Positions 1 to 64,000 of a stretch of DNA of 64,000 nt are shown here, in pieces. The position numbers and the translations under genes are program-made. The stretch spans positions 96,527-160,526 of the forward strand of contig RZZW01000002.1 of the NCBI GenBank assembly GCA_009929695.1. Reading direction: 5' to 3'. Source of the DNA: Clostridia bacterium (GTDB taxonomy: Bacteria > Bacillota > Clostridia > Oscillospirales > Ruminococcaceae). Every line of letters begins with the position of its first letter. Positions within the stretch are counted from its first letter, which is position 1. The notes under the pieces are model-generated. The model was not told the origin of the DNA. It searched no databases and worked only from the letters and a program-made list of their open reading frames with translations.

Positions 1-125
1 AGCCTGCCGAAAGTGAGGTTGTCAAGTTCATCACTTGCCAGCTCAAGCCACTTGTTAGCGTTCTGCTCAGTCAGCACGTCACCGAAAAAAGAGCCGGTGT
101 AAAAGCTATAATCTGCGTATGCCAT
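1..125 (-). CDS. Phage head-tail connector-like protein (partial, runs off the left edge)
   Basis: Minus-strand ATG at 125: MAYADYSFYTGSFFGDVLTEQNANKWLELASDELDNLTFGRL... Confidence 0.6.
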   Translation of the reverse strand, partial: MAYADYSFYTGSFFGDVLTEQNANKWLELASDELDNLTFGR

Positions 126-137
126 AATGCCGCCTCC

Positions 138-281
138 TTATTTCGTTTTGCTGTTCTTCTTGCCCGTGTTTGCGGTTTCCTGAACACGGGTATAGCGTTC
201 AGACTTCTCCATAAGGGCAATAGTCTTTTCGTTTTTCACGGTAAGAATATTGCCGGTTTCAATGTTCTTGAATTTAGCCAT
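138..281 (-). CDS. Small phage protein (47 aa)
   Basis: MAKFKNIETGNILTVKNEKTIALMEKSERYTRVQETANTGKKNSKTK, SD upstream; below ORF-track length cutoff. Confidence 0.6.
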   Translation of the reverse strand: MAKFKNIETGNILTVKNEKTIALMEKSERYTRVQETANTGKKNSKTK

Positions 282-298
282 AACTTTTATCCTCCTGT

Positions 299-616
299 TT
301 ATTCTTCAAGGGTTACGCCCGTAAGCGAATAGGTGAGAGTTTCACTGTTTGCGCCCTTAGTTGCGACAACACGCACGGACTGCGTAGAAGTGTCAGCAAT
401 GAGCAGAACAATGATACCGTCCTCATCAAGCGTTACCGGGCCGCTTACGCCGCCTACCAGCTCAACGGTGATAGCGTCAGCACCCTCAGCGGTAGCATGA
501 AGGGCTAAGTAATGACCGCTTTGCTGTTCAACATTGCTACTGAATCCGGTGTAATCAGTTACATGGTGAAGAGTACCGGTGATTGCAGCGTTACCGACAC
601 TAACGCCTGTCTGCAA
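299..616 (-). CDS. Phage head-associated/decoration-like protein
   Basis: Position next to capsid gene; beta-rich composition. Confidence 0.5.
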   Translation of the reverse strand: MQTGVSVGNAAITGTLHHVTDYTGFSSNVEQQSGHYLALHATAEGADAITVELVGGVSGPVTLDEDGIIVLLIADTSTQSVRVVATKGANSETLTYSLTGVTLEE

Positions 617-678
617 ATCGGTTACGCTCTTACCAAGTAAATCTGTCCCTGCCGCTATGTCGGTGTCAACCGACAGGG

Positions 679-1548
679 TTACTGAGGGTTTCCCTCACCA
701 CCAGAAGTAGCGTCAACGCCGGTGAAAATAAGGTCAGGGGTAACGGCCACAGTGCCGAAGTGGTAGAACAGAGAAACGCCGTATGCTTCGGAAAGCTGGA
801 TTTTCTCAGCGGTGTACTGATTTGCCATAACGGGCTGTGCAACAGCACCGTCAACCATAAGCAGATAACGGCAGCCGGAAGGAAGGTGAGTGCTGGACTT
901 ACACTCTACGCCGTGCCAAGAGTAAAATTCCTCAGCGCCGGTATCAACGTTGGAGCGAGTCTGCTTGTCAAGGTTGTTACGGACCTTGCCGTAATAAGCG
1001 GTGTTGAGAACGAGGTGCATCATAGCACGGGGAACACCGTCAACGAAGTCATTTTCGGTGTTTTCGCACTCCTGAATGACCATTTCAAGCTCTTCCTCAA
1101 TGGGGGTGTTGTCAGGGATTTCAACCTCAACAGCGTTGCTGTATGCCACAGTGAAAAACGCTTTATCAAGGTTGGAAGCCATACGGACAATGTGATTTGC
1201 GGAACGTCTGTCAAGCAAACCGTCAACACCGTAAAGAAGGGTGTCTTTCTGTTCGATTTCCTCAACAATTTCCTTGTCGGTGTCGATAGCAACGGTGACG
1301 GGCTTAGCCTTAACCTTGTTGCCAGCACCAGCTTCACGGGCAGTGCCGTAGTCCTGTGCGGTAGCGTTTACGAAACGCTTTGCCTCAACCGAGCCGGAAG
1401 CCGGATCGCCGGAGAGGTCCATGTTTTTCATACCGGCAGAGGCAAGCGTTTTCATAACGCCTTCAATGACTTTGCCGTAGAGTTCAGCGAGGTATTCCTT
1501 ACCTTCGCCGTCCTGAGTAAGAATACTCAAAGATTCGATTCTTGCCAT
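679..1548 (-). CDS. Phage major capsid protein
   Basis: 289 aa, located between scaffold and connector genes; capsid-like composition. Confidence 0.75.
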   Translation of the reverse strand: MARIESLSILTQDGEGKEYLAELYGKVIEGVMKTLASAGMKNMDLSGDPASGSVEAKRFVNATAQDYGTAREAGAGNKVKAKPVTVAIDTDKEIVEEIEQKDTLLYGVDGLLDRRSANHIVRMASNLDKAFFTVAYSNAVEVEIPDNTPIEEELEMVIQECENTENDFVDGVPRAMMHLVLNTAYYGKVRNNLDKQTRSNVDTGAEEFYSWHGVECKSSTHLPSGCRYLLMVDGAVAQPVMANQYTAEKIQLSEAYGVSLFYHFGTVAVTPDLIFTGVDATSGGEGNPQ

Positions 1549-1577
1549 GTTAGTTCAATCCTTTCAAAATGTTTTTT

Positions 1578-2159
1578 TTAGAAAATTTTGGGAGGCGTAA
1601 ACTTCGGGGTAGCCGGGGCAGGATCGCCCGTAGAGCCTGTGAACGCCGGAGCTTTTGCCTTCTGTGCAGCGTCTTTTTCGGCGGCTGCTTTTTCCTCCGC
1701 TGTCTGATACAAACCGTTGTCCTTTTCCTTTGCGGCTTTCATAAAGTCATCAAAGCCAAAGAACGCCCCGTCTTTCCATGATAAGCCGCTATCCTCTGCC
1801 ATACAGTCAGAGGTAAGCTGCCTGCGCGCATAGGGCGAGGTTACGCCGTATTCGTCCAGCTTTTTACCGATCCAGTCCCTCTGATCGCGCTGAGTGAGTT
1901 CACGGGTGTATTTCTTTTCCGCTTCCTCAGCCTGCGTCTTATAGGTCTGAAGTTCAGTCTGAATCTGCTGAGGATCAATGCCCTCAAACTTTTTCAGGGT
2001 TGCATTAGCCGTTTCGAGCTGAGCCTTAGCAGCGTCACGTTCACCCTCAAGGGCTGTGATTTTGCTTTTGTGCTTCTCAATATCCTTGCCGTTCATTGCA
2101 AGGACCTGAGTAGCCTGCTCTTCCGTCAAGCCAATAGCAGTGAGTTCTTCTGTTTTCAT
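1578..2159 (-). CDS. Phage scaffolding protein (GP20/DUF4355-like)
   Basis: Central coiled coil (KHKSKITALEGERDAAKAQLETANATLKKFEG) upstream of capsid. Confidence 0.75.
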   Translation of the reverse strand: MKTEELTAIGLTEEQATQVLAMNGKDIEKHKSKITALEGERDAAKAQLETANATLKKFEGIDPQQIQTELQTYKTQAEEAEKKYTRELTQRDQRDWIGKKLDEYGVTSPYARRQLTSDCMAEDSGLSWKDGAFFGFDDFMKAAKEKDNGLYQTAEEKAAAEKDAAQKAKAPAFTGSTGDPAPATPKFTPPKIF

Positions 2160-2343
2160 AGAGTTACCTCCTTTTAACGGATAGGCTTTTTAGGACGTAG
2201 CCGTGTCCCTCCGTTCCGGCTTTGTTAAGACCGCCGATAGTCTGATATGTTGTACCCCTGCCGGACTTGCACCGGCTAAGTCTAAAAGGGGCATAAAATA
2301 GCAGAGCCACCGAAAACACCGTTTTCAGTAGCTCTGCAATGAT

Positions 2344-3552
2344 TTAATTGTTTGCTTTTCGGGCTGCCGCCGTAGCTCTTGCCGCCTCTGAGCGCGTCCA
2401 CTTAGCCACGCTTATTCTGTCAGACAGCTTTTTCAGCCCGTTATCCTCACAGAATTTATTATAAGCGGCATTGTACCCTTGCAGCTTTGCGGCGGCTTTT
2501 GCGTATTCGTCCTGAAGTGTAGCTTTTGCCTCTGCGTCCTCAGCACCGTCAACCGCCTCACGAAGTCCGAGTACCTTTAATTTTGCGTTCCTGATACGGG
2601 CTTCCGCTTGACGCTGTTTCTGTGAGAGGTCATAAGCCTTTTTGTTTTCCTCAGCGTCAAAGTTTTCATAAGGGTTGTGTTCAGGATCGCCGGGGCCGAA
2701 AGAGTGACGGCAGTTCCAGCCGCACAGCCCTGCACCCGTTCCGTAGCCGGTACACTCTTCAAAGTCCGGGTATTCCGTACTTTTACCCGTCCGGCTGTAT
2801 AGTTTACCCTGCCACCAAAAGTGATTTGAGGGGTTTTCGCCACCGTCACCGTATCGAGCGCCTATGTGTGCAGACACCCGTATAAGGTCCCAGTCACGCT
2901 CTATCATACCCTGTATTGCCATATTGCCGCTTGCCTGTGCAACGCCTGTACGGACGGCACGAAGCACCGCCGTTTCAATGGTGTCAACATGACCTGTGGG
3001 GTAATGCACCTTAGCTTGTTCGGTGACAATATCGTTTACAGCCTCTTTGACAGCCTGTGTATATGACTGAGCGCCCGTCATAACCTTAAAATGGGCGTTG
3101 TCAAGGACTGTCATAAGTTTTTGCTGACTTGCCTTAGCTGTGGTGCGTGTAAAGTTCCTTATCTCTCCGTTTGTCCTCTGGTATGTATCGGTAAGTAGCC
3201 GCACCATACTTTCAGACTGTAAGAGGGGGACAGATTCAAAACCGTGTGCAACATAGAAAACATCATCAGCCGCCCACGCTCTGATACCTGCGTCCTCAAA
3301 TATAGCTTTTACCTCTGCCTCTGTTTTCTTAGTAAAACGCTGTATTTCCTGTTGCAGAGCCTCCATGTGACCGCCTGCGGACTTATACACCTCAAGCTGC
3401 CACTGATCCGTACCTGTCAATAAAAAATCCTCACCCCGTCCAAGCCGAGCCATAAGACGGGAAATGAGGTCTTTTGTTATCCACGCATTGAGAGTATCAA
3501 GCTGAGGGTGTAAGGTGTCAACGATTTCTAAGAGTTCCTGAGGTGTCAACAT
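2344..3552 (-). CDS. Phage minor capsid / head morphogenesis protein
   Basis: Phage minor capsid protein 2-like; GYGTGAGLCGWNCRHSFGPGDPE motif; follows portal. Confidence 0.8.
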   Translation of the reverse strand: MLTPQELLEIVDTLHPQLDTLNAWITKDLISRLMARLGRGEDFLLTGTDQWQLEVYKSAGGHMEALQQEIQRFTKKTEAEVKAIFEDAGIRAWAADDVFYVAHGFESVPLLQSESMVRLLTDTYQRTNGEIRNFTRTTAKASQQKLMTVLDNAHFKVMTGAQSYTQAVKEAVNDIVTEQAKVHYPTGHVDTIETAVLRAVRTGVAQASGNMAIQGMIERDWDLIRVSAHIGARYGDGGENPSNHFWWQGKLYSRTGKSTEYPDFEECTGYGTGAGLCGWNCRHSFGPGDPEHNPYENFDAEENKKAYDLSQKQRQAEARIRNAKLKVLGLREAVDGAEDAEAKATLQDEYAKAAAKLQGYNAAYNKFCEDNGLKKLSDRISVAKWTRSEAARATAAARKANN

Positions 3553-3563
3553 ATAGCCTCACC

Positions 3564-5066
3564 TCACTCTTTTTTATCGTCCTTTTTCTTATCGTCCTTT
3601 TTATCCTCTTGCTTTTCGGACTTTTTAGGGGGCGTGTTTCCACCGCCGCCAGAGCCACCGAAAAGCCCGGCCTCCATACCTGCCGCCTCTGCCTCTGAGG
3701 TAAGCGCCTTTGCTTCTTCCTCACTCATGCCCTCAAACTTTACTAAGTAATACCACTTAGGAATCCAGCCCTGCATAGCGTAAGCTCTCCACGCCGCCTT
3801 ATCTTCCTCATAGCTGTATGTAATATCACCAAAATTAAAGTTGATTTCATACTCACCGAGAGGGGCAAGGCCGTAAAGCGTAACAAGAGCGTCAGCACCA
3901 TAAAAAGCCTGTTCAAGTGCGTCCTTCAGAGCGTCACGGTCTGTTTTAATCGTCTGAATGGTGTCACGGTCATCAGATTCAACCTGCGTTGCGGTAATCA
4001 TACCCGTTTGACCGTCCATAACGAAAACGCCTTCAGAAAATCCGCATTTCACGCCAGCCATAGAGAGGTTAAAGTTAATTTCTTTGATACGGGCTTCCGT
4101 CTGAATTGTCGGTACGTGTTCATGTACGGCGGTTGTATCGCCGTCATTGATACCCATACCCAAGCCTTTAACAAACCGGGGAAGCGTAATACCTTTGTTG
4201 TTAGCGTTCTGAATAGCCTGCTGACCTACAAAGGTAATGTGCTTGCTGTCCTCAATTTCGGTATTCATACGGCTTATGCCGGTATCAATAGCCTTTAACT
4301 CAGTAATAGCGTTTGCAAAAACGGATAAACCGAGGGGCGAAGTGGGATCAACAGTATTTGCACCGGGTACACGATAATAAGCGAAAAGAGGCTTTTCAAG
4401 ATTTGCTATGCTTACCTCAGGCTGCATATTCGCCCATACCTCAACACTGTTAAGGGCTACGGGCGTACCGAGCATAAACTTATTATCACCGTTGATTTGA
4501 TTCTTAAAGGCTTTATTTGTGACCTTGTAAATGCGGCCCCCGTTTGCGTCAGCACCCTCAAAGCGGTGGTATTCAAGACGGGTGTAATGTGCTTTGCCCT
4601 GTGTGGTGTGGGTTGCAAAGATAGCACCGACAATTTCGCCGTTATCGTCCTTTGCAGTGATACCAAAACCGCCCGGAAGCACAAAGTCCCATGTTTCACC
4701 GTTCCACTTAATCATAATACCGCCGAGCCTGTCAGCTTCGGTGATTTTATCGGGGAGGCGTTTTAACAGGTCATCTGCAAGCCCCTGTAAATAGTCAGCT
4801 CTGGGAGAGCCTGAAACGGCAATACCAATATCAAGCGTTGTGAGCTTTGCACGGGTATCTGATATGTGCTTAGCCATATTGACCGTTTCTATATCGTCCT
4901 CCGTATTCCTCCACGGAGGTCTGCCGGTGGAAATATTATCCCACCTCTGAAGGGCGTTGCTCATTTCATCAGAGGTAATGAGATCAACGCCAAATTCCTT
5001 ACCTATATCGGAGCTTATTAAAAACATATTTCTTATCCTCCTTAGTAGGCGAGTAAAAAAGTTCAT
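3564..5066 (-). CDS. Phage portal protein
   Basis: 500 aa SPP1 gp6-like organisation, acidic/lysine tail, between terminase and minor head gene. Confidence 0.85.
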   Translation of the reverse strand: MNFFTRLLRRIRNMFLISSDIGKEFGVDLITSDEMSNALQRWDNISTGRPPWRNTEDDIETVNMAKHISDTRAKLTTLDIGIAVSGSPRADYLQGLADDLLKRLPDKITEADRLGGIMIKWNGETWDFVLPGGFGITAKDDNGEIVGAIFATHTTQGKAHYTRLEYHRFEGADANGGRIYKVTNKAFKNQINGDNKFMLGTPVALNSVEVWANMQPEVSIANLEKPLFAYYRVPGANTVDPTSPLGLSVFANAITELKAIDTGISRMNTEIEDSKHITFVGQQAIQNANNKGITLPRFVKGLGMGINDGDTTAVHEHVPTIQTEARIKEINFNLSMAGVKCGFSEGVFVMDGQTGMITATQVESDDRDTIQTIKTDRDALKDALEQAFYGADALVTLYGLAPLGEYEINFNFGDITYSYEEDKAAWRAYAMQGWIPKWYYLVKFEGMSEEEAKALTSEAEAAGMEAGLFGGSGGGGNTPPKKSEKQEDKKDDKKKDDKKE

Positions 5067-5081
5067 ATCTCATCACCGCCT

Positions 5082-6326
5082 TTATACTATCCACTTTAAC
5101 TCATTCCGTAGGGCTGTGCGGCAGAAATACCGTAGCTGGTCCATGCTGTGATCGTTCTCTTTGATAACAGCGTCCTCAGCCTTTTCTTCGTCCCATGAAT
5201 AAGTTTCAAATTCATCAAAGGTGCTTTTGCACCCCTTATGAAAATACAAAACACCGGCATTGAGGAATTTTGTAACGTCCTGTATGCCGTTGATAACATC
5301 ATTGTCGGCTTTCATTACGATCCACTGACCGTATTTCTGTATTGTTTCAATCATTGACGAAGCCGAGGGATCAATGATTATATACTCAATAGGATAATCG
5401 CCTATCAAGTCCGAAAGCATTTTATAATACTCTTCGTTGTCAACACGGTTGTTGCTACCGCCCTTGTAGTAAAGCTCTTTTATCATTACCGCCTTTTGTT
5501 CGGCAGGGCTGTAATCATATAAGCCTGCTGCAAACGGGTTTACCGTACCATAGTCTATTGACACATAATAGCGGTGTCGGGGACTACGGGCAGGAATGTT
5601 ACTTACAATATGAGCCGCCCGGTTGAACATAGGGTAAACAAGCCCTTCAGCCTTAACCCACAAACCGAGAATATAACGGCGGTAAAACACGCCGGAATAC
5701 ATACCCTCATAACGCTGTCTGATTTTATCCGAAAGACTTAAATTGTCATTCATAGTGAAATGCAAATAGAGTATGTTTCTCTCTTTTGCCTTTTTTATCC
5801 ACTCAACATAAAACCAGTGTCCGGGGTTTTCGGGGTTGCAGTTAAACCAAAACTTAGAGCCGTCCACACTGCAACGGGCCATAGCCTGCTCAACAAAGGA
5901 ACGGGGCATAAGTGCCACTTCATCAAAGAGAACACCGGCAAGCGTGATACCCTGCACCAGTGTGTAGCTTGATTCGTCCTTGCCGCCGAAAAGATAATAG
6001 TAGTTTACAGTATTGCCGGATTGAATAATCAGCTTGTTTTCGCTTCGGCGTTCCGTAATAGTAAAAATACCCTCTAACCACTGAGGCATAAGGGTAATTA
6101 CATTTCGGCGTAGTGATTCTATTGTCTTGCCGCAAATGGCGAAGTTCTGACCGTTAAAATTGCTCATGCTCCATAGTACAAAGCCGTCTGTCATTGATAC
6201 CGTCTTACCAGAACGGATAGAGCCGTCACAGATTATACCGTCATAATCTTTGAGCTTCGGTCTATTCCACCACGTCAGCGTCAAGTTCTGCCTCTTGCTG
6301 AAGCTCTGGTAGATCATCTGTATCAA
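5082..6326 (-). CDS. Terminase large subunit (PBSX-type)
   Basis: GSIRSGKTVSMTDGF Walker A; GVLFDEVALMPRSFVEQ Walker B; DPSASS nuclease region. Confidence 0.92.
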   Translation of the reverse strand: MIQMIYQSFSKRQNLTLTWWNRPKLKDYDGIICDGSIRSGKTVSMTDGFVLWSMSNFNGQNFAICGKTIESLRRNVITLMPQWLEGIFTITERRSENKLIIQSGNTVNYYYLFGGKDESSYTLVQGITLAGVLFDEVALMPRSFVEQAMARCSVDGSKFWFNCNPENPGHWFYVEWIKKAKERNILYLHFTMNDNLSLSDKIRQRYEGMYSGVFYRRYILGLWVKAEGLVYPMFNRAAHIVSNIPARSPRHRYYVSIDYGTVNPFAAGLYDYSPAEQKAVMIKELYYKGGSNNRVDNEEYYKMLSDLIGDYPIEYIIIDPSASSMIETIQKYGQWIVMKADNDVINGIQDVTKFLNAGVLYFHKGCKSTFDEFETYSWDEEKAEDAVIKENDHSMDQLRYFCRTALRNELKWIV

Positions 6327-6705
6327 TATCCTCCTTTGTACTATCTCTTATAGCGTCAAGCAGGTTGTTTTCCTTAGCAGGTCCACTCATACCAGATTCA
6401 CCGACAATATCAAGGTACATTTGAATAAGATAGGAATTGCCGTTTTGAGCGCCCTTCATAATAGCGTCAGCTATAAGGGCTTTTTGCGATAAGTCCGCTT
6501 CCTCAATGCCTAACTTCTTCAATCTGTTTGCTTTGCGTTTATCGGTAATAGGTAGATCGGAATAAATTGAAAGCAGTTCAGACATAAGCCGCTGCTGTTT
6601 CTTTTTCTCCTGTACAGCTTTACCACCAGCGGAACGGATAGCGTGAGCTTCCTCTTCGCTGCGCTCAGTAAGAGGTATTAAATGCTTATCCTGTGGTCTG
6701 CTCAC
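6262..6705 (-). CDS. Terminase small subunit-like protein
   Basis: Overlaps start of TerL; helical N-terminus, acidic tail. Confidence 0.65.
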   Translation of the reverse strand: MSRPQDKHLIPLTERSEEEAHAIRSAGGKAVQEKKKQQRLMSELLSIYSDLPITDKRKANRLKKLGIEEADLSQKALIADAIMKGAQNGNSYLIQMYLDIVGESGMSGPAKENNLLDAIRDSTKEDIDTDDLPELQQEAELDADVVE

Positions 6706-6746
6706 GTGTTCGCACCTCCTTATGTGGATATATTAGCCGTACCTCC

Positions 6747-7556
6747 TTACGCCTTTTTATAGCTGTATGTATAACCGTACTTTTTCTGATTTGCTTTTAA
6801 CCACTTGTTTACTGCGTCATTGTAGTCCTTGCCGCTGAGCTTTGCACTGTTTACGCCCTTGACGAAAGCGGAGGCGTTAAAGTGCGTACCCTTTACAAAG
6901 GAATATGTACCTGCGTAATGGGCGCTATCTTCGCCTCTGCCCTTAGTAGAGCTTACCGCAACAATGCCCCGGCGTGTACCCATTGCCGTGTTGACTACAT
7001 CTTCCTTTGAGAACGTAGGCCATCCACCGGCAGGGTGATTGTGGATTGCAATTTCAGTACCGTTACCCGTCAAGCCGGAAATAGAGCCAGCGTTACCGTG
7101 TCGGTACTTCGTAGCAAAACCGTACTGATCGACAACAACGCCGTGTTCCTCTGCGGCTGAGGCGTGAGTATCGGCAAAGGCTTTCAGCATATCCTCATAG
7201 GTACGATTCACACCAACTTTGACGTTCATTCGTGCCGGGTGATCGTAGGTAGTTTCATCTTTTCCGCTTCCACCACCTGAGGACGGCCAACCGCCACTGA
7301 AGCCCATACCTGAGCCGCTACCTCTGCCGCCAAATTCTACCGGGAAAACAATAGCCTCCCATGAGCTGATATGTTTTTCAAGTGTCTTGCCGTTCAACTC
7401 ATAGTTAAGGGCTTCGTCCAGACTGCCAAAAGAGGCAATAACGGTATTTGTGGTGAGGTTGTAAAGCTCAAGAGGGTTTCTAAACAGGGCGATTTTCTCA
7501 GTGATATAAACACCGCCGAGCTGCTTAAAATCCCGTTTGAAATTATTGATTTCCAT
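6747..7556 (-). CDS. JAB/JAMM-like metallopeptidase domain phage protein
   Basis: HNHPAGGWPTFSKED fits H-x-H-P-x7-S-x2-D. Confidence 0.6.
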   Translation of the reverse strand: MEINNFKRDFKQLGGVYITEKIALFRNPLELYNLTTNTVIASFGSLDEALNYELNGKTLEKHISSWEAIVFPVEFGGRGSGSGMGFSGGWPSSGGGSGKDETTYDHPARMNVKVGVNRTYEDMLKAFADTHASAAEEHGVVVDQYGFATKYRHGNAGSISGLTGNGTEIAIHNHPAGGWPTFSKEDVVNTAMGTRRGIVAVSSTKGRGEDSAHYAGTYSFVKGTHFNASAFVKGVNSAKLSGKDYNDAVNKWLKANQKKYGYTYSYKKA

Positions 7557-7700
7557 TCAGTTCACCTCTTTTCAAAGCATAAAAATACCGCTGACTGTAA
7601 ACAACCAACGGTTATAAAACATATAAAATGAGAACAGGGCGCATTTCTGCACCCTGTAACAAGTACCCGGATTTGCACACGGGGTTTCTGCCGCCCACAG

Positions 7701-8331
7701 TCAAAGCACCTCCGCTTTATCACGGAATTTCTCTTGATATGCGGCAAGGCGTACAATGTTACCGTTACAGCCGTCCGGGACATTTCCGTAAAAGTAGATT
7801 ATAGACGGCTGAAGCCTTGCAAGCATTTCATTATAGCCGTCCATAAATAACAGGCGGCTTTCCTTGTTTAGCTGAGTACCAACAGAGGACACAGCCACAG
7901 CACCGCCCACAGGCTCACCGTCAAAGCACCATTCAAAACTTGCTTTATCGCTCCATGAAATAGTAGGTATTACGGTGATACCGTTATTCTGCCAATAAGC
8001 ACCGAGCCAGTGCTTACGGTAGTGATTATATATCTGCACCGCCTTAGGAAAATCCGTATAGGTTGAAAAGTCAGGTGTGCAAACACACTTGAATTTCTGC
8101 AACAGTTCAAGGTATGTATCAGGGTTGCTCCATAAACGGGTAAATTGATAATCGTCTATGAAAAAGTGAAGCCCTTTGTCATACGGTTGTTTGCAGGTCT
8201 TAGCAAAGTTAAACCCTATAAAGTTTTTGATATTGCAGTGTTCAGGAAAGAGGCGCGGTATATCATAAGTACCCGTACCGTCAAATATGCCTTTATTCAA
8301 ATTTTCATAATTGCGTCCCTGCCGGTACACG
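7701..8331 (-). CDS. DUF4417 phage protein
   Basis: Probable GTG start after GAAAGGAGG; IPRLFPEHC...FFIDDYQFTRLW...AYWQNNGITVIPTISWSD. Confidence 0.7.
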
Positions 8332-8584
8332 ATATACGCGCCTCCTTTCGCACGTAGTAAAGCGTTCAGAGCTTGCACCCTGAACGCTATGGATCAAGCC
8401 CGTAAAACGGCAAAGGCCGGAGGCACACCGAAGCCGCTTCCGAGCCTTAAAATCCATGATACTATTATATCACACCTATTCGGGACATACGGGACAACAT
8501 TACTTTTTCTTAAAAATCCCCTTTAATTTTCGCCTGATACAAAACTTGATAATGTACCAGCACTGTTCAAAGTAGCCTACTTTT

Positions 8585-9016
8585 CTATACCCCATTTTTG
8601 CCGTCCTCCGCATTGATTTTATCCAGATACCTATAACACGCCTTTTTTACGCTGTCCTCAGTGTTGCCGCCGCCGATATGTAACGCAACCTGAAGCCAAG
8701 TCAAGCCGTTTATAAAACGCAAGGTAAATATCATACGTAAAAGGCTGTCAGGAACATCACATATCCAGCGTTCAAGCCTGTTGCGTTCGTGAATACACTG
8801 CTGTTGCTTTGCGGCAATGATAGCTTTCAGGTCAAGTATTTCAGCAACATAGCGTTCTATTTTGCTGTTTCCGTAGCCGCCTTTTGCTGAGGGCATACCC
8901 GTTAAGTTCGGGGAGGAAGGGCTTGACGCTTTGTGTTCAAGCTCTGCCAGCCTCTCTTGATCCTGTTCAATTTCTCTGTTCAGCCAGTAGAGCTGTGATA
9001 ATTCTTTTACGGTCAT
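8585..9016 (-). CDS. Phage late-gene transcription regulator (DUF1492/RinA-like)
   Basis: C-terminal sigma-70 region 4-like HTH: LRMIFTLRFINGLTWLQVALHIG. Confidence 0.65.
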   Translation of the reverse strand: MTVKELSQLYWLNREIEQDQERLAELEHKASSPSSPNLTGMPSAKGGYGNSKIERYVAEILDLKAIIAAKQQQCIHERNRLERWICDVPDSLLRMIFTLRFINGLTWLQVALHIGGGNTEDSVKKACYRYLDKINAEDGKNGV

Positions 9017-10410
9017 GCTACCGCCTCCTTTACTTTTGCAATTCTGACTTTCAGGGCTTCAAGTAAACAGTCCTGCACGTCAGCCTTGCCGTTGAGCGAT
9101 TCTATAACATCTTCATCAGTGCCGCCCTGCACAATGAGATTATGGATAATAACCGGGAACGGCTGCCCCTGTCTGTGTAAACGCTTGTTTGTCTGCTGGT
9201 ACAGCTCCAAACTATCAGTAAGCCCAAACCATATAACATGGTGGCCACCCTCCTGTAAGTTCAAGCCATAACCACAGGAAGCAGGCTGCACTAACAGTAA
9301 ATCAATCTGTCCGGCGTTCCATGCGTCCTCTTGTTCTTTTCCCTCATACACGCAAACGGTCTGCTGTGTAGCTTTCAACGCCTCAAGCAGTCGGTCTTTA
9401 TCGTGTTTGAAATTATAACAGATAATAGCGTGTTGCCCGTTGAGCTGTTCCACCGTTTCAAGCAAAGCCTCAATCTTACAGTCATGTATCGGAATAACGT
9501 TTTTATCTTCGTCATATACTGCACCGTTACAGAGCTGTAAGAGCTTACCACGGAGAACACCGGCACTGCCTGCGGTTATCATTGTATCGTCAACAGGTAA
9601 CAGGGTATCACGCTCCAAGCGGTCATACGCCTGCTGTGCGGCTGTATCAAGCTTTACGGGAATATCATTATAAACGAGTTCCGGCAGCTCTAAATAGTCC
9701 TCTGCTTTCATGCTGATACAAATATCACCGATCAGCTTATAAATCTGTTCGTCTGCGCCGTCCTGCGGTGCATAGGAAAATATTGTAGTGCGGTTTCTCT
9801 TATCGGGAACAAAGAACGCTTCTCTGTATGCGGTAATGGTACGCCCTAACCGCTTTCCGCTGTCAAGTAAGTACACCTGCGCCCACAGGTCCATAAGTCC
9901 CCGTGAAGTGGGTGTGCCGGTCAGCTCTACAATACGGTTGATCTTTGACCGTACAGACTTCAAAGCCTTAAAGCGTTTTGCCTGATGATTTTTGAAGCTA
10001 CTGCTTTCGTCAATGACTACCATATCAAACGGCCAAGCGTTACGGTAATAGTCCACCAACCACATAACATTTTCACGGTTAATCATGTAAATATCAGCCG
10101 GGGTATTGAGTGCCTGACGGCGTTTTTCAGCCGAGCCGAGGACAAAGGAAAAGCGGAGGCAGTTCAGCTCACTCCACTTTGCCGCCTCTTTGCTCCATGT
10201 GGATTCTGCTACCTTCTTTGGTGCGATTACAAGCACCTTAGAAATACGCCAATATTCGTATTTCAGTTTCTTAATTGCCGTGAGGGTTATTGCTGTTTTA
10301 CCAAGTCCCATATCCAGAAACAACCCTATTGCAGAATCGTTGATTATTCTGTCAATGCAATATTGTTGATAGTTATGAGGTACAAAGTTTTTCAAGCTCA
10401 ATTTCCGCAA
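9013..10410 (-). CDS. SNF2-family DEAD/DEAH helicase
   Basis: LFLDMGLGKTAITL, VIDESSSFK, Q-RLHRQGQ motif VI. Confidence 0.93.
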   Translation of the reverse strand: MRKLSLKNFVPHNYQQYCIDRIINDSAIGLFLDMGLGKTAITLTAIKKLKYEYWRISKVLVIAPKKVAESTWSKEAAKWSELNCLRFSFVLGSAEKRRQALNTPADIYMINRENVMWLVDYYRNAWPFDMVVIDESSSFKNHQAKRFKALKSVRSKINRIVELTGTPTSRGLMDLWAQVYLLDSGKRLGRTITAYREAFFVPDKRNRTTIFSYAPQDGADEQIYKLIGDICISMKAEDYLELPELVYNDIPVKLDTAAQQAYDRLERDTLLPVDDTMITAGSAGVLRGKLLQLCNGAVYDEDKNVIPIHDCKIEALLETVEQLNGQHAIICYNFKHDKDRLLEALKATQQTVCVYEGKEQEDAWNAGQIDLLLVQPASCGYGLNLQEGGHHVIWFGLTDSLELYQQTNKRLHRQGQPFPVIIHNLIVQGGTDEDVIESLNGKADVQDCLLEALKVRIAKVKEAVA

Positions 10411-10717
10411 CCTCCTTGCACCGTTCTATTATCTGATTTACATATTCAGGGTTATCTACCGTAGAATAAACCTCAAAGCCCAACCCTTTGAAAAGGCTCT
10501 GCACATATTCCTGACGCTTTCGCTCTTTTTCACCGGGCTTCTTAGTTTCCGCAAATATGACCTTTGCTCCCGGCAGCAGTATAATTCTATCTGGTACGCC
10601 GTTGTAGCCGGGGCTTGTAAACTTCAAACACAGTGCGCCGCATTTAAGGTCTTTAACGCCCATGTGTAGCTTTTTCTCAATCGTCTTTTCAAGCACCGTT
10701 TTTCCTCCTTGTAACAT
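10373..10717 (-). CDS. VRR-NUC domain nuclease
   Basis: GVPDRIILLPGAKVIFAETKKPGEK; actual start probably GTG after AAGGAGG. Confidence 0.88.
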   Translation of the reverse strand: MLQGGKTVLEKTIEKKLHMGVKDLKCGALCLKFTSPGYNGVPDRIILLPGAKVIFAETKKPGEKERKRQEYVQSLFKGLGFEVYSTVDNPEYVNQIIERCKEVAEIELEKLCTS

Positions 10718-10946
10718 TTTTCAGATTTTTTCCTAAAGTTTATGAGAATAAAGGCTCTATGCGGTATATATGCCCTTACGCCCTTTATTTTAGGGGGTTA
10801 ATAGGAAAATAATGTTACAATGTTACAAAAGCCCGTTTTCCCGTGTTATATAAGGGTTTTTGCGGTGTAACAGTTCTATGTTACACACTGTTACATTGTT
10901 ACACCGCTTCTGTAACATTTCTTGCTTGTAACATCATTTTGTTACA
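10710..10946. repeat. Cluster of ten TGTTACA/TGTAACA heptamers (candidate phage origin/iterons)
   Basis: Copies begin at 10710, 10813, 10821, 10866, 10879, 10889, 10897, 10911, 10927, 10940. Confidence 0.75.
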
Positions 10947-10953
10947 GTGCTTT

Positions 10954-13362
10954 TTATCGTCTGACAAAGCCCCTTTGAACGTTATAAGGTCCAAAGCGTA
11001 ACACGGTATCAGAACGCTTCCAGCCGTCCATATTTGCCAGCACTGCGTTAATTTCACGGGTATCAGAGGGCTTCATATCACGCACACTGCCGTTAAAGAG
11101 TTCACACCAAACCTCAACGGCTGAGATACGGTCACGGTCAACCAGCTCAACCGTGTTACCCTCTGCCGAGTGTGCCGCCCCAGCCCAGAAGTCACGGCGG
11201 CGGTCAAGCGCCCATTTCGCCCAGTCTGACGGTATCTGTCTTTCGGCAAATTCCATTATCAGACCTTCACGGACGGAAACTTCTCTGTGTTCCTCCTGCT
11301 TAATCTTAGCCTCTGCCTCCACATTGCCGGTCAGGTACAGATCTTCACCACACTGCCAGTAAGCCTTAGCCTCAGCCCAAAGCTGATTGATTGTTTCAGG
11401 GGTGAGGTCATGCCATACATTTTTAGTGTGCGGCTGTTCTCCCACATCAACGGGCCAGAAGCGGCGGTTGCCGGTGGTGTCCTGCAAAAAGTCTGTAGTG
11501 TTCGTAGTGCCGAAGAACACACAGCACCGGGGCAGCTCTTTTACGTGTCTGCCGTAGGCGGCACGGTAGCGGTCAGCACGGAGGGACAAAAACTGCTTGA
11601 TACGGGCAACATCTGTACGCCTGAAAGCGTCCAGCTCTGATACCTCTACAAGCCATACGCCCTGTAACAGTTCGCTTGCGTCCTTGCCCTCAAAGGTGCG
11701 GATAGAATCGTTAAACCAGCCGAGGGACATTTTATCAAGCAGGGTTGACTTACCGATACCCTGAGGACCTGCAAGGATAAGCATATTGTCATACTTGCAA
11801 CCGGGGATCATAGCCCTTGCTATCGCTGCCGTAAAACTTTTACGGCAAACTGCACGGTTGTAGGCTGTATCTTTTGCACCGAGGTAGTCAATAAACAGAG
11901 TATCAAGGCGGCGCTCACCGTCCCATACAAGGCTGTTTATGTAGTTCTGCACCTCATTGAAAGCGTGTTGTGCGGCGTGAACATCAAGGGCGCTGTCGAT
12001 ATTGCCACGCTGAGTGATACCCCACATACGCTCAAGATACCAGTACAAACCGTTGCTGTCTGTGTCACTCCAAAGGCGGCGTTTTCCGTCCTTCTGCCAC
12101 GGCAACGGACCTAACACCTCACCTCTGTTTGCAAAGAGGTTAAGAGCGAATTTGTCTTTAAGAAGCGGATCACCGTCAAGGATAATCAGGATATTATCAA
12201 TAGTCCCTTTGACTGCACCGTTCTGATTACGCTGTAACTTTTCAGCCCAGTCATCAGGTGCGTCCTCTGCCGCCTGCTCAAAGCCCTCAAAGTCTTTGAT
12301 AGCCGCTTCGTGCTGTTCCCGGTTAAGAGTAGCAACAACGGATTTATCAGTCAGTGCAAAGTTGCACATTTCTTTATAAGAAGGGAGCTTCGTAACGGGT
12401 GTTTCGGGGTTGCTGTCTGCGTCTTTGTCCCCGTACTTGTGTAGCCTTACAAGGTCAAACGCATTTACCAGCCTGCCGCCGCACGGATCAGTAGCATGGT
12501 GACTGTATAAATACTTAGCGTCATCATAGATAATTGCACCGCCCGTTGTAGAGCCGCCGAGATATGTATATCTGTCCTCTGAGTTATCAACCGCCTCATA
12601 GATTTTCGGTAAGAATGTTTCCATAGCAGAAACAACATCATAGGTACGGCAGAACGCCCCGACAAGTCCGGGCTTCTCCAACGGATCACCCTGTTTCATA
12701 GCGAGCTTCTGATAGCTGACGGCGTTAGGGACCTGCGGCCAGCTCAGGAAATCGTGCCAGTCAACATAGGTTGATAAAAGGAAATCCGCTGATATAAGGG
12801 CTGCGTCTTTCACCTGATAAACATAATCACTATCAGAACAGCAAGAGGGCCAGTACATAAGACGGCAAACCTCAAAGGTTGTAGGATCAGCCATACTGAT
12901 ACCAATATGTGAGGCGATTCTACGGGCGCACGGCTCATATTCGTCCGGCGTTACCGTTCTGTCAAGAGGAACGATAACACGAAGGCGCGGTCTGCTTGCA
13001 TGGTGCTTACGGGTGCTATAAACACAGTAGCTACAATTCAGTTCTTCTACTTTGTCTATGACCGTTTGCGTCTGCCAACCGGGGATATTATCAAAGTCCA
13101 GAGTGACTATATCACGCCCGATAACACTATTTGCCTTACGGCGCATACCGTTAAGAGCGCCACCAACAAAGCCGCCCACGTCCTTTAATGTGTCCTGCTC
13201 TGACTTCTTCATAGCAAGATATTCATTGTATGTTTCGTTGCCTCTGTTCGGCACACGCAAGCGGTCATACAGGTCAGATACCGTCATAATCGTTTGCTTC
13301 CATGTTAGATCACGGCGGCTGTTGCCTGTAGATATTGTTATCTGTCTATCGTTTTTTAACAT
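10954..13362 (-). CDS. Virulence-associated protein E-type primase/helicase
   Basis: VTLDFDNIPGW primase part; ILAGPQGIGKSTLLDKM Walker A; FFGTTNTTDFLQDTTGNRRFWPVDV. Confidence 0.92.
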   Translation of the reverse strand: MLKNDRQITISTGNSRRDLTWKQTIMTVSDLYDRLRVPNRGNETYNEYLAMKKSEQDTLKDVGGFVGGALNGMRRKANSVIGRDIVTLDFDNIPGWQTQTVIDKVEELNCSYCVYSTRKHHASRPRLRVIVPLDRTVTPDEYEPCARRIASHIGISMADPTTFEVCRLMYWPSCCSDSDYVYQVKDAALISADFLLSTYVDWHDFLSWPQVPNAVSYQKLAMKQGDPLEKPGLVGAFCRTYDVVSAMETFLPKIYEAVDNSEDRYTYLGGSTTGGAIIYDDAKYLYSHHATDPCGGRLVNAFDLVRLHKYGDKDADSNPETPVTKLPSYKEMCNFALTDKSVVATLNREQHEAAIKDFEGFEQAAEDAPDDWAEKLQRNQNGAVKGTIDNILIILDGDPLLKDKFALNLFANRGEVLGPLPWQKDGKRRLWSDTDSNGLYWYLERMWGITQRGNIDSALDVHAAQHAFNEVQNYINSLVWDGERRLDTLFIDYLGAKDTAYNRAVCRKSFTAAIARAMIPGCKYDNMLILAGPQGIGKSTLLDKMSLGWFNDSIRTFEGKDASELLQGVWLVEVSELDAFRRTDVARIKQFLSLRADRYRAAYGRHVKELPRCCVFFGTTNTTDFLQDTTGNRRFWPVDVGEQPHTKNVWHDLTPETINQLWAEAKAYWQCGEDLYLTGNVEAEAKIKQEEHREVSVREGLIMEFAERQIPSDWAKWALDRRRDFWAGAAHSAEGNTVELVDRDRISAVEVWCELFNGSVRDMKPSDTREINAVLANMDGWKRSDTVLRFGPYNVQRGFVRR

Positions 13363-13368
13363 ATAGCC

Positions 13369-13662
13369 TCACCCCATTCTGTGTAGCATATCATTGTCAA
13401 TTCTGCCTTCTAAGCGTTTCAGCTTTTCAGCTCTTACGCTCTCGATACCGGCACTGCCGAATATCAGTTTTATTTCGTCAAGGACAATGCTCACATCGGC
13501 GGCTTCCTCAATAATTCCGTAAACGGAATGTTCGTTATCCCTGAGGTGCTTTGTCAGTTCCTTTGTGAGTTCCGAAAGTTCTTCAATGCAGACTATAATT
13601 TCCGTTGTTTCGCCGTAATGCTGAATAGCCTTCTGCATTATAGCTTTTTCGCCGTCTGTCAT
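13369..13662 (-). CDS. MazG-like nucleotide pyrophosphohydrolase
   Basis: EELSELTKEL...IIEEAADVSIVLDEI fits ExxE...ExxD. Confidence 0.65.
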   Translation of the reverse strand: MTDGEKAIMQKAIQHYGETTEIIVCIEELSELTKELTKHLRDNEHSVYGIIEEAADVSIVLDEIKLIFGSAGIESVRAEKLKRLEGRIDNDMLHRMG

Positions 13663-13868
13663 CTGTACTCCCTCCCGGTCTTAACGTCCCGTAATTCAAT
13701 GCGGCTGATAAGCTCAAAGCCACTACGGGAAATAATAAATTTCAACACCTTAATGAGAGTGTTTACCTCTCTATCAAGGGCGTTTTCTTCCTGAATGATA
13801 CTCTTTAACCCCTCATAGGCTGTGGGATCAGCGTACCCTTCGCTGTTTCGTCTGGGATCGGTGTTCAT
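13659..13868 (-). CDS. Small hypothetical phage protein
   Basis: ATGA-type overlap with MazG-like gene. Confidence 0.5.
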   Translation of the reverse strand: MNTDPRRNSEGYADPTAYEGLKSIIQEENALDREVNTLIKVLKFIISRSGFELISRIELRDVKTGREYR

Positions 13869-13881
13869 GGTGTACCTCCTG

Positions 13882-14232
13882 CTAATTTATCTCAATAACA
13901 GCAGTAGGGTACATCTTGCAGTTTTTGAGAATATTACTGAGAAATTCTATTGTAGTTTCCACAGTACCCCAGCCATTTGACGGCTCAAACTGTCTATACC
14001 TCTGACTGTACCGCATAAGCTCCGTAACACCTGCGTCAAGCACAGGTATCAGTTCCTCACAGCTCTTGCCGTTCCAATCTGACGGGTAAGAGCCGCAAAC
14101 CTCTTTTATCATAGCGGAGGTGTTGCAGGTGTGATTTATCCAGTCATCACCGACATAAACCCACTGTTCCGCACCGTCAAGTTTTGCCTTAAAGCTCACA
14201 TCATAGCTCATTGTGTAGCCTCCTTTATTCAC
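13882..14232 (-). CDS. Hypothetical phage protein
   Basis: Tight overlap with rtcB; SD present. Confidence 0.55.
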   Translation of the reverse strand: MNKGGYTMSYDVSFKAKLDGAEQWVYVGDDWINHTCNTSAMIKEVCGSYPSDWNGKSCEELIPVLDAGVTELMRYSQRYRQFEPSNGWGTVETTIEFLSNILKNCKMYPTAVIEIN

Positions 14233-15391
14233 TTGCTTTGAAGTTATACACGGGCTTAATGATTTTGATAACCTTTACAGTATCGGCTATACGTTCCAGT
14301 ATTTCAGCAGCCGGTTTATAAGCCTGTGGTGCTTCGTCTAAGGTTTCCGAGCAAACAGAAGTAGTAAACACGCCTGTCATTGTTTCCCGGTATTCCTCTA
14401 ACGGTATTTCTGCCTTTGCTTTTGTGCGGCTCATAAGCCGTCCTGCACCGTGAGGCGCCGAGCAGTTCCAGTCCTCATTACCGAGGCCCATACCGAGAAT
14501 ACAACCGTCACGCATATTCATAGGAATAAGCACGGTGCGTCCTGCCTGTGCAGCAATAGCGCCCTTGCGTACCATACCTTCATCATCAATGTAGTTATGT
14601 ACTGTGTGGAAGCTGTCTATTGCTTTCCAGCCCATTTGTTTACAAACAACCGCCGCTATGCGTTCACGGTTATATCTTGCAAATATCTGACACTGCTTCA
14701 TATCGTAAAGGTAATTTTCTCTGTCTGCACCCTCTACATAGCAGAGATCACGGGGGATTTTAGGTGTTTCCTTTTTAAGAGCTTTCAGAGCCTCAGATAT
14801 TTCACGTTCACGCCCTTCTGCCTTTAATTGAGCTATGAGCGCCGCCCGTTTCTCTTTCGGGGAGCTGAGCGTTTCAATGGCGGTGTTCTGGTATATTTCG
14901 GCAACCTGCTTTCCGAGGTTACGGCTGCCGGTGTGGATAATGAGATATTTTCCACCGTCTGAATCTTCGTCAACCTCTATGAAATGATTACCACCGCCAA
15001 GCGTACCAAGAGAGGCGTGTAAGTGTTCAACGTTTCTCAGTTTCTTGTAGCACACCAAGCTGTCAATCAGCGAGTAGTGACCGTATTCACTGTGAACGTT
15101 CATGCCTGAGGGTACATTATCACGGATAACGCTATCGAGTTTTTCATAGTCAATGGGGATATTACCGAGGCTCACGGTGAACATACCGCAACCAATATCC
15201 ACACCGACAATGTTCGGGATAACCTTATCACCGAGATTTGCGGTAAAACCGATTACACACCCAGCGCCAGCGTGAACATCCGGCATGATCCGTACCTTGC
15301 AATTTTCAAAAGGCTTTTGAGCAAGCAAAAGGTCAATCTGTGCCTGAGCTTCCGGCTCAATGGTCTTTGCAAATATTTTCAAGTCTTTCAT
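14225..15391 (-). CDS. rtcB: RtcB-family RNA ligase (phage-encoded)
   Basis: GVDIGCGM, GTLGGGNHFIEV, HTGSRNLGKQVAEIYQ, SFHTVHNYID, APHGAGRLMSR motifs. Confidence 0.93.
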   Translation of the reverse strand: MKDLKIFAKTIEPEAQAQIDLLLAQKPFENCKVRIMPDVHAGAGCVIGFTANLGDKVIPNIVGVDIGCGMFTVSLGNIPIDYEKLDSVIRDNVPSGMNVHSEYGHYSLIDSLVCYKKLRNVEHLHASLGTLGGGNHFIEVDEDSDGGKYLIIHTGSRNLGKQVAEIYQNTAIETLSSPKEKRAALIAQLKAEGREREISEALKALKKETPKIPRDLCYVEGADRENYLYDMKQCQIFARYNRERIAAVVCKQMGWKAIDSFHTVHNYIDDEGMVRKGAIAAQAGRTVLIPMNMRDGCILGMGLGNEDWNCSAPHGAGRLMSRTKAKAEIPLEEYRETMTGVFTTSVCSETLDEAPQAYKPAAEILERIADTVKVIKIIKPVYNFKASE

Positions 15392-15564
15392 TGTGTATTT
15401 TCCTCCTTCTTAATGAGGTTAAGGTTTTCGGCTAAGTCCGTTTCAAGCTCAACCGTTATATATTCATAGCCACAGCTCACACATTTTCTTTTCCTTTTTA
15501 CAGATTCACAGTCTGTGCGGCTGTCAACAACCTTTGTTTTCCCTGCACATTTGGGACAGTTCAT
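15388..15564 (-). CDS. Small zinc-ribbon protein (58 aa)
   Basis: MNCPKCAGKTKVVDSRTDCESVKRKRKCVSCGYEYITVE...; ATGA overlap with rtcB. Confidence 0.7.
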   Translation of the reverse strand: MNCPKCAGKTKVVDSRTDCESVKRKRKCVSCGYEYITVELETDLAENLNLIKKEENTQ

Positions 15565-15576
15565 AGTACCGCCTCC

Positions 15577-16180
15577 TTAATTTATCCACTTTATCACCGT
15601 GTCACCGGTGTAGCCCTTTTGCCACACGTACCACGCATAGCAAACGGCGGTTGATTTTGCGTACTGCTCAAAGTCACCATTCATAGCACACCTGAGGCGG
15701 CTTGAGCTTACATAGACGGTTTTAGGTGGGTATCGGTTGAACAGCTCACGCCGAGCCTTGCCCTCCAAAAACTGTATTTTAAGAAACATTGCAACCTTGC
15801 AACCGTCAGCGGATATTTCAAGTGCGTGTTCCACAAACTCCTGAGCTTTTGAATACGGGGGATTTGTGATTATATCGAAGCCCGGAACGGGGGGGCAGCG
15901 GTTGTCAAGAAGTCCTGCTGATACCCGTAGCCACGATCCACAAGGTCTGAAGCGTAAACGCTATATCCGGCTTTTTCAAATTCTTTTGCAAGGTGTCCTT
16001 CGCCGCAAGCGCATTCCCATATCAGAGGTGAAAAGGTTTCAACCTCCATAAGTAACTGAGCTGCTTTCGGCTCTGTTGCGTAATAGTCATTTGTTTCACG
16101 CTCATTGTGGGCGTAGTTTCGTGCGCCTAAAACTGCGTGTGTTGAACGGCTGTTGCCCGTCCAGTCTTTATTATTCAAGG
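15577..16180 (-). pseudogene. NPPY-type adenine methyltransferase split by a G7 homopolymer (off-frame state)
   Basis: 5' part (TTG after AAAAGGAGG: LNNKDWTGNSRSTH...QQDFLTTAAP) in one frame, 3' part (PVPGFDIITNPPYSKAQEFVEHALEI...) in another; break at 15889-15895. Confidence 0.75.
15889..15895. repeat. Homopolymer G7 (C7 on coding strand)
   Basis: aacgggggggcagc at the methyltransferase frame break. Confidence 0.9.
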
Positions 16181-16183
16181 GTT

Positions 16184-17062
16184 TCAGCCTCCTTTTAAGT
16201 ATGATGATTTTATTACACCACTTTCGGGCAACGGGGGGGGGCAAACCTCACGAAGTTCAGTATAAAAGGCTTTATTTTTAATAGATTTTCCAGCCGCTAT
16301 ACATTCATCTTCAAAAGCAAACCGCTTTTCCAAGTCCTCAACGGTACTGTAACCCTTAAATACGCGCCAAGTTTTCTTATCCGTTTCTCTAAGTTCTTCC
16401 CAGAGGTCGGGGTAATACTTTCTTAGGTTTCTAAGGTCATCAAGCGATTGCAAAGGACAACACCAGCAGCTTACCCGGTTGAACACTTTATACAGTCCGT
16501 CCCAGTCGTAGCCGAGCTTATAACAGTAAGCCAAACAGTCAGCCTCAGTCCAGTTCCAATAAACAAGTGGGTAAATGTGATCTTTTTGCTGATTACTTTT
16601 GCGTTCTAACCTGTATTGTTCATCAGCGGCAATGCCTATCAAATGAACAACATCATATTCGGCTTCAAGTGCTTTGAAGTGCCTGTTTATCACATCTTGC
16701 TTTAACTTACTGGTACACCACCGAGAACGGCTACCAGCCCAGCCATAGCCCACACGCTCAACATCTTTATATAGGTGCTTCTTTGTCCGGGTATCAAAAC
16801 GGTGTTCAAGCAAATAATAATCAAAGGATTTTTCACTTTGAACACGGGTGAATTTCACACCAGCAGATTTAACGAGCTTTTCAATCTTAGCTATGTGCGT
16901 TACCATTGAGGGAAATTCTTTCCATGTATCACAGTAAAGCACTTCGTCTAAGGGGTACGCTATGTGATTACAGATATGTAGTTTTAGCCATTCAAGCGTT
17001 AAAGCGGTGCTGTCTTTGCCTCCTGAAAAGCTGATTACATAGTATTTTTTCTTTTCATTCAA
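16184..17062 (-). CDS. Phosphoadenosine-phosphosulfate reductase-family PP-loop protein
   Basis: SFSGGKDSTALTLEWL PP-loop; SCWCCPLQSLDDLRNLRK. Confidence 0.88.
   Translation of the reverse strand: MNEKKKYYVISFSGGKDSTALTLEWLKLHICNHIAYPLDEVLYCDTWKEFPSMVTHIAKIEKLVKSAGVKFTRVQSEKSFDYYLLEHRFDTRTKKHLYKDVERVGYGWAGSRSRWCTSKLKQDVINRHFKALEAEYDVVHLIGIAADEQYRLERKSNQQKDHIYPLVYWNWTEADCLAYCYKLGYDWDGLYKVFNRVSCWCCPLQSLDDLRNLRKYYPDLWEELRETDKKTWRVFKGYSTVEDLEKRFAFEDECIAAGKSIKNKAFYTELREVCPPPLPESGVIKSSYLKGG
16233..16241. repeat. Homopolymer G9 near the 3' end of the PP-loop gene
   Basis: caacgggggggggcaaac. Confidence 0.9.
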
Positions 17063-17783
17063 GCAAACAGCCTCCTAACTCTGACAGCCTCTCAGCCGCC
17101 ACATTAAAGTATTTTTCTTCCTGCTCAAAGCCGATACACACCCTGCCGGTGTTTACTGCGGCTATAAGCGTTGAGCCGCTGCCGAAGCAGTTATCAAGAA
17201 CGGTGTCACCCTCATTTGTATAAGTCCGTATGAGGTATTCAAGCAAGGCAACGGGTTTTTGTGTCGGGTGATAGGACTGAGGGTGTTCCTTCGGAATATC
17301 AATGATAGACAGAGGGTATTTCTCATTCGTTACCACCACCGGCGTTGACTTAAACTCCCCATAACAGCCGTTGCGTCCCTGTTTCTGTGTAGCGTTTCCT
17401 GCACCGCCTCTGGTGTGGCAGGTATCGCCAACGGTAAACTGAGGGTTGTAGGTGGGTTGCTTATCATAGAAAACGCATATATCCTCACTTATCCGTAAGG
17501 GCTGTTTCTTTGCATTTAAGAAGCCGGTAGGTCTGTTTCCCTTTTTCCATATCAGATTGTACTTCCACATTTTTCTGTTACTCTGCATAAGGTCTGAGGT
17601 AAACATACCGCTTGCAAACAGGACAATAGCACCGTTATCTTTTATCACCCGTTTGTAGTGCCGCCACAATTCCGGGAACGGAATAACGCTGTCCCATTTT
17701 GCATTTGGGTTTTTGCTATTCAGTACCCCGTATGGTAAATCACACAGAATGAGATCAACCGAGTTATCGGGTATTAAGTGCAT
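17055..17783 (-). CDS. Beta-class (DLPY) DNA N4/N6-methyltransferase, N-terminus possibly truncated
   Basis: DLILCDLPYGV; YHPTQKPVALLEYLIRTYTNEGDTVLDNCFGSGSTLIAA. Confidence 0.88.
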   Translation of the reverse strand: MHLIPDNSVDLILCDLPYGVLNSKNPNAKWDSVIPFPELWRHYKRVIKDNGAIVLFASGMFTSDLMQSNRKMWKYNLIWKKGNRPTGFLNAKKQPLRISEDICVFYDKQPTYNPQFTVGDTCHTRGGAGNATQKQGRNGCYGEFKSTPVVVTNEKYPLSIIDIPKEHPQSYHPTQKPVALLEYLIRTYTNEGDTVLDNCFGSGSTLIAAVNTGRVCIGFEQEEKYFNVAAERLSELGGCLLE

Positions 17784-17788
17784 ACCCG

Positions 17789-17956
17789 TTAGGCAGTCAC
17801 CATTAAAGGCGTTGTACTTAACGGGGGGGTGAAGGTCGATACCGGGCAGTCTGAATGACCGCTATGTATAAATACTTGCTTTCGGCTATCAGGCTGCCGA
17901 GTATCGAAGTAAGGCATTATTGTTATTTCCTGTCCGCATAAAGGACAAAGGCTCAT
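17789..17956 (-). CDS. Short zinc-knuckle ORF directly upstream of the DLPY methyltransferase
   Basis: MSLCPLCGQEITIMPYFDTRQPDSRKQVFIHSGHSDCPVSTFTPPLSTTPLMVTA; ATGA overlap with DUF6378 gene. Confidence 0.55.
   Translation of the reverse strand: MSLCPLCGQEITIMPYFDTRQPDSRKQVFIHSGHSDCPVSTFTPPLSTTPLMVTA
17823..17829. repeat. Homopolymer G7 between zinc-knuckle ORF and methyltransferase frame
   Basis: aacgggggggtgaagg. Confidence 0.9.
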
Positions 17957-18417
17957 GTGCTATCACCACAATTCGGGCAGGTTTTCAAGCCCTTAGGGTG
18001 AAAAGTGCCACAGTGTTTACAACGGGTGTTTCCTGCTTCACAGGTGGGGCAGACTTGGCGGCCCTCCGGGATAATTTCATCACACACAACACATCTGTTC
18101 TCCGTTTCCGTGCGTTTTTTTTGTTGCGTGACGATTTCACCGGCACAGGCGGCGTAGCCTGCAAGATCAACAAAGCTGTCAGCACTGCTCCCGGTTGCGA
18201 TCCGTGCTACTTTCAAAAGTGACATCATAACGGCAACGTCCTTAGCGGAAATACCGTTAAGCGGCAGCACCTTTGCAAGATCAGGGTGTGCGGCTCTGAG
18301 ATACACAGCCCACAGATTACCTATTGTGCTGAAATTATCCTCAGGCGTTCCGTAGTCCTGTTCACGCTGACCGCAAACACAGCGTTTAGCTTCGTCAAGC
18401 ACATCAGCTCTCTTCAT
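17953..18417 (-). CDS. DUF6378-like protein with C-terminal zinc ribbon
   Basis: MKRADVLDEAKRCVCGQREQDYGTPEDNFSTIGNLWAVYL...; CPTCEAGNTRCKHCGTFHPKGLKTCPNCG. Confidence 0.7.
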   Translation of the reverse strand: MKRADVLDEAKRCVCGQREQDYGTPEDNFSTIGNLWAVYLRAAHPDLAKVLPLNGISAKDVAVMMSLLKVARIATGSSADSFVDLAGYAACAGEIVTQQKKRTETENRCVVCDEIIPEGRQVCPTCEAGNTRCKHCGTFHPKGLKTCPNCGDST

Positions 18418-18658
18418 TGTCTTTGTCCTCCGCTGTGTTGAATAGATTGAGCTTTTCCGCAAGCTCTAACACCAGAAGCACCACGGTTTCAAGCTCTTTA
18501 CCACTGACGTTTATAAGGTGCATATCAGACTGAATCGTTCCGTCAATTTCATTTTCTGTGAAGCCACAGATAAAACCTTTTTCAACGGTCTTTGTTGTCC
18601 CGTCTGAAAACTGCAAGGTGATTTTTTCAATGCTTCTTTCGTTATCCTTTTCTATCAC
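18404..18658 (-). CDS. Hypothetical phage protein
   Basis: Tight overlap with neighbouring phage gene. Confidence 0.5.
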   Translation of the reverse strand: MIEKDNERSIEKITLQFSDGTTKTVEKGFICGFTENEIDGTIQSDMHLINVSGKELETVVLLVLELAEKLNLFNTAEDKDNEES

Positions 18659-18808
18659 TTGTACGCCCTCTCTTTCTGTCAGCCTCTTTGAGAATGTAAC
18701 GCCAGTTGTGAACGGCTCTGGACGGCTTTACGCCCTGTTTCTCTGCGGAACACCTTACGATATTACGAAGGATTTTTCTTCTCATACTGCTCATTGTAGA
18801 GCCTCCTA

Positions 18809-18961
18809 TCATAAAATTGTTAAAGCCACCAGCAACAGGATAAAAAGCCCTGCCGCCGAGCTTGCAAAAAAGATACCTGTCTTTATTGTCTTTGCACTCA
18901 TAGCCATAAGGCAGAAGAAAACGGCAAAGACGAGCAATGTGATTTGTGTAGCAAGTGTCAT
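18809..18961 (-). CDS. Small membrane protein
   Basis: MTLATQITLLVFAVFFCLMAMSAKTIKTGIFFASSAAGLFILLLVALTIL, SD present. Confidence 0.55.
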   Translation of the reverse strand: MTLATQITLLVFAVFFCLMAMSAKTIKTGIFFASSAAGLFILLLVALTIL

Positions 18962-20596
18962 AATGTTTCCTCCTGAGGAAAGCGTACTTTTGTAACGGCT
19001 ATCGGAAATTCCTCTATTTCCGAAGCCCACAGGCAAGAGCCTTTTCCGTTCAGCATTTCCCATATCAAAGGAAAGCCGCCGATACCGTCAAACAGGCTTG
19101 CCATAGTGTTATCAGAGCCACAGCAGAGCGTCAGCTTTGAAAGAACATAAAACCACGGCGGTATTGCAATACTGTTTCCGAGTGCCTTATAACGGGCGCT
19201 ATCAGTAATGGGCTTGCTTTTCAGCTTTCTCCCGTATTTATCGGTTTTCTCATAGTCACCTATATCAGTCCACCCGTCCGGGAAGCCCTGCAACCGTTCA
19301 CATTCAAGAGGTGTCAAACGGCGTACTATCATTTTGTCAAGCACATCAACCTGTCTTGAACGCATTAAAGTAGGTGCGGAGCTTTCAGAAGCACTTATAT
19401 CCGCACTCTCTGACGCTTGCCCGTGAAAAGCACATACAGCAGAGGGACCTTTTGCAACAAGCGTTGAGTTGATACCGTCCTCACTGATCCTGAAGTTATA
19501 TTGTGCGTTTTCACCCTGATTAAATGCCGCACGATCCAAAGCAATAACACCGTTTCTGCCTGAGGACATACCACAATTTACGCCCAGCGTTGCCGCCTTA
19601 TCGCCTGTAAGAGCCGCATTGTAACCGTCAACGCCCTGTGCTTTTTCTTTCGGTGTTACAGCAACGGCGGTATAATCAGTAACACGGTTTTGGTGATCTC
19701 CCGTCATAGTGGGTGCAATCTTACCGTCACCGTTTCCCCGTGCGTCATACACAGCAGAAGAATCCTCAGACAAAACCAAACGCCCTTTAACATCAGCCTC
19801 ATGCTTCGGTGCGCCTGCACCGCTTCTCAGGGTGCTTGCAACATCAGCTAAAGGTAACTGTTTTGCGGAAACAGCCGGACGGTCAACGGTGTTGAGCGTG
19901 TAGCTCACGCCCTCCGTCCAGCCTCTACCGTTACAACCTGCGGTGTCGGCACGGTCAATGCAGTTGCCCTGTATGCAGTATGTAGGGGCTACTCTTGTGC
20001 CTGCCGTTCCAGAACGGCTCTCAGCAGTTCGGGTAGCTCTTTCCCACGGCGTTCTGCCCTGCGGATAATACCCTGACACGCCTTCGCGCTCAAAGAGTAT
20101 TTCGGGTGCGGTAAGTCCTCCAAAATCTGCGACAAGTGCGATTCTACGCCTACGCTGGGGGACTCCCCAAAACTGAGCGTCGAGTACACGCCACGCAACG
20201 CTCCAATCCCCCCCCCATTCCAACGAGGCAGCCGCTTGTGGGCCAGCCGTCATTAGGCATAGGAACAACGGGGGCTTCTTTGCAGACAACCCGGACTGTT
20301 TCTTGCAAGACTGCTCCGAAGTCTGCTCCTTTGTTTGAGCTAAAAGCTCCGGGTACATTTTCCCAAACCATAAAGCGAGGTCTGATATTTGTACCTGTTC
20401 TACCTCTGTGTTCATCTGCTTTCCTCATTTCTTTAATTACTCTGAGCTGTTCCATAAACAGCCCTGAGCGTTCCCCGGCAAGCCCAGCACGTTTTCCGGC
20501 AACGCTTAAATCCTGACACGGGCTACCTCCGATTATGACATTGACGGGGGTAGCCTCAGCACCATTGATTTTTGTTATATCGCCTAAGTGTTTCAT
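18958..20596 (-). pseudogene. Circularly permuted C5-cytosine DNA methyltransferase, split by a 9-nt G/C homopolymer
   Basis: 5' part (20150-20596) GGSPCQDLSVAG and WENVPGAF; 3' part (18958-~20208) WGVPQRRRRIALVADF, LTPLECERLQGFPDGWTD, YKALGNSIAIPP, then MASLFDGIGGFP at the C-terminus. Confidence 0.85.
20208..20216. repeat. Homopolymer C9 (G9 on coding strand) at the frame break
   Basis: ccaatcccccccccattcc. Confidence 0.9.
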
Positions 20597-20865
20597 TGTG
20601 ATCCTACCCCCTCAAAGTCCTGTGCCGCTGACGGTCCGATACGCAAGTTAAGTCTTTTTGCACACGAAGGGCAGTAGTGATACCACTCTTCGCTTTCGTC
20701 TTTCGTAAACCGCCAGCCGTCACGCTTAGCTACTTCAATTAAGTCATCAAACAGCCCGAAGCCGTAACCGTCAAGCAATTCATCACCGCAATTATCACAG
20801 CTCATTGTGTAGCTGTCCTCAGGTGAATAATCGTCATCACGGAAGCCTTCGTTGTTAATGCTCAT
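20593..20865 (-). CDS. Zinc-ribbon hypothetical phage protein
   Basis: CDNCGDELLDGYGFG...YHYCPSCAKRLNL. Confidence 0.6.
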   Translation of the reverse strand: MSINNEGFRDDDYSPEDSYTMSCDNCGDELLDGYGFGLFDDLIEVAKRDGWRFTKDESEEWYHYCPSCAKRLNLRIGPSAAQDFEGVGSQ

Positions 20866-21079
20866 TTCTGCTCTTTCCTTTGTCGGTACTATTCACTGCA
20901 TAGAGGGCGATAAACAGAGCCACAAGCAGATAACCGGCATACAGGAACAGCCAGTACCAAGAGAAGATAAGCGACATTACAACAGGAATAGCCAGAGTGC
21001 CGAGGGTAATAACTGCAACCGCAACGATAATAGCGATTACAACGGCAAGCCGTAACAGTTTTTCATAATTGAATTTCAT
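20855..21079 (-). CDS. Small membrane protein
   Basis: Two hydrophobic helices; SD AAGGAGG. Confidence 0.55.
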   Translation of the reverse strand: MKFNYEKLLRLAVVIAIIVAVAVITLGTLAIPVVMSLIFSWYWLFLYAGYLLVALFIALYAVNSTDKGKSRNEH

Positions 21080-21121
21080 AGAAAATGCCTCCTTAATATT
21101 TTCAATGAATTTGTACCGGGA

Positions 21122-21139
21122 GGCCCCACGAAGGGGGCC
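21122..21139 (-). other. GC-rich hairpin 20 nt downstream of the variable C-terminus
   Basis: GGCCCC-CTTCGT-GGGGCC on minus strand, no T-run. Confidence 0.7.
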
Positions 21140-21159
21140 AGATTCCGGGAGTTATTAGA

Positions 21160-21786
21160 TTAAATCGAGAAGCCGAACGCCACGCCATTAGCGTTGTAGG
21201 CGGTGTCGTAGTTGTAGGCGCTACCGTTGGAGTAGACATAACAGAAATAGGACGAGGACTGAGAGTAGGGGGAACGAAGCCACCACCACCAAGTACCGTG
21301 ATCCGCACACTCTTTAACACGGGATTTTTCGGTGTGGAAAATATCAAGCTGTGTGTCCTCCGGCTCATATTCGGAATAGTTGCCCTTGCCGAAAACCTGT
21401 GTTCTGGAAAGCAGGAAAAGTTTGTCCTCACACTCAACACGCTCACCGTCCAAAACCTGAACAACCTTAGTAGGCTTAATGAGTGCCTGCAATTCGTCAG
21501 GCAGCAGATTAAAGACGGTTTTGTTGAGGTGCTTACGCATATCACTTTCAGCCCAGCCGCCCTTGTTTGTGGAACGCTTATTCATAGCGTGTTCATCTTC
21601 AAGACAGTCCTCAAGGACAAAGAACAGATTTCCGTTCATATCGTGTGTAGCTCTTGCCGCCACTTCCTCACCCGTTTTCAGATTGAAATGAATGAGGTCA
21701 CGGCTTTTAATTTCACCGGCTTCAACAGCCGTTTTCAGGTCAGCCCACTCACCGGGCGTAACCGTTTCTTTGATAAAGTTAATCAT
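21160..21786 (-). CDS. DUF6273-like protein with C-type-lectin/DGR-type variable C-terminus
   Basis: TWWWWLRSPYSQSSSYFCYVYSNGSAYNYDTAYNANGVAFGFSI. Confidence 0.75.
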   Translation of the reverse strand: MINFIKETVTPGEWADLKTAVEAGEIKSRDLIHFNLKTGEEVAARATHDMNGNLFFVLEDCLEDEHAMNKRSTNKGGWAESDMRKHLNKTVFNLLPDELQALIKPTKVVQVLDGERVECEDKLFLLSRTQVFGKGNYSEYEPEDTQLDIFHTEKSRVKECADHGTWWWWLRSPYSQSSSYFCYVYSNGSAYNYDTAYNANGVAFGFSI

Positions 21787-21799
21787 AAGATTTGCCTCC

Positions 21800-23779
21800 T
21801 TAATCTTTTTTGAAAAACATTCCTACCCAGCCGTCAGCACCGAGGGGTAAGCCCTGCGCCCACGGGATAGGCGTTGACATGATTTTTACAACAGTGTCTA
21901 ACATTGTTTCGTTGTCTGCAAACGGCTTTATATCAATGACTACTTCATCATGCACATGGAACACAACGGGAAGCCCTGCTTCCTCTAAGTGTTCAATAGC
22001 CTGTGCCAAGCAGTCACGGGCAATAGCCTGTACGCAATTCTCAACAAGTTTGCCGCCGTAGGTTTCTATCCTGCCCCAGTGGTTTTTATCGTTCAGCCCC
22101 ATATAGGAGATTGACGCACCGCCCCAGCGGTTTTCACCGATAGCAGGATCAATGTAGTAAAGTTTTCTGCCGGAGGGCAGAAGGATTGACATACACGTTC
22201 TGCCTTGCGTATAGTCATACTCTCTTGAAAGCGTAAGCCCTCTTACATTGACAGAGCCGCCACAGTTAATTACCTGCACAGCCGCACTGTCAAAGGCGTA
22301 CCACAGATCACGTATCTTTGAGTTTGCGTCACGCCAGCGGCTTACAATATCGGGTAAGTCCTCTTCGGGTATTCCCATATCAAGAGCGCCCATGTTAATT
22401 AGTGCGCCGGTGCTGCCCTGATAGCCAAGAGCCAGCTCAGCAACCTTGCCTTTTTGCCTCAGGTGTCCGTTCTCACCGCCTTTTACAACGTTGCAATGGA
22501 ACATCTGAGAGGCAGAGGCGCAATAAATATCACCGCCACTGCGGAATACTTCAAGCCGCCACTCTTGACCGGCAAGCCATGATATAACCCGTGCCTCAAT
22601 AGCTGAGAAGTCAGCGTCAATGAGTACGTGTCCCTCTGGTGCAACAAAGGCTGTGCGGATAAGCTGTGATAGCGTATCATTTACACTGCCGTACACACAT
22701 TTCAGACCGTCAAGGCTTCGGCTCTTTACAAGTTCTCTTGCGAGTTCAAGCGGCTCTGTGTAGGTACGGGGCAAATTCTGTACCTGCACCAAGCGTCCAG
22801 CCCAGCGCCCGGTACGGTTTGCACCGTAATACTGTAAAAGCCCTCTCACTCTGCCGTCAGGACAAACGCACTCTTGAATAGCGTCATACTTTTTGGTAGA
22901 GGTTTTTCCGAGTTCTTGACGGATTTCCAGCATACGGTTTACCGTATCGCTGTTTTCGTCACGGTCAAGTAGCTTGCTAACGGTATCTTTTCTCAGGTTT
23001 ACGATTTCCTCACCTGTTTCATCAGCAAGCCACTGACCGAGCTGTTTAACACTGTTAGGGTTGTATAGCCCTGATATTTGTATTGCCTCCGTAGTAAGCG
23101 ATTCACGCACGGTTTCACCGAGAGCCAAAGCCCCGTGAACGAAGGACATATCAACGGCAACGCCTCTGTCATTGATAAGCAGGTCCGTTTCCCACTGCTT
23201 CTGAACAAAATCGGGAACGGGGAAAGCGGATAACCTGCTATCAATTTCCATTTCCGTTACAACGTCCTGCTTGCAGTATTCTTTGAACAATTCCCACTTA
23301 GCAGGATCATGGTGAGGGTAGTTGCGTGTCCGCTGACCGTTAGCCTTTGAGGGCTTACAGGGTACACAGAAATAGCGTATAAGGGCTTTACCTGTATTGA
23401 GCTTCTGCTTATCCTCAGGCAGCCCTAACGCCCGTCCTGTGGCCTCCAAGCCTGCCGTATAGCCGCAATACAAGCCGTGAAGCATTGTGTCCCTCCACTG
23501 TGAGGGCGGTAACTTAATACCTGTGTATCGGCTAAGGCAGCCCCACTCAAACGGTGCGTTATATGCGTGTTTTATGTACTCAGGGCTATACAGTGCTTTT
23601 ATAAGCCATTCGGGGGGCTGTTCGCCCTGAGCCATATCCACTATCTCAACAGGGGCGTTATCAACGCTATACGCAAAAAGCAGGATTTCAAAGTCAGGGC
23701 TTCGTAAGTAAGCCTGCGCCCCGGCTTTTTTAATCGGAACACTTGAATAGGTTTCAAGGTCAATGCTTAGTGTGTGCAT
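21800..23779 (-). CDS. Phage DNA polymerase (family A)
   Basis: DADFSAIEARVISWLAGQEWRLEVF; VFHVHDEVVIDI. Confidence 0.95.
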   Translation of the reverse strand: MHTLSIDLETYSSVPIKKAGAQAYLRSPDFEILLFAYSVDNAPVEIVDMAQGEQPPEWLIKALYSPEYIKHAYNAPFEWGCLSRYTGIKLPPSQWRDTMLHGLYCGYTAGLEATGRALGLPEDKQKLNTGKALIRYFCVPCKPSKANGQRTRNYPHHDPAKWELFKEYCKQDVVTEMEIDSRLSAFPVPDFVQKQWETDLLINDRGVAVDMSFVHGALALGETVRESLTTEAIQISGLYNPNSVKQLGQWLADETGEEIVNLRKDTVSKLLDRDENSDTVNRMLEIRQELGKTSTKKYDAIQECVCPDGRVRGLLQYYGANRTGRWAGRLVQVQNLPRTYTEPLELARELVKSRSLDGLKCVYGSVNDTLSQLIRTAFVAPEGHVLIDADFSAIEARVISWLAGQEWRLEVFRSGGDIYCASASQMFHCNVVKGGENGHLRQKGKVAELALGYQGSTGALINMGALDMGIPEEDLPDIVSRWRDANSKIRDLWYAFDSAAVQVINCGGSVNVRGLTLSREYDYTQGRTCMSILLPSGRKLYYIDPAIGENRWGGASISYMGLNDKNHWGRIETYGGKLVENCVQAIARDCLAQAIEHLEEAGLPVVFHVHDEVVIDIKPFADNETMLDTVVKIMSTPIPWAQGLPLGADGWVGMFFKKD

Positions 23780-23802
23780 GGTATAACGCTCCTTTTATCT
23801 GC

Positions 23803-24426
23803 TTACATAGGAAGCCCGGTAATGGGGTTGATTCTGGGAGCTACCGGCTGTGTAGCCGTTGCACCGACAGCCGGAGCAACCGCCTGACCGACACCGGCAA
23901 AGTCGGAGGCTGCGGAAGCACCGCCGCCCAAAGGCTCACCGTCACGGGTTTTCATAACATTACCGAGGCCGCAACCCACACCCGTTTTTCTGTTCTTGTA
24001 GCCGTAGAAATTGAGCGTTACACGGGCATACATTCCAGAATAAATATCCTGAGGTGCGAGGTCACAGTTTACGTTACTCTGATCCACAACGCCGGGTTTC
24101 TGTTCGGAAGAAGCGTTGAGAACGTAATGACCTTTACATTCAGGTCCGTAGGGCGTTCCTGCGTCCGGCTTTACGCCGTCACCGTCATGGAGAATATCTG
24201 CGAAGTTCGGACGGACACCGCCCCACTTTTCATTGACCGCCTTCTGAGCCGCCGCCTCAATGGAATTACGAATATCCTGCACGGTGGCAACATCGGTCTT
24301 AGGGATAAGAAGCTGAACAGAATACTTCGGCGTATCACCGGGATTCTGCGCTCTGGGGGTAACGAGGTTTACATAGGACAGACGGACTTCACCCGTCAGC
24401 ACTTTAGTTGCAATGTTCTGATACAT
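23803..24426 (-). CDS. DUF2815 phage protein (ssDNA-binding-like)
   Basis: VRLSYVNLVTPRAQNPGDTPKYSVQLLIPKTD. Confidence 0.85.
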   Translation of the reverse strand: MYQNIATKVLTGEVRLSYVNLVTPRAQNPGDTPKYSVQLLIPKTDVATVQDIRNSIEAAAQKAVNEKWGGVRPNFADILHDGDGVKPDAGTPYGPECKGHYVLNASSEQKPGVVDQSNVNCDLAPQDIYSGMYARVTLNFYGYKNRKTGVGCGLGNVMKTRDGEPLGGGASAASDFAGVGQAVAPAVGATATQPVAPRINPITGLPM

Positions 24427-24466
24427 AATTGAAAACTCCTTTTTATCTGTTTTTCTTTGATACTGT

Positions 24467-24808
24467 TTAGAGATTTTTATAAAGGTCATTAAAACCTTGT
24501 TCCGCTAATGCGGTTAGCTTTTTACGATCAAGCCGAGGGGCGTTTAACGCCGCCTTAATAAGTGAAAACTGTTCCATAGCGTCACGGCACATCTGGATAT
24601 AACCGTCAGCCACCTTTTCTTTTTCGTCCTCCGATTCCTGAGTATATTTCAGTTCTTCTTCAACCTCACTCACGTAGGACGAAAAGCACCGAGCAGCGTC
24701 ATCACCTAACTTTTCCCTGATAAGTCTTTCAAGGAAAACCGGCTTTTCGTCAAATATGATTTCTGTTGTACCGTCTGAGAGATAAACTGTTTCAGCCATT
24801 TTCAACAC
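24467..24808 (-). CDS. Hypothetical phage protein
   Basis: Overlaps DUF2800 gene. Confidence 0.5.
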   Translation of the reverse strand: MLKMAETVYLSDGTTEIIFDEKPVFLERLIREKLGDDAARCFSSYVSEVEEELKYTQESEDEKEKVADGYIQMCRDAMEQFSLIKAALNAPRLDRKKLTALAEQGFNDLYKNL

Positions 24809-26024
24809 CTGCGAAGTCTGAAGCAGCGGTGCTGTACGGCTCTCTTTTATCGCTCAGTGGTGCAAGTGTAGGTTTGCCCTGCGGCTTCACCACATAGTCA
24901 GTCATAGCCTCAGCAAATTTCTTTTTACCGAGCAGGCTTTCAACCTCTGTCAGTGTTTTAGGCTTACGCTCATAAAGCATTTCCTCATTGTAGCCCAGCT
25001 CAATAACAGCCTTAAATGCTTCGTCAACGTCCTTAAAGGCTCTGTTACTGCGTCCGGCTACAAGTTTCCAACCGGGGATTTCTTTTCCGGCAAGGATAGT
25101 AGCGGTAGCGTATTCCTGTAAGTCCTTGTACCACTGCACAAGTGATTCCGCACGGGTAAGTAAGTCACCAACCTCAGCGTCAGAGAGCATAGGCGGTAAA
25201 CCGATAACGGCTTTTGCCTCAGGTGAAAGCTCTTTGAGTTCGGGTGCTACCTTGCCCTCAACGGCAAAGTCCTTGAAGTCCTCAAACGCTGTATGCTGAT
25301 CCGCACGGGCGCGGCACTGAGCCTTACCTTTGCAGAAACGGCAGTGTTCACCGGGACAGAATGTGCCGGGACCGTTGAAAGCCTCCTGTGCAACAGGCTT
25401 AATACTTTCACCCCAAGCCGTGAGTTCTTCCACTGTAAGAAAATCCTCACTTGCTTCCTCTGAAAGACGGGGCTGACAGATACCCATTGATACATTTTTG
25501 ATTGCACCGCCGAAAACGGGAGCAAACATTTTGAGTGCGCCGAGAGCGTAAAGCCTCATTTGAGGATTACCAACGGCTGACACTGCAACGCCTTTTCCGT
25601 GCTTGTAGTCTGTAATGTGGAGCGTGTCACCGCCAATCATTACACAGTCACAAGTTCCAAAGCCTTCAGGAACATAATCGGAAAAGTCAACCTGTACTTC
25701 CTGTGTCACATACGGTGCGGCTGTGTAGCCCAGCGCCTTTTGTTTCAGGTAGTCAACATAGGCTTCTGCCGTTTTCAGCATTTCATCTGAATAGTACGGG
25801 CTTTCGCTGAGCTTTTTCAGCTCAGAGTTGAATTTACGCTTAGTAACGGTGGTAAAGTATTTACGGGCGTAAAGCTCACAAATACTGTGTGCAAGCGTCC
25901 CTTCCTCTGCATAGTCAGTAGTGCCGTTAGGAAACTGAGCTTCAAAGAGAGGGGCAGCCGTACACTGCAACCAGCGGTGAGCCGAGGACGCACTAAGCAA
26001 AGCGTGTTTGTTAGGTGTCGGCAT
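24792..26024 (-). CDS. DUF2800 phage nuclease-like protein (PD-(D/E)XK, Cas4-like)
   Basis: LLSASSAHRWLQCTAAP; ITDYKHGKGVAV; FCPGEHCRFCKGKAQCRAR. Confidence 0.88.
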   Translation of the reverse strand: MPTPNKHALLSASSAHRWLQCTAAPLFEAQFPNGTTDYAEEGTLAHSICELYARKYFTTVTKRKFNSELKKLSESPYYSDEMLKTAEAYVDYLKQKALGYTAAPYVTQEVQVDFSDYVPEGFGTCDCVMIGGDTLHITDYKHGKGVAVSAVGNPQMRLYALGALKMFAPVFGGAIKNVSMGICQPRLSEEASEDFLTVEELTAWGESIKPVAQEAFNGPGTFCPGEHCRFCKGKAQCRARADQHTAFEDFKDFAVEGKVAPELKELSPEAKAVIGLPPMLSDAEVGDLLTRAESLVQWYKDLQEYATATILAGKEIPGWKLVAGRSNRAFKDVDEAFKAVIELGYNEEMLYERKPKTLTEVESLLGKKKFAEAMTDYVVKPQGKPTLAPLSDKREPYSTAASDFAGVENG

Positions 26025-26038
26025 GATCGCTTACCTCC

Positions 26039-26500
26039 TTAAATGTTCGCACCAAGCGCCCTCATATCGTTTGCAAAGGCGTTAAGCACATCAGGGGTTG
26101 CACCGTTGAGCTGAGTAACAGCCACAACACCATACTTGCCGAGCAAGTCAATAAGCGGCTGCATTTTTCCCTGTTCGCACAGTGCCGCACCTGCTTTGCT
26201 GAGAGCGTCAATGGTAGGAACGGCTACCGCATTAGAAGGGGACGGTGCAGAAGGGACAGAAGGTGCTGTGTTCACCGGCGCACCAGTATTCACCGCCTGC
26301 GTAGGTACTGCACCCTGCGCCGGAACGGGAGCAACAGCAGGGGTGGTAGGGTTTGCTGCCGGGGTGTTGTTTGCCTGAGCTACCGGGGAAACGGGAGCAG
26401 TCGGAACAGTTACGGATTTACCACCGCCGATAGCTGCGGCAAGGTTGTTCAGTGCTTCGGTCAGAGCCGGAGCGTTTACGGTTACATTTACTTCAAACAT
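26039..26500 (-). CDS. Phage protein with Ala/Pro/Val-rich linker
   Basis: Low-complexity APVSPVAQANNTPAANPTTPAVAPVPAQGAVP. Confidence 0.55.
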   Translation of the reverse strand: MFEVNVTVNAPALTEALNNLAAAIGGGKSVTVPTAPVSPVAQANNTPAANPTTPAVAPVPAQGAVPTQAVNTGAPVNTAPSVPSAPSPSNAVAVPTIDALSKAGAALCEQGKMQPLIDLLGKYGVVAVTQLNGATPDVLNAFANDMRALGANI

Positions 26501-26521
26501 GATATATGCCTCCTATAATCA

Positions 26522-27148
26522 TTAGTTTTGAATTATCTGTTGCCAGTAGTCGGATTGTGTCATTACTTTTCGTGAGTAGGCGCTTGTTTCGTAGCCCTGA
26601 TCCCAGAGCCTTCTTGCGCCTGTTTCGCCACAGTTATACGCCATAAGAGCTTTTGACGTATCACCGTACTTGTTTAAGAGTTCACTGAGCATAAAGACAC
26701 CGGCAACAATATTGCCTTCGTACTCAGTAGGCTCTATCCCAAGTTCACGAAGCCGAGGATAGTTACAAGGGTTAATCTGCATAACGCCCCAACAAATACC
26801 GCTGTCTGCCTCTAAATCAAAACAGCTTTCACACTCTGCAACCGCCAAAGCCAAAGCATACGGAACGCCATAGTCTTTACAAGCCTGTTGCATAACCTCC
26901 TGAAGAGAACACGAAAGCGGAATACGCTCACTGTATGTAAATTCCGGCTCTGTTACCTCTACAACCTCTGTGAATGAAACCGCTTGCACGGGAGCAGCGT
27001 TGTAGTTGATAGCAGCCTCAGTAGTTACCACAGGCTGTGTTTCGTCATTAGGCTGTTGTGATTCTGCCCGGTTGCAAGTGATGAACAGTGTAGCTATTGC
27101 CAGCACCACTACTGCAAACAGCAGAATGATTGTTTTGTTCTTTCGCAT
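26522..27148 (-). CDS. Lytic transglycosylase (SLT domain) with N-terminal signal/anchor
   Basis: AVAECESCFDLEADSGICWGVMQINPCNYPRL...ALMAYNCGETGARRLW. Confidence 0.85.
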   Translation of the reverse strand: MRKNKTIILLFAVVVLAIATLFITCNRAESQQPNDETQPVVTTEAAINYNAAPVQAVSFTEVVEVTEPEFTYSERIPLSCSLQEVMQQACKDYGVPYALALAVAECESCFDLEADSGICWGVMQINPCNYPRLRELGIEPTEYEGNIVAGVFMLSELLNKYGDTSKALMAYNCGETGARRLWDQGYETSAYSRKVMTQSDYWQQIIQN

Positions 27149-27308
27149 GAGAATTAACCTCCCTGTTTCGGCTTTGCTGCCACTGTTCAAATTTCTCACG
27201 ATTTTTAGGATCGTCATAGAAATCAATCATTGCGGCAGTGAGTGTCCGGCAGAGGTTTTTAAGGTCTGCGGACGGGATTTGTGTGTAGTCGATTTTGAAG
27301 CCTAACAT
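27048..27308 (-). CDS. Small hypothetical phage protein
   Basis: MLGFKIDYTQIPSADLKNLCRTLTAAMIDFYDDPKNREKF... Confidence 0.5.
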   Translation of the reverse strand: MLGFKIDYTQIPSADLKNLCRTLTAAMIDFYDDPKNREKFEQWQQSRNREVNSHAKEQNNHSAVCSSGAGNSYTVHHLQPGRITTA

Positions 27309-27313
27309 CTGGA

Positions 27314-27508
27314 TCAGTCCTTGTTTGCGTCATCAGAGATAACCGTTGTATTGTTTCTCTCGAAAGCGAGTAGTGCTTCAGCGGTAACACGGTACTGCTT
27401 TCCAACCTTTACAGCCGAAAGCCTTTGCGTCCTGATCCAAGCCCAAACTGTTGTGAGCTTAACTCCGTATCTTTCGGCTATTTGCTCACAGCTATAAAAC
27501 TTTTCCAA
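27314..27508 (-). CDS. Excisionase/MerR-like HTH protein
   Basis: YSCEQIAERYGVKLTTVWAWIRTQRLSAVKVGKQYRVTAEALLAFE. Confidence 0.8.
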   Translation of the reverse strand: MEKFYSCEQIAERYGVKLTTVWAWIRTQRLSAVKVGKQYRVTAEALLAFERNNTTVISDDANKD

Positions 27509-27546
27509 ACAAAAATCCTCCTTTCACTTGACTTTTGTTTAGTTTT

Positions 27547-27584
27547 GTTGTATAATTTTTAGTGCCAGTAAAACCTTATACAAC
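27547..27584. promoter_or_regulatory. Inverted repeat GTTGTATAA...TTATACAAC (candidate repressor operator)
   Basis: 9-nt perfect arms 27547-27555 and 27576-27584 in the divergent intergenic region. Confidence 0.5.
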
Positions 27585-27740
27585 AGAAACTAACCGCTGT
27601 AACTCACAAAACACAGGGGCTTGCTCTTCTTTTGCCTGAATTTTGTTTCGTTGAGTTTATTATACTTTACTTTTGTTTCTTTGTCAAGGGGTTTTTGCGA
27701 AAAAGTTTGAAAAAGTTTCTTTTCAAGGAGGCAAAGCAAA

Positions 27741-28142
27741 ATGACACTGTATGAGAAGATCCAAGTGCTGTGTAAAAAAGAGGGCTTTGAAATATCAAAT
27801 TTAGGTGAGCATATCCCCGGTTTGAACGTAACAAAAGGCTCTATAAGCAAGTGGAAAAGCGGTGCTGTTCCACGAGCAAGCACACTAAAAAGCATTGCTG
27901 AGCATTTCGGCGTACCCGTAACATACCTGACAGAAAACCACGGGGACACGATTGAAAACCAGAACATCACCGACAACCACGGAATAATAGGACACACCCA
28001 CGCACCCGTTACAATAATCAACGGCTCTGAGCGTAAACTTTCCGAACAGGAAGTTGAGCTACTTAACATCTTTGAAAAACTCAGCGTAATGGAACAGGCA
28101 AAACTACTTGTATATGCAAATGGGCTTGTAGGTGATAAATAA
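27741..28142 (+). CDS. cI-like XRE-family repressor
   Basis: HTH (GLNVTKGSISKWKSGAVPRASTLKSIAEHFGVPVTYL). Confidence 0.85.
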   Translation: MTLYEKIQVLCKKEGFEISNLGEHIPGLNVTKGSISKWKSGAVPRASTLKSIAEHFGVPVTYLTENHGDTIENQNITDNHGIIGHTHAPVTIINGSERKLSEQEVELLNIFEKLSVMEQAKLLVYANGLVGDK

Positions 28143-28690
28143 TGACCGGGCTTGAATATGAAAAGCTGGTAGCAAAGTATCTGCGGCGGCACGGCTATTT
28201 TAATGTTTCAGTAACGAAGGCCTCAGGGGACTACGGCGTTGACGTGATAGCCCACAAAGGAACACACCGTTACGCCGTGCAGTGTAAATACTACTCAAAT
28301 GAGGTGGGGCTTGAAGCCGTACAAGAAGCTGTTGCAGGGAAAGCTATGTATAAATGTGATCGGGCAATGGTGGTAACAAACGCAACCTTTACGAAGGCTG
28401 CGTCAGAGCTTGCCTGTGAAAACAATGTTATTCTGCTGTCCGGGATAAGATCGGCAGGACTGGGTGATATGGCAACCGTCATATCGTGCTTCCTGCTCCC
28501 GTTCCTTTTCCTGTTAGCCGGACTTGCCGGAATGTTTGCGGCAGTCGGTGAAACACTGATAAAGCAATTTCAGAACGGGCAGTACGCACTTGCCGCCTAC
28601 AACATCATTTCAATTATTGCCGTAGGTGCTGTGGCAGCCGCCGTTGTTTTCCTTATAGGTAAAATCAGAATCCGAAAGAAACAGAAATAA
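28142..28690 (+). CDS. Mrr-type restriction endonuclease domain with two C-terminal TM helices
   Basis: EKLVAKYLRRHGYFNVSVTKASGDYGVDVIAHKGTHRYAVQCKYY; hydrophobic C-terminus. Confidence 0.85.
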   Translation: MTGLEYEKLVAKYLRRHGYFNVSVTKASGDYGVDVIAHKGTHRYAVQCKYYSNEVGLEAVQEAVAGKAMYKCDRAMVVTNATFTKAASELACENNVILLSGIRSAGLGDMATVISCFLLPFLFLLAGLAGMFAAVGETLIKQFQNGQYALAAYNIISIIAVGAVAAAVVFLIGKIRIRKKQK

Positions 28691-28736
28691 AAAAAAGCCC
28701 TCTGCTGTGTAGCAGAGAGCGAAGGGAGGTGTCAAA

Positions 28737-30353
28737 GTGTCTGTTGATATTCAGTTTAACATTCCGAAAGATAAGCCAATAGGTGAAACGCTTGCTGTGG
28801 TGTACGCCCGGTATTCTTCCCACAGTCAGGGTGAACAATCCATTGAGGGGCAGTTATCAGAGGCACGAAAGTACGCCGCCTCTCACGGATATACCATTGT
28901 GCATGAATACGTTGACCGAGCCAAAACAGGACGCACAGATAACCGTGAGGAATTTCAACAAATGCTGAAGGACACGGCAAAGAAACAATTTGAGGTTATT
29001 ATCCTCTGGAAAGTTGACCGTTTCGGACGGAACAGAGAGGAAATAACCTTTAACAAGTACAAGTGCAAAAAGAACGGTGTCCGTGTTGAGTATATAGCTG
29101 AAACGATACCGAACACGCCGGAGGGCGTTATTTTGGAAAGTGTGCTTGAGGGCTTCGCTGAGTATTACAGCCTTCAGCTTTCACAGAATATCCGTAGAGG
29201 GCAAGCCGAGAGTGCCGAGAAATGCCAAAGCACGGGCGGCAACCGTCCGTTAGGTTATAAGACAGGTCCCGATAAGAAATTTATCATTGATCCTGAAACA
29301 GCACCGACCGTACAGCTCATTTTTAGTATGTATGCTGCCGGTCACACGGTAACAGAAATTGTAAAGCACCTGAACAGTTTAGGACTGCACACGCTCAGAG
29401 GCGGCAAGTTTACCAATAACAGCCTGCACAGCGTTTTGAATAACGAAAAATACACAGGCGTTTATATCTACAAAGACCAGCGAATTGAAGGCGGTATGCC
29501 CCGTATTATTGATGATGATACCTTCCAAAAGGTACAAGAAATGCTGAAAGTGAATAAACGTGCGCCTGCGGCAAAATGGACTAAGGCTGATTACATTTTA
29601 ACCGATAAGGTATTTTGCGGTAAATGCGGTATGCCTATGATCGGAGAATCGGGAACGAGTAAGACAGGTGCAAAGCACAATTATTATATTTGCTCTAAAA
29701 AGAAACGGTTTAGACAGTGCGATAAAAAAGCCGTCCGGCAGGCTGACCTTGAACAGCTTGTAATAGAAAAAGCCTTAGAGGTTTTACAAGATGATGAACT
29801 ACTTGAATTTATCATTGAGAACACATGGAATTTCTATCAGGCGCAGGACGAAAGCCGGGAGGAATTAGAATCTTTACACGCTCAGCTTGAACAGGCAGAA
29901 AAGGGTATTGCAAACTTAGTAAGAGCCATTGAAGCCGGTATCATAAATGAGGCTACCAAAAAGCGAATGGACGAATTAGGGGAACAGAGGAAAACCTTAC
30001 TTGCTGCCATAGCTGACAGAGAAATAGCAAGAGGCTTTCACATAACACGGGATCACATAGCCTTTTTCCTTTACAGCCTCAGAGATTTAGACTATGAGGA
30101 AAAAGAGAGCCAGAAACGCTTGATACAGGTGTTCGTAAACTCTGTGTATGTATTTGATGATGAAATAACAATCAATTTCAATTACACAAGCGGAAATGTT
30201 ACTATTTCACTGAAAGAAACAGAGGACGGCAAGGCTGGTGAAGGGTTCGTACACCGTGCGTCTTGCTCCACCATTGTTCCCATAGACGAACACTTTGTAT
30301 CGTCTATGGGAATTTTTTTGTCTTGCTGTGTATCATATATTTTATACTCTTGA
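28737..30353 (+). CDS. Large serine recombinase (phage integrase)
   Basis: VVYARYSSHSQGEQSIEGQL; WKVDRFGRN; recombinase and zinc-ribbon domain FCGKCGMPM. Confidence 0.95.
   Translation: MSVDIQFNIPKDKPIGETLAVVYARYSSHSQGEQSIEGQLSEARKYAASHGYTIVHEYVDRAKTGRTDNREEFQQMLKDTAKKQFEVIILWKVDRFGRNREEITFNKYKCKKNGVRVEYIAETIPNTPEGVILESVLEGFAEYYSLQLSQNIRRGQAESAEKCQSTGGNRPLGYKTGPDKKFIIDPETAPTVQLIFSMYAAGHTVTEIVKHLNSLGLHTLRGGKFTNNSLHSVLNNEKYTGVYIYKDQRIEGGMPRIIDDDTFQKVQEMLKVNKRAPAAKWTKADYILTDKVFCGKCGMPMIGESGTSKTGAKHNYYICSKKKRFRQCDKKAVRQADLEQLVIEKALEVLQDDELLEFIIENTWNFYQAQDESREELESLHAQLEQAEKGIANLVRAIEAGIINEATKKRMDELGEQRKTLLAAIADREIARGFHITRDHIAFFLYSLRDLDYEEKESQKRLIQVFVNSVYVFDDEITINFNYTSGNVTISLKETEDGKAGEGFVHRASCSTIVPIDEHFVSSMGIFLSCCVSYILYS
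30278..30320 (+). terminator. Rho-independent terminator at integrase 3' end
   Basis: TTCCCATAGACGA...TCGTCTATGGGAA followed by TTTTTT. Confidence 0.7.
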
Positions 30354-30453
30354 TTGCGTACACCTTATTTGATATAATGTGTAAAGTGAAATCGTGCGAA
30401 TACGCAACGTGCAAAATACGGCAAAAAATAATGACAGAAGCCGGGGAAACAAA

Positions 30454-31341
30454 ATGAATGACATTGTAAAGTATTCACAACAAAACTTTGACGGCATAAA
30501 GCATATTAACGAAAACGGTCAAGAATACTGGTATGCAAGAGAATTGCAAGCGGCGCTTGAATATGCACAATGGCGGCGCTTTGCCGAAACAATAGAACGC
30601 GCTAAAATTGCTTGTGAAAACAGCGGAAATACTGTTTCAGACCATTTTGCCGACGTTGGCAAAATGGTCGCACTTGGTTCGGGCGCAGAGCGTGAAGTAG
30701 ACGATATAATGCTATCACGCTATGCGTGTTACTTAATCGTTATGAACGGAGACAGCCGCAAAGAGGTTATAGCCTTAGGTCAAACCTATTTCGCCGTAAA
30801 GACACGACAGCAAGAAATAATAGAAGATTACGACGAGCTGTCAGAGGAACAAAAGCGCATTGCTATCCGCGCCGAAATGAAAGCACATAACAAGTCTTTA
30901 GCTGCCGCCGCCGAAAAATCGGGCGTTAAAACCGCGCTTGAATATTCAACATTTCAAAACAGGGGCTATCAAGGCTTGTATGGCGGGCTTACCGCCGCCA
31001 ACATAAAACAGCGCAAGGGCTTAAAGGGCAGCCAACAAATACTTGACCATATGGGAAGTACAGAGCTTGCGGCTAACTTATTTCGCGCCACACAAACAGA
31101 TGAAAAGCTGCGCCGCGAAAACATACAAGGCAAAGAAAATGCGGGCGCGGTGCATTATGCCGTTGGCGTAAAGGTAAGGCAAACCATAGCAGAGCTTGGC
31201 GGCACAATGCCCGAAAATCTACCCACGCCAAGCAAGAGCGTTAAACAACTTGAACGTGAACAAGCCAAGAGCTTAGGCAAGAAAAATAATATACTGCCCG
31301 CTTTGCATGCTTTGGACTATACCCCGAAATACGGACAGTGA
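30454..31341 (+). CDS. dinD: DNA damage-inducible protein D
   Basis: NGQEYWYARELQAALEYAQWRRF...AEREVDDIMLSRYACYLIVMNGDSRKEVIA. Confidence 0.88.
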   Translation: MNDIVKYSQQNFDGIKHINENGQEYWYARELQAALEYAQWRRFAETIERAKIACENSGNTVSDHFADVGKMVALGSGAEREVDDIMLSRYACYLIVMNGDSRKEVIALGQTYFAVKTRQQEIIEDYDELSEEQKRIAIRAEMKAHNKSLAAAAEKSGVKTALEYSTFQNRGYQGLYGGLTAANIKQRKGLKGSQQILDHMGSTELAANLFRATQTDEKLRRENIQGKENAGAVHYAVGVKVRQTIAELGGTMPENLPTPSKSVKQLEREQAKSLGKKNNILPALHALDYTPKYGQ

Positions 31342-31394
31342 AAAAAAGCACCTCCTGTTGTAGAATAGAAACTACAACAGGAGGTGCTTTTTTA
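31341..31394 (+). terminator. Bidirectional terminator
   Basis: AAAAAAAGCACCTCCTGTTGTAG...CTACAACAGGAGGTGCTTTTTTT. Confidence 0.85.
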
Positions 31395-31776
31395 TTTGTC
31401 TGTTAATCGGGGAACAGTCCACTTAGTGCTGCAAAGCGGGCTTTTTGTCATATCTCTTTAGTGTAAAGCGCTAATTCATTTATTGAAGCGGGTTTCCTTT
31501 TCCGACATAATATTCACATGCAATTACGTTAAACTGTATAAATACTAGGAGTTATGTACAAACTATTAACAAAATTTATGTGAAATATCTCAATTGCAAT
31601 CGGTGGATTGTTTTGCTATACTTAAAGGCAGAAAAAGAGAAATACTTTTGCGGATTGTAACCGTGTATAACGGGCAAGACCAAATTTCTGTATCCACTTT
31701 AATGGCTTTAAGGCGGATATTGCAGAGGTTTGGTCTTTTGTCTTTTTATAAGCATAGGAAGGGTGAAGCAAAGGGT

Positions 31777-32274
31777 ATGTTTGAAAAATTTAAAAAAGCC
31801 ATGGGCATGATGCCTAAGGAGTTTGAGATAGGTGCGCCTGTTGAGGGCGAGGCAGTGGCGGTGTCGCAGGTGTCTGACCCGACGTTCGGGGAGGAAATTC
31901 TCGGCAAGGGCATTGCGATAATACCGAGTGTCGGCAAGGTTTTAGCGCCTGTTGACGGCGTTATCGACACCATGTTTGAGACAGGTCACGCGGTGAGCAT
32001 TCACAGTGCGGACGGCACAGATGTGCTTGTGCACGTTGGGCTTGACACGATATCTTTAAAGGGGAAATATTACACAATTCACAAGCAGACGGGCGACACC
32101 ATCAAAAAGGGCGATTTGCTTATTGAATTTGACATCGAGGGCATAAAGAGCGAGGGGTACGACGTCATAACGCCCGTTATAATTTGCAACAGCGACGAAT
32201 ATAATTTTACACCGCACATCGGCGCTCACGTAAAGCCGCTTGACACTGTTATAACGCTCACACCGGCGAAATAA
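31777..32274 (+). CDS. crr: PTS glucose-type EIIA
   Basis: GKGIAIIPSVGKVLAPVDGVIDTMFETGHAVSIHSADGTDVLVHVGLDT. Confidence 0.9.
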   Translation: MFEKFKKAMGMMPKEFEIGAPVEGEAVAVSQVSDPTFGEEILGKGIAIIPSVGKVLAPVDGVIDTMFETGHAVSIHSADGTDVLVHVGLDTISLKGKYYTIHKQTGDTIKKGDLLIEFDIEGIKSEGYDVITPVIICNSDEYNFTPHIGAHVKPLDTVITLTPAK

Positions 32275-32348
32275 GCCTTGTAGGGACGCCATACAGTCGA
32301 TTTTTGTAAGCTTTATATATTACAAATAAATTTAAGGAAGTGCAATTT

Positions 32349-32606
32349 ATGAAATCATTTGAATACACAATAAAAGACGAGCTTGGAATACACGCGCGTC
32401 CGGCAGGGCTTTTGGCAAAGCTTGCGATGAAATATCCGTGCAAGATAACTATGAAAGCGCCGAAAAAAGAGGTTGACGCAAAGCGCGTTATGGCAGTTAT
32501 GAGCGCGGGCGTTAAAAACAGCGACAGCGTTACGCTTGAGTTCGACGGCGAAAACGAGAGCGAAGCGTACGACGAAATGCTCGCGTTTTTCACTGAAAAT
32601 CTGTAA
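32349..32606 (+). CDS. ptsH: Phosphocarrier protein HPr
   Basis: ELGIHARPAGLLAKLA. Confidence 0.92.
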   Translation: MKSFEYTIKDELGIHARPAGLLAKLAMKYPCKITMKAPKKEVDAKRVMAVMSAGVKNSDSVTLEFDGENESEAYDEMLAFFTENL

Positions 32607-32650
32607 CCTACAGGCACCGTGCCTGTGAAATATAAGGAAGAACACGAATC

Positions 32651-34087
32651 ATGAAGTATCTGCAAAAACTAGGTAAATCCCTGATGCTTCCGGTAGCTTG
32701 CTTACCCGTCGCCGGCATTTTGATGGGCATTGGCTATTGGATCGACCCGTCCGGATGGGGCGCAAACAACATTCTCGCCCTTATCCTTATCAAAGCGGGC
32801 GGCATACTTATCGACAACATGGCAATTCTTTTTGCTGTCGGCGTCGCCGTCGGTATGTCTGTTGACCAAGAGGGCACCTCGGCTCTCGCAGGCATCGTAT
32901 CCTGGCTCACCGTTCAGACGATGCTCTCGTCGGGCGTTGTTGCACTCATCACCGGCGCGGAGGCCAACGCGGCTTTCGGCAAAATCAACAACCAGTTCAT
33001 CGGTATCCTTTGCGGTATCATCGGTGCAACCTGCTATAACAAATTCCACAAAAGCAAGCTGCCCGACTGGCTCGCGTTCTTCAGCGGCCGCCGCAGCGTA
33101 GCCATCATGACAACACTTTTCACGCTGCTTGCGTGCGTTGTGCTGTTCTTTGTATGGCCTATCATCTACTCGGCACTTGTCGCGTTCGGCGAATTTATCA
33201 TGGGCTTTGGCGCAGTGGGCGCAGGTATCTACGCATTCTTCAACCGTCTGCTCATCCCTGTCGGGCTTCATCACGCTCTCAACAGCGTGTTCTGGTTTGA
33301 CGTTGCGGGCATCAATGACCTTGCAAAATTCTGGGGTCAGGCAGAGGGCGGCGTTATGGGTCAGACAGGTATGTACATGGCGGGCTTCTTCCCTGTCATG
33401 ATGTTCGGTCTGCCCGCAGCGGCACTTGCAATGTACCACACCTCTAAAGACAGCAAAAAGAAATACGCCGCCGGTATTCTTGGCGCGGCAGCACTTTGCT
33501 CGTTCTTCACAGGCGTCACAGAGCCGTTTGAGTTCTCGTTCATGTTTATCGCGCCTGTCCTTTACGGTATCCATGCAGTTTTGACAGGTATCTCGGCATT
33601 CGTAGTAGCACTTCTTCCTGCACGTGCGGGCTTCCAGTTCAGCGCAGGCTTTGTCGACTGGTTCCTTTCATTCAAGGCACCGTTCGCTGTAAATCCGTGG
33701 CTGCTCATTCCGGTAGGTCTTGTATTTGCAGTGCTCTACTATGTGATTTTCCGCATCGTTATTGTGAAGCTTAACCTCAAGACAATCGGCCGTGAGGACG
33801 ATGAAGCAAACGATGAAGAGCTTAGCGCAAAGCTTGCAAACAACGACTACACAGCCGTTGCACAGCAAATTCTTGCGGGCGTTGGCGGCAAAGAGAACGT
33901 AGTCTCTGTCGACAACTGCATCACCCGTCTGCGCCTTGAGGTCAAAGACCGCTTGGCAGTTGACGAAAAAGCCATCAAGGCAGCCGGCGTCGCAGGCGTT
34001 CTGCGCCCGGGCAAAACGAGCCTACAGGTAATCGTAGGCACACAGGTTCAGCACGTTGCCGACGAGTTCAAAAAGCTTGTTAAATAA
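32651..34087 (+). CDS. nagE: PTS EIICB, N-acetylglucosamine/glucose type
   Basis: GLHHALNSVFWFDVAGI; GVTEPFEFSFMFIAP; VDNCITRLRLEVKD. Confidence 0.85.
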   Translation: MKYLQKLGKSLMLPVACLPVAGILMGIGYWIDPSGWGANNILALILIKAGGILIDNMAILFAVGVAVGMSVDQEGTSALAGIVSWLTVQTMLSSGVVALITGAEANAAFGKINNQFIGILCGIIGATCYNKFHKSKLPDWLAFFSGRRSVAIMTTLFTLLACVVLFFVWPIIYSALVAFGEFIMGFGAVGAGIYAFFNRLLIPVGLHHALNSVFWFDVAGINDLAKFWGQAEGGVMGQTGMYMAGFFPVMMFGLPAAALAMYHTSKDSKKKYAAGILGAAALCSFFTGVTEPFEFSFMFIAPVLYGIHAVLTGISAFVVALLPARAGFQFSAGFVDWFLSFKAPFAVNPWLLIPVGLVFAVLYYVIFRIVIVKLNLKTIGREDDEANDEELSAKLANNDYTAVAQQILAGVGGKENVVSVDNCITRLRLEVKDRLAVDEKAIKAAGVAGVLRPGKTSLQVIVGTQVQHVADEFKKLVK

Positions 34088-34097
34088 TTAAACAATA

Positions 34098-34130
34098 AAA
34101 ACCCGCAGATTTTATATCTGCGGGTTTTTC
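34098..34130 (+). terminator. Rho-independent terminator after EIICB
   Basis: AAACCCGCAGATTTTATATCTGCGGGTTTTT. Confidence 0.85.
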
Positions 34131-34151
34131 GCGTTATTTAAGTGTGTGTTT

Positions 34152-34570
34152 GTAGGGGACGGCGTCCTCGACGTCCCGCTCTTGCAGAGGGCACTCTTGC
34201 AGAGGGCACTCTTGCAGAGGGCAGTGTGTCCCCCATGACGAGGCTTTTATGATGGAATAGCAACCTTTGTAGGGGCGAGCTGTGCTCGACCGTATGGTTT
34301 ACACATCGCCACGGCAACGGGTCGATGTAGGCATCGACCCCTACAAATGCGCCATGCTGCAAATTTGCGCCAAATTGCGGGCGGATATGGAATCCGCCCC
34401 TACCGTTTACCGTAAATTTACCGCGGATTGTAGAGGCGCGCATTGCGCGTCCGCGTGGTTTACACAATTTTACAACTTTCACGGTTGCTACGGCGGGAGC
34501 AAGCCCCCGCCGTACGGTTCACCGTGAATTTGCAAAAGATTGTAGGGGCGATTTACGAATCGCCCGCGCG
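34152..34570. repeat. Composite array of modular GTAGGGG...CCCCTAC palindromic repeats with 15-bp tandem units
   Basis: gtaggggacggcgtcctcgacgtccc; three copies of ctcttgcagagggca; related blocks at 50.8-51.16 kb and 57.85-58.08 kb. Confidence 0.85.
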
Positions 34571-34589
34571 GTTTGCGCGAATTTACATT

Positions 34590-35840
34590 TTACCTCTTGC
34601 TCAAAACCTCTGCCTCATACTCCTTCACAACCGCATACCAGCTCTCATCCGCCGGCACGCCTTGTGTTTCGCAGTAGTGCTCCCAAATGTCGCCGAACGG
34701 CAGGGTTTTCGCTTCTTCCATCAGCATTAAACGCTGTGTGAAATCGCCGTCCTCTTGGCATTTTTTCAGCCTTTCGTTCGGCTGCAAAAGCGCGAAAAGC
34801 AAGCCCTTTTGCGCATTGCGTGTGCCAATTACCCACGCGGCTATGCGGTTAATTGACGCGTCGAAAAAGTCAAGCCCGATGAGCACCTTGTCGAGCGCGT
34901 CGTTGCGCACGATTTCCTTGCAAATCTCCTTCAATTCATCGTCAAAAAGCACTACGTGGTCCGAATCCCAACGCACGGGGCGTGTTACATGAAGCGGAAT
35001 TTTGTCAAAGAACGGCAGCAGCGCGGGAATTTTGTCGCTCACGACCTCTGTGGGGTGATAATGGCCGTTGTCGAGCAGATTATAAACGCCCTTGTGCGTG
35101 GCGGCGTAGCTCATGTAAAATTCGTTTGAGCCGACTGTGTAGCTCTCGACGCCGACGGCGAAAACCTTGCTTTCGACGCAGTCGATTACGTTCGGGCAGC
35201 TTTCAGCAAAGATTTTGTCGAGCGAGTCTTTAAGGCGCAGGCGCGGGGTTAAGCGGTCGGACGGAATGTCCTTGTAGCCGTCGGGAATCCACACGTTATT
35301 GAGCACCTTGTCGCCGAGCTGTGCGCCTATTTCGTTCGCGATGCGGCGGCTTGCGATGCAGTGGTTTATCCAAAATTTGCGCACCTTTTCGTCGGGGCTT
35401 GACAGTGAAAGTCCGTCCTTCATCATTGGGTGGGAGAAAACTGTCGGGTTAAAATCTATGCCAAATCCGTTCTCTTTTGCGAACTCTACCCACGGCGCAA
35501 AATGCTTGTATTCCTGCTTGTCGCGGTCTACCCAGCCGCCGTTTTCGTCTGTAAAAATGGCGTAGCACGCGTGAAGATTTATGCGTTTTTTGCCCGGAAT
35601 AAGGCTTGCGGCTTTTAAGAAATCTGCTTTAAGCTCGTCAAAGCTGCGCGCCTTGCCGATATAATTGCCTGTCACGGCAAGTCCGTCGCCCGCGCCGCCC
35701 TGCTCGTTGTCGAAGCCTGTCACGTCGTCGCCCTGCCAGCAGTGAATTGAAATCGGCTTGCCCGACAGCTTTTCAAGCGCGCCGTCAACGTCAACGCCCA
35801 TTGCCGCGTATTTTGCTTTTGCTTCATCGTATCTTGTCAT
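34590..35840 (-). CDS. rhaA: L-rhamnose isomerase
   Basis: [29 protein letters not shown]; adjacent to rhaB. Confidence 0.95.
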
Positions 35841-37225
35841 GGCTTTATCTCCTTTATTTCAAAGCTTAATTTTATCGCGGCGCGCGCCGCGTGTAAGCTT
35901 TTGTATTCGTTTTTCGCTATCATTTGCGCCATTAAATTGCCGAGCGCCGTGCCCTCTGTGGGGCCTGCAAACACCGTCAAGCCCGTGGCTTTCGCAGTTA
36001 ATTCGTTTAGGTAGCCGTCCTTTGAGCCGCCGCCGACGATGTTTATGCTTGTGTATTTTTTGCCGGTGAGCGCCGAAAGCTGTTTTATCGCCTCGGCATA
36101 TCCGAGCGCAAGGCTTTTATAAACGCACTGCACAGTCTCCCCTATCGTGCTTGGCACAGCTTGATTTGTGGCTTCACAATAAGCTTTTACGGCGTCTATC
36201 ATGCTTGTTGGTGCCAAAAAGCTCTCGTCGTTTACGTCGACAATGCTGTCAAAGCCGCCCGCCTCACGCGCCATTTGTTCAAGCTCGGCAAATGAATATT
36301 TTTTGTCAAGATTGCGCCGAATGGACTGTATCATCCACAGCCCCATGATGTTTTTTAAGTAGCGATATCGGTATTCAAACCCGCCCTCGTTTGTGAAATT
36401 TGCGGCGGCGCTTTGCGGCGAGGTGAGCGGGGCTTCGTTTTCAACGCCGAGCAAGCTCCACGTTCCGCTTGAAATGTACACCGCGTTGTCGTCGCGCGCA
36501 GGCACGGCGAGGAACGCGCTGCCTGTGTCGTGCGTGGCGGGCAGCACCACCGTGCAGTCAAAGCCGACTTTATTTTTTATTTCGTCAGACAAATTGCCTA
36601 CGGCGGTTTTTGGCATGCTCAATTCGCCAAAAAGCTTTTGCGGCAGGCCGAGCGCGTCGATTAGCGGCATATCCCACGTTTTTTCGGCGGCGTTTACAAG
36701 CGCGGTGCTTGTGGCGTTTGTGTACTCCTGCTTTTTCACGCCCGTGAGCAAAAAGCCAAAGTAGTCGGGTATCATGAGCAGGCTTTGGGCGTTTTGCAAA
36801 AGCTGCGGAGCTTCTTTTTTGAGCGCCAAAAGCTGATAAACCGTATTGAACGGCTGATATTGTATGCCTGTTTTTGCGTATAGCTCGTCAAATGGATAGG
36901 CGCTTTTCATGCCCTCGGTGCGCTTGTCGCGGTATGCCACGGTGTCGCCGATGAGATTGTCGTTTGCGTCGAGCAGCGCAAAATCGACAGCCCACGTGTC
37001 GATGCCCATTGTGACAGGGATTTTGCCCGCCGCCTTGCACGCCTGCATACCTTTGATAATGCTGTCGAAAAGCGCGGAGGTGTCCCAGCAGAGGTGTCCG
37101 TTTTTTTCGATGAGATTATTTTCAAAGCGGTACATTTCCTCAAGGCATATTTTTCCGTTTTCGACATGCCCGAGCATATGCCGCCCGCTCGACGCTCCGA
37201 TGTCCACAGCCAAATAATAATTCAT
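35837..37225 (-). CDS. rhaB: Rhamnulokinase
   Basis: [46 protein letters not shown]. Confidence 0.93.
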
Positions 37226-37278
37226 GGTGCACCTTCCTTATATAATGTATATGTTCACACGATTTTACAACGCGCATT

Positions 37279-37306
37279 GTAGGGGACGGCGTCCTCGACG
37301 TCCCGC
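37279..37306. repeat. Single copy of gtaggggacggcgtcctcgacgtcccgct module
   Basis: Identical core to 34152, 43677 and 46300 copies. Confidence 0.85.
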
Positions 37307-37383
37307 TTAGGCTTGCACAAACTCACCCCATACTTCGTGGGCGTTCCTATATCTACATTATAATTTATACCAAAAATAAAACA

Positions 37384-37420
37384 AGGACGCTGTTTTCATT
37401 AAAAACGCGTCCTTGTTTAA
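37384..37420. terminator. Terminator hairpin between rhaB and the DUF6179-like gene
   Basis: AAAACAAGGACGC...GCGTCCTTGTTT. Confidence 0.65.
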
Positions 37421-37454
37421 CTAAAATGTATTGATTTTGTGGTTATGCTCAATA

Positions 37455-38342
37455 TTATGGGTTTAATTTCGTGAAAATGCCGTTTAGGCCGCCGAAATCG
37501 CGGGCGGCTATGATTCTTGGCGTGAGGCTTTGCACGGCGATGGACATATACTCGCGTGCAAAGGGGCTGTTTATTTTTAGCTCGGCGCACGCTTTTTTGG
37601 CGGCTGCGGCGAGGGCGGCGGATATCTGCGCGGCTGTAATTGGGTCGAAAATTTTTGCTAAATCGGCGAGCGCTATTTCGTCTATATGAAGCGTAAAAAC
37701 ATCACCGCCCAAAAGTGCGAGAGCGGCGGCGTTGGCGGCGACAGGCTCATATAAATTTACAAGCAGCACCTTATAGCCCGCGCAATAAGCCGTCAAAAGT
37801 GTGTTTACCCTTTGCGGGTCAAACGCGTTAAGCAGCGTGTTTTCCGCATGCAAACGCTCGAGCCAGCTCGAGATATAATCTATACCTAGCAGCGTTTCGG
37901 GCGTGGGTTGGCATAGCTGATAATCAATGTCGCCGAAGGTTCTGTGCGCAAAAAACCGTATGTCGTAAGCCTTAAAGCCCGCGCCGATGCTCGCCACTGT
38001 GTCTCGCATTGATATGCTTTCGGCGTTTGGCATTTCGCTTAAAATATCGCGCCAAAGCCGCTTTGCACATTTGAGCTTTGCGGCGGCAATATCCTTTCCG
38101 CTTTCAAATTCAGCGTCAATATCAGTGTCATTAAGGCTTGGGAGGGTACGCGTGCCGCCTGCGGTGTCGAGGCGCAAGATGTAGCATATCGACATCAGCA
38201 GCTCGCGGGCTGTCTCCGTGCGCACGGAGGTGTCGCCGCCTGTGTACAGCGCCGTTTGACGCGCAAGCAAGCCCCAAAGCTTTGCCTGTGCGGGGGCGGC
38301 GTCGGCATTATTGCCAAAAATCGCCAATGCGTCGTTACTCAT
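37455..38342 (-). CDS. DUF6179-like protein
   Basis: Paired and overlapping with DUF6323-like ORF. Confidence 0.55.
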   Translation of the reverse strand: MSNDALAIFGNNADAAPAQAKLWGLLARQTALYTGGDTSVRTETARELLMSICYILRLDTAGGTRTLPSLNDTDIDAEFESGKDIAAAKLKCAKRLWRDILSEMPNAESISMRDTVASIGAGFKAYDIRFFAHRTFGDIDYQLCQPTPETLLGIDYISSWLERLHAENTLLNAFDPQRVNTLLTAYCAGYKVLLVNLYEPVAANAAALALLGGDVFTLHIDEIALADLAKIFDPITAAQISAALAAAAKKACAELKINSPFAREYMSIAVQSLTPRIIAARDFGGLNGIFTKLNP

Positions 38343-38721
38343 ATTCCCTCACAAGCTTTTTCATTTCGCGCGGGTCGATGTCCGCGATATAACGCGTGCT
38401 ACCGCCGGCTTTGCCGTCAAAAAGCGTCGCCATTGCGCACAAAAGGCCGTCGTCGGTTATGCTGTCGTGGCACTCGCTTTTAAAATGGTAGAAGATATCC
38501 TGCAATTCGGCAAGCGTGCTCTCGTAATTGTGGCTGTCGAGATACGGCGACGCGCAAAATTTTATGACGAGCTGCTGCAAAATGCCCTCACCGAACTCAA
38601 TTCTGCCTGTATTCGCAAGCGCCTTCACGCGCCTTTCGTTAAGCGCGAGCATCTGCGTCTGCGTGAGCGCCAATCCAAAGCGGTTTGTGGCGGTATTTAT
38701 TAATTCAAGCGATTTTTCCAT
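38335..38721 (-). CDS. DUF6323-like protein
   Basis: GLALTQTQMLALNERRVKALANTGRIEFGEGILQQLV. Confidence 0.6.
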   Translation of the reverse strand: MEKSLELINTATNRFGLALTQTQMLALNERRVKALANTGRIEFGEGILQQLVIKFCASPYLDSHNYESTLAELQDIFYHFKSECHDSITDDGLLCAMATLFDGKAGGSTRYIADIDPREMKKLVREYE

Positions 38722-38819
38722 TTACATTCACCTCTTTATACATAATGTGCCTTTTGGAGCAAATTTACAAGACTTGACTTTTTTGTCATTTTGTGGTAAT
38801 ATATATGTGGAAAAATATG

Positions 38820-38900
38820 CACAGTAGGGCGGGGGCTTGCTCCCGCCGAAACTTACGGCGGATTGTTTCAACGGCGGGAGCAAGCCCCCGCCCTACTGTG
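38820..38900. repeat. 29-bp perfect inverted repeat element (cruciform-forming)
   Basis: cacagtagggcgggggcttgctcccgccg / cggcgggagcaagcccccgccctactgtg. Confidence 0.9.
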
Positions 38901-39096
38901 CACGCTGTAAAAATTTCGCAAACCTAAGCGGGACGGGAAACCCGTCCCCTACGATGCACGTTGCGAGTTTTAACCTCCCCTCCTTTTCAAAGGAGGCTTT
39001 TTTATTTTTATGAACAATTTTTTTAATATTTCGCACATGATATTGACAATAAGCTTATTGCGCTATAAAATAGTTAAGCATCTTAACCATTAAGGA

Positions 39097-39582
39097 GTGA
39101 AACAATTGAAATGCGATCATCTTGACGAGCACGCTTTGCGGATGTTCAAGTGTGCGAATGAATTTGTTGCGGCGTGGCACAGCATTACGCCGGACGACGC
39201 CGTAAGCAAGCGGCAGTTCCACGCGCTTGGCACCATTGCGTTTATGCAGCACACGCGCAAATGCGGCATTACAACAAGCGACCTTGCGGCGAAAATAGGC
39301 GTGTCGCTGCCTGCAGTGAGCCAAAACGTATCGACACTTGTCGATTTTGGCCTGCTTGAACGCGTGCCGGACAAAGACGACAGGCGCGTTTTATACCTTA
39401 AAATAACAAAGCAGGGCGACGAGGCAATGCATAACGCAATGAAAAAGCTGCTTGGCTATCTTGACGAGGCGACCGCCGGAATGAATTGCGACGCACTTTG
39501 CGAAAACCTGACACAGTTTACGGCTGCCGTGCATAAGGTGGCCGAAATGACCAACAAAGGAGAGACTAAACCGAATGCTTAA
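39097..39582 (+). CDS. MarR-family transcriptional regulator
   Basis: ITTSDLAAKIGVSLPAVSQNVSTLVDFGLLERVPDKDDRRVLYLKIT. Confidence 0.88.
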   Translation: MKQLKCDHLDEHALRMFKCANEFVAAWHSITPDDAVSKRQFHALGTIAFMQHTRKCGITTSDLAAKIGVSLPAVSQNVSTLVDFGLLERVPDKDDRRVLYLKITKQGDEAMHNAMKKLLGYLDEATAGMNCDALCENLTQFTAAVHKVAEMTNKGETKPNA

Positions 39583-41788
39583 AATCAGAAGATACATGAA
39601 GCCGTATATCTCGCTTCTTGTTGTGGCGGTGGCGCTGCTGTTTGGGCAGGCGCTTATGAACCTTGAGCTGCCGAACATGATGAGCGACATCGTGAACAAC
39701 GGCATACAAAAGGGCGGCATAACGGAATGTGCGCCAAAGGCAATAAGCGACACAAGCATGCAGCTTATGCAGACGTTTATGACAGACGATGAAAAGACGC
39801 TTGTGAACGAGCATTATTCCGCAAACACAGACGGCTCTGCAAACGAAAAATATCCTAATGCAACCGAAAAAACACTTGTCGAAAACAAGGTCGACAAGGA
39901 CACTCAAGCAAAGCTTGACACCGCGTTTGCGCACGCTTCATACGCGTTTGTGCAGGTGATGTCCGACGTTGCCGAGCAGAGTGGGAAGAGCATGAGCGGC
40001 GGGTCTGACTCGTCAAACGCGACGCTTGATATGTCGGCTATGGCGCAGGTTCTGCCGATGCTCGCAATGCTGCCGGACGGCACTGTGCAAAAGGCGATAG
40101 ACGTTTCCGCCGCGACAGCCGACACAATGACGACGCAGACGGGCGCTATAATTGCAAAAAGCCTTTACGTGGAGCTTGGCGCGGACACCGATTCCATTCA
40201 GACAAGCTACATTTGGGCGGCGGGTGTAAAGATGATTTTATTCTGTCTGATGGTAGTCGCGTGCGCAATCGGCGCGGGCTACTGCTTGAGCCGATTCGGC
40301 GCGGGCATCGCGCGTGATTTGCGCGGCGACGTGTTCAAGCGTGTAACTTCATTCACGAATAACGAGATGGATAAATTCAGCACTGCTAGCCTTATCACAC
40401 GCTCGACAAACGACATCACGCAGGTGCAGATGTTCTTCACGATGGGGCTTCGCATGCTGTGCTTTGCGCCTATAATGGGCATCGGCGGGCTTGTGATGGC
40501 GCTGCGCAAGAGCACATCTATGGCGTGGCTGCTGGCGCTTGCAGTTATACTTTTGCTGTGCTTAATCGGCACGCTGCTCATTGTGGCAGTGCCGAAATTC
40601 AAAAAAATGCAGACTCTTGTTGACCGCTTAAACCTAGTCAGCCGCGAGAGTCTCTCGGGCATGATGGTTATACGCGCGTTTGCCACGCAGGACTTTGAGG
40701 AAAAGCGCTTTGACGACGCCAACAACGACCTCACCTCAAACACCCTTTTTGTCAACCGCGCAATGGCTGTAATGATGCCGTTTATGACGCTTATAATGAA
40801 CGGCCTCATGCTGCTCATCGTATGGGTTGGCGCACATCAGATATCCGAGAGCAGCATGCAGGTTGGCGACATGATGGCGTTCATGCAGTACGCCATGCAC
40901 GTTGTAATGAGCTTTTTGTTTGTGAGCATGATGTTTGTAATGCTGCCGCGCGCGAGCGTTTCGGCAGAGCGTATAAGCGAAGTGCTTGACACAAAGAGCA
41001 CCGTAACAGACCCCGAGCAGCCAAAGCACCTTCCCGCTGACCTTTCGGCGAGCATCAAATTTGACGACGTTTCGTTTAGATACGAGGGCGCGGAGGAGGA
41101 CGTTTTATCACACATCAGCTTCACCGCGCAGCCAGGGCAGACGACGGCGTTCATCGGCTCAACAGGCAGCGGCAAATCAACGCTCATCAACCTTATCCCG
41201 CGTTTTTACGATGTTACACAGGGTAGCATAAAAATTGACGGCGTTGACATTCGCGACATAACACAGCATGAGCTGCGCGAAAGAATAGGCTATGTGCCGC
41301 AAAAGGGCGTGCTGTTTACAGGCGACATAAACTCTAACCTGCGCTACGGCAACGCAGACGCGAGCGAGGAGCTTATTGTCGAGGCCGCAAAGGTAGCTCA
41401 GGCTGACGACTTTGTGCAGAAGCTTGACGACGGCTACGAAACAAGCGTCGCACAGGGCGGCACAAACGTCTCCGGCGGTCAGCGTCAGCGCCTTTCGATT
41501 GCGCGTGCGCTTGTTAAAAAATCTCCGATTTATATTTTTGACGACACCTTCAGCGCGCTTGACTTCAAGACAGACGCGACACTTCGCAAGGCACTGAAGG
41601 GCTACACCACAAACGCCACAGTGCTCATAGTGGCACAGCGCATATCCACCATAATGACAGCTGAACAGATAGTTGTTCTCGACGAGGGCAAAATTGCGGG
41701 CATCGGCACACATAAAGAGCTTTTGAAAACCTGCAAAACCTATCGCGAGATAGCTCAAAGCCAGCTAACAGAGGAGGAACTTGCATAA
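39575..41788 (+). CDS. ABC exporter (ATPase/permease fusion), subunit 1
   Basis: TAFIGSTGSGKSTLINL; NVSGGQRQRLSIARAL. Confidence 0.93.
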   Translation: MLKIRRYMKPYISLLVVAVALLFGQALMNLELPNMMSDIVNNGIQKGGITECAPKAISDTSMQLMQTFMTDDEKTLVNEHYSANTDGSANEKYPNATEKTLVENKVDKDTQAKLDTAFAHASYAFVQVMSDVAEQSGKSMSGGSDSSNATLDMSAMAQVLPMLAMLPDGTVQKAIDVSAATADTMTTQTGAIIAKSLYVELGADTDSIQTSYIWAAGVKMILFCLMVVACAIGAGYCLSRFGAGIARDLRGDVFKRVTSFTNNEMDKFSTASLITRSTNDITQVQMFFTMGLRMLCFAPIMGIGGLVMALRKSTSMAWLLALAVILLLCLIGTLLIVAVPKFKKMQTLVDRLNLVSRESLSGMMVIRAFATQDFEEKRFDDANNDLTSNTLFVNRAMAVMMPFMTLIMNGLMLLIVWVGAHQISESSMQVGDMMAFMQYAMHVVMSFLFVSMMFVMLPRASVSAERISEVLDTKSTVTDPEQPKHLPADLSASIKFDDVSFRYEGAEEDVLSHISFTAQPGQTTAFIGSTGSGKSTLINLIPRFYDVTQGSIKIDGVDIRDITQHELRERIGYVPQKGVLFTGDINSNLRYGNADASEELIVEAAKVAQADDFVQKLDDGYETSVAQGGTNVSGGQRQRLSIARALVKKSPIYIFDDTFSALDFKTDATLRKALKGYTTNATVLIVAQRISTIMTAEQIVVLDEGKIAGIGTHKELLKTCKTYREIAQSQLTEEELA

Positions 41789-43629
41789 TGGCAGCACCAA
41801 AAGGACCAATGGGCGGAGGCCCGCGCGGACCGGGCGGCATGATGCCCGGCGAAAAGGCGAAAAACTTTAAAGGCACAATGCGCAAGCTGCTTGCCTATAT
41901 GAATAAATTTCTCCCCGCCATAATCATCACCCTGCTCTGCGCCGCGGCAAGCTGCGTTTTCAGCATAATGGGGCCGAAAATTCTCGGGCAAGCGACGACA
42001 AAGCTCTATGAAGGGCTTGTGGCGCAGCTCACAGGAGCGGGCGGAATTGACTTCGACGGAATATTACAAATAGTATTATTTTTAGTCGTGATTTACGGCA
42101 TAAGCGCAATACTTTCGTATATTCAAGGTTGGGTTATGGCGGGTGTATCGACAAAGATAAGCTACACAATGCGCCGCGACCTCGACGAAAAAATTAACCG
42201 CATGCCGCTCGCGTATTTTGACAGAGTGTCGCACGGCGAGGTTTTGAGCCGCATCACAAACGACGTCGACACCGTCACGCAGACGCTTAACCAGAGCTTA
42301 TCCTCGATAATCACAAGCGTGACGACAGTCATCGGCGTGCTTATAATGATGCTGACGATAAGCCCCATAATGACGCTTGTGGCGCTGTGCATACTGCCTA
42401 TTTCGACAATTGTCATGATGCAGGTGGTAAAACGCAGCCAGCCGCTTTACAAAAAGCAGCAGCAATATCTCGGCATAGTCAACGGCCACGTTGAGGAAAT
42501 GTACGGCGGACATTTAGTTGTCAAGGCGTTCAACCGCGAGGAGGGCAGCATAAAGACCTTCGAGGAGATGAACAACGAGCTGTACAAATCCGCATGGAAG
42601 AGCCAGTTTATAGGCAACATGATGATGCCGCTTATGAACTTTATCGGCAACCTCGGCTATGTGGGCGTGTGCGTGCTCGGCGGCTTTATCATGCTGAAAG
42701 GCAGCATTTCCGTCGGCGACATTCAGGCGTTTATACAGTATGTAAATAACTTCACACAGCCGTTGCAGCAGATAGGCAACATCGGCAATCAGCTTCAGCA
42801 GACAGCCGCCGCCGCAGAGCGCGTGTTTGAATTTTTGGAGCAACCCGAAGAAGAGAAAGACCCCGAGCACCCGATTTCTGACGACGAAGTGAACGGCGAC
42901 GTATATTTTGCTCACGTAAACTTTGGCTACACAAAGGAGCGCACGATAATCAACGACTTCTCCGCGATAATCAAAGCGGGGCAAACGGTGGCAATCGTCG
43001 GCCCCACAGGCGCGGGCAAGACGACAATGGTAAAGCTGCTCATGCGTTTTTACGACGTGAACAGCGGCGCAATACTCGTCGACGGCTACGACGTAAAGCA
43101 GTTTAAGCGCAACGATTTGCGCGGAATGTTCGGCATGGTTTTGCAGGACACATGGCTTTACAACGGCACCATAATGGATAATATCCGCTACGGCAGGCTT
43201 GACGCGACGGACGAAGAGGTTATCGCGGCGGCAAAAGCGGCGCAGGTTGACCACTTTATCCACACTCTGCCCGAAGGCTACAACACAATGCTCAACGAAG
43301 AGGCGAGCAACGTAAGTCAGGGTCAAAAACAGCTTTTGACAATAGCAAGAACGATTTTGAGCGAGCCGAAGCTGCTCATATTCGACGAAGCTACCTCGAG
43401 CGTCGACACCCGCACCGAGCTTGCGATACAAAAGGCGATGAATAAGCTGATGGAGGGCAGAACAAGCTTCATCATAGCCCACCGCCTGTCGACAATCCGT
43501 GACGCAGACATGATACTAGTCATGAACAACGGCGACATAGTAGAAACCGGCACCCACGACGAGCTTCTAGCCGCCAACGGCTTCTACGCAGACCTATACC
43601 AAAGCCAGTTTGCAGGAGTTGCAAAATAA
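41788..43629 (+). CDS. ABC exporter (ATPase/permease fusion), subunit 2
   Basis: VAIVGPTGAGKTTMVKL; NVSQGQKQLLTIARTIL. Confidence 0.93.
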   Translation: MAAPKGPMGGGPRGPGGMMPGEKAKNFKGTMRKLLAYMNKFLPAIIITLLCAAASCVFSIMGPKILGQATTKLYEGLVAQLTGAGGIDFDGILQIVLFLVVIYGISAILSYIQGWVMAGVSTKISYTMRRDLDEKINRMPLAYFDRVSHGEVLSRITNDVDTVTQTLNQSLSSIITSVTTVIGVLIMMLTISPIMTLVALCILPISTIVMMQVVKRSQPLYKKQQQYLGIVNGHVEEMYGGHLVVKAFNREEGSIKTFEEMNNELYKSAWKSQFIGNMMMPLMNFIGNLGYVGVCVLGGFIMLKGSISVGDIQAFIQYVNNFTQPLQQIGNIGNQLQQTAAAAERVFEFLEQPEEEKDPEHPISDDEVNGDVYFAHVNFGYTKERTIINDFSAIIKAGQTVAIVGPTGAGKTTMVKLLMRFYDVNSGAILVDGYDVKQFKRNDLRGMFGMVLQDTWLYNGTIMDNIRYGRLDATDEEVIAAAKAAQVDHFIHTLPEGYNTMLNEEASNVSQGQKQLLTIARTILSEPKLLIFDEATSSVDTRTELAIQKAMNKLMEGRTSFIIAHRLSTIRDADMILVMNNGDIVETGTHDELLAANGFYADLYQSQFAGVAK

Positions 43630-43633
43630 AACA

Positions 43634-43666
43634 AAAATGACGGGATTAATTCCCGTCATTTTTTGT
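43634..43666 (+). terminator. Rho-independent terminator
   Basis: AAAATGACGGGATTAATTCCCGTCATTTTTT. Confidence 0.85.
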
Positions 43667-43774
43667 TGTGTTAATGTAGGGGACGGCGTCCTCGACGTCC
43701 CGCTAGATTTGCACATCGCCACGTCTGCGAGTCGATGTGGGCGTCGACCCCTACAAATGTGCCAAACCGCAAAT

Positions 43775-44032
43775 TCACCCAAAATCATGCCTGCTTCCGC
43801 TGTCACTGCCCAATTGCTCAAACACACACACAATTTTTTCAATTTTGATAAAATAATCTTTATCTTCAAGTCCTTCATCTTCCATAAGGGACTTGATTTT
43901 TTGTAACGCCCTGTAGCACTCCATCTCCACAATTTCTTTTGCCGATATTTTCAAATTCAGGAACACCACTTCAATTTTCTGCTCTTTTAAAATCTTCGTT
44001 AGTATTTCTTTGTATAAATCCACATATATCAC
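43775..44032 (-). CDS. Hypothetical protein divergent from XRE regulator
   Basis: Divergent arrangement with an operator-bearing intergenic region. Confidence 0.55.
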   Translation of the reverse strand: MIYVDLYKEILTKILKEQKIEVVFLNLKISAKEIVEMECYRALQKIKSLMEDEGLEDKDYFIKIEKIVCVFEQLGSDSGSRHDFG

Positions 44033-44043
44033 CTCAATCTTAT

Positions 44044-44087
44044 TTTAGCGATTTATTCGCTAAAAGCAAATAGCGAGAATATCGCTA
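44044..44087. promoter_or_regulatory. Two TAGCGA-N5-TCGCTA palindromes (candidate operators)
   Basis: TTTAGCGA-tttat-TCGCTAAA at 44044-44064; TAGCGA-gaata-TCGCTA at 44071-44087. Confidence 0.7.
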
Positions 44088-44113
44088 TACTACAATTTTT
44101 TCGAGGTGACAAA

Positions 44114-44341
44114 ATGTACAAACGTATACGAGATTTGCGCGAAGACGCCGATATGACGCAGACGCAAATTGCAAAGCAGCTAAATTGCAGCCAGCGAATA
44201 TACAGCAATTACGAGTGCGGCGACGTTGATATTCCAACACGGGTACTTTTAAAATTAGCCGTCATTCATAGCACAAGCACAGATTACCTGCTTGAATTGA
44301 CAGACATGAAGTCTCCATATCCAAGAAAACGGAATGGGTAA
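44114..44341 (+). CDS. XRE-family HTH regulator
   Basis: IRDLREDADMTQTQIAKQLNCSQRIYSNYECGDVDIPTRVLLKLA. Confidence 0.9.
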   Translation: MYKRIRDLREDADMTQTQIAKQLNCSQRIYSNYECGDVDIPTRVLLKLAVIHSTSTDYLLELTDMKSPYPRKRNG

Positions 44342-44367
44342 ATTATTTGCTCATACCTACCTCATCT

Positions 44368-44448
44368 GTCATTCTGAAGAGCGAAGCGACGAAGAATCTT
44401 AAAACCTACGGCAATGCGCAAAAGATTCTTCGCTTCGCTCAGAATGAC
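44368..44448. repeat. Inverted repeat GTCATTCTGA...GAAGAATCTT / AAGATTCTTCG...TCAGAATGAC
   Basis: Arms 44368-44400 and 44422-44448. Confidence 0.8.
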
Positions 44449-44568
44449 AAGAGGTTTGCACATCGCCGCGGCAACGGACGCCATATATGGCGTCCCTACA
44501 ATGTTACAAAGCGCGTAGGGCACGACGACTCGGCGCGCGGCGCGCGTCAGTTAGATTTATTCAAAACC

Positions 44569-45206
44569 TCACCGCTTCGCCGTCGGCAAATTCCATCTGT
44601 AATGAGCGGCGAGCATGCGGATGCTGACTGTTATTACAACGGATGTCAGCAAGCTTGCCACGTACGGTGCGCCCGCTTTTATCATTAAATAATACGCCGC
44701 CGCGCCCACTATCGCGGCTAGGGCGTAAACGTGCTTTGCATAAACCTTCGGCGTTTCGCGTATTAGCACGTCGCGCAAAATTCCGCCGCCAACGCCTGTT
44801 GTGAGGGCAAAAATATGCATAAAAATGCATTGTTTGCAAAGCCTGCGTCTGTCGCAAGCTGAACGCCTGTTATTGAAAAAACGGCAAGCCACACTGCGTC
44901 GAGGAAATTTATGACCCAATCGGCGCGTGCGATGCTTGCCGCTTTTTGGTATTTTGCGTAGATGAATACGCCGACTGACGTCAATACCGCGATGCACACG
45001 GCCGTGCCGTTTTCAAACATTCTTGGCGGCACATAGCCGAGCAAAACGTCGCGCATCACGCCGCCGCCAAGCGCTGTTGTGAGCCCGATAAATATCACGC
45101 CGAAGATGTCGAGCCCTCTTTTTGCCGCCACCGACGCGCCCGAAACGGCAAACGCAAATATGCCGACAGGCTCGGCGATGTCAAAAATAAGTGATGTAAG
45201 CTCCAT
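44569..45206 (-). pseudogene. TRIC/UPF0126 membrane channel family protein, frameshifted
   Basis: N-part MELTSLIFDIAEPVGIFAFAVSGASVAAKRGLDIFGV...; C-part IFALTTGVGGGILRDVLIRETPKVYAKHVY in another frame; break near 44815-44830. Confidence 0.75.
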
Positions 45207-45261
45207 GTTTTCCTCCTGCTGATTTTGTGCTACAATAATACCATATTATAATGAAAAGCGG

Positions 45262-46131
45262 ATGATTTATATGTGGGTCATTTTTGCGTTTGGCTCGGCA
45301 TTTTTTGCGGGCGTTACGGCAATACTTGCAAAGGTTGGCATAAAAAATGTAAATTCAAACGTCGCGACTGCAATTCGCACCGTGGTAATACTCGTCTTTT
45401 CGTGGCTGATGGTGTTTATAACTGGCTCGCAGAGCACGCTTGGTGATATAAGCGCACACACCTTATTGTTTTTGGCGCTGTCCGGCATAGCGACGGGCGC
45501 GTCGTGGCTGTGCTATTTTCGGGCGTTGCAGCTTGGCGACGTAAACAAGGTTGCGCCCATCGACAAATCGAGCACGGTGCTCACGATGCTGCTCGCGTTT
45601 ATATTTCTCGGTGAGGGCTTCACCGCCACAAAGCTTGCGGGAATGCTCGGCATAGCAGTCGGCACGTACATGATGATTACAAAAAAGCACTCGCAAAAAT
45701 CCACCGAAAATGGCTGTTCTTGGCTTGTTTACGCCGTTTTGAGCGCTGTGTTTGCGTCGCTGACGGCAATTCTAGGCAAGGTGGGCATAGCGGGTGTTGA
45801 CTCAAACCTCGGCACTGCGCTGCGCACGTGCGTTGTGCTTTTAATGGCGTGGGCGATGGTGTTTATAACAAGAAAACAGGGCGAAATAAAGTGCATCGAC
45901 AAGCGAAGCATGGCGTTTATCTGCCTTTCGGGAATAACGACAGGGCTGTCGTGGCTGTGCTATTACCGCGCTTTGCAAAGCGGCGAGGCTGGCATCGTCG
46001 TGCCGATAGACAAGCTGAGCATACTTGTGACAGTGGCGTTTTCGTACATCATTTTACATGAAAAATTGTCAAAAAAAGCCGCGTGGGGTCTATGCCTTTT
46101 GACCTTAGGCACACTGGCGCTGCTCTTTTAG
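45262..46131 (+). CDS. EamA-family transporter
   Basis: Ten-TM duplicated EamA organisation (LSGIATGASWLCYFRALQLGDVNKVAPIDKSS). Confidence 0.88.
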   Translation: MIYMWVIFAFGSAFFAGVTAILAKVGIKNVNSNVATAIRTVVILVFSWLMVFITGSQSTLGDISAHTLLFLALSGIATGASWLCYFRALQLGDVNKVAPIDKSSTVLTMLLAFIFLGEGFTATKLAGMLGIAVGTYMMITKKHSQKSTENGCSWLVYAVLSAVFASLTAILGKVGIAGVDSNLGTALRTCVVLLMAWAMVFITRKQGEIKCIDKRSMAFICLSGITTGLSWLCYYRALQSGEAGIVVPIDKLSILVTVAFSYIILHEKLSKKAAWGLCLLTLGTLALLF

Positions 46132-46195
46132 GCGATGTCCCGCTTCGGTTTGTGCTATATTTTGCTATTGTGCATTGGCTGTTGCTTTCTTGTGA

Positions 46196-46276
46196 CACCG
46201 TAGGGCGGGGGCTTGCTCCCGCCGAAACTTACGGCTTATGGTTGCAACGGCGGGAGCAAGCCCCCGCCCTACGGTG
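46196..46276. repeat. 29-bp perfect inverted repeat, same family as 38820
   Basis: caccgtagggcgggggcttgctcccgccg / cggcgggagcaagcccccgccctacggtg. Confidence 0.9.
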
Positions 46277-46527
46277 CACGTTGCAAATTCACCGTGGATT
46301 GTAGGGGACGGCGTCCTCGACGTCCCGCTTCGGTTTGTACAAACTCACCTCATCCGTCGCTCCTTCGTCGCGCCACCTTCCCCCGAGGGAGAAGGCTTTC
46401 GTAGACCGCCATATATTTTAATAGTATAATACCGCGCAAACGGCAATAGTGCAAGGGATAATTTGCACTTGTATATTATGCTATAAAATGTTAAAATAAA
46501 GTTATATATAACTATGGAGGAACGCTA

Positions 46528-49500
46528 ATGTCTATGCAGGACATATCCAAGAGCGCGCTTAGACACCTTGAGAAAAATTGTCTCATGCGCAACAAAAGCG
46601 GCGGCTACTCGGAGAATGCCGAGGGGCTTTTCAGGCGCGTGTCGTCAGCGGCGGCTGCGGCAGACGCGCGATATGACAGCGACGCGGACACCGAGAAAAC
46701 CTCGGCTGAATTTTTTGAGCTGCTGACCTCGCTGCGATTTTTGCCCGGCAGCCTGACGCTGCTCAACGCAGGGCGCACTGACGGACAGCTTGCGTCCTGC
46801 TTTGTGCTGCCTGTTGAGGACAGCATGGAGAGCATTTTTGACGCTGTTAAAAACGCGGCCATCATCTATAAATCGGGTGGAAACATAGGCTTTTCATTCT
46901 CAAGCCTGCGCAAAAGCGGCAGCGAGGTGCACGGCTCGCACGGCGCCGCGGGCGGGCCTATTGGGTTTATGAGCGTGTTCGGCGCGGCGGCACAGGCTGT
47001 AAAGCAGGAGAACAAGCCACACGGCGAAAACCTTGCCGTATTGCGCATAGACCACCCCGATATCGAAAAATTTATCCGCTGCCACGAGGAAGTGGACGGC
47101 CTGCAAAACTTTCACACGGCCGTTATAATAACAGATGAATTTTTGAAAGCAGCCGAAAACAGCGAGAAATTTAAGCTGACAGACCCGAACACCGGCAAGG
47201 CCAGCAAGCGCCTTAAAGCGAGCGAGCTCTTTGTGCGGCTTGTTGACGTTATGCGCCGCACAGGCGCGCCGACGGTGCTTTTTGAGAGCGCGATGCACGG
47301 CGAAGAGGCCGTCGCTCCATGCGGAGAGCAGCCGCTGATGGCGTATGAAGCGAGCAACATCGGCAGCATAAACCTCGCCAAAATGCTAAAGCGCGAGGAC
47401 GAGCTTTTCGTCATAGATTACGACAAGCTGCGCGAAACCATAACGACGGCTGTGCATTTTCTCGATAATATCATCGACGTAAACAGCTATCCGTTTGAAA
47501 AAATAAGCCACGTCACACGCCAAACCCGCAAGATTGGGCTTGGCGTTATGGGGTTTGCGGACATGCTGTGGCAGCTCGGCATACCCTATAATTCCGACGA
47601 CGCGGCCGAGCTTGCGTCGAGCCTCATGGCGTTTATAAACGCTGAAAGCCACGCCGCGTCGTTTGACCTAGCTGAAAAGCGCGGCGCATACCCCACCTAC
47701 CTCGAAAACGCGGAGAACAATCCGCTTGCAATGCGCAACAAAATAGTGACGGCGATAGCGCCCGAGAGCGTGCTGTCTGACATTTGCGAGTGTGCCGAGG
47801 GCATTGAGCCGCGCAAAAGCGTGCTGCAAAACGGCAAGCTGCACCCGCTTTTGGTGGAATGCCTCATCGCGGCAAAGGTGTATTCAAGCGCGCTCGAACA
47901 GCTTATCACCGACGCCGGCACGCTTGCCGACATCGACAGCGTGCCGCAGGACATAAAAGAGGTGTTTGTATGCGCCGACACCGCAAGCCCCATTTCACAG
48001 CTAAAGCTCGAGGCGGCGTTTCAGAAAAACACCGACGGCGCTGTCTCAAAGACTATAGTTTTTGACGCAAATGCGTCCGCTGTTGACATTGCGGACATAT
48101 TTTTGCGCTCGCACGACACCGGCTGCATGATGTTTAAAGCTAAATGCCTTGATACGGTGGATGCGCCTGTGCAAAAAAACACAAGACGGCTCGCGCAGGT
48201 GACGGAGATACCGCGCACAGCGCTAGAGGTGGCCAGCAGCACGACAGAGCGCTTTCGCTCGCCGTGCGGGACGATGACAGTCACCGTGAGCTACGACAGG
48301 CTCGGCGTGTGCGAGGTTTACACGCACGGCTGCGAAAACTGCGGCTGCACAGCATACCTAAAAGCAACTCAGCGCCTTGCTGACCTTGCGCTGCGAAGCG
48401 GAGTGCCGCCCGAAAACGTTTGCACACAGCTGCGCGGCATAAAATGCGAGGTTGCGATGAGCAGCCCCGCCATGCGCGGAGTGTCCTGCCCTGACGCGAT
48501 AGCGTCTGTGATAGACCGCGCCGCTGCACTAAGCCGCACAATGCAGGACGAATATGTAGAGCCTGACCCCGAAGAGACTACAACCCTCGCCGCGCCCGAA
48601 GAAGAAATACCTCTCACCGAGGATATTTCCGCCGAGGAGCTTGAGGCGGAGGCAGCGATTGAAGCACAGGAGACTGCCGCTGAAAATATTTCCGAACATG
48701 AAAATCAAGAAGCGCCCGAAGAAGCTTTGGCCGAGGAATCGGCGGCGGAAGTGGAATATCCTTTGCCAGATGAGCAGCCCGAAAGCGCCGAACCCGCTGA
48801 GGAATTGCCGCAAAACGACGAGCCGCTCGACGACGAAAAAACCTCGCCATTTAAAGCCATAACGAGCGAGGAAATAGCGGAGCACCTTGCCGCCGTTGAG
48901 GACGACGATGAGCACAGTCATAAAGCACAGCCCGCTCTGCCCGCCGCAAACAGCTTAAAGCCCATTTTAGTCACTATGACCGATGAAAAAAATGCTGACG
49001 CGCCGCAAACTCTGCGCCGCATTTTGACATACAACGAAGACGTGTCGGACAGCGTGTTTGAGGACGCCCCGCTGTTTGGAGATTTGCCGGACGGCATAGA
49101 TGATGGCGACGACGGAGGCCAAAAGGCAGAGCACGAAGTGGTTGCGCCGCAGGTGCTTGCGCCCATGACAGATTTTGACGACGAGCAGGACGACGCGGAA
49201 ATTGAGATATCAGAGCTGCTTGAAAACAACTTTTTCGAGAGCACCGACTCCGCAAAGCTTGCGCAGAGCATCTTTGAATCCTTCGCCGCGATAGACAGCC
49301 TAGATGACGAGACTGACGAAAGCGACGAATTACTGCTTGGAAATGAGCTCTCGCTCGACTTTGGCATCGACGACGAAAAGCCGGAGGAACAGCAGCTTGA
49401 TGCACCTTCAGACGTTGAAAACACCGATGCGCCCGCTGATGTAGAAGGTGCTAAACCGGACGCAGAACCTGCCAAAGACGACAGCGAAGCCAAAGAAGCT

Positions 49501-49602
49501 GCGCCGAACGACCGCATTTGCGCCGTCTGCGGCAGCGAAGCCGACATAGTGGGCAACAAAATAGTATGCCCCGTTTGCGGCTTTACACGCACGCCGCTGT
49601 GA
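46528..49602 (+). CDS. Class II (NrdJ-like) ribonucleotide reductase homologue with acidic linker and C-terminal zinc ribbon; divergent active site
   Basis: SGGNIGFSFSSLRKSGSEVHG..., VLRIDHPDIEKFI, APCGEQPL, CAVCGSEADIVGNKIVCPVCGF. Confidence 0.8.
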   Translation: MSMQDISKSALRHLEKNCLMRNKSGGYSENAEGLFRRVSSAAAAADARYDSDADTEKTSAEFFELLTSLRFLPGSLTLLNAGRTDGQLASCFVLPVEDSMESIFDAVKNAAIIYKSGGNIGFSFSSLRKSGSEVHGSHGAAGGPIGFMSVFGAAAQAVKQENKPHGENLAVLRIDHPDIEKFIRCHEEVDGLQNFHTAVIITDEFLKAAENSEKFKLTDPNTGKASKRLKASELFVRLVDVMRRTGAPTVLFESAMHGEEAVAPCGEQPLMAYEASNIGSINLAKMLKREDELFVIDYDKLRETITTAVHFLDNIIDVNSYPFEKISHVTRQTRKIGLGVMGFADMLWQLGIPYNSDDAAELASSLMAFINAESHAASFDLAEKRGAYPTYLENAENNPLAMRNKIVTAIAPESVLSDICECAEGIEPRKSVLQNGKLHPLLVECLIAAKVYSSALEQLITDAGTLADIDSVPQDIKEVFVCADTASPISQLKLEAAFQKNTDGAVSKTIVFDANASAVDIADIFLRSHDTGCMMFKAKCLDTVDAPVQKNTRRLAQVTEIPRTALEVASSTTERFRSPCGTMTVTVSYDRLGVCEVYTHGCENCGCTAYLKATQRLADLALRSGVPPENVCTQLRGIKCEVAMSSPAMRGVSCPDAIASVIDRAAALSRTMQDEYVEPDPEETTTLAAPEEEIPLTEDISAEELEAEAAIEAQETAAENISEHENQEAPEEALAEESAAEVEYPLPDEQPESAEPAEELPQNDEPLDDEKTSPFKAITSEEIAEHLAAVEDDDEHSHKAQPALPAANSLKPILVTMTDEKNADAPQTLRRILTYNEDVSDSVFEDAPLFGDLPDGIDDGDDGGQKAEHEVVAPQVLAPMTDFDDEQDDAEIEISELLENNFFESTDSAKLAQSIFESFAAIDSLDDETDESDELLLGNELSLDFGIDDEKPEEQQLDAPSDVENTDAPADVEGAKPDAEPAKDDSEAKEAAPNDRICAVCGSEADIVGNKIVCPVCGFTRTPL

Positions 49603-49822
49603 GCTTGGACAGCTTGCAGGTGAGAAAAATACGTCGCGGACAAAGATTTTTTTGAGCATTTTGCCGAAGCATGACGACGCAAATTCAACAGCGCGTAGAG
49701 GTCAATTTTCGCACGAAAACGCAAAAATAAATATTGCTCGGCAACAAAACTTCATATTCTCGACATGTATTTTGAAAAAAAGATGTTATTGTAAAATAAA
49801 GGGTAAAATCTCAAACTTTCAA

Positions 49823-49890
49823 CTTTTCAACCGAGTTTTACACATTGTATAACGGTTTTTGGGCATAAGTTGTTGAAAACTCGGTTGAAA
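49823..49890. repeat. Inverted repeat TTTTCAACCGAGTTTT / AAAACTCGGTTGAAA
   Basis: Arms 49823-49838 and ~49876-49890 in AT-rich intergenic region. Confidence 0.7.
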
Positions 49891-50060
49891 GTGTTGACAA
49901 ATGGCTTAAAATCGTAAAAGTTTTCAACATAGCATGTCCGTGTTTACAAATTGGAAATAACAGACAGTTGATAAACAAAAAGTATTTTTAAAGCGGGAAA
50001 ATACAATTATGCTTGTCAAGTGCAAAAAACAACAAAATTATAGTTGACAAAGGAAAATAT

Positions 50061-50717
50061 ATGAAAAAATGGTTATACAAGGCTGAATACAAATACGGAA
50101 AGTATTGCATACCTAATTTGATGCTTGTGATAGTGATAGGTCAGGCGATGGTGTATGTCGCGGACATGTTTGCGCCGAGCGCAGGGCTGTCGTCGACGAT
50201 GGCGCTTTTCTGGCCGTCCGTTATGCAGGGGCAGGTGTGGCGCGTATTCACATTTTTATTTGTGCCGCAAACCTCAAGCAGCGTGATTTGGCTGCTGATT
50301 TCGCTTTATTTTTACTATTTTCTCGGCACGACGCTCGAGCGGACGTGGGGAGATTTTAAATTTAACGTATACTATTTTTGCGGCGCGATAGGCGCTGTTG
50401 TCGCCGCGGCGCTCACAGGCTACGGCAGCAATTTTTATTTGAATTTATCGCTTTTCCTCGCGTTTGCAATGCTTTATCCCGACATGCAGGTGCTTTTGTT
50501 TTTCATAATTCCCGTAAAAGTGAAATATCTCGCGTGGATTTACGCCGCGGTGTGCGCGTTCAACTTCGTCATAGGCGGCATGACAGCCCGCGTGAGCATA
50601 ATTTTCTCACTAATAAATTTCTTCCTATTTTTCGGTTCCGATTTCTTTACAAGCGTCAAAACCTATTTCAAATATTCAAAAACGCGCAGACAGTGGCGGA
50701 ATAATAATAGGCGGTAG
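50061..50717 (+). CDS. Rhomboid-superfamily membrane protein (probably non-proteolytic)
   Basis: WRVFTFLFVP, YYFLGTTLERTWGDFKFNVYYF; no GxSG. Confidence 0.7.
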   Translation: MKKWLYKAEYKYGKYCIPNLMLVIVIGQAMVYVADMFAPSAGLSSTMALFWPSVMQGQVWRVFTFLFVPQTSSSVIWLLISLYFYYFLGTTLERTWGDFKFNVYYFCGAIGAVVAAALTGYGSNFYLNLSLFLAFAMLYPDMQVLLFFIIPVKVKYLAWIYAAVCAFNFVIGGMTARVSIIFSLINFFLFFGSDFFTSVKTYFKYSKTRRQWRNNNRR

Positions 50718-50758
50718 CTTGAGGAAGCGACGGATGAGATAGGTTTGCGCAAAACTAA

Positions 50759-51160
50759 GCGAGACGGGAAACCCGTCCCCTACAATTTGCCGTTAATGCA
50801 TGGTGAACCGTAGGGGCGGATTCCATATCCGCCCGCAATCTCGCGCAAAATTTGCGGCGCAGCACATCTGTAGGGGTCGATGCCCACATCGACCCGTTGC
50901 CGTGGCGATATGTAGACCATACGGACGAGCAATGCGCGCCCCTACAATCCCCACAGGCTCACTGCGTACCCGTAGGGGCGGATATTATCCGCCCGAAAGT
51001 CAGCGCAAATTTGCAGTGTAGCACATCGACCCGAAACCGCGCCAATGTGCAAACCATACGGACGAGCACAGCTCGCCCCTACAAAGGTTTCCATCTCCCA
51101 ATAAAAACCACATCATGGGGGACATATTGCCCTCTGCAAGAGTGCCCTCTGCAAGAGTGG
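50759..51160. repeat. Composite palindromic repeat block (reverse orientation relative to 34.2 kb block)
   Basis: gtaggggcggattccatatccgccc..., two copies of gccctctgcaagagt. Confidence 0.85.
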
Positions 51161-51228
51161 TAATTTTCCGCGTTTTGTGCTAATATATATTTACGAAGCA
51201 ACAATAATGTTAATGGAGGTTTTCTGCC

Positions 51229-51552
51229 ATGAAAATGATAACTGCTATTATAAATAAAGACGACTCTAACAATGCGCTGTCGTCGCTTACAAAGGCGGGG
51301 TTCAGCGTCACAAAGCTTGCCACGACGGGCGGCTTTTTGATGGCGGGCAACGTCACGCTGATGGTAGGCACAGACGACGAAAAGGTGGACGCCTGCATTG
51401 AGATAATCGCGGGCTGCTCACGTCAGCGCAAGGAGGTTGTGCCGAGCACAGCGTCCTACGGTATCGGCGTCACAACGGCGTATCCGCTTGAGGTCACAGT
51501 GGGCGGCGCGACGATTTTCGTCACAAACGTCGAGCGCTTTGAAAAGCTGTAA
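51229..51552 (+). CDS. darA: Cyclic-di-AMP receptor PII-like protein
   Basis: MKMITAIINKDDSNNALSSLTKAGFSVTKLATTGGFLMAGNVTLMVG. Confidence 0.92.
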   Translation: MKMITAIINKDDSNNALSSLTKAGFSVTKLATTGGFLMAGNVTLMVGTDDEKVDACIEIIAGCSRQRKEVVPSTASYGIGVTTAYPLEVTVGGATIFVTNVERFEKL

Positions 51553-52451
51553 TGCTTGAAAAAATAGTCGGAAACAAAGAATTTGTCTCGTGCGTTTCCG
51601 CCGCAATGCACGCGGGGCGTCTTGCCCACAGCCTGCTTATCTGCGGCGAGGAGGGCACAGGGGCAGACTATGCCGCAAAATGTCTGGCCGCTGATTACCT
51701 TTACCCCGACGGCGGCGAGGGCGCGCGGCTCGTGATGGAAAACGCCGCTGGCGAATATGTGCGCATAGACGGCGAGGGCGCGTCGGGCGACATCAAAATC
51801 GAGCGCATACGCAATATCCGCAAAGAGGTTTTTTCAACAACGCTTTGCGCCACAGGCAGAGCCGTGCACATCGCGGGCGCGCAGAAAATGGGCGCGCCGA
51901 GCGCAAACGCGCTTTTAAAGGTGCTTGAAGAGCCGCCCGAAAACGTTATATTTATCCTCACCGCGCCGAGCGAAGCGGCGGTGCTGCCCACAATCCGCAG
52001 CCGCTGCTGCACGTATACGCTCTCCCCTGTCAGCCGTGAGGAATGTGCGGCGTATATCGCAAAAAATTTCCCAATGCACAAAAATAAAGCCGAGCGTTTC
52101 TCCGATATCTTCGGCGGCAAGATTGGACTTTGCGTGAAGTGTCTTTCTGACATGCACATTCAAAACCATCTTAACGACGCCGAAAAGCTGTTTTCCCTCG
52201 CGCAAAACGACGACGAATATGCGGCGGCAGCGCTGCTTTCGTCTTATGAAAAGGACAAGGACGGCGCAAAAAACATGCTCGCAATGTTCGCGCAGGTGTG
52301 CGCCGCGGCGCTTAAACAGCCGGGCTTAAAAAATGCTGATTGCGCCGTGCGGTGCATTGAAGCCGCGGGTACAGCTCTCTCGCAAATATCCTCAAATGTA
52401 AATCAGAAGCTTGTGCTGTGCGTGCTTGGAGCACACATCGCGCAAGCCTGA
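51552..52451 (+). CDS. holB: DNA polymerase III delta' subunit
   Basis: ANALLKVLEEPPENVIFILTAPSEAAVLPTIRSRCCTY. Confidence 0.9.
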   Translation: MLEKIVGNKEFVSCVSAAMHAGRLAHSLLICGEEGTGADYAAKCLAADYLYPDGGEGARLVMENAAGEYVRIDGEGASGDIKIERIRNIRKEVFSTTLCATGRAVHIAGAQKMGAPSANALLKVLEEPPENVIFILTAPSEAAVLPTIRSRCCTYTLSPVSREECAAYIAKNFPMHKNKAERFSDIFGGKIGLCVKCLSDMHIQNHLNDAEKLFSLAQNDDEYAAAALLSSYEKDKDGAKNMLAMFAQVCAAALKQPGLKNADCAVRCIEAAGTALSQISSNVNQKLVLCVLGAHIAQA

Positions 52452-52462
52452 AAGGAATATGA

Positions 52463-53323
52463 ATGACAAAGGTAATAGGCGTAAGCTTTAAGAAAAACGG
52501 AAAAATGTATTATTTCGACCCCGCCTCCGCGAACGTGGAGAAGGGCGATTACGTCATAGTGGACACCGCCCGCGGCACAGAGTGCGGCGAGGTGACAAAG
52601 GGCATACACGAGGTGCCAAACGCGTCTGTTGTGCAGCCGCTAAAGCCAATTGTGCGCATAGCGGACAGCATGGACATCAAGCGCATGAAGCAAAACCGAG
52701 AGGACGAGCGCCGCGCGTTCACCGTCGCAGAGGGTCGCATCGCGCACCACAAGCTCGCGATGCAGCTTGTTGACGCAGAGTATACGCTCGACCGCAGCAA
52801 GATTGTATTTTATTTCACAGCCGACGGCAGAATAGATTTCCGCGAGCTTGTAAAAGACCTCGCGGGCGTTTTCCATACGCGCATTGAGCTGAGACAAATC
52901 GGCGTGCGCGACGAGACGCGAATGGTCGGCGGGCTTGGCATATGCGGTCAGCCGTTTTGTTGCAGCCGCTTTTTGAAGGATTTTCACCCTGTCTCGATAA
53001 AAATGGCAAAGGAGCAGGGCTTGTCGCTCAACCCCGCAAAAATAAGCGGAACGTGCGGCAGGCTTATGTGCTGCCTTGCATACGAGCAGCCCGCGTATGA
53101 TTACCTCGCAAGAATAACGCCGGGGCTAGGCAGCCTTGTGCAAACGCCCGACGGCTACGGCAGCGTGGTTGAAGTAAACCTAGCCGGCGGCACACTGCGC
53201 GTGAGGCTTGACCCGCCCGCAATAGGCACAAAATTTTATAAAGCAGCCGAGTGCCGCTACATCAGCGGCGGCAAACGCGCACCGTCAGCACCCGACAAAG
53301 AGCCCGAAACAGAAAATGAATAG
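52463..53323 (+). CDS. ricT: PSP1/YaaT (RicT) family protein
   Basis: QIGVRDETRMVGGLGICGQPFCCSRFLKDFHPVSIKMAKEQGLSLNPAKISGTCGRLMCCLAYE. Confidence 0.93.
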   Translation: MTKVIGVSFKKNGKMYYFDPASANVEKGDYVIVDTARGTECGEVTKGIHEVPNASVVQPLKPIVRIADSMDIKRMKQNREDERRAFTVAEGRIAHHKLAMQLVDAEYTLDRSKIVFYFTADGRIDFRELVKDLAGVFHTRIELRQIGVRDETRMVGGLGICGQPFCCSRFLKDFHPVSIKMAKEQGLSLNPAKISGTCGRLMCCLAYEQPAYDYLARITPGLGSLVQTPDGYGSVVEVNLAGGTLRVRLDPPAIGTKFYKAAECRYISGGKRAPSAPDKEPETENE

Positions 53324-53351
53324 TTTCCTTATTTAAAATTTGGAATTACAC

Positions 53352-53379
53352 TTGAAAAATTCTAAGTATATGATAAAAT
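53352..53379 (+). promoter_or_regulatory. Candidate sigma-A promoter TTGAAA-16-TAAAAT
   Basis: Immediately upstream of the structured RNA region. Confidence 0.5.
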
Positions 53380-53389
53380 AAGTCGTAAA

Positions 53390-53585
53390 GAGAGTGTAGT
53401 TGACGAGAGCCCGACACACGTTGCCTGTGGGTGCCTATCTTCGGCAGTTTTCACACTGCGCATTTGTGGCTGGGCAAGGCAATGCCCGCAGCCAATGCTG
53501 ACGCATTAGCAAGGGTATTAACGCAGCGCAGGCGCAAATGCGCACTGTGAAAACCAACGCGGGTCAGGCTCCCGTCAACTAAGTC
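53390..53585 (+). ncRNA. Candidate structured RNA (long bulged hairpin, 6S-like overall shape)
   Basis: TAGTTGACG/CGTCAACTA closing stem; 18/19-bp helix 53448-53466 with 53535-53553; apical GGCTGGGCA/TGCCCGCAGCC hairpin. Confidence 0.6.
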
Positions 53586-53595
53586 TCGATGCATC

Positions 53596-53648
53596 GGCGG
53601 CGTAAAAATACCGTGTCGTCAGCCGCCGGTGGTACTTAACGGACACGG
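53596..53648 (+). promoter_or_regulatory. Candidate pseudoknot in ferredoxin 5' leader
   Basis: GGCGGC (53596) / GCCGCC (53622); loop CCGTGTC (53611) pairs GACACGG (53642). Confidence 0.55.
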
Positions 53649-53666
53649 AGAATAGGATGGGTTATT

Positions 53667-53837
53667 ATGGCTTTTAAAATTAGTGACGACTGCATCTCCT
53701 GCGGCACATGCGCAGGTGTATGCCCTGTGAACGCTATTGCAGAGGGCGACGGCAAATTCGAGATCGACGCAGACGCCTGCCTCGATTGCGGCACATGCGC
53801 AGGCGAGTGCCCCGTAAACGCAATTTCCGAGGGCTAA
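53667..53837 (+). CDS. 2[4Fe-4S] ferredoxin (56 aa)
   Basis: MAFKISDDCISCGTCAGVCPVNAIAEGDGKFEIDADACLDCGTCAGECPVNAISEG; below ORF-track cutoff. Confidence 0.95.
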   Translation: MAFKISDDCISCGTCAGVCPVNAIAEGDGKFEIDADACLDCGTCAGECPVNAISEG

Positions 53838-53911
53838 TGCAAACGCGAAACGCATAATGCAAAAATAGCGGGTACGTTTGTACCCGCTTATTTTATCGAA
53901 ATCAACGCGAC

Positions 53912-53990
53912 GCGGCGTGCCGGGGTCGTCACGCCCTACGAAAACGCACCCCGTAGGGCACGACGACTCGGCGTGCCGAATAGTTCGCGC
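53912..53990. repeat. REP-like palindromes upstream of RAYT
   Basis: cggcgtgccggggtcgtcacgccctacg ... ccgtagggcacgacgactcggcgtgccgaatagttcgc. Confidence 0.8.
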
Positions 53991-54016
53991 AAAATATATA
54001 TTCGGGAAATGATGAA

Positions 54017-54496
54017 ATGGATTTGCCAAAGCGTAAATCAATGCGGCTTCCAAATTATAACTACGGCAGTAACTCCGCATATTTTTTGACTATTTGCACC
54101 AAAAATAAAGCGTGCACACTCGCCGACATCACTCCACAAGGTCATGTGCTTACATCAGCAGGCAAAATCGCCGATAAATATATTTGCTCCATTTCCACTG
54201 CTTATCCGTGTGTCTCAGTTGACAAATATGTCATTATGCCTAATCATATACACATTATTTTGTCAGTATCAAGCGAAAGCGGCGTGCCGGGGTCGTCACG
54301 CCCTACGGAGACAGTGCCTAAAATTGTTGCTGCGTTTAAACGTTTTACAAATAAAGACACCGCGCAAAAATTATGGCAAGACGGATATTACGACCATATT
54401 ATACGCGACGAAAACGATTATTTGATACGTTGGAATTACATCGACACAAACCCCGCGCGTTGGCACGATGACGATTATTATTCTCCACCGCATTAA
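54017..54496 (+). CDS. REP-associated tyrosine transposase (RAYT, Y1_Tnp)
   Basis: YFLTICTKNKACTLADI; VIMPNHIHIILSV HUH motif. Confidence 0.9.
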   Translation: MDLPKRKSMRLPNYNYGSNSAYFLTICTKNKACTLADITPQGHVLTSAGKIADKYICSISTAYPCVSVDKYVIMPNHIHIILSVSSESGVPGSSRPTETVPKIVAAFKRFTNKDTAQKLWQDGYYDHIIRDENDYLIRWNYIDTNPARWHDDDYYSPPH

Positions 54497-54499
54497 CAC

Positions 54500-54548
54500 G
54501 CCCCCCGTAGGGTACGACGACTCGGCGTGCCGAATAATTTGCACACCC
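54500..54548. repeat. REP-like repeat downstream of RAYT
   Basis: ccccccgtagggtacgacgactcggcgtgccgaataatttgcaca. Confidence 0.8.
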
Positions 54549-54564
54549 CGAACAGGACAATAAC

Positions 54565-55203
54565 ATGAACATCGAAACCCTGCAAAACGGAACTAAAGTA
54601 TTTTGTGAGCCGCCTCATTTTTTTGGGGAGGACGCGCTTTTGCTTGCTGAATTTGCCCGCGTGAAGCCTAGCGACCGCGCCATTGACATTGGCACAGGCT
54701 GCGGCATCATCGCGCTTTACTGGCACGACAGAGGTCACCGCGGCGCGTGCACGGCTCTTGACATAAGCGGCGACGCTATTTCCCTTGTTGAAAGCGCCGT
54801 CAGCGAAAATAGAATTGACCATATATCTCCTATTTGCGCTGATTTGCGCGAATATAAAGCGGACAAGCCGTATGACGTTATGGCATGTAATCCGCCTTAT
54901 TTCCAAAACAGCCCCGCTTCGCAAAACGCACAGCGAGCCGCGGCAAGGCATGAAACCTCGTGCAATATAAACGACGTTTGCGCCGCCGCAAAAAGGCTTT
55001 TAAAAAACGGCGGACGGCTTTGCGTATGCATGAAGCCCGAGCGCCTCGCCGATGTTTTTTGCGCCATGCGTGAAAACAAGCTTGAACCGAAAAAATTACA
55101 GGCCGTGTGCGGCAAAAAAGATTTTGCCCCGCGCCTTTATCTTATAGAAGCCGCCAAAAACCGCGCGAGCGGCCTGACCGTACTGCCGCCGATATTTCCA
55201 TAA
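54565..55203 (+). CDS. tRNA1(Val) adenine-N6 methyltransferase (TrmN6-like)
   Basis: AIDIGTGCGIIALYW; MACNPPYFQNSPAS. Confidence 0.88.
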   Translation: MNIETLQNGTKVFCEPPHFFGEDALLLAEFARVKPSDRAIDIGTGCGIIALYWHDRGHRGACTALDISGDAISLVESAVSENRIDHISPICADLREYKADKPYDVMACNPPYFQNSPASQNAQRAAARHETSCNINDVCAAAKRLLKNGGRLCVCMKPERLADVFCAMRENKLEPKKLQAVCGKKDFAPRLYLIEAAKNRASGLTVLPPIFP

Positions 55204-55214
55204 AGAAGGTAAAA

Positions 55215-56048
55215 ATGACAGGTACACTTTATATCGTAGCCACGCCGATTGGCAACCTCTCCGACATGACGCCGCGCGCCGCCGAAACCTTTGCGAACGC
55301 CGACTTCATAGCCGCCGAGGACACCCGCGTGACGGTAAAGCTTTTAAACCATCTCGGCTTAAAAAAGCCCATGATAAGCTATTATGAGCACAATTTAAAA
55401 GAGCGCGGCGACTATATTTTAGACCGCATTGCCGCCGGCGAAAGCTGCGCGCTTTGCAGCGACGCGGGCATGCCTGCTATTTCCGACCCCGGCGAGGTGA
55501 TCGTCCGCGACGCGCATGCGAGGGGCATTAAGGTTGTGCCTGTGCCCGCCGCCAGCGCCGCTATAACAGCGCTTTGCGTGTCGGGGCAAATAACCTCACG
55601 CTTTGTTTTCGAGGGCTTTTTGCCTACAAACCGCCGCCAGAAAAAGGAGCGCCTAGAGGCACTTTTAACAGAACAGCGCACGATAATTTTTTACGAAGCG
55701 CCGCACAAGCTGAAAACTACGTTGCAGGATATGCAGGACTTTTTCGGCGGCGAGCGCTCGCTGACGCTGTGCCGCGAGCTGACAAAGCTGCACGAGGAGA
55801 TAAAGGTGACTACAATCGCGGACGCTTGCTCATATTATAATGAGAACCCGCCGCGCGGCGAATTTGTGCTTGTGCTTGCGGGCGCAGAGCCGCCAAAGCC
55901 CGCCGAAGCGCCGACGCTTGAAGCCGCTGTTTTGGCGGCAAAAGCGGACATCGAAAGCGGCGCGTCGCCCACGGACGCGGCAAAAAAAGCCGCGAAGCAG
56001 AGCGGTTTTTCAAAAAGCGACATATATAGGCTGCTCATGAAATCATAA
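55215..56048 (+). CDS. rsmI: 16S rRNA (cytidine1402-2'-O)-methyltransferase
   Basis: MTGTLYIVATPIGNLSDMTPRAAETFANADFIAAEDTRVT. Confidence 0.95.
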   Translation: MTGTLYIVATPIGNLSDMTPRAAETFANADFIAAEDTRVTVKLLNHLGLKKPMISYYEHNLKERGDYILDRIAAGESCALCSDAGMPAISDPGEVIVRDAHARGIKVVPVPAASAAITALCVSGQITSRFVFEGFLPTNRRQKKERLEALLTEQRTIIFYEAPHKLKTTLQDMQDFFGGERSLTLCRELTKLHEEIKVTTIADACSYYNENPPRGEFVLVLAGAEPPKPAEAPTLEAAVLAAKADIESGASPTDAAKKAAKQSGFSKSDIYRLLMKS

Positions 56049-56069
56049 TTTACACACAGGAGGCTCACG

Positions 56070-56546
56070 ATGAAAATAGTAGTTGTTTCGGACGTTCACG
56101 GTGATTATCAGCGTCTAAGCGATATAATTGATGCCGAAAAGGACGCGAGCAATGTGATTTTCCTCGGTGACGGTCTTGCAGAATCGGAAATGCTGCAAGA
56201 CGAGCACCCCGCGCTGCGGATATACACGGTGCGCGGCAACTGCGACTATACGTCGTTCAGCCCCACCTCCGCCGTCGCGAGCTTTGAGGGCCTGAACTTT
56301 TTCTACACGCACGGCCAGCTTTACGGCGTAAAAAATGGCACAGACGAGCTAGCCGAAGCTGCACGCGCACGCACCGCCGACGTGGCATTGTTCGGCCACA
56401 CGCATATCCCCTGCCTAGAAAAACGCGAGGGCTTGACACTCTTCAACCCCGGCGCAGTGACAAGCATGCGCGGCAGCATGGGCAGCTACGGCGTTATAGA
56501 GGTAAAAAACGGCAGCGCACAGTTTGAGCATAAGAAAATAAAATAA
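56070..56546 (+). CDS. YfcE/MJ0936-family metallophosphoesterase
   Basis: VVSDVHGDYQRL; VRGNCDY; LFGHTHIP. Confidence 0.92.
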   Translation: MKIVVVSDVHGDYQRLSDIIDAEKDASNVIFLGDGLAESEMLQDEHPALRIYTVRGNCDYTSFSPTSAVASFEGLNFFYTHGQLYGVKNGTDELAEAARARTADVALFGHTHIPCLEKREGLTLFNPGAVTSMRGSMGSYGVIEVKNGSAQFEHKKIK

Positions 56547-56720
56547 AAGAAGAAATAAGATAGAAAAAAGAAAAAGTAAGGAGTGAAACCTGCGGGTTTC
56601 ACATTTTAATGGATAGCGCACCGCTCATAATGACAAGGCGCGCATACCATTAAAATGTGACGCCACAGCGTCACTCATTACTTTTTCTTTCTTCTATCTT
56701 CTCTTTTCTTTAAAAAAACG
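56545..56720. repeat. Long foldback (MITE-like) element, copy 1
   Basis: AGAAG...AAAAGTAAGGAGTGA arm, ACATTTTAATGG/CCATTAAAATGTGA, TCACTCATTACTTTTTCTTTCTTCT arm. Confidence 0.85.
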
Positions 56721-56824
56721 TCGCATTGCACAAACCCGCCTCGTAATTTTTGGCATACGCCTTTGTCTGCATTATGCTATACTTGAATAAACGTATACAT
56801 GTAGTAATATTGAAGGTGATTATA

Positions 56825-57835
56825 ATGCCCGAAGAGAAGAAAATTGAGGAAAAGATACCTGTTCTCGACGAAAACGGTCACATCACGCCGGGCTATGCCA
56901 CAAGCGCCGTGTGCGACTATTGCCGTAAAGCCATAAAAGCCCCGTTTTACCGCATAAAGGAGTGGGACTTTTATCAGGTGTCGGACGGCGAAAAATGCCT
57001 GCAATTCACGATAGGTCACGCGTCCTACGCCGGTCAGGTGGGCGTGATGCTGTTCGATTTCAAAAAGGGCGAGATGCTCGCGAACATAAATAAGATGCTC
57101 ATTTTGCCATTTAACCGCCTGCATCTGCCCGAAAACGGCGAAAAAGACCACGAGATAAATTACCACAGCGGCGGATATCACATGCACCTCAAAACAGAGG
57201 GCGACGTGCGGTATCTGTCGTTTTCGGCAAAGGATTTTTCGGCTTCGATAACCCTCGAGCGCAAAAATCCGCACTCGCTCGTCATAAATATACCCTTTGA
57301 CGAGTACAAAACGGCGTTTTATTACAACCAAAAAATAAACTGCATGACGGCGTGCGGTCAGGCGACAGTAGGCGATAAAGCGTACACATTTGACACGGCT
57401 GACTCGTTCGGCCTGCTCGACTGGGGGCGCGGCGTGTGGCCGTTCCACAACGAGTGGTACTGGAGCAACGGAACAGGCTTTGTCGACGGCGAAATTTTCG
57501 GCTTCAACCTCGGCACAGGCTTTGGCAACACAAACGCCGCCACCGAAAACATGCTTTTCTGCAAGGGCGAAGCGCATAAAATAGGCAAGGTGCACTTCGA
57601 CCTCGACAAAGAGCAGTACATGAAGCCGTGGCGCATCTACGACGACGAGGGCATGCTCGATTTAACGCTGACCCCAAGCTATGACCGCACAACGCGCACA
57701 AAGGTGCTGTGCATAAACAATGTCTGCCACCAAATGTTCGGCAAATTCAGCGGCACAGCCACGCTGTCAGACGGCACAAAGCTAGAAGTAAAAGACATCA
57801 CCGCATTCGCCGAGCACGCGGTGAATAATTGGTGA
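56825..57835 (+). CDS. DUF2804 family protein
   Basis: WGRGVWPFHNEWYWSNGTGFVDGEIFGFNLGTGFGNTNAATENM. Confidence 0.85.
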   Translation: MPEEKKIEEKIPVLDENGHITPGYATSAVCDYCRKAIKAPFYRIKEWDFYQVSDGEKCLQFTIGHASYAGQVGVMLFDFKKGEMLANINKMLILPFNRLHLPENGEKDHEINYHSGGYHMHLKTEGDVRYLSFSAKDFSASITLERKNPHSLVINIPFDEYKTAFYYNQKINCMTACGQATVGDKAYTFDTADSFGLLDWGRGVWPFHNEWYWSNGTGFVDGEIFGFNLGTGFGNTNAATENMLFCKGEAHKIGKVHFDLDKEQYMKPWRIYDDEGMLDLTLTPSYDRTTRTKVLCINNVCHQMFGKFSGTATLSDGTKLEVKDITAFAEHAVNNW

Positions 57836-57854
57836 TTTTAACAGTTACATTTTA

Positions 57855-58078
57855 TAGGGGACGGTGTCCTCGACGTCCCGCTCTTGCAGAGGGCAATAGG
57901 TCCCCCATGATGCGGTTTTTATGGTAAAACAGCAACCTTTGTAGGGGCGAGCTTCGCTCGTCCGTATAGTTTGCACATAATCACGGCTACGGTTCGATGT
58001 GGACATCGACCCATACAAATGTGCCACACTGCAAAGTTGCGCGAAATTGCGGGCGGATATGGAATCCGCCCCTACTAC
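57855..58078. repeat. Composite palindromic repeat block with one 15-bp tandem unit
   Basis: ataggggacggtgtcctcgacgtcccgctcttgcagagggcaataggtcccccatgatgcgg... Confidence 0.85.
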
Positions 58079-58079
58079 C

Positions 58080-58252
58080 CTGTAACAGTTAAAACTTTAC
58101 ACAAAAATAATGTTATAAGGTGTCGTTTGTAGGGCAAGGGCTCTGCTCTTGCCGTAACTTACCTCTTGCGGTTGCAGCGGCAAGAGCAGAGCCCTTGCCC
58201 TACGGACAACATTTTGCAGGTTTGCAAAAACGTAAAGTTTTAAGAGTTACAG
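58080..58252. repeat. Nested inverted repeat element
   Basis: Outer CTGTAACAGTTAAAACTTTAC / GTAAAGTTTTAAGAGTTACAG; inner gtagggcaagggctctgctcttgccg / cggcaagagcagagcccttgccctac. Confidence 0.9.
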
Positions 58253-58399
58253 ACTACTACGGTTCGCCGCGAATTAACGGCGGATTGTAGGGGCGCGCAT
58301 TGCGCGTCCGCTTTTGTTTGCACATCACCACGGCTACGGTTCGATATGGGCATCGACCCCTACAAATGTGCCACAGCGCAATTTCGCCGTGCAGCATTT

Positions 58400-59728
58400 C
58401 TACAACCCGCCGATAAATATTCCCCTCATTTTATAAATCCCAAATATATCCGCAAGCGCCCAACCAATAGGCACGGCGTACCAAATTCCGAGCATACCCA
58501 TTGACGAGCTTGACAGTAAATACGCCAAAGCAACACGCGAGCCAAGCGAAATTATCGTGAGCACAATCGACATTTGCGACCGTCCAAGCCCTCGATAAAA
58601 GCCGTAAAGCAAAAATAATATCCCGATGCCGATGTAGGTTGTGCCGACTATATACAGATATTGCACGCCGATATTGATGATCGCCGTTTCCTGCTCGTTT
58701 ATAAACATAAGCATGAGCTCTCTTGAAAAAACGACAACTATAACTGATGCAATAACACAAAAAATTGATGATATTTTAAGCGCGGCAATCGCGCCTTTTT
58801 TTATTCTGTCAAATGCTTTTGCACCGTAATTTTGCGCGACAAATGTGGAAAACGCATTGCCGAAATCTTGCGCCGGCATGTATGCAAACGCGTCGATTTT
58901 CACAACAACCGCAAACGCGGCGCTCGCGTAAAAGCCGAAGCTGTTCACAAGCCCTTGCACAAGCAGTATGCCAAAATTCATGATGGACTGCTGTATTGCG
59001 GTGAGCGAAGAATTGTTGATTACACTTTTCAGCAGCTTTTTGTCAAAATGTAAATGCCTTTTTTCAGGGCACAGGTTTTTCCCCTTTGCGAAAAAATAAA
59101 CAGTGATGCAAATTGCAGATAATGCCTGCGAAATAACCGTCGCAATCGCCGCCCCCGCCACGCCCATGCCAAAATGCATCACGAAAGCGATATCAAGTAT
59201 AATGTTAGTGAATGCCGCAACCGCAAAAAATACAAGCGGCATAACGGTGTTCCCGATGCTTCTCAGCACCGCCGCCACAAAATTATATATCGTGACGAAA
59301 AACATTCCGCCGAGTATAATTTTTAGATATTCTCTCGTCATTTCCACGGCTTGCTGCGGAATATTGAGCCATTTTATAAAGTTATCAAGCATTAAAAATG
59401 AAATGCTATTTATAATAAATGAAAATAAAGCGGTAAAAACAAACGCGTTATATATGCTTATCTTCATATCATCTATTTTGTTCGCCCCGTAAAGCTGCGA
59501 AAACACAACCGAGCTGCCTATGCAAAGCCCGAGCACAATAGACGTCAAAAGCACCATAAGCGCATACGATGACCCCACCGCCGCCAACGCGTCCGGCCCA
59601 ATTCCCTTGCCGACAATTAGCGTGTCAGCCATGTTATATAGCTGCTGAATAAGATTGCCAACTATCATCGGCAAGCTGAATTTAATTAAAGAGCTTTCAA
59701 TTTTCCCGCTTGTTAAGTTGCACTCCAT
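58400..59728 (-). CDS. MATE-family efflux transporter
   Basis: SLPMIVGNLIQQLYNMADTLIVGKGIGPDALAAVG. Confidence 0.93.
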   Translation of the reverse strand: MECNLTSGKIESSLIKFSLPMIVGNLIQQLYNMADTLIVGKGIGPDALAAVGSSYALMVLLTSIVLGLCIGSSVVFSQLYGANKIDDMKISIYNAFVFTALFSFIINSISFLMLDNFIKWLNIPQQAVEMTREYLKIILGGMFFVTIYNFVAAVLRSIGNTVMPLVFFAVAAFTNIILDIAFVMHFGMGVAGAAIATVISQALSAICITVYFFAKGKNLCPEKRHLHFDKKLLKSVINNSSLTAIQQSIMNFGILLVQGLVNSFGFYASAAFAVVVKIDAFAYMPAQDFGNAFSTFVAQNYGAKAFDRIKKGAIAALKISSIFCVIASVIVVVFSRELMLMFINEQETAIINIGVQYLYIVGTTYIGIGILFLLYGFYRGLGRSQMSIVLTIISLGSRVALAYLLSSSSMGMLGIWYAVPIGWALADIFGIYKMRGIFIGGL

Positions 59729-59881
59729 TAAGCTTCTCCGTTTATGTATTGAATTTGTATGCTTAGTATATCACCATCGCGCCCATTTGCGCAAATTTAA
59801 AAAAATTGTAAAGTTCGCTTGACATAAAATGTAAAGCGTGCTATACTTCAAATTTTAAAGCGAACTAGATATTTAGGAGGT

Positions 59882-60091
59882 GTGCTTTTGAATAACAGGA
59901 TACAACAGCTTCGCAAGGAAAACAAGGTTACGCAAAATGAGCTTGCGGACGCGGTTGATGTGACGCGGCAGACAATTATTTCGCTTGAGAACGGGCGGTA
60001 CAACGCTTCGCTTTTGCTTGCGCACAAAATTGCAGAATATTTTGGGCTTAAAATCGAGGATATTTTTATTTTTGAGGAGAATGACTTATGA
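59882..60091 (+). CDS. XRE-family HTH regulator
   Basis: IQQLRKENKVTQNELADAVDVTRQTIISLENGRYNASLLLAHKIAEYFGLKIEDIF (ATG/TTG upstream with AGGAGGTG SD). Confidence 0.92.
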   Translation: MLLNNRIQQLRKENKVTQNELADAVDVTRQTIISLENGRYNASLLLAHKIAEYFGLKIEDIFIFEENDL

Positions 60092-60549
60092 CAGGTATGT
60101 TTTGCGCGGCGAACGCCACATCTAACGAAGAGTATAAAAGCATATTAAAAAAACGCATTGTAATATATGCAGTGCTCGCGATTATCGGCGCGGCGACGGC
60201 AGTTATTGCGCTTATGTTTGGCAAAGACGACTACACAAGCGGGTTTTTCAGCGGCGGCGGCACAGGCATTTGTATAGCTTCTGTTATTTTTATAGTGCGC
60301 AGCGTTTTACTTTTGAAAAACGAGGCGAAGCTAAAGACTGACAGGCTTAAAAACTGCGACGAGCGCAACTGCGCGATATCCTTTAAAGCATCACGCGCAG
60401 CGGCGCTTGGCATATTTATCGCCATCTACTGCGCGGCGTTTGTTTTTGCGGCGTATAATTCGCTTGTTGCGACGGTGCTTATTTGCGTTATTGTGGCGTA
60501 TGTGCTGCTTTACGCTATATTTTGGCGCATTTACAGCTCTAAAATGTAG
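60088..60549 (+). CDS. Membrane protein co-transcribed with XRE regulator (DUF2178/DUF6442-like)
   Basis: Four TM helices; ATGA overlap. Confidence 0.65.
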   Translation: MTGMFCAANATSNEEYKSILKKRIVIYAVLAIIGAATAVIALMFGKDDYTSGFFSGGGTGICIASVIFIVRSVLLLKNEAKLKTDRLKNCDERNCAISFKASRAAALGIFIAIYCAAFVFAAYNSLVATVLICVIVAYVLLYAIFWRIYSSKM

Positions 60550-60641
60550 AATTTTTAATATTTGTGCATTTTGCTTTGATTTTACCTCGCAATATGTTAA
60601 AATTAACACGTTACCGTTTTTATTGTGAGGGAGGAAGCATA

Positions 60642-61196
60642 ATGAAATCTAATGAAAAAATTCAAAAAATGTGCGTGGCGGCGCTGCTTTGCGCGATAGG
60701 TATACTCATACCCATCATTTCGCCTGTTAAGGTTCAGCTTGGCCCCATGAGCTTTACGCTCGCGAGCCACGTAGCGGTGTTTATCGCCATGTTTATTTCG
60801 CCCGCCGTTGCGCTGACAGTCGAGGTTGGCACAACGCTCGGCTTTTTGCTCGCGGGCTTTCCGCCTGTTGTCGTTTTGCGCGCGGCGGCGCAGATATTTT
60901 TTGTGATGGCAGGCGCGTTTTACCTTGCGAAGCGCCCGCAGATCATGGATAATTTCGGCAAAATAACGCTGTTCGGTCTGATCCTCGGCGCAATCCACGG
61001 CGCAGCAGAAGCGCTTGTAGTGACAGCTTTCTGGTTCTCCGGCGCAAGCTACGAGGGCAGCTTCGTGTACGTAGTAGTAGGCTTAGTAGGCGTCGGCACG
61101 CTTGTGCACAGCATGGTTGACTATTACATAGCCCTGTTCATCTGGAAAGCCGTCTCAAAAGCGGCACGGATACCTAATGTGAGCTACAAGGGATAA
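60642..61196 (+). CDS. ECF transporter S component, NiaX-like
   Basis: MCVAALLCAIGILIPIISPVKVQLGPMSFTLASHVAVFIAMFISPAVAL. Confidence 0.8.
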   Translation: MKSNEKIQKMCVAALLCAIGILIPIISPVKVQLGPMSFTLASHVAVFIAMFISPAVALTVEVGTTLGFLLAGFPPVVVLRAAAQIFFVMAGAFYLAKRPQIMDNFGKITLFGLILGAIHGAAEALVVTAFWFSGASYEGSFVYVVVGLVGVGTLVHSMVDYYIALFIWKAVSKAARIPNVSYKG

Positions 61197-61272
61197 CGGG
61201 AATTTATTCTTTCACCGTAAATTTAATGCTTACTATAGGAAGCGATGCACATTGTAAATTTATATAATTAAC

Positions 61273-61322
61273 AACAAAAAACACAGGCTTCTGCAAAAAA
61301 ATTGCTGAAGCCTGTGTTTTTT
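61273..61322. terminator. Bidirectional terminator
   Basis: AAAAACACAGGCTTCTGC...GCTGAAGCCTGTGTTTTTT. Confidence 0.85.
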
Positions 61323-61327
61323 CGATT

Positions 61328-61423
61328 TTAGCGGCGGCTCATGGCTGCCCAGAAGAGAAACGAATGATCCATTTCGGAGTCAAAAAACGTATTGTCTTCA
61401 ATCCATCTGTCGATAAATTTCAT
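61328..61423 (-). CDS. Small protein (31 aa)
   Basis: MKFIDRWIEDNTFFDSEMDHSFLFWAAMSRR with AAAAGGAGC SD; not in ORF track. Confidence 0.6.
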   Translation of the reverse strand: MKFIDRWIEDNTFFDSEMDHSFLFWAAMSRR

Positions 61424-61438
61424 AATTAAACGCTCCTT

Positions 61439-61549
61439 TTAGCGATTTTCGAGCACCATCCAAACGGGTGCTTTGTCGCTATATTCTGCGTTAAAATACA
61501 TCGCATAGGCGTTTACGCTTTTTTCGAGAAGTTGTGTAAATTTGTTCAT
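61439..61549 (-). CDS. Small protein (36 aa)
   Basis: MNKFTQLLEKSVNAYAMYFNAEYSDKAPVWMVLENR with AAGGAGA SD; not in ORF track. Confidence 0.6.
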   Translation of the reverse strand: MNKFTQLLEKSVNAYAMYFNAEYSDKAPVWMVLENR

Positions 61550-61750
61550 AATAAATCTCCTTGTCTTGTTGTTTTTAATAATACTTTCCATATAGCAAAA
61601 GCCGAATTGCTTTCACTGATATTATTATAGCCGTTATTTTGCACAAATACAAGGCTTATTATTTATAAACTTTGACGATAGATAAGAGCGCTTTTTGTGA
61701 ATATCTTACAAATAGATTGTCGCAAATTTGTCATACTGCACAAAGCAAAC

Positions 61751-62875
61751 TTAAACCTCTCCGCGAAACAGCGCCGCCAATGCTTTTGCGGCGTAGACAC
61801 CCGCTTTTGTGGCTTCGTCGAGCGTAATTGCGTGCCCGCCGACCTCTATAAGCAGGCTGCCTGTCGTCAAATCTTGATTATAATAGCGATAATCGAACAG
61901 CGCGGGGCGGGCGAGGCCCGGGTAAAGCGCCTGCATCGCGTTTTGCCAGCGGCTTGCAAAGCGCAGATTTTGGCGGCAGTTTGGGATATTTCCGTCGACG
62001 TCGCAGCCGCATATCAGCATAACCTGCGCCGTCTGTTGACCCTCGATTTCGGCGATTGGCTTTATGCGCGTGCCGTCCTCCTGCTGAATTGCGTCGCGGT
62101 GAACGTCGAGCACAACCTTAATGCTCGGGTGCTCGGCGAGCCATTTACGCACGGTGGCGTTTGAGTTTGCGTAGCTGCCGGTGTAGCTTGGGTAGTCGTG
62201 CAATGTTGCGTCCTGCACGGTATTTATGCCCGCGGCGTTGAGTACAGCCGCCATTTCTTTGCCGACGGACACCATATTTATCGAAACATCTGTGCTGCGC
62301 GCCGTAAATTCGGGGTCGCACCACGATTTATCTTCGAGCTCATACGTCTCGGTGGCGTGCGTGTGCATGATGAGCACCTGCGGCTCGGCGCTGTTTAGCT
62401 GAATGTCGAACGGCAGCTGCTGCATCATCTCGGCGCTCACGTCGGCGTCGCTCCAATCGGTGCAATTGCGCACGTAGCCCGCGCCGCTGTTGACACAGCC
62501 CTGCGCGTACACGTCATAATGTGCGGCATAAAGTGGACACATTCCCTCAGGGACAGGCTCCGGCTCGGCCTGCGACGCGGCGCTGCTTTGCGGAGGTACG
62601 ATTTCGCTTTGCGTCGGGAGCTGCGTCCAAAAGCCCGATGAGTAGTCGTTTTCGTCATAGGTTTGAGCGACGGGGATGGCTTCGCCGCCGTTTATGTAGT
62701 CGTCAGCCGCCTGCATAGCGGCGGTGGGAGAGCATAGAAGCGACGCAAAAAACGCCGCCGCGTCCCTTGCGGGAACAGGCTGCGCCGCAAACACACACGA
62801 CCCCGCCCCCACCGCAATGACCCCCGCCGCCAAAAACGGCACCGCTCTTCTGGCAAATCTGTACATTATAATCAC
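61751..62875 (-). CDS. spoIIP: Stage II sporulation protein P
   Basis: VLIMHTHATETY; VLDVHRDAI; AQVMLICGCD. Confidence 0.9.
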   Translation of the reverse strand: MIIMYRFARRAVPFLAAGVIAVGAGSCVFAAQPVPARDAAAFFASLLCSPTAAMQAADDYINGGEAIPVAQTYDENDYSSGFWTQLPTQSEIVPPQSSAASQAEPEPVPEGMCPLYAAHYDVYAQGCVNSGAGYVRNCTDWSDADVSAEMMQQLPFDIQLNSAEPQVLIMHTHATETYELEDKSWCDPEFTARSTDVSINMVSVGKEMAAVLNAAGINTVQDATLHDYPSYTGSYANSNATVRKWLAEHPSIKVVLDVHRDAIQQEDGTRIKPIAEIEGQQTAQVMLICGCDVDGNIPNCRQNLRFASRWQNAMQALYPGLARPALFDYRYYNQDLTTGSLLIEVGGHAITLDEATKAGVYAAKALAALFRGEV

Positions 62876-62904
62876 CCAAAAATATATATGCGCGACGCAT
62901 ATAT

Positions 62905-63056
62905 AAAAGAAGAGAGAAGATAGCAGAAAGAAAAAATAATGAGTTAAACCTGCGGTTTAACATTTTAACAAATAGCAGCTATCCATCAAAATGTGATGCC
63001 CGCAGGCATCACTCCTTAACTTTTCTTTCTTCTCTCTTATTTTTTTTCTTTTAATT
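62905..63056. repeat. Long foldback (MITE-like) element, copy 2
   Basis: AGAAGAGAGAAGATAG...AATGAGTTAAACCTGCGGTTTAACATTTTA ... AAAATGTGATGCCCGCAGGCATCACTCC...TTCTTTCTTCTCTCTT. Confidence 0.85.
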
Positions 63057-63401
63057 AGTCAAAAATTCAAGTTCCCCCACCCTTAATGCAGGCTGCAAGG
63101 CTTTGTTTATTGCCAAAGATAACAGCTGTGCGCCGCGTTTGGCTATTAGGTCTATGTCTTTCGGGGTGACGGTGATTGAATTTGCCTGCATGACCGTCGG
63201 CACGCCTATTGCGAGCACCGGAATGCCTATCACCTCGGCGCAGATGGGGCGCGAGGCTCTTGGGCGCAGGCCTGCGCGCTCGATGTCGACACGCGTCATA
63301 TCCACGCCCGCGGCGCTCGCGGTGTGAATATGCACGCCTGACGGCACGCTGCCCTTGCTTTTTGAGTAGATTTCGGCCGCAATATCGGTAAAAGCGCGCA
63401 T
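63051..63401 (-). CDS. gpr: Shortened germination protease (GPR)-like protein
   Basis: MRAFTDIAAE N-terminus and EVIGIPVLAIGVPTVMQANSITV C-terminal block; sits between spoIIP and rpsT. Confidence 0.65.
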   Translation of the reverse strand: MRAFTDIAAEIYSKSKGSVPSGVHIHTASAAGVDMTRVDIERAGLRPRASRPICAEVIGIPVLAIGVPTVMQANSITVTPKDIDLIAKRGAQLLSLAINKALQPALRVGELEFLTN

Positions 63402-63502
63402 TATTTCACTTCCTTTAAATATTTTTTCAAAAAACACTTGCCTTGTGGCGAAAAAAGTGTTATCATAGATTGTACTGTTATGGGTATTAAGGAGGTGGTA
63501 TG

Positions 63503-63760
63503 ATGCCTAATATTAAATCGCAGAAAGACCGTGTCATCCAGACTAAAAAAGAGACTGCGCACAACAAAGCGGTTAAGTCCAACCTGAAAACAGTCGTCAA
63601 GAAGGCAAACGCCGCCATTTCCACAGGCGCCGCTGACAAAGCAGTTGCTGTAAAAGCAGCCGTTGTGACGATTGACAAGGCCGCAGGCAAGGGTGTTATT
63701 CATAAAAACACAGCAGCCCGCAAAATTTCCCGCATGGCAAAGGCTGCCAATAAAGCCTAA
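63503..63760 (+). CDS. rpsT: 30S ribosomal protein S20
   Basis: MPNIKSQKDRVIQTKKETAHNKAVKSNLKTVVKKANAAI. Confidence 0.95.
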   Translation: MPNIKSQKDRVIQTKKETAHNKAVKSNLKTVVKKANAAISTGAADKAVAVKAAVVTIDKAAGKGVIHKNTAARKISRMAKAANKA

Positions 63761-63774
63761 GCAATTAAAACTTA

Positions 63775-63803
63775 AACCGCTGTTTATACAGCGGTTTTTT
63801 TGT
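63775..63803 (+). terminator. Rho-independent terminator of rpsT
   Basis: AACCGCTGTTTATACAGCGGTTTTTTTG. Confidence 0.85.
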
Positions 63804-63844
63804 TTGGGATTTGCGCAAATTACGACGGTTTGCACTCGGCAAGA

Positions 63845-64000
63845 TACACCTCATCAGTCGCCTTCGGCGACAGCTTCCCCTCAAGGGGAAGCCTTACGAA
63901 GAGCCTTCTCCTTTAGGAGATTAGCCCGCAGGCTATGCGTAGCGCAACCGACGAAGTCGGCACTTAGCGCGTAGAAAGGTGGCGCGACGAAGGAGCGACG
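63845..64000. repeat. Interspersed repeat (ctcatc-gtcgc...cgacgaaggagcgacg type)
   Basis: Shares segments with 46345-46400 (ctcatccgtcgctccttcgtcgcgccaccttcccc...gagggagaaggc). Confidence 0.7.

Follow-up and report, generated by a model that had tools for sequence, protein, structure and literature searches.

Natural circularly permuted C5-cytosine (m5C) methyltransferases include M.BssHII, M.Alw26I, M2.Eco31I, M.Esp3I and M2.BsaI together with 22 more from REBASE, all of which are broken in the variable region, with motifs IX–X placed ahead of I–VIII (Type H/J) (PMC5944983, 2018). The same study included laboratory-made permutants of M.MpeI and M.SssI and found an engineered Type B form to be highly active, while reporting that this form is absent from natural enzymes and suggesting weaker SAM binding as a possible reason (PMC5944983). 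The phage-borne m5C enzyme described here resembles the M.BssHII group in that a single chain carries motif X ahead of motif I. That group has its break in the variable region (IX-X-I-...-VIII) and belongs to bacterial restriction-modification, whereas the present enzyme is broken between motifs II and III and has no partner nuclease recognised among the scanned neighbours. The II/III permutation site is shared with the engineered Type B form; the latter is a laboratory construct, whereas the family presented here is natural, with a target region and a specificity that may be unrelated. The nearest sequence relatives are linear m5C enzymes (L285 from Tissierella, L287 from Lachnoclostridium and that of Streptococcus phage Javan191), in which motifs III–IV and IX–X have the same wording as in the permuted enzyme, but motif I is N-terminal, about 62 residues before motif IV, and poly-G tracts are few or lacking. 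The open-access papers searched describe neither a natural Type B enzyme nor a phase-variable methyltransferase in phages. Our preferred reading, to which we give a probability of about 0.84, is that the gene encodes an orphan temperate-phage C5-cytosine methyltransferase of Clostridia (mainly Oscillospirales) that is permuted in the Type B manner and is phase-variable.

The window (the whole 64-kb stretch of DNA that was analysed) is part of a 2.68-Mb genome assembly (contig 28). Translation places the methyltransferase gene on the minus strand at 18958–20596, in agreement with the coordinates and peptides of the original prediction, and splits it over two ORFs, one in frame A (20596–20150; motifs III, IV and VI) and one in frame B (20415–18958; motif VIII, the variable region, IX, X and then I and II), whose junction is a coding-strand G9 tract (20208–20216) that probably serves phase variation. 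The N-terminal part up to the tract (20217–20596) begins with MKHLGDITKINGAE, carries motifs III (GDIT, 20584–20573), IV (GGSPCQ, 20530–20513) and VI (ENV, 20362–20354), and matches positions 46–129 of the PF00145 profile (E 1.7e-16). The C-terminal part (18958–20207) matches profile positions 257–319 and carries motif VIII (QRRRR, 20157–20143) with the variable target region downstream, motif IX (19323–19279), motif X (YKALGNSIAIPP, 19191–19156), motif I (SLFDGIGGF, 19098–19072) and motif II (WASEIEEF, 19029–19006), ending in RFPQEETL and a stop codon. The PF00145 matches in both halves are above the curated cut-off, and the m5C motifs I, IV (PCQ), VI (ENV), VIII (QRxRxR) and X are all present, the order along the gene being III-IV-VI-VIII-(target domain)-IX-X-I-II over two reading frames. 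Motif X is joined to motif I by an uninterrupted single frame. The gene shares bases with both neighbours: its start codon with the stop codon of the gene upstream (ATGA, 20593–20596), its stop codon with the start codon of the gene that follows. Motif I is absent upstream of the gene and a PF00145 profile search found no second m5C enzyme in the genome, so that the predicted lack of an upstream motif I ORF holds. Loss of an upstream motif I through an assembly break was rejected because both ends of the gene overlap its neighbours.

The break point was located with an intact relative, L014, in a PDB sequence search: residues 413–453 align to M.HhaI 15–53, and residues 4–58 align to M.HhaI 58–112, which puts the break between motifs II and III. 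Judged from its sequence, the window enzyme is thus a Type B permutant with its N-terminus between motifs II and III, and the original prediction is amended in two respects. The C-terminal segment, described there as motifs I to III, comprises motifs I and II (19006–19098, minus strand, fused in-frame behind X), motif III being the GDIT near the N-terminus; and the comparison with M.BssHII stands as regards natural permuted m5C enzymes, but the type differs, the N-terminus lying at motif III and not in the variable region between VIII and IX as in natural Type H/J enzymes. The linear sister L285 reads ...VTKVRFPNM|IHLGDITKLKG... at the corresponding place and linear relatives follow the pattern ...RFPxM|KHLGDI..., such that the start codon of the permuted protein corresponds to an internal Met of the linear protein. 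The catalytic motifs are invariant or almost so across 25 intact relatives. Structure prediction, which had been suggested alongside the original prediction, gave a weak AlphaFold model (pLDDT 58, pTM 0.60) with partial matches to the m5C enzymes M.HhaI, M.HaeIII and M.MpeI, and we regard it as too uncertain to carry weight.

With the C-terminal part as query, 2.9 million viral contigs yielded 439 relatives, of which 80 were retained, and in all 80 retained loci motif X runs into motif I in one frame. The X–I join is not due to chance, because a single frame is kept throughout these loci. A second search used motifs I–II alone as the query, which favours neither motif order, and among its best 80 loci 76 were permuted, 4 were unclassifiable and none was linear (L157 and L158, scripted as 'linear', were counted as permuted after inspection). 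The motif-order search thus bears out the claimed permutation, and the permuted arrangement is common to nearly all close relatives in viral contigs. Within the stretch fetched for each of 113 permuted loci, exactly one motif-I sequence was present in 110 and none in 3. These data also bear on the possibility that the C-terminal motif I–II segment is a separate small gene and the enzyme is split, not permuted. Split m5C enzymes do exist (M.AquI, M.EcoHK31I) and an ATG stands just before SLFDGIGGF, but this Met is not conserved (TLGS or TLAS in relatives), no ribosome-binding site precedes it, and none of the retained loci has a stop codon or a change of frame on the way from X to I, which makes a split enzyme extremely improbable and agrees with the original prediction that the segment is not a distinct gene.

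For the phylogeny, permuted rows were rotated back into linear order, giving a core alignment of 291 columns. A branch with support of 100/98.5 sets 43 permuted rows apart in the maximum-likelihood tree, the neighbours of this clade being linear enzymes of Lachnospiraceae, Tissierella and others (Clostridia), and the simplest reading of the tree is that the permuted form has one origin. Genomes with the permuted form are mainly Clostridia (Acutalibacter sp., Intestinibacillus massiliensis, Gemmiger gallinarum), alongside a small number of metagenome bins that carry other labels. A joined X–I match was present in 8 of 299 genomes of the window's own family (covering almost all of the query in 7, in two pieces in 1) and in none of the 4 other genomes of its genus. 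PHROGs family 16427, whose match in the window gene spans the X–I junction, is named just 'DNA methyltransferase', and permuted sequences are already in databases, apparently unrecognised as permuted. One permuted methyltransferase (L263, 2555–5485) carries an apparent intein of about 335 residues, with Hint and LAGLIDADG-like domains, directly after the catalytic ENV of motif VI.

The G9 tract had been treated in the original prediction as something to correct, whereas comparison of relatives suggests that it is functional. Across 52 permuted representatives, 56 coding-strand runs of at least seven G were counted, whereas codon shuffling gave 11.3 and 51 linear phage control genes had none, the control sets differing somewhat in host and in GC content (0.50 vs 0.54). 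The codon shuffles and the linear controls rule out Gly codon usage as the source of the tracts. Runs of C, A and T were not enriched in the 52 permuted representatives. Run lengths in the permuted genes were bimodal (40 G5, 4 G6, then 53 from G7 to G13), while no run beyond G6 occurred in the linear genes of this comparison. Single genes hold up to six tracts, which sit at various points between motifs VI and VIII and in the target region; those of L013 (G10), L021 (G9) and L074 (G8) are at the same place as the G9 of the window. Exclusivity of the tracts to permuted genes was ruled out, as a few linear sisters (3 tracts in 27 kb) and other phage methyltransferases carry them, and switching is therefore not tied to the permutation. 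The frame was broken in about half of the scorable relatives (32/68), and after dereplication the break was found in 20 of 26 genes with a coding-strand run of at least seven G compared with 3 of 24 without (Fisher 4.7e-6).

Near-identical phages provide length alleles of the tract, with the proviso that near-identical viral contigs may stem from related samples and that lengths were taken from assemblies, in which homopolymer counts can be wrong. L065 and L066 are the same over 9122 bases apart from the tract, which is G9 in L065 (intact) and G8 in L066 (broken), and L031 and L033, compared over 3075 bases, have G7 (broken) versus G8 (intact) as their sole difference; a pattern scan found no third series of tract alleles. 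In the isolated Faecalibacterium phages Toutatis and Lelie the tracts are G9 and G14, respectively, and the permuted-gene tract is the only G or C run of at least seven in 50 kb of each. The tract is the site that changes fastest. As in a contingency locus, the repeat lies in the coding region and its length sets the frame, and both in-frame and out-of-frame alleles exist in the two pairs of relatives, suggesting that the G tract is probably a switch and the gene phase-variable. Recoding of the target domain in alternative frames by paired tract slips lacked general support in nine genes, in which usually a single frame is open between tracts, although two tracts do differ between L074 and L076, in opposite directions.

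The frame breaks could also reflect pseudogenisation or homopolymer assembly errors in a genuinely permuted gene that is not switched, a reading compatible with the draft or metagenome origin of the assemblies and with several genes that have many tracts and would rarely be in frame. Third-position changes, however, exceed first- and second-position changes in both halves of broken copies (L004 and L005 are so alike that their few changes allow no verdict), and broken copies therefore appear still to evolve like coding DNA and not to be visibly decaying. Decay or miscounting likewise fits poorly with near-identical genomes that differ over kilobases at the tract alone, and with tracts whose enrichment is confined to one strand and which do not occur in linear controls. 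Furthermore, a surface-polysaccharide locus of the same host genome (L397, contig 37, 28000–47500) contains four G8–G9 tracts in or beside glycosyltransferase- and acyltransferase-like genes, three of them in-frame inside genes, which suggests that the assembly copes with such runs. We therefore consider decay or assembly error improbable as an explanation of the breaks. L397 is itself a likely phase-variable surface locus, and host and phage appear to have this kind of switch in common.

Programmed ribosomal frameshifting at the G tract, which would yield full-length enzyme at a fixed ratio with the DNA unchanged, is a further alternative, given that the slippery runs are within coding DNA and that frameshifting is common in phage genes (PMC3711429). 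A programmed site would nevertheless be expected to hold one length at one position, whereas the tract lengths of close relatives cover all three frame classes and intact genes are common among relatives, whether a tract is present or not, and we regard frameshifting as very unlikely, well behind decay or assembly error.

The left half of the window is a prophage, mostly on the minus strand, and reading of the ORFs indicates head and packaging genes (0.7–6.7 kb), replication genes (up to 26 kb) and, on the plus strand, a recombinase (28.7–30.4 kb). The scan of neighbouring genes against Pfam and PHROG matched no endonuclease family, some short neighbours matching no family at all. Two further methyltransferase genes lie nearby on the minus strand. 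The first encodes an N4/N6 DNA methyltransferase (17055–17956; PF01555, E 9.7e-30), with an upstream CPLCG/HSDCP ORF in another frame (17956–17789), the frames meeting at a C7 tract (17823–17829). The second, an NPPY-motif methyltransferase (15577–16244), is split into two ORFs at a C7 tract (15889–15895), and its C-terminal part matches the DNA methyltransferase family PHROG 799 (E 6.4e-25). Between them, a PAPS-reductase-like gene (16184–17062, minus strand; PF01507, PHROG 424) has a C9 tract near its 3' end (16233–16241). These three tracts and the G9 tract are the only G or C runs of at least seven in the window; all four are in or beside DNA-modification genes within 4.3 kb, a clustering with a chance of about 0.001 under uniform tract placement, and the reading frame of each of the three methyltransferases is interrupted at one of them. 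Tracts of other phages that lie beyond the permuted gene are mostly in D12, MT-A70 and N4/N6 methyltransferase genes (L010, L040, L051/L052, L065, L071 and L072); the nearly identical L051 and L052 have G11 and G9, respectively, near the end of an N4/N6 methyltransferase gene.

With regard to origin, an internal Met of a linear ancestor would have become the start codon of the permuted gene, and motifs I–II would have been fused behind X, probably through a tandem duplication whose two ends were then trimmed. A permuted chain can form a functional enzyme, as the engineered Type B enzymes do, and once folded the protein would be expected to be an ordinary class I m5C methyltransferase. Restriction is blocked when phage DNA is methylated, and the most likely role of the enzyme is to shield phage DNA from host restriction. 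Its expression would most likely be switched at random by slippage in G tracts of the coding strand, those between motifs VI and VIII and, for some relatives, those of the target region too, which moves the downstream half in and out of frame. The window copy would represent the out-of-frame state, in which the enzyme is off, intact copies being present in relatives, and the two neighbouring methyltransferases would likewise be out of frame at their C7 tracts. The presumed benefit is bet-hedging against restriction. An extension of this proposal, which we favour by a narrow degree, is that whole phage DNA-modification cassettes are contingency loci, in which several methyltransferase classes (m5C, MT-A70, D12, N4/N6 and NPPY) each carry a G/C tract. 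If true, a phage population would be a mix of methylation states, part of which always escapes the restriction of the next host.

Phase-variable bacterial methyltransferases (phasevarions), such as the Campylobacter type IIG enzymes (PMC4889913) and Helicobacter ModH (PMC5700931), similarly have a simple sequence repeat as the switch of a DNA methyltransferase, but are bacterial enzymes of other classes, whereas the gene described here encodes a phage m5C enzyme. Campylobacter phages also have genes with hypermutable G tracts; in the system cited in PMC11868660 (Sorensen 2021), polyG phase variation switches the receptor-binding protein, whereas in the Clostridia phages the tracts affect DNA-modification genes. 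The poly-G tracts suggest that phages bet-hedge DNA methylation as bacteria do with phasevarions, which, if true, would bear on the part that restriction plays in setting phage host range in the gut. The permuted genes form a large natural clade with the Type B form, including intact members, although this form was reported missing from nature in 2018 (PMC5944983). The existence of a natural Type B clade with intact, expressible members therefore makes the SAM-binding explanation directly testable.

Permuted, tract-broken genes would also account for split annotations, such as gp14 and gp15 of Toutatis, annotated as two 'DNA methyltransferases'. In Faecalibacterium phage FP01 (PMC13432834), orf57 is a 225-aa 'DNA cytosine methyltransferase' by the DUF2815 and DNA polymerase genes, which also adjoin the methyltransferase in the window, and its short length suggests that it may be another frame-broken permuted gene. 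The prophage of the window further encodes an RtcB-like RNA ligase (14225–15391) and a DUF6273 protein (21160–21786); DUF6273 proteins are annotated in Toutatis too, one of them beside diversity-generating retroelement genes.

Follow-up and report, generated by a model that had tools for sequence, protein, structure and literature searches.

Diversity-generating retroelements (DGRs) of phages have been thought of mainly as diversifiers of tails. One known example, that of Bordetella phage BPP-1, combines a reverse transcriptase (RT), Avd and a template repeat (TR) with A-specific mutagenesis of a single adjacent target, mtd, and depends for target recognition on a GC-rich hairpin that follows the variable repeat (VR) (PMC3240598). 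Guo et al. found that this post-VR structure is required for homing, that the sequence of the stem may vary while the loops are conserved with a 4-nt consensus, GRNA, and that homing falls when at least 2 bp are removed from the loop-adjacent stem (PMC3240598).

Layouts with two targets are already known from a few gut phages. Roseburia phage Shimadzu (LR596903) carries one TR, Avd, RT, a VR1 in a tail fibre and a remote VR2 in the small DUF6273-type orf43, which lies between a DNA methyltransferase and an Erf recombinase. In Acutalibacter phage Fontainebleau (ON453893), a DUF6273 gene stands right after DNA polymerase I, and the TR adjoins the RT. In two Faecalibacterium phages, Lelie and CP11, a single DGR serves a large and a small DUF6273 target; both VRs are reported to vary among the cognate genomes of CP11, and no read-level variation was reported for the Lelie DGR (PMC11792537). 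Two-target cassettes with small DUF6273 proteins have also been described elsewhere (PMC10743442), and a 2025 Nature paper reports four prophage species from the human gut in which a second VR is distal (PMC12629997). Distal second VRs also occur in the Bacuni phages (PMC8143477), but these are Bacteroides phages, and their targets are DUF1566/Fib_succ_major-type proteins. Remote targets were beyond the detection of the 2021 global survey of Roux et al. (PMC8144416).

Here we analyze the window, a stretch of 64,000 nucleotides (C28:96527-160526, contig C28 of a 2.68-Mb draft genome), in which we identify with high confidence the second, remote VR of a prophage DGR; that its product is an early intracellular binder is our guess, at about even odds. 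The locus shares with Shimadzu the single TR, Avd, RT, tail VR1 and small remote target, with Fontainebleau the position behind a DNA polymerase gene, and with Lelie and CP11 the pairing of a large and a small DUF6273 target. It differs from Shimadzu, which has myovirus-type tail genes, an RT only ~48% identical to ours and a VR2 that is 14 kb from the cassette rather than 37 kb; from Fontainebleau, whose RT is only 31% identical and whose hairpin loop has 5 nt; from Lelie, after whose VR2 no hairpin was found; and from BPP-1 in having more than the one adjacent target and in its loops, which here and in relatives have 4-6 nt of mostly other sequence than GRNA. New here are the breadth of the layout (20 records), a hairpin common to both sites, divergence of the remote site in nature that is specific to A, and a neighbourhood in which methyltransferases recur. 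The small DUF6273 protein is a recurrent second target of these elements, often encoded amid replication or DNA-methyltransferase genes.

The Remote Target Gene and Its Neighbourhood

The target gene (21160-21786, minus strand) encodes a DUF6273/C-type-lectin-fold protein of 208 aa, whose C-terminus reads ...TWWWWLRSPYSQSSSYFCYVYSNGSAYNYDTAYNANGVAFGFSI. Its sole confident domain is DUF6273 (Pfam PF19789; residues 52-202, positions 21181-21633; 95.7 bits against a cut-off of 23.5), and no tail-attachment domain was recognised. Searches with NCBIfam families gave no match for this protein, Avd or the tail target, and PADLOC gave none for the VR2 protein. The preliminary description had placed the gene in a replication module, and the annotation bears this out. 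DNA polymerase A lies immediately upstream (21800-23779, PF00476), followed by the phage single-stranded DNA-binding protein (SSB; 23803-24489, PF10991) and a DUF2800/PD-(D/E)XK nuclease (24792-26024; PF10926, PF12705). The other flank holds a C5 cytosine DNA methyltransferase (18958-20596), an N6/N4 DNA methyltransferase (17055-17783, PF01555) and, further on, a VapE-like primase/helicase (10954-13362, PF05272), all of these genes being on the minus strand.

Several features of this region deserve separate mention. The C5 methyltransferase occupies two overlapping frames (18958-20415 and 20150-20596, PF00145 in both) and is split at, or close to, a tract of 9 C (near 20204-20216), which is either an assembly error or a phase-variable tract. 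Adjoining the N6/N4 methyltransferase is a PAPS-reductase-family protein (16184-17062, minus strand) that PADLOC matches to SspD and DndC and that is possibly related to DNA modification. An RtcB-type RNA ligase is also encoded in this phage replication region (14225-15391, minus strand).

The predicted structure is consistent with a variable lectin domain. An AlphaFold2 model of the target, built with 13 relatives, reached a pLDDT of 79.6 and a pTM of 0.82; VIA-align placed it near the Treponema DGR variable protein TvpA (2y3c; Z 7.1) and C-type lectins (Z 5-6), and Foldseek against the PDB returned weak matches only. These scores, with Z under 8, by themselves lend modest support to a C-type lectin fold of the variable domain. 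In the model the VR encodes the C-terminal beta-hairpin region, as it likewise does in the models of PMC10743442. The closest structure to the model was the N-terminal region of the Thomasclavelia ramosa IgA peptidase (PDB 9qa6, Z 14.4), which suggests that the DUF6273 fold may also be present in a secreted protease of gut bacteria.

The Cassette, Its Template and the Prophage

The preliminary description had proposed a DGR-type variable C-terminus and had found neither RT nor TR. Their absence holds for the window itself; it does not hold for the contig, where both lie ~37 kb from the target, about 16-17 kb to the left of the window start. A search of the rest of the genome located the two on this contig and in the same prophage, and the idea of a genome without an RT was ruled out by the Pfam RVT_1 search. 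The cassette is arranged on one strand in the order tail-type ORF with VR1, Avd ORF, TR, RT-2 RNA and RT. The tail-type target (C28:81164-86686) has 1840 aa and a C-terminal DUF6273 domain with VR1. It is followed by an Avd-like protein of 134 aa (C28:80577-80981; phrog_3206 'Avd protein of DGR', E 3e-9), by the AAC-rich TR (C28:80402-80538) and, beyond the RNA, by the DGR RT of 382 aa (C28:79038-80186; RVT_1, phrog_1423), in which YMDD and LGSQISQ motifs were read by eye. As minor points, a CotH-kinase match of the tail target is weak and below threshold (E 0.003), and a second RT is encoded elsewhere in the genome (G000:C19:52278-52889, L001) within a 1025-aa open frame; its best PADLOC matches are general RT and UG17, and no test that was run related it to this DGR.

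Directly between TR and RT sits an RT-2 RNA (Rfam RF03077; C28:80181-80400, equal to L004:3181-3400; minus strand; 146 bits, gathering cut-off 40). In this DGR and six sampled relatives, the RNA begins at most ~20 nt from the end of the TR and stops near the start of the RT. From this position RT-2, an orphan RNA family, appears to form the 3' part of the template RNA of DGRs, and we infer that it may be a defining feature of DGRs.

Comparison with the TR carries the identification of the remote VR. A 119-nt stretch of the target gene (VR2; 21167-21285, minus strand) matches the TR at C28:80401-80519 with 12 mismatches (90% identity, E 1e-40), and 11 of these fall on the 30 template adenines (hypergeometric P = 5e-7); the remaining one, a C>T change at the 3' edge, is found in VR1 as well. 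Between TR and VR1, 17 of 21 mismatches are at template A, the exceptions again lying at the edges. Whole-genome BLAST with the TR returned TR, VR1 and VR2 only, the next match having an E of 0.3. At the level of sequence, the TR/VR2 pattern is what marks mutagenic retrohoming, here into a site remote from the template. With RT, Avd, TR and RT-2 RNA in the same prophage, and with VR2-TR mismatches at adenines but for the one edge exception, the proposed DGR-type C-terminus is well founded.

TR and VR2 are 37.2 kb apart on one contig. Genes for tape measure, portal (3564-5066, phrog_533) and terminase large subunit (5082-6326, phrog_2) fill the interval, nearly all on the minus strand as these two are, and a serine integrase (28737-30353, plus strand, phrog_95) is encoded beyond the replication genes, near the right prophage end. 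Since portal, terminase and tail genes occupy the space between them, cassette and VR2 fit into one prophage, at roughly 73-128 kb of the contig.

In the mechanism that we propose, RNA of the TR beside the RT would be reverse-transcribed with errors at adenines, and the cDNA would then take the place of the corresponding 3' ends of two genes, the long tail-type gene next to the cassette (VR1) and the 208-aa DUF6273 gene (VR2). What would mark both targets is the VR core that they share, together with the GC-rich hairpin that comes after the stop codon.

Distribution of the Two-Target Layout

Including the window, 20 records showed the layout of a single TR that serves a tail VR1 and a remote VR2 in a small DUF6273 gene, with A-biased mismatches as verification. 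These are the window itself and 19 other phages or prophages, namely four named phages, 11 IMG/VR contigs, IMG/VR contig G183 and three Clostridia MAGs. Comparing each of the four named phages, all of which have a DUF6273 relative, with itself gave the same picture: a single TR, a first VR within the tail module or next to it, and a second VR in a small DUF6273 gene at another place; the mismatches of VR2 lie at A in 15/15 cases in Shimadzu (orf43), 15/15 in Fontainebleau, 15/17 in Lelie and 15/16 in Dulem virus 34. The RT scan of IMG/VR gave 80 loci, with a separate small DUF6273 ORF in 11 of the 35 long contigs, and every one of these 11 ORFs had an A-biased match to its own TR (VR1 was off the contig in one). 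Among Clostridia genome records, the layout was present in 3 of 17. Many of the contigs surveyed are fragments; across them, the two-VR layout is common, not universal. The 65-kb contig whose RT is closest (90% identity) lacks any DUF6273 match apart from its tail VR1 and TR, so the second target is optional. Direct scanning of IMG/VR yielded no close relatives of the VR2 protein, which were reached through the RT, and of 148 same-family genomes two had a protein match, one being the source genome itself.

A Possible Intracellular Role of the Small Protein

That the protein is early and cytosolic is suggested by the position of its gene, by the N-termini of two relatives, which are rich in CxxC, and by an inspection by eye that showed no obvious export signal. 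We therefore propose that the small protein would be made early and stay in the cell, where its variable face may bind something inside the host, e.g., a host defence component or a protein of a competing phage, rather than serving as a virion adhesin. By our estimate, an intracellular role has an even chance, a place on the virion or otherwise outside the cell a distinctly lower one, and any other role a lower one still. A counter-defence or anti-competitor binder is our best guess, about as probable as its opposite.

The strongest competing explanation is that the protein is a virion-attached receptor-binding protein or adhesin, similar to Mtd, which is encoded outside the tail region by chance. 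In its favour, most phage DGR targets known so far are tail proteins (PMC8144416), host binding in the manner of Mtd is the function preferred for the small DUF6273 targets described in PMC10743442, and the predicted C-type-lectin-like fold would suit such a function. Nevertheless, in many phages that are unrelated to one another, the gene has replication and methyltransferase genes around it, and DUF6273 is accompanied by no recognised domain that would attach the protein to a tail. A methyltransferase immediately adjoins VR2 in 10 of 18 lineages, which are not independent, and only ~4-13% of genes adjoin one in three annotated phages, by hand count. In addition, the targets of L139 and L097 carry an N-terminal zinc-ribbon-like (CxxC) stretch, CPDCG or CPHCG, before the lectin domain. 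We regard the adhesin as unlikely on this evidence, if less so than any of the alternatives discussed below.

The wider form of the intracellular reading, in which the tail DGR of many Clostridia phages would also diversify an early cytosolic, lectin-fold adaptive binder, for instance against host defences or rival phages, is put forward tentatively and is rather doubtful as yet. If true, a single template would evolve both entry and takeover functions. A defined family and the named phages Shimadzu, Fontainebleau and Lelie are now available for probing what a DGR target that is not a tail protein binds.

Rewriting in Nature and the Hairpins

Near-identical small target genes from three different metagenomes (G176, G177 and G183) allowed the divergence of the remote site to be followed. 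Pairwise, 22-30 of 105 VR sites differ; upstream the figure is 26-29 of 447, and the 168 downstream sites, which include the hairpin, show 0 differences. The excess within the VR has Fisher P values of 6e-8 to 3e-12. Differences between VR2 and the phage's own TR are at A in 15/15, 15/15 and 20/21 cases, respectively. Outside the VR, pN/pS is 0.14-0.22, so that the small target is under purifying selection; inside, it is 2.5-3.6 where calculable. The remote targets are thus, to judge from these sequences, rewritten in nature, and the A-biased diversity in homologous copies for which the preliminary description had suggested looking is present as A-specific divergence in relatives. We infer that the window's own prophage is probably active.

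The preliminary description had also noted that the stop codon is followed, at a distance of 20 nt, by an inverted repeat, GGCCCC-N6-GGGGCC, which was located at 21122-21139, where the plus strand reads GGCCCC-ACGAAG-GGGGCC, a candidate target-recognition hairpin or cruciform. VR1 is followed, after its stop codon, by a hairpin with a 12-bp stem and the loop CTTTGT; the VR2 hairpin shares with it the GGCCCC stem core and has 6 bp in the stem and the loop CTTCGT, giving a common loop CTTYGT. By itself, the 6-bp stem is not significant against shuffles (P = 0.12), and the VR2 hairpin is convincing through its match to the 12-bp VR1 hairpin and its recurrence in relatives. Of 16 phages tested, 15 have a GC-rich hairpin, its loop 4-6 nt long, no more than ~40 nt from the VR end. 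After the TR, the best stem in these 16 phages is generally shorter and GC-poor, and no comparable hairpin follows the TR of this prophage. A loop that fits GRNA exactly occurred only in Dulem virus 34.

The short stem bears on a further alternative, namely that VR2 is a fossil, a past DGR target that is no longer rewritten in this prophage. Its 6 bp against the 12 bp after VR1 would favour this, given the drop in BPP-1 homing on shortening of the loop-adjacent stem. However, VR1 and VR2 agree at all 84 non-A positions of their 114-nt core, which argues for recent copying from one template; moreover, ORF and hairpin are intact, and the relatives show ongoing rewriting. A fossil is accordingly quite improbable.

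Origin of the Shared Core

The common core of VR1 and VR2 could in principle have arisen through simple gene conversion or duplication of the tail gene, without retrohoming. The two cores differ at 15 positions, all 15 at template A, and this A-only pattern contradicts such an origin. Furthermore, where the TRs of G176, G177 and G183 differ at non-A positions, VR2 generally follows the TR of its own phage, and we consider conversion very improbable. The protein domains just upstream of VR1 and VR2 are only 32% identical, and amino-acid use in the two VRs, where a contrast could have pointed to different ligands, showed no significant difference (P = 0.21). That no DGR is involved, and that an ordinary DUF6273 protein happens to have NNC codons and to be followed by a hairpin of other origin, has a negligible probability in view of the 119-nt TR match, its A-only divergence and the presence on this contig of TR, RT and Avd. 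Retrohoming into VR2 remains the preferred account, and its anatomy and A-only divergence are directly observed.

Other Genes and RNAs near the Remote Targets

In some relatives, the target gene is placed differently, beside a small HTH gene and at no great distance from the integrase. A conserved Cro/C1-type HTH gene of 63-72 aa is found downstream of the remote target in L097, L138, L143 and L087. A gene with an N6-methylase fold precedes the target in L138, L143 and L087, not in L097, and the same gene is present in the window's prophage at C28:73400-74149. Finally, the contig with the closest VR2 relative, L028, contains a Twister-P5 and a type II hammerhead ribozyme near each other, at 14849-14902 and 15384-15448.
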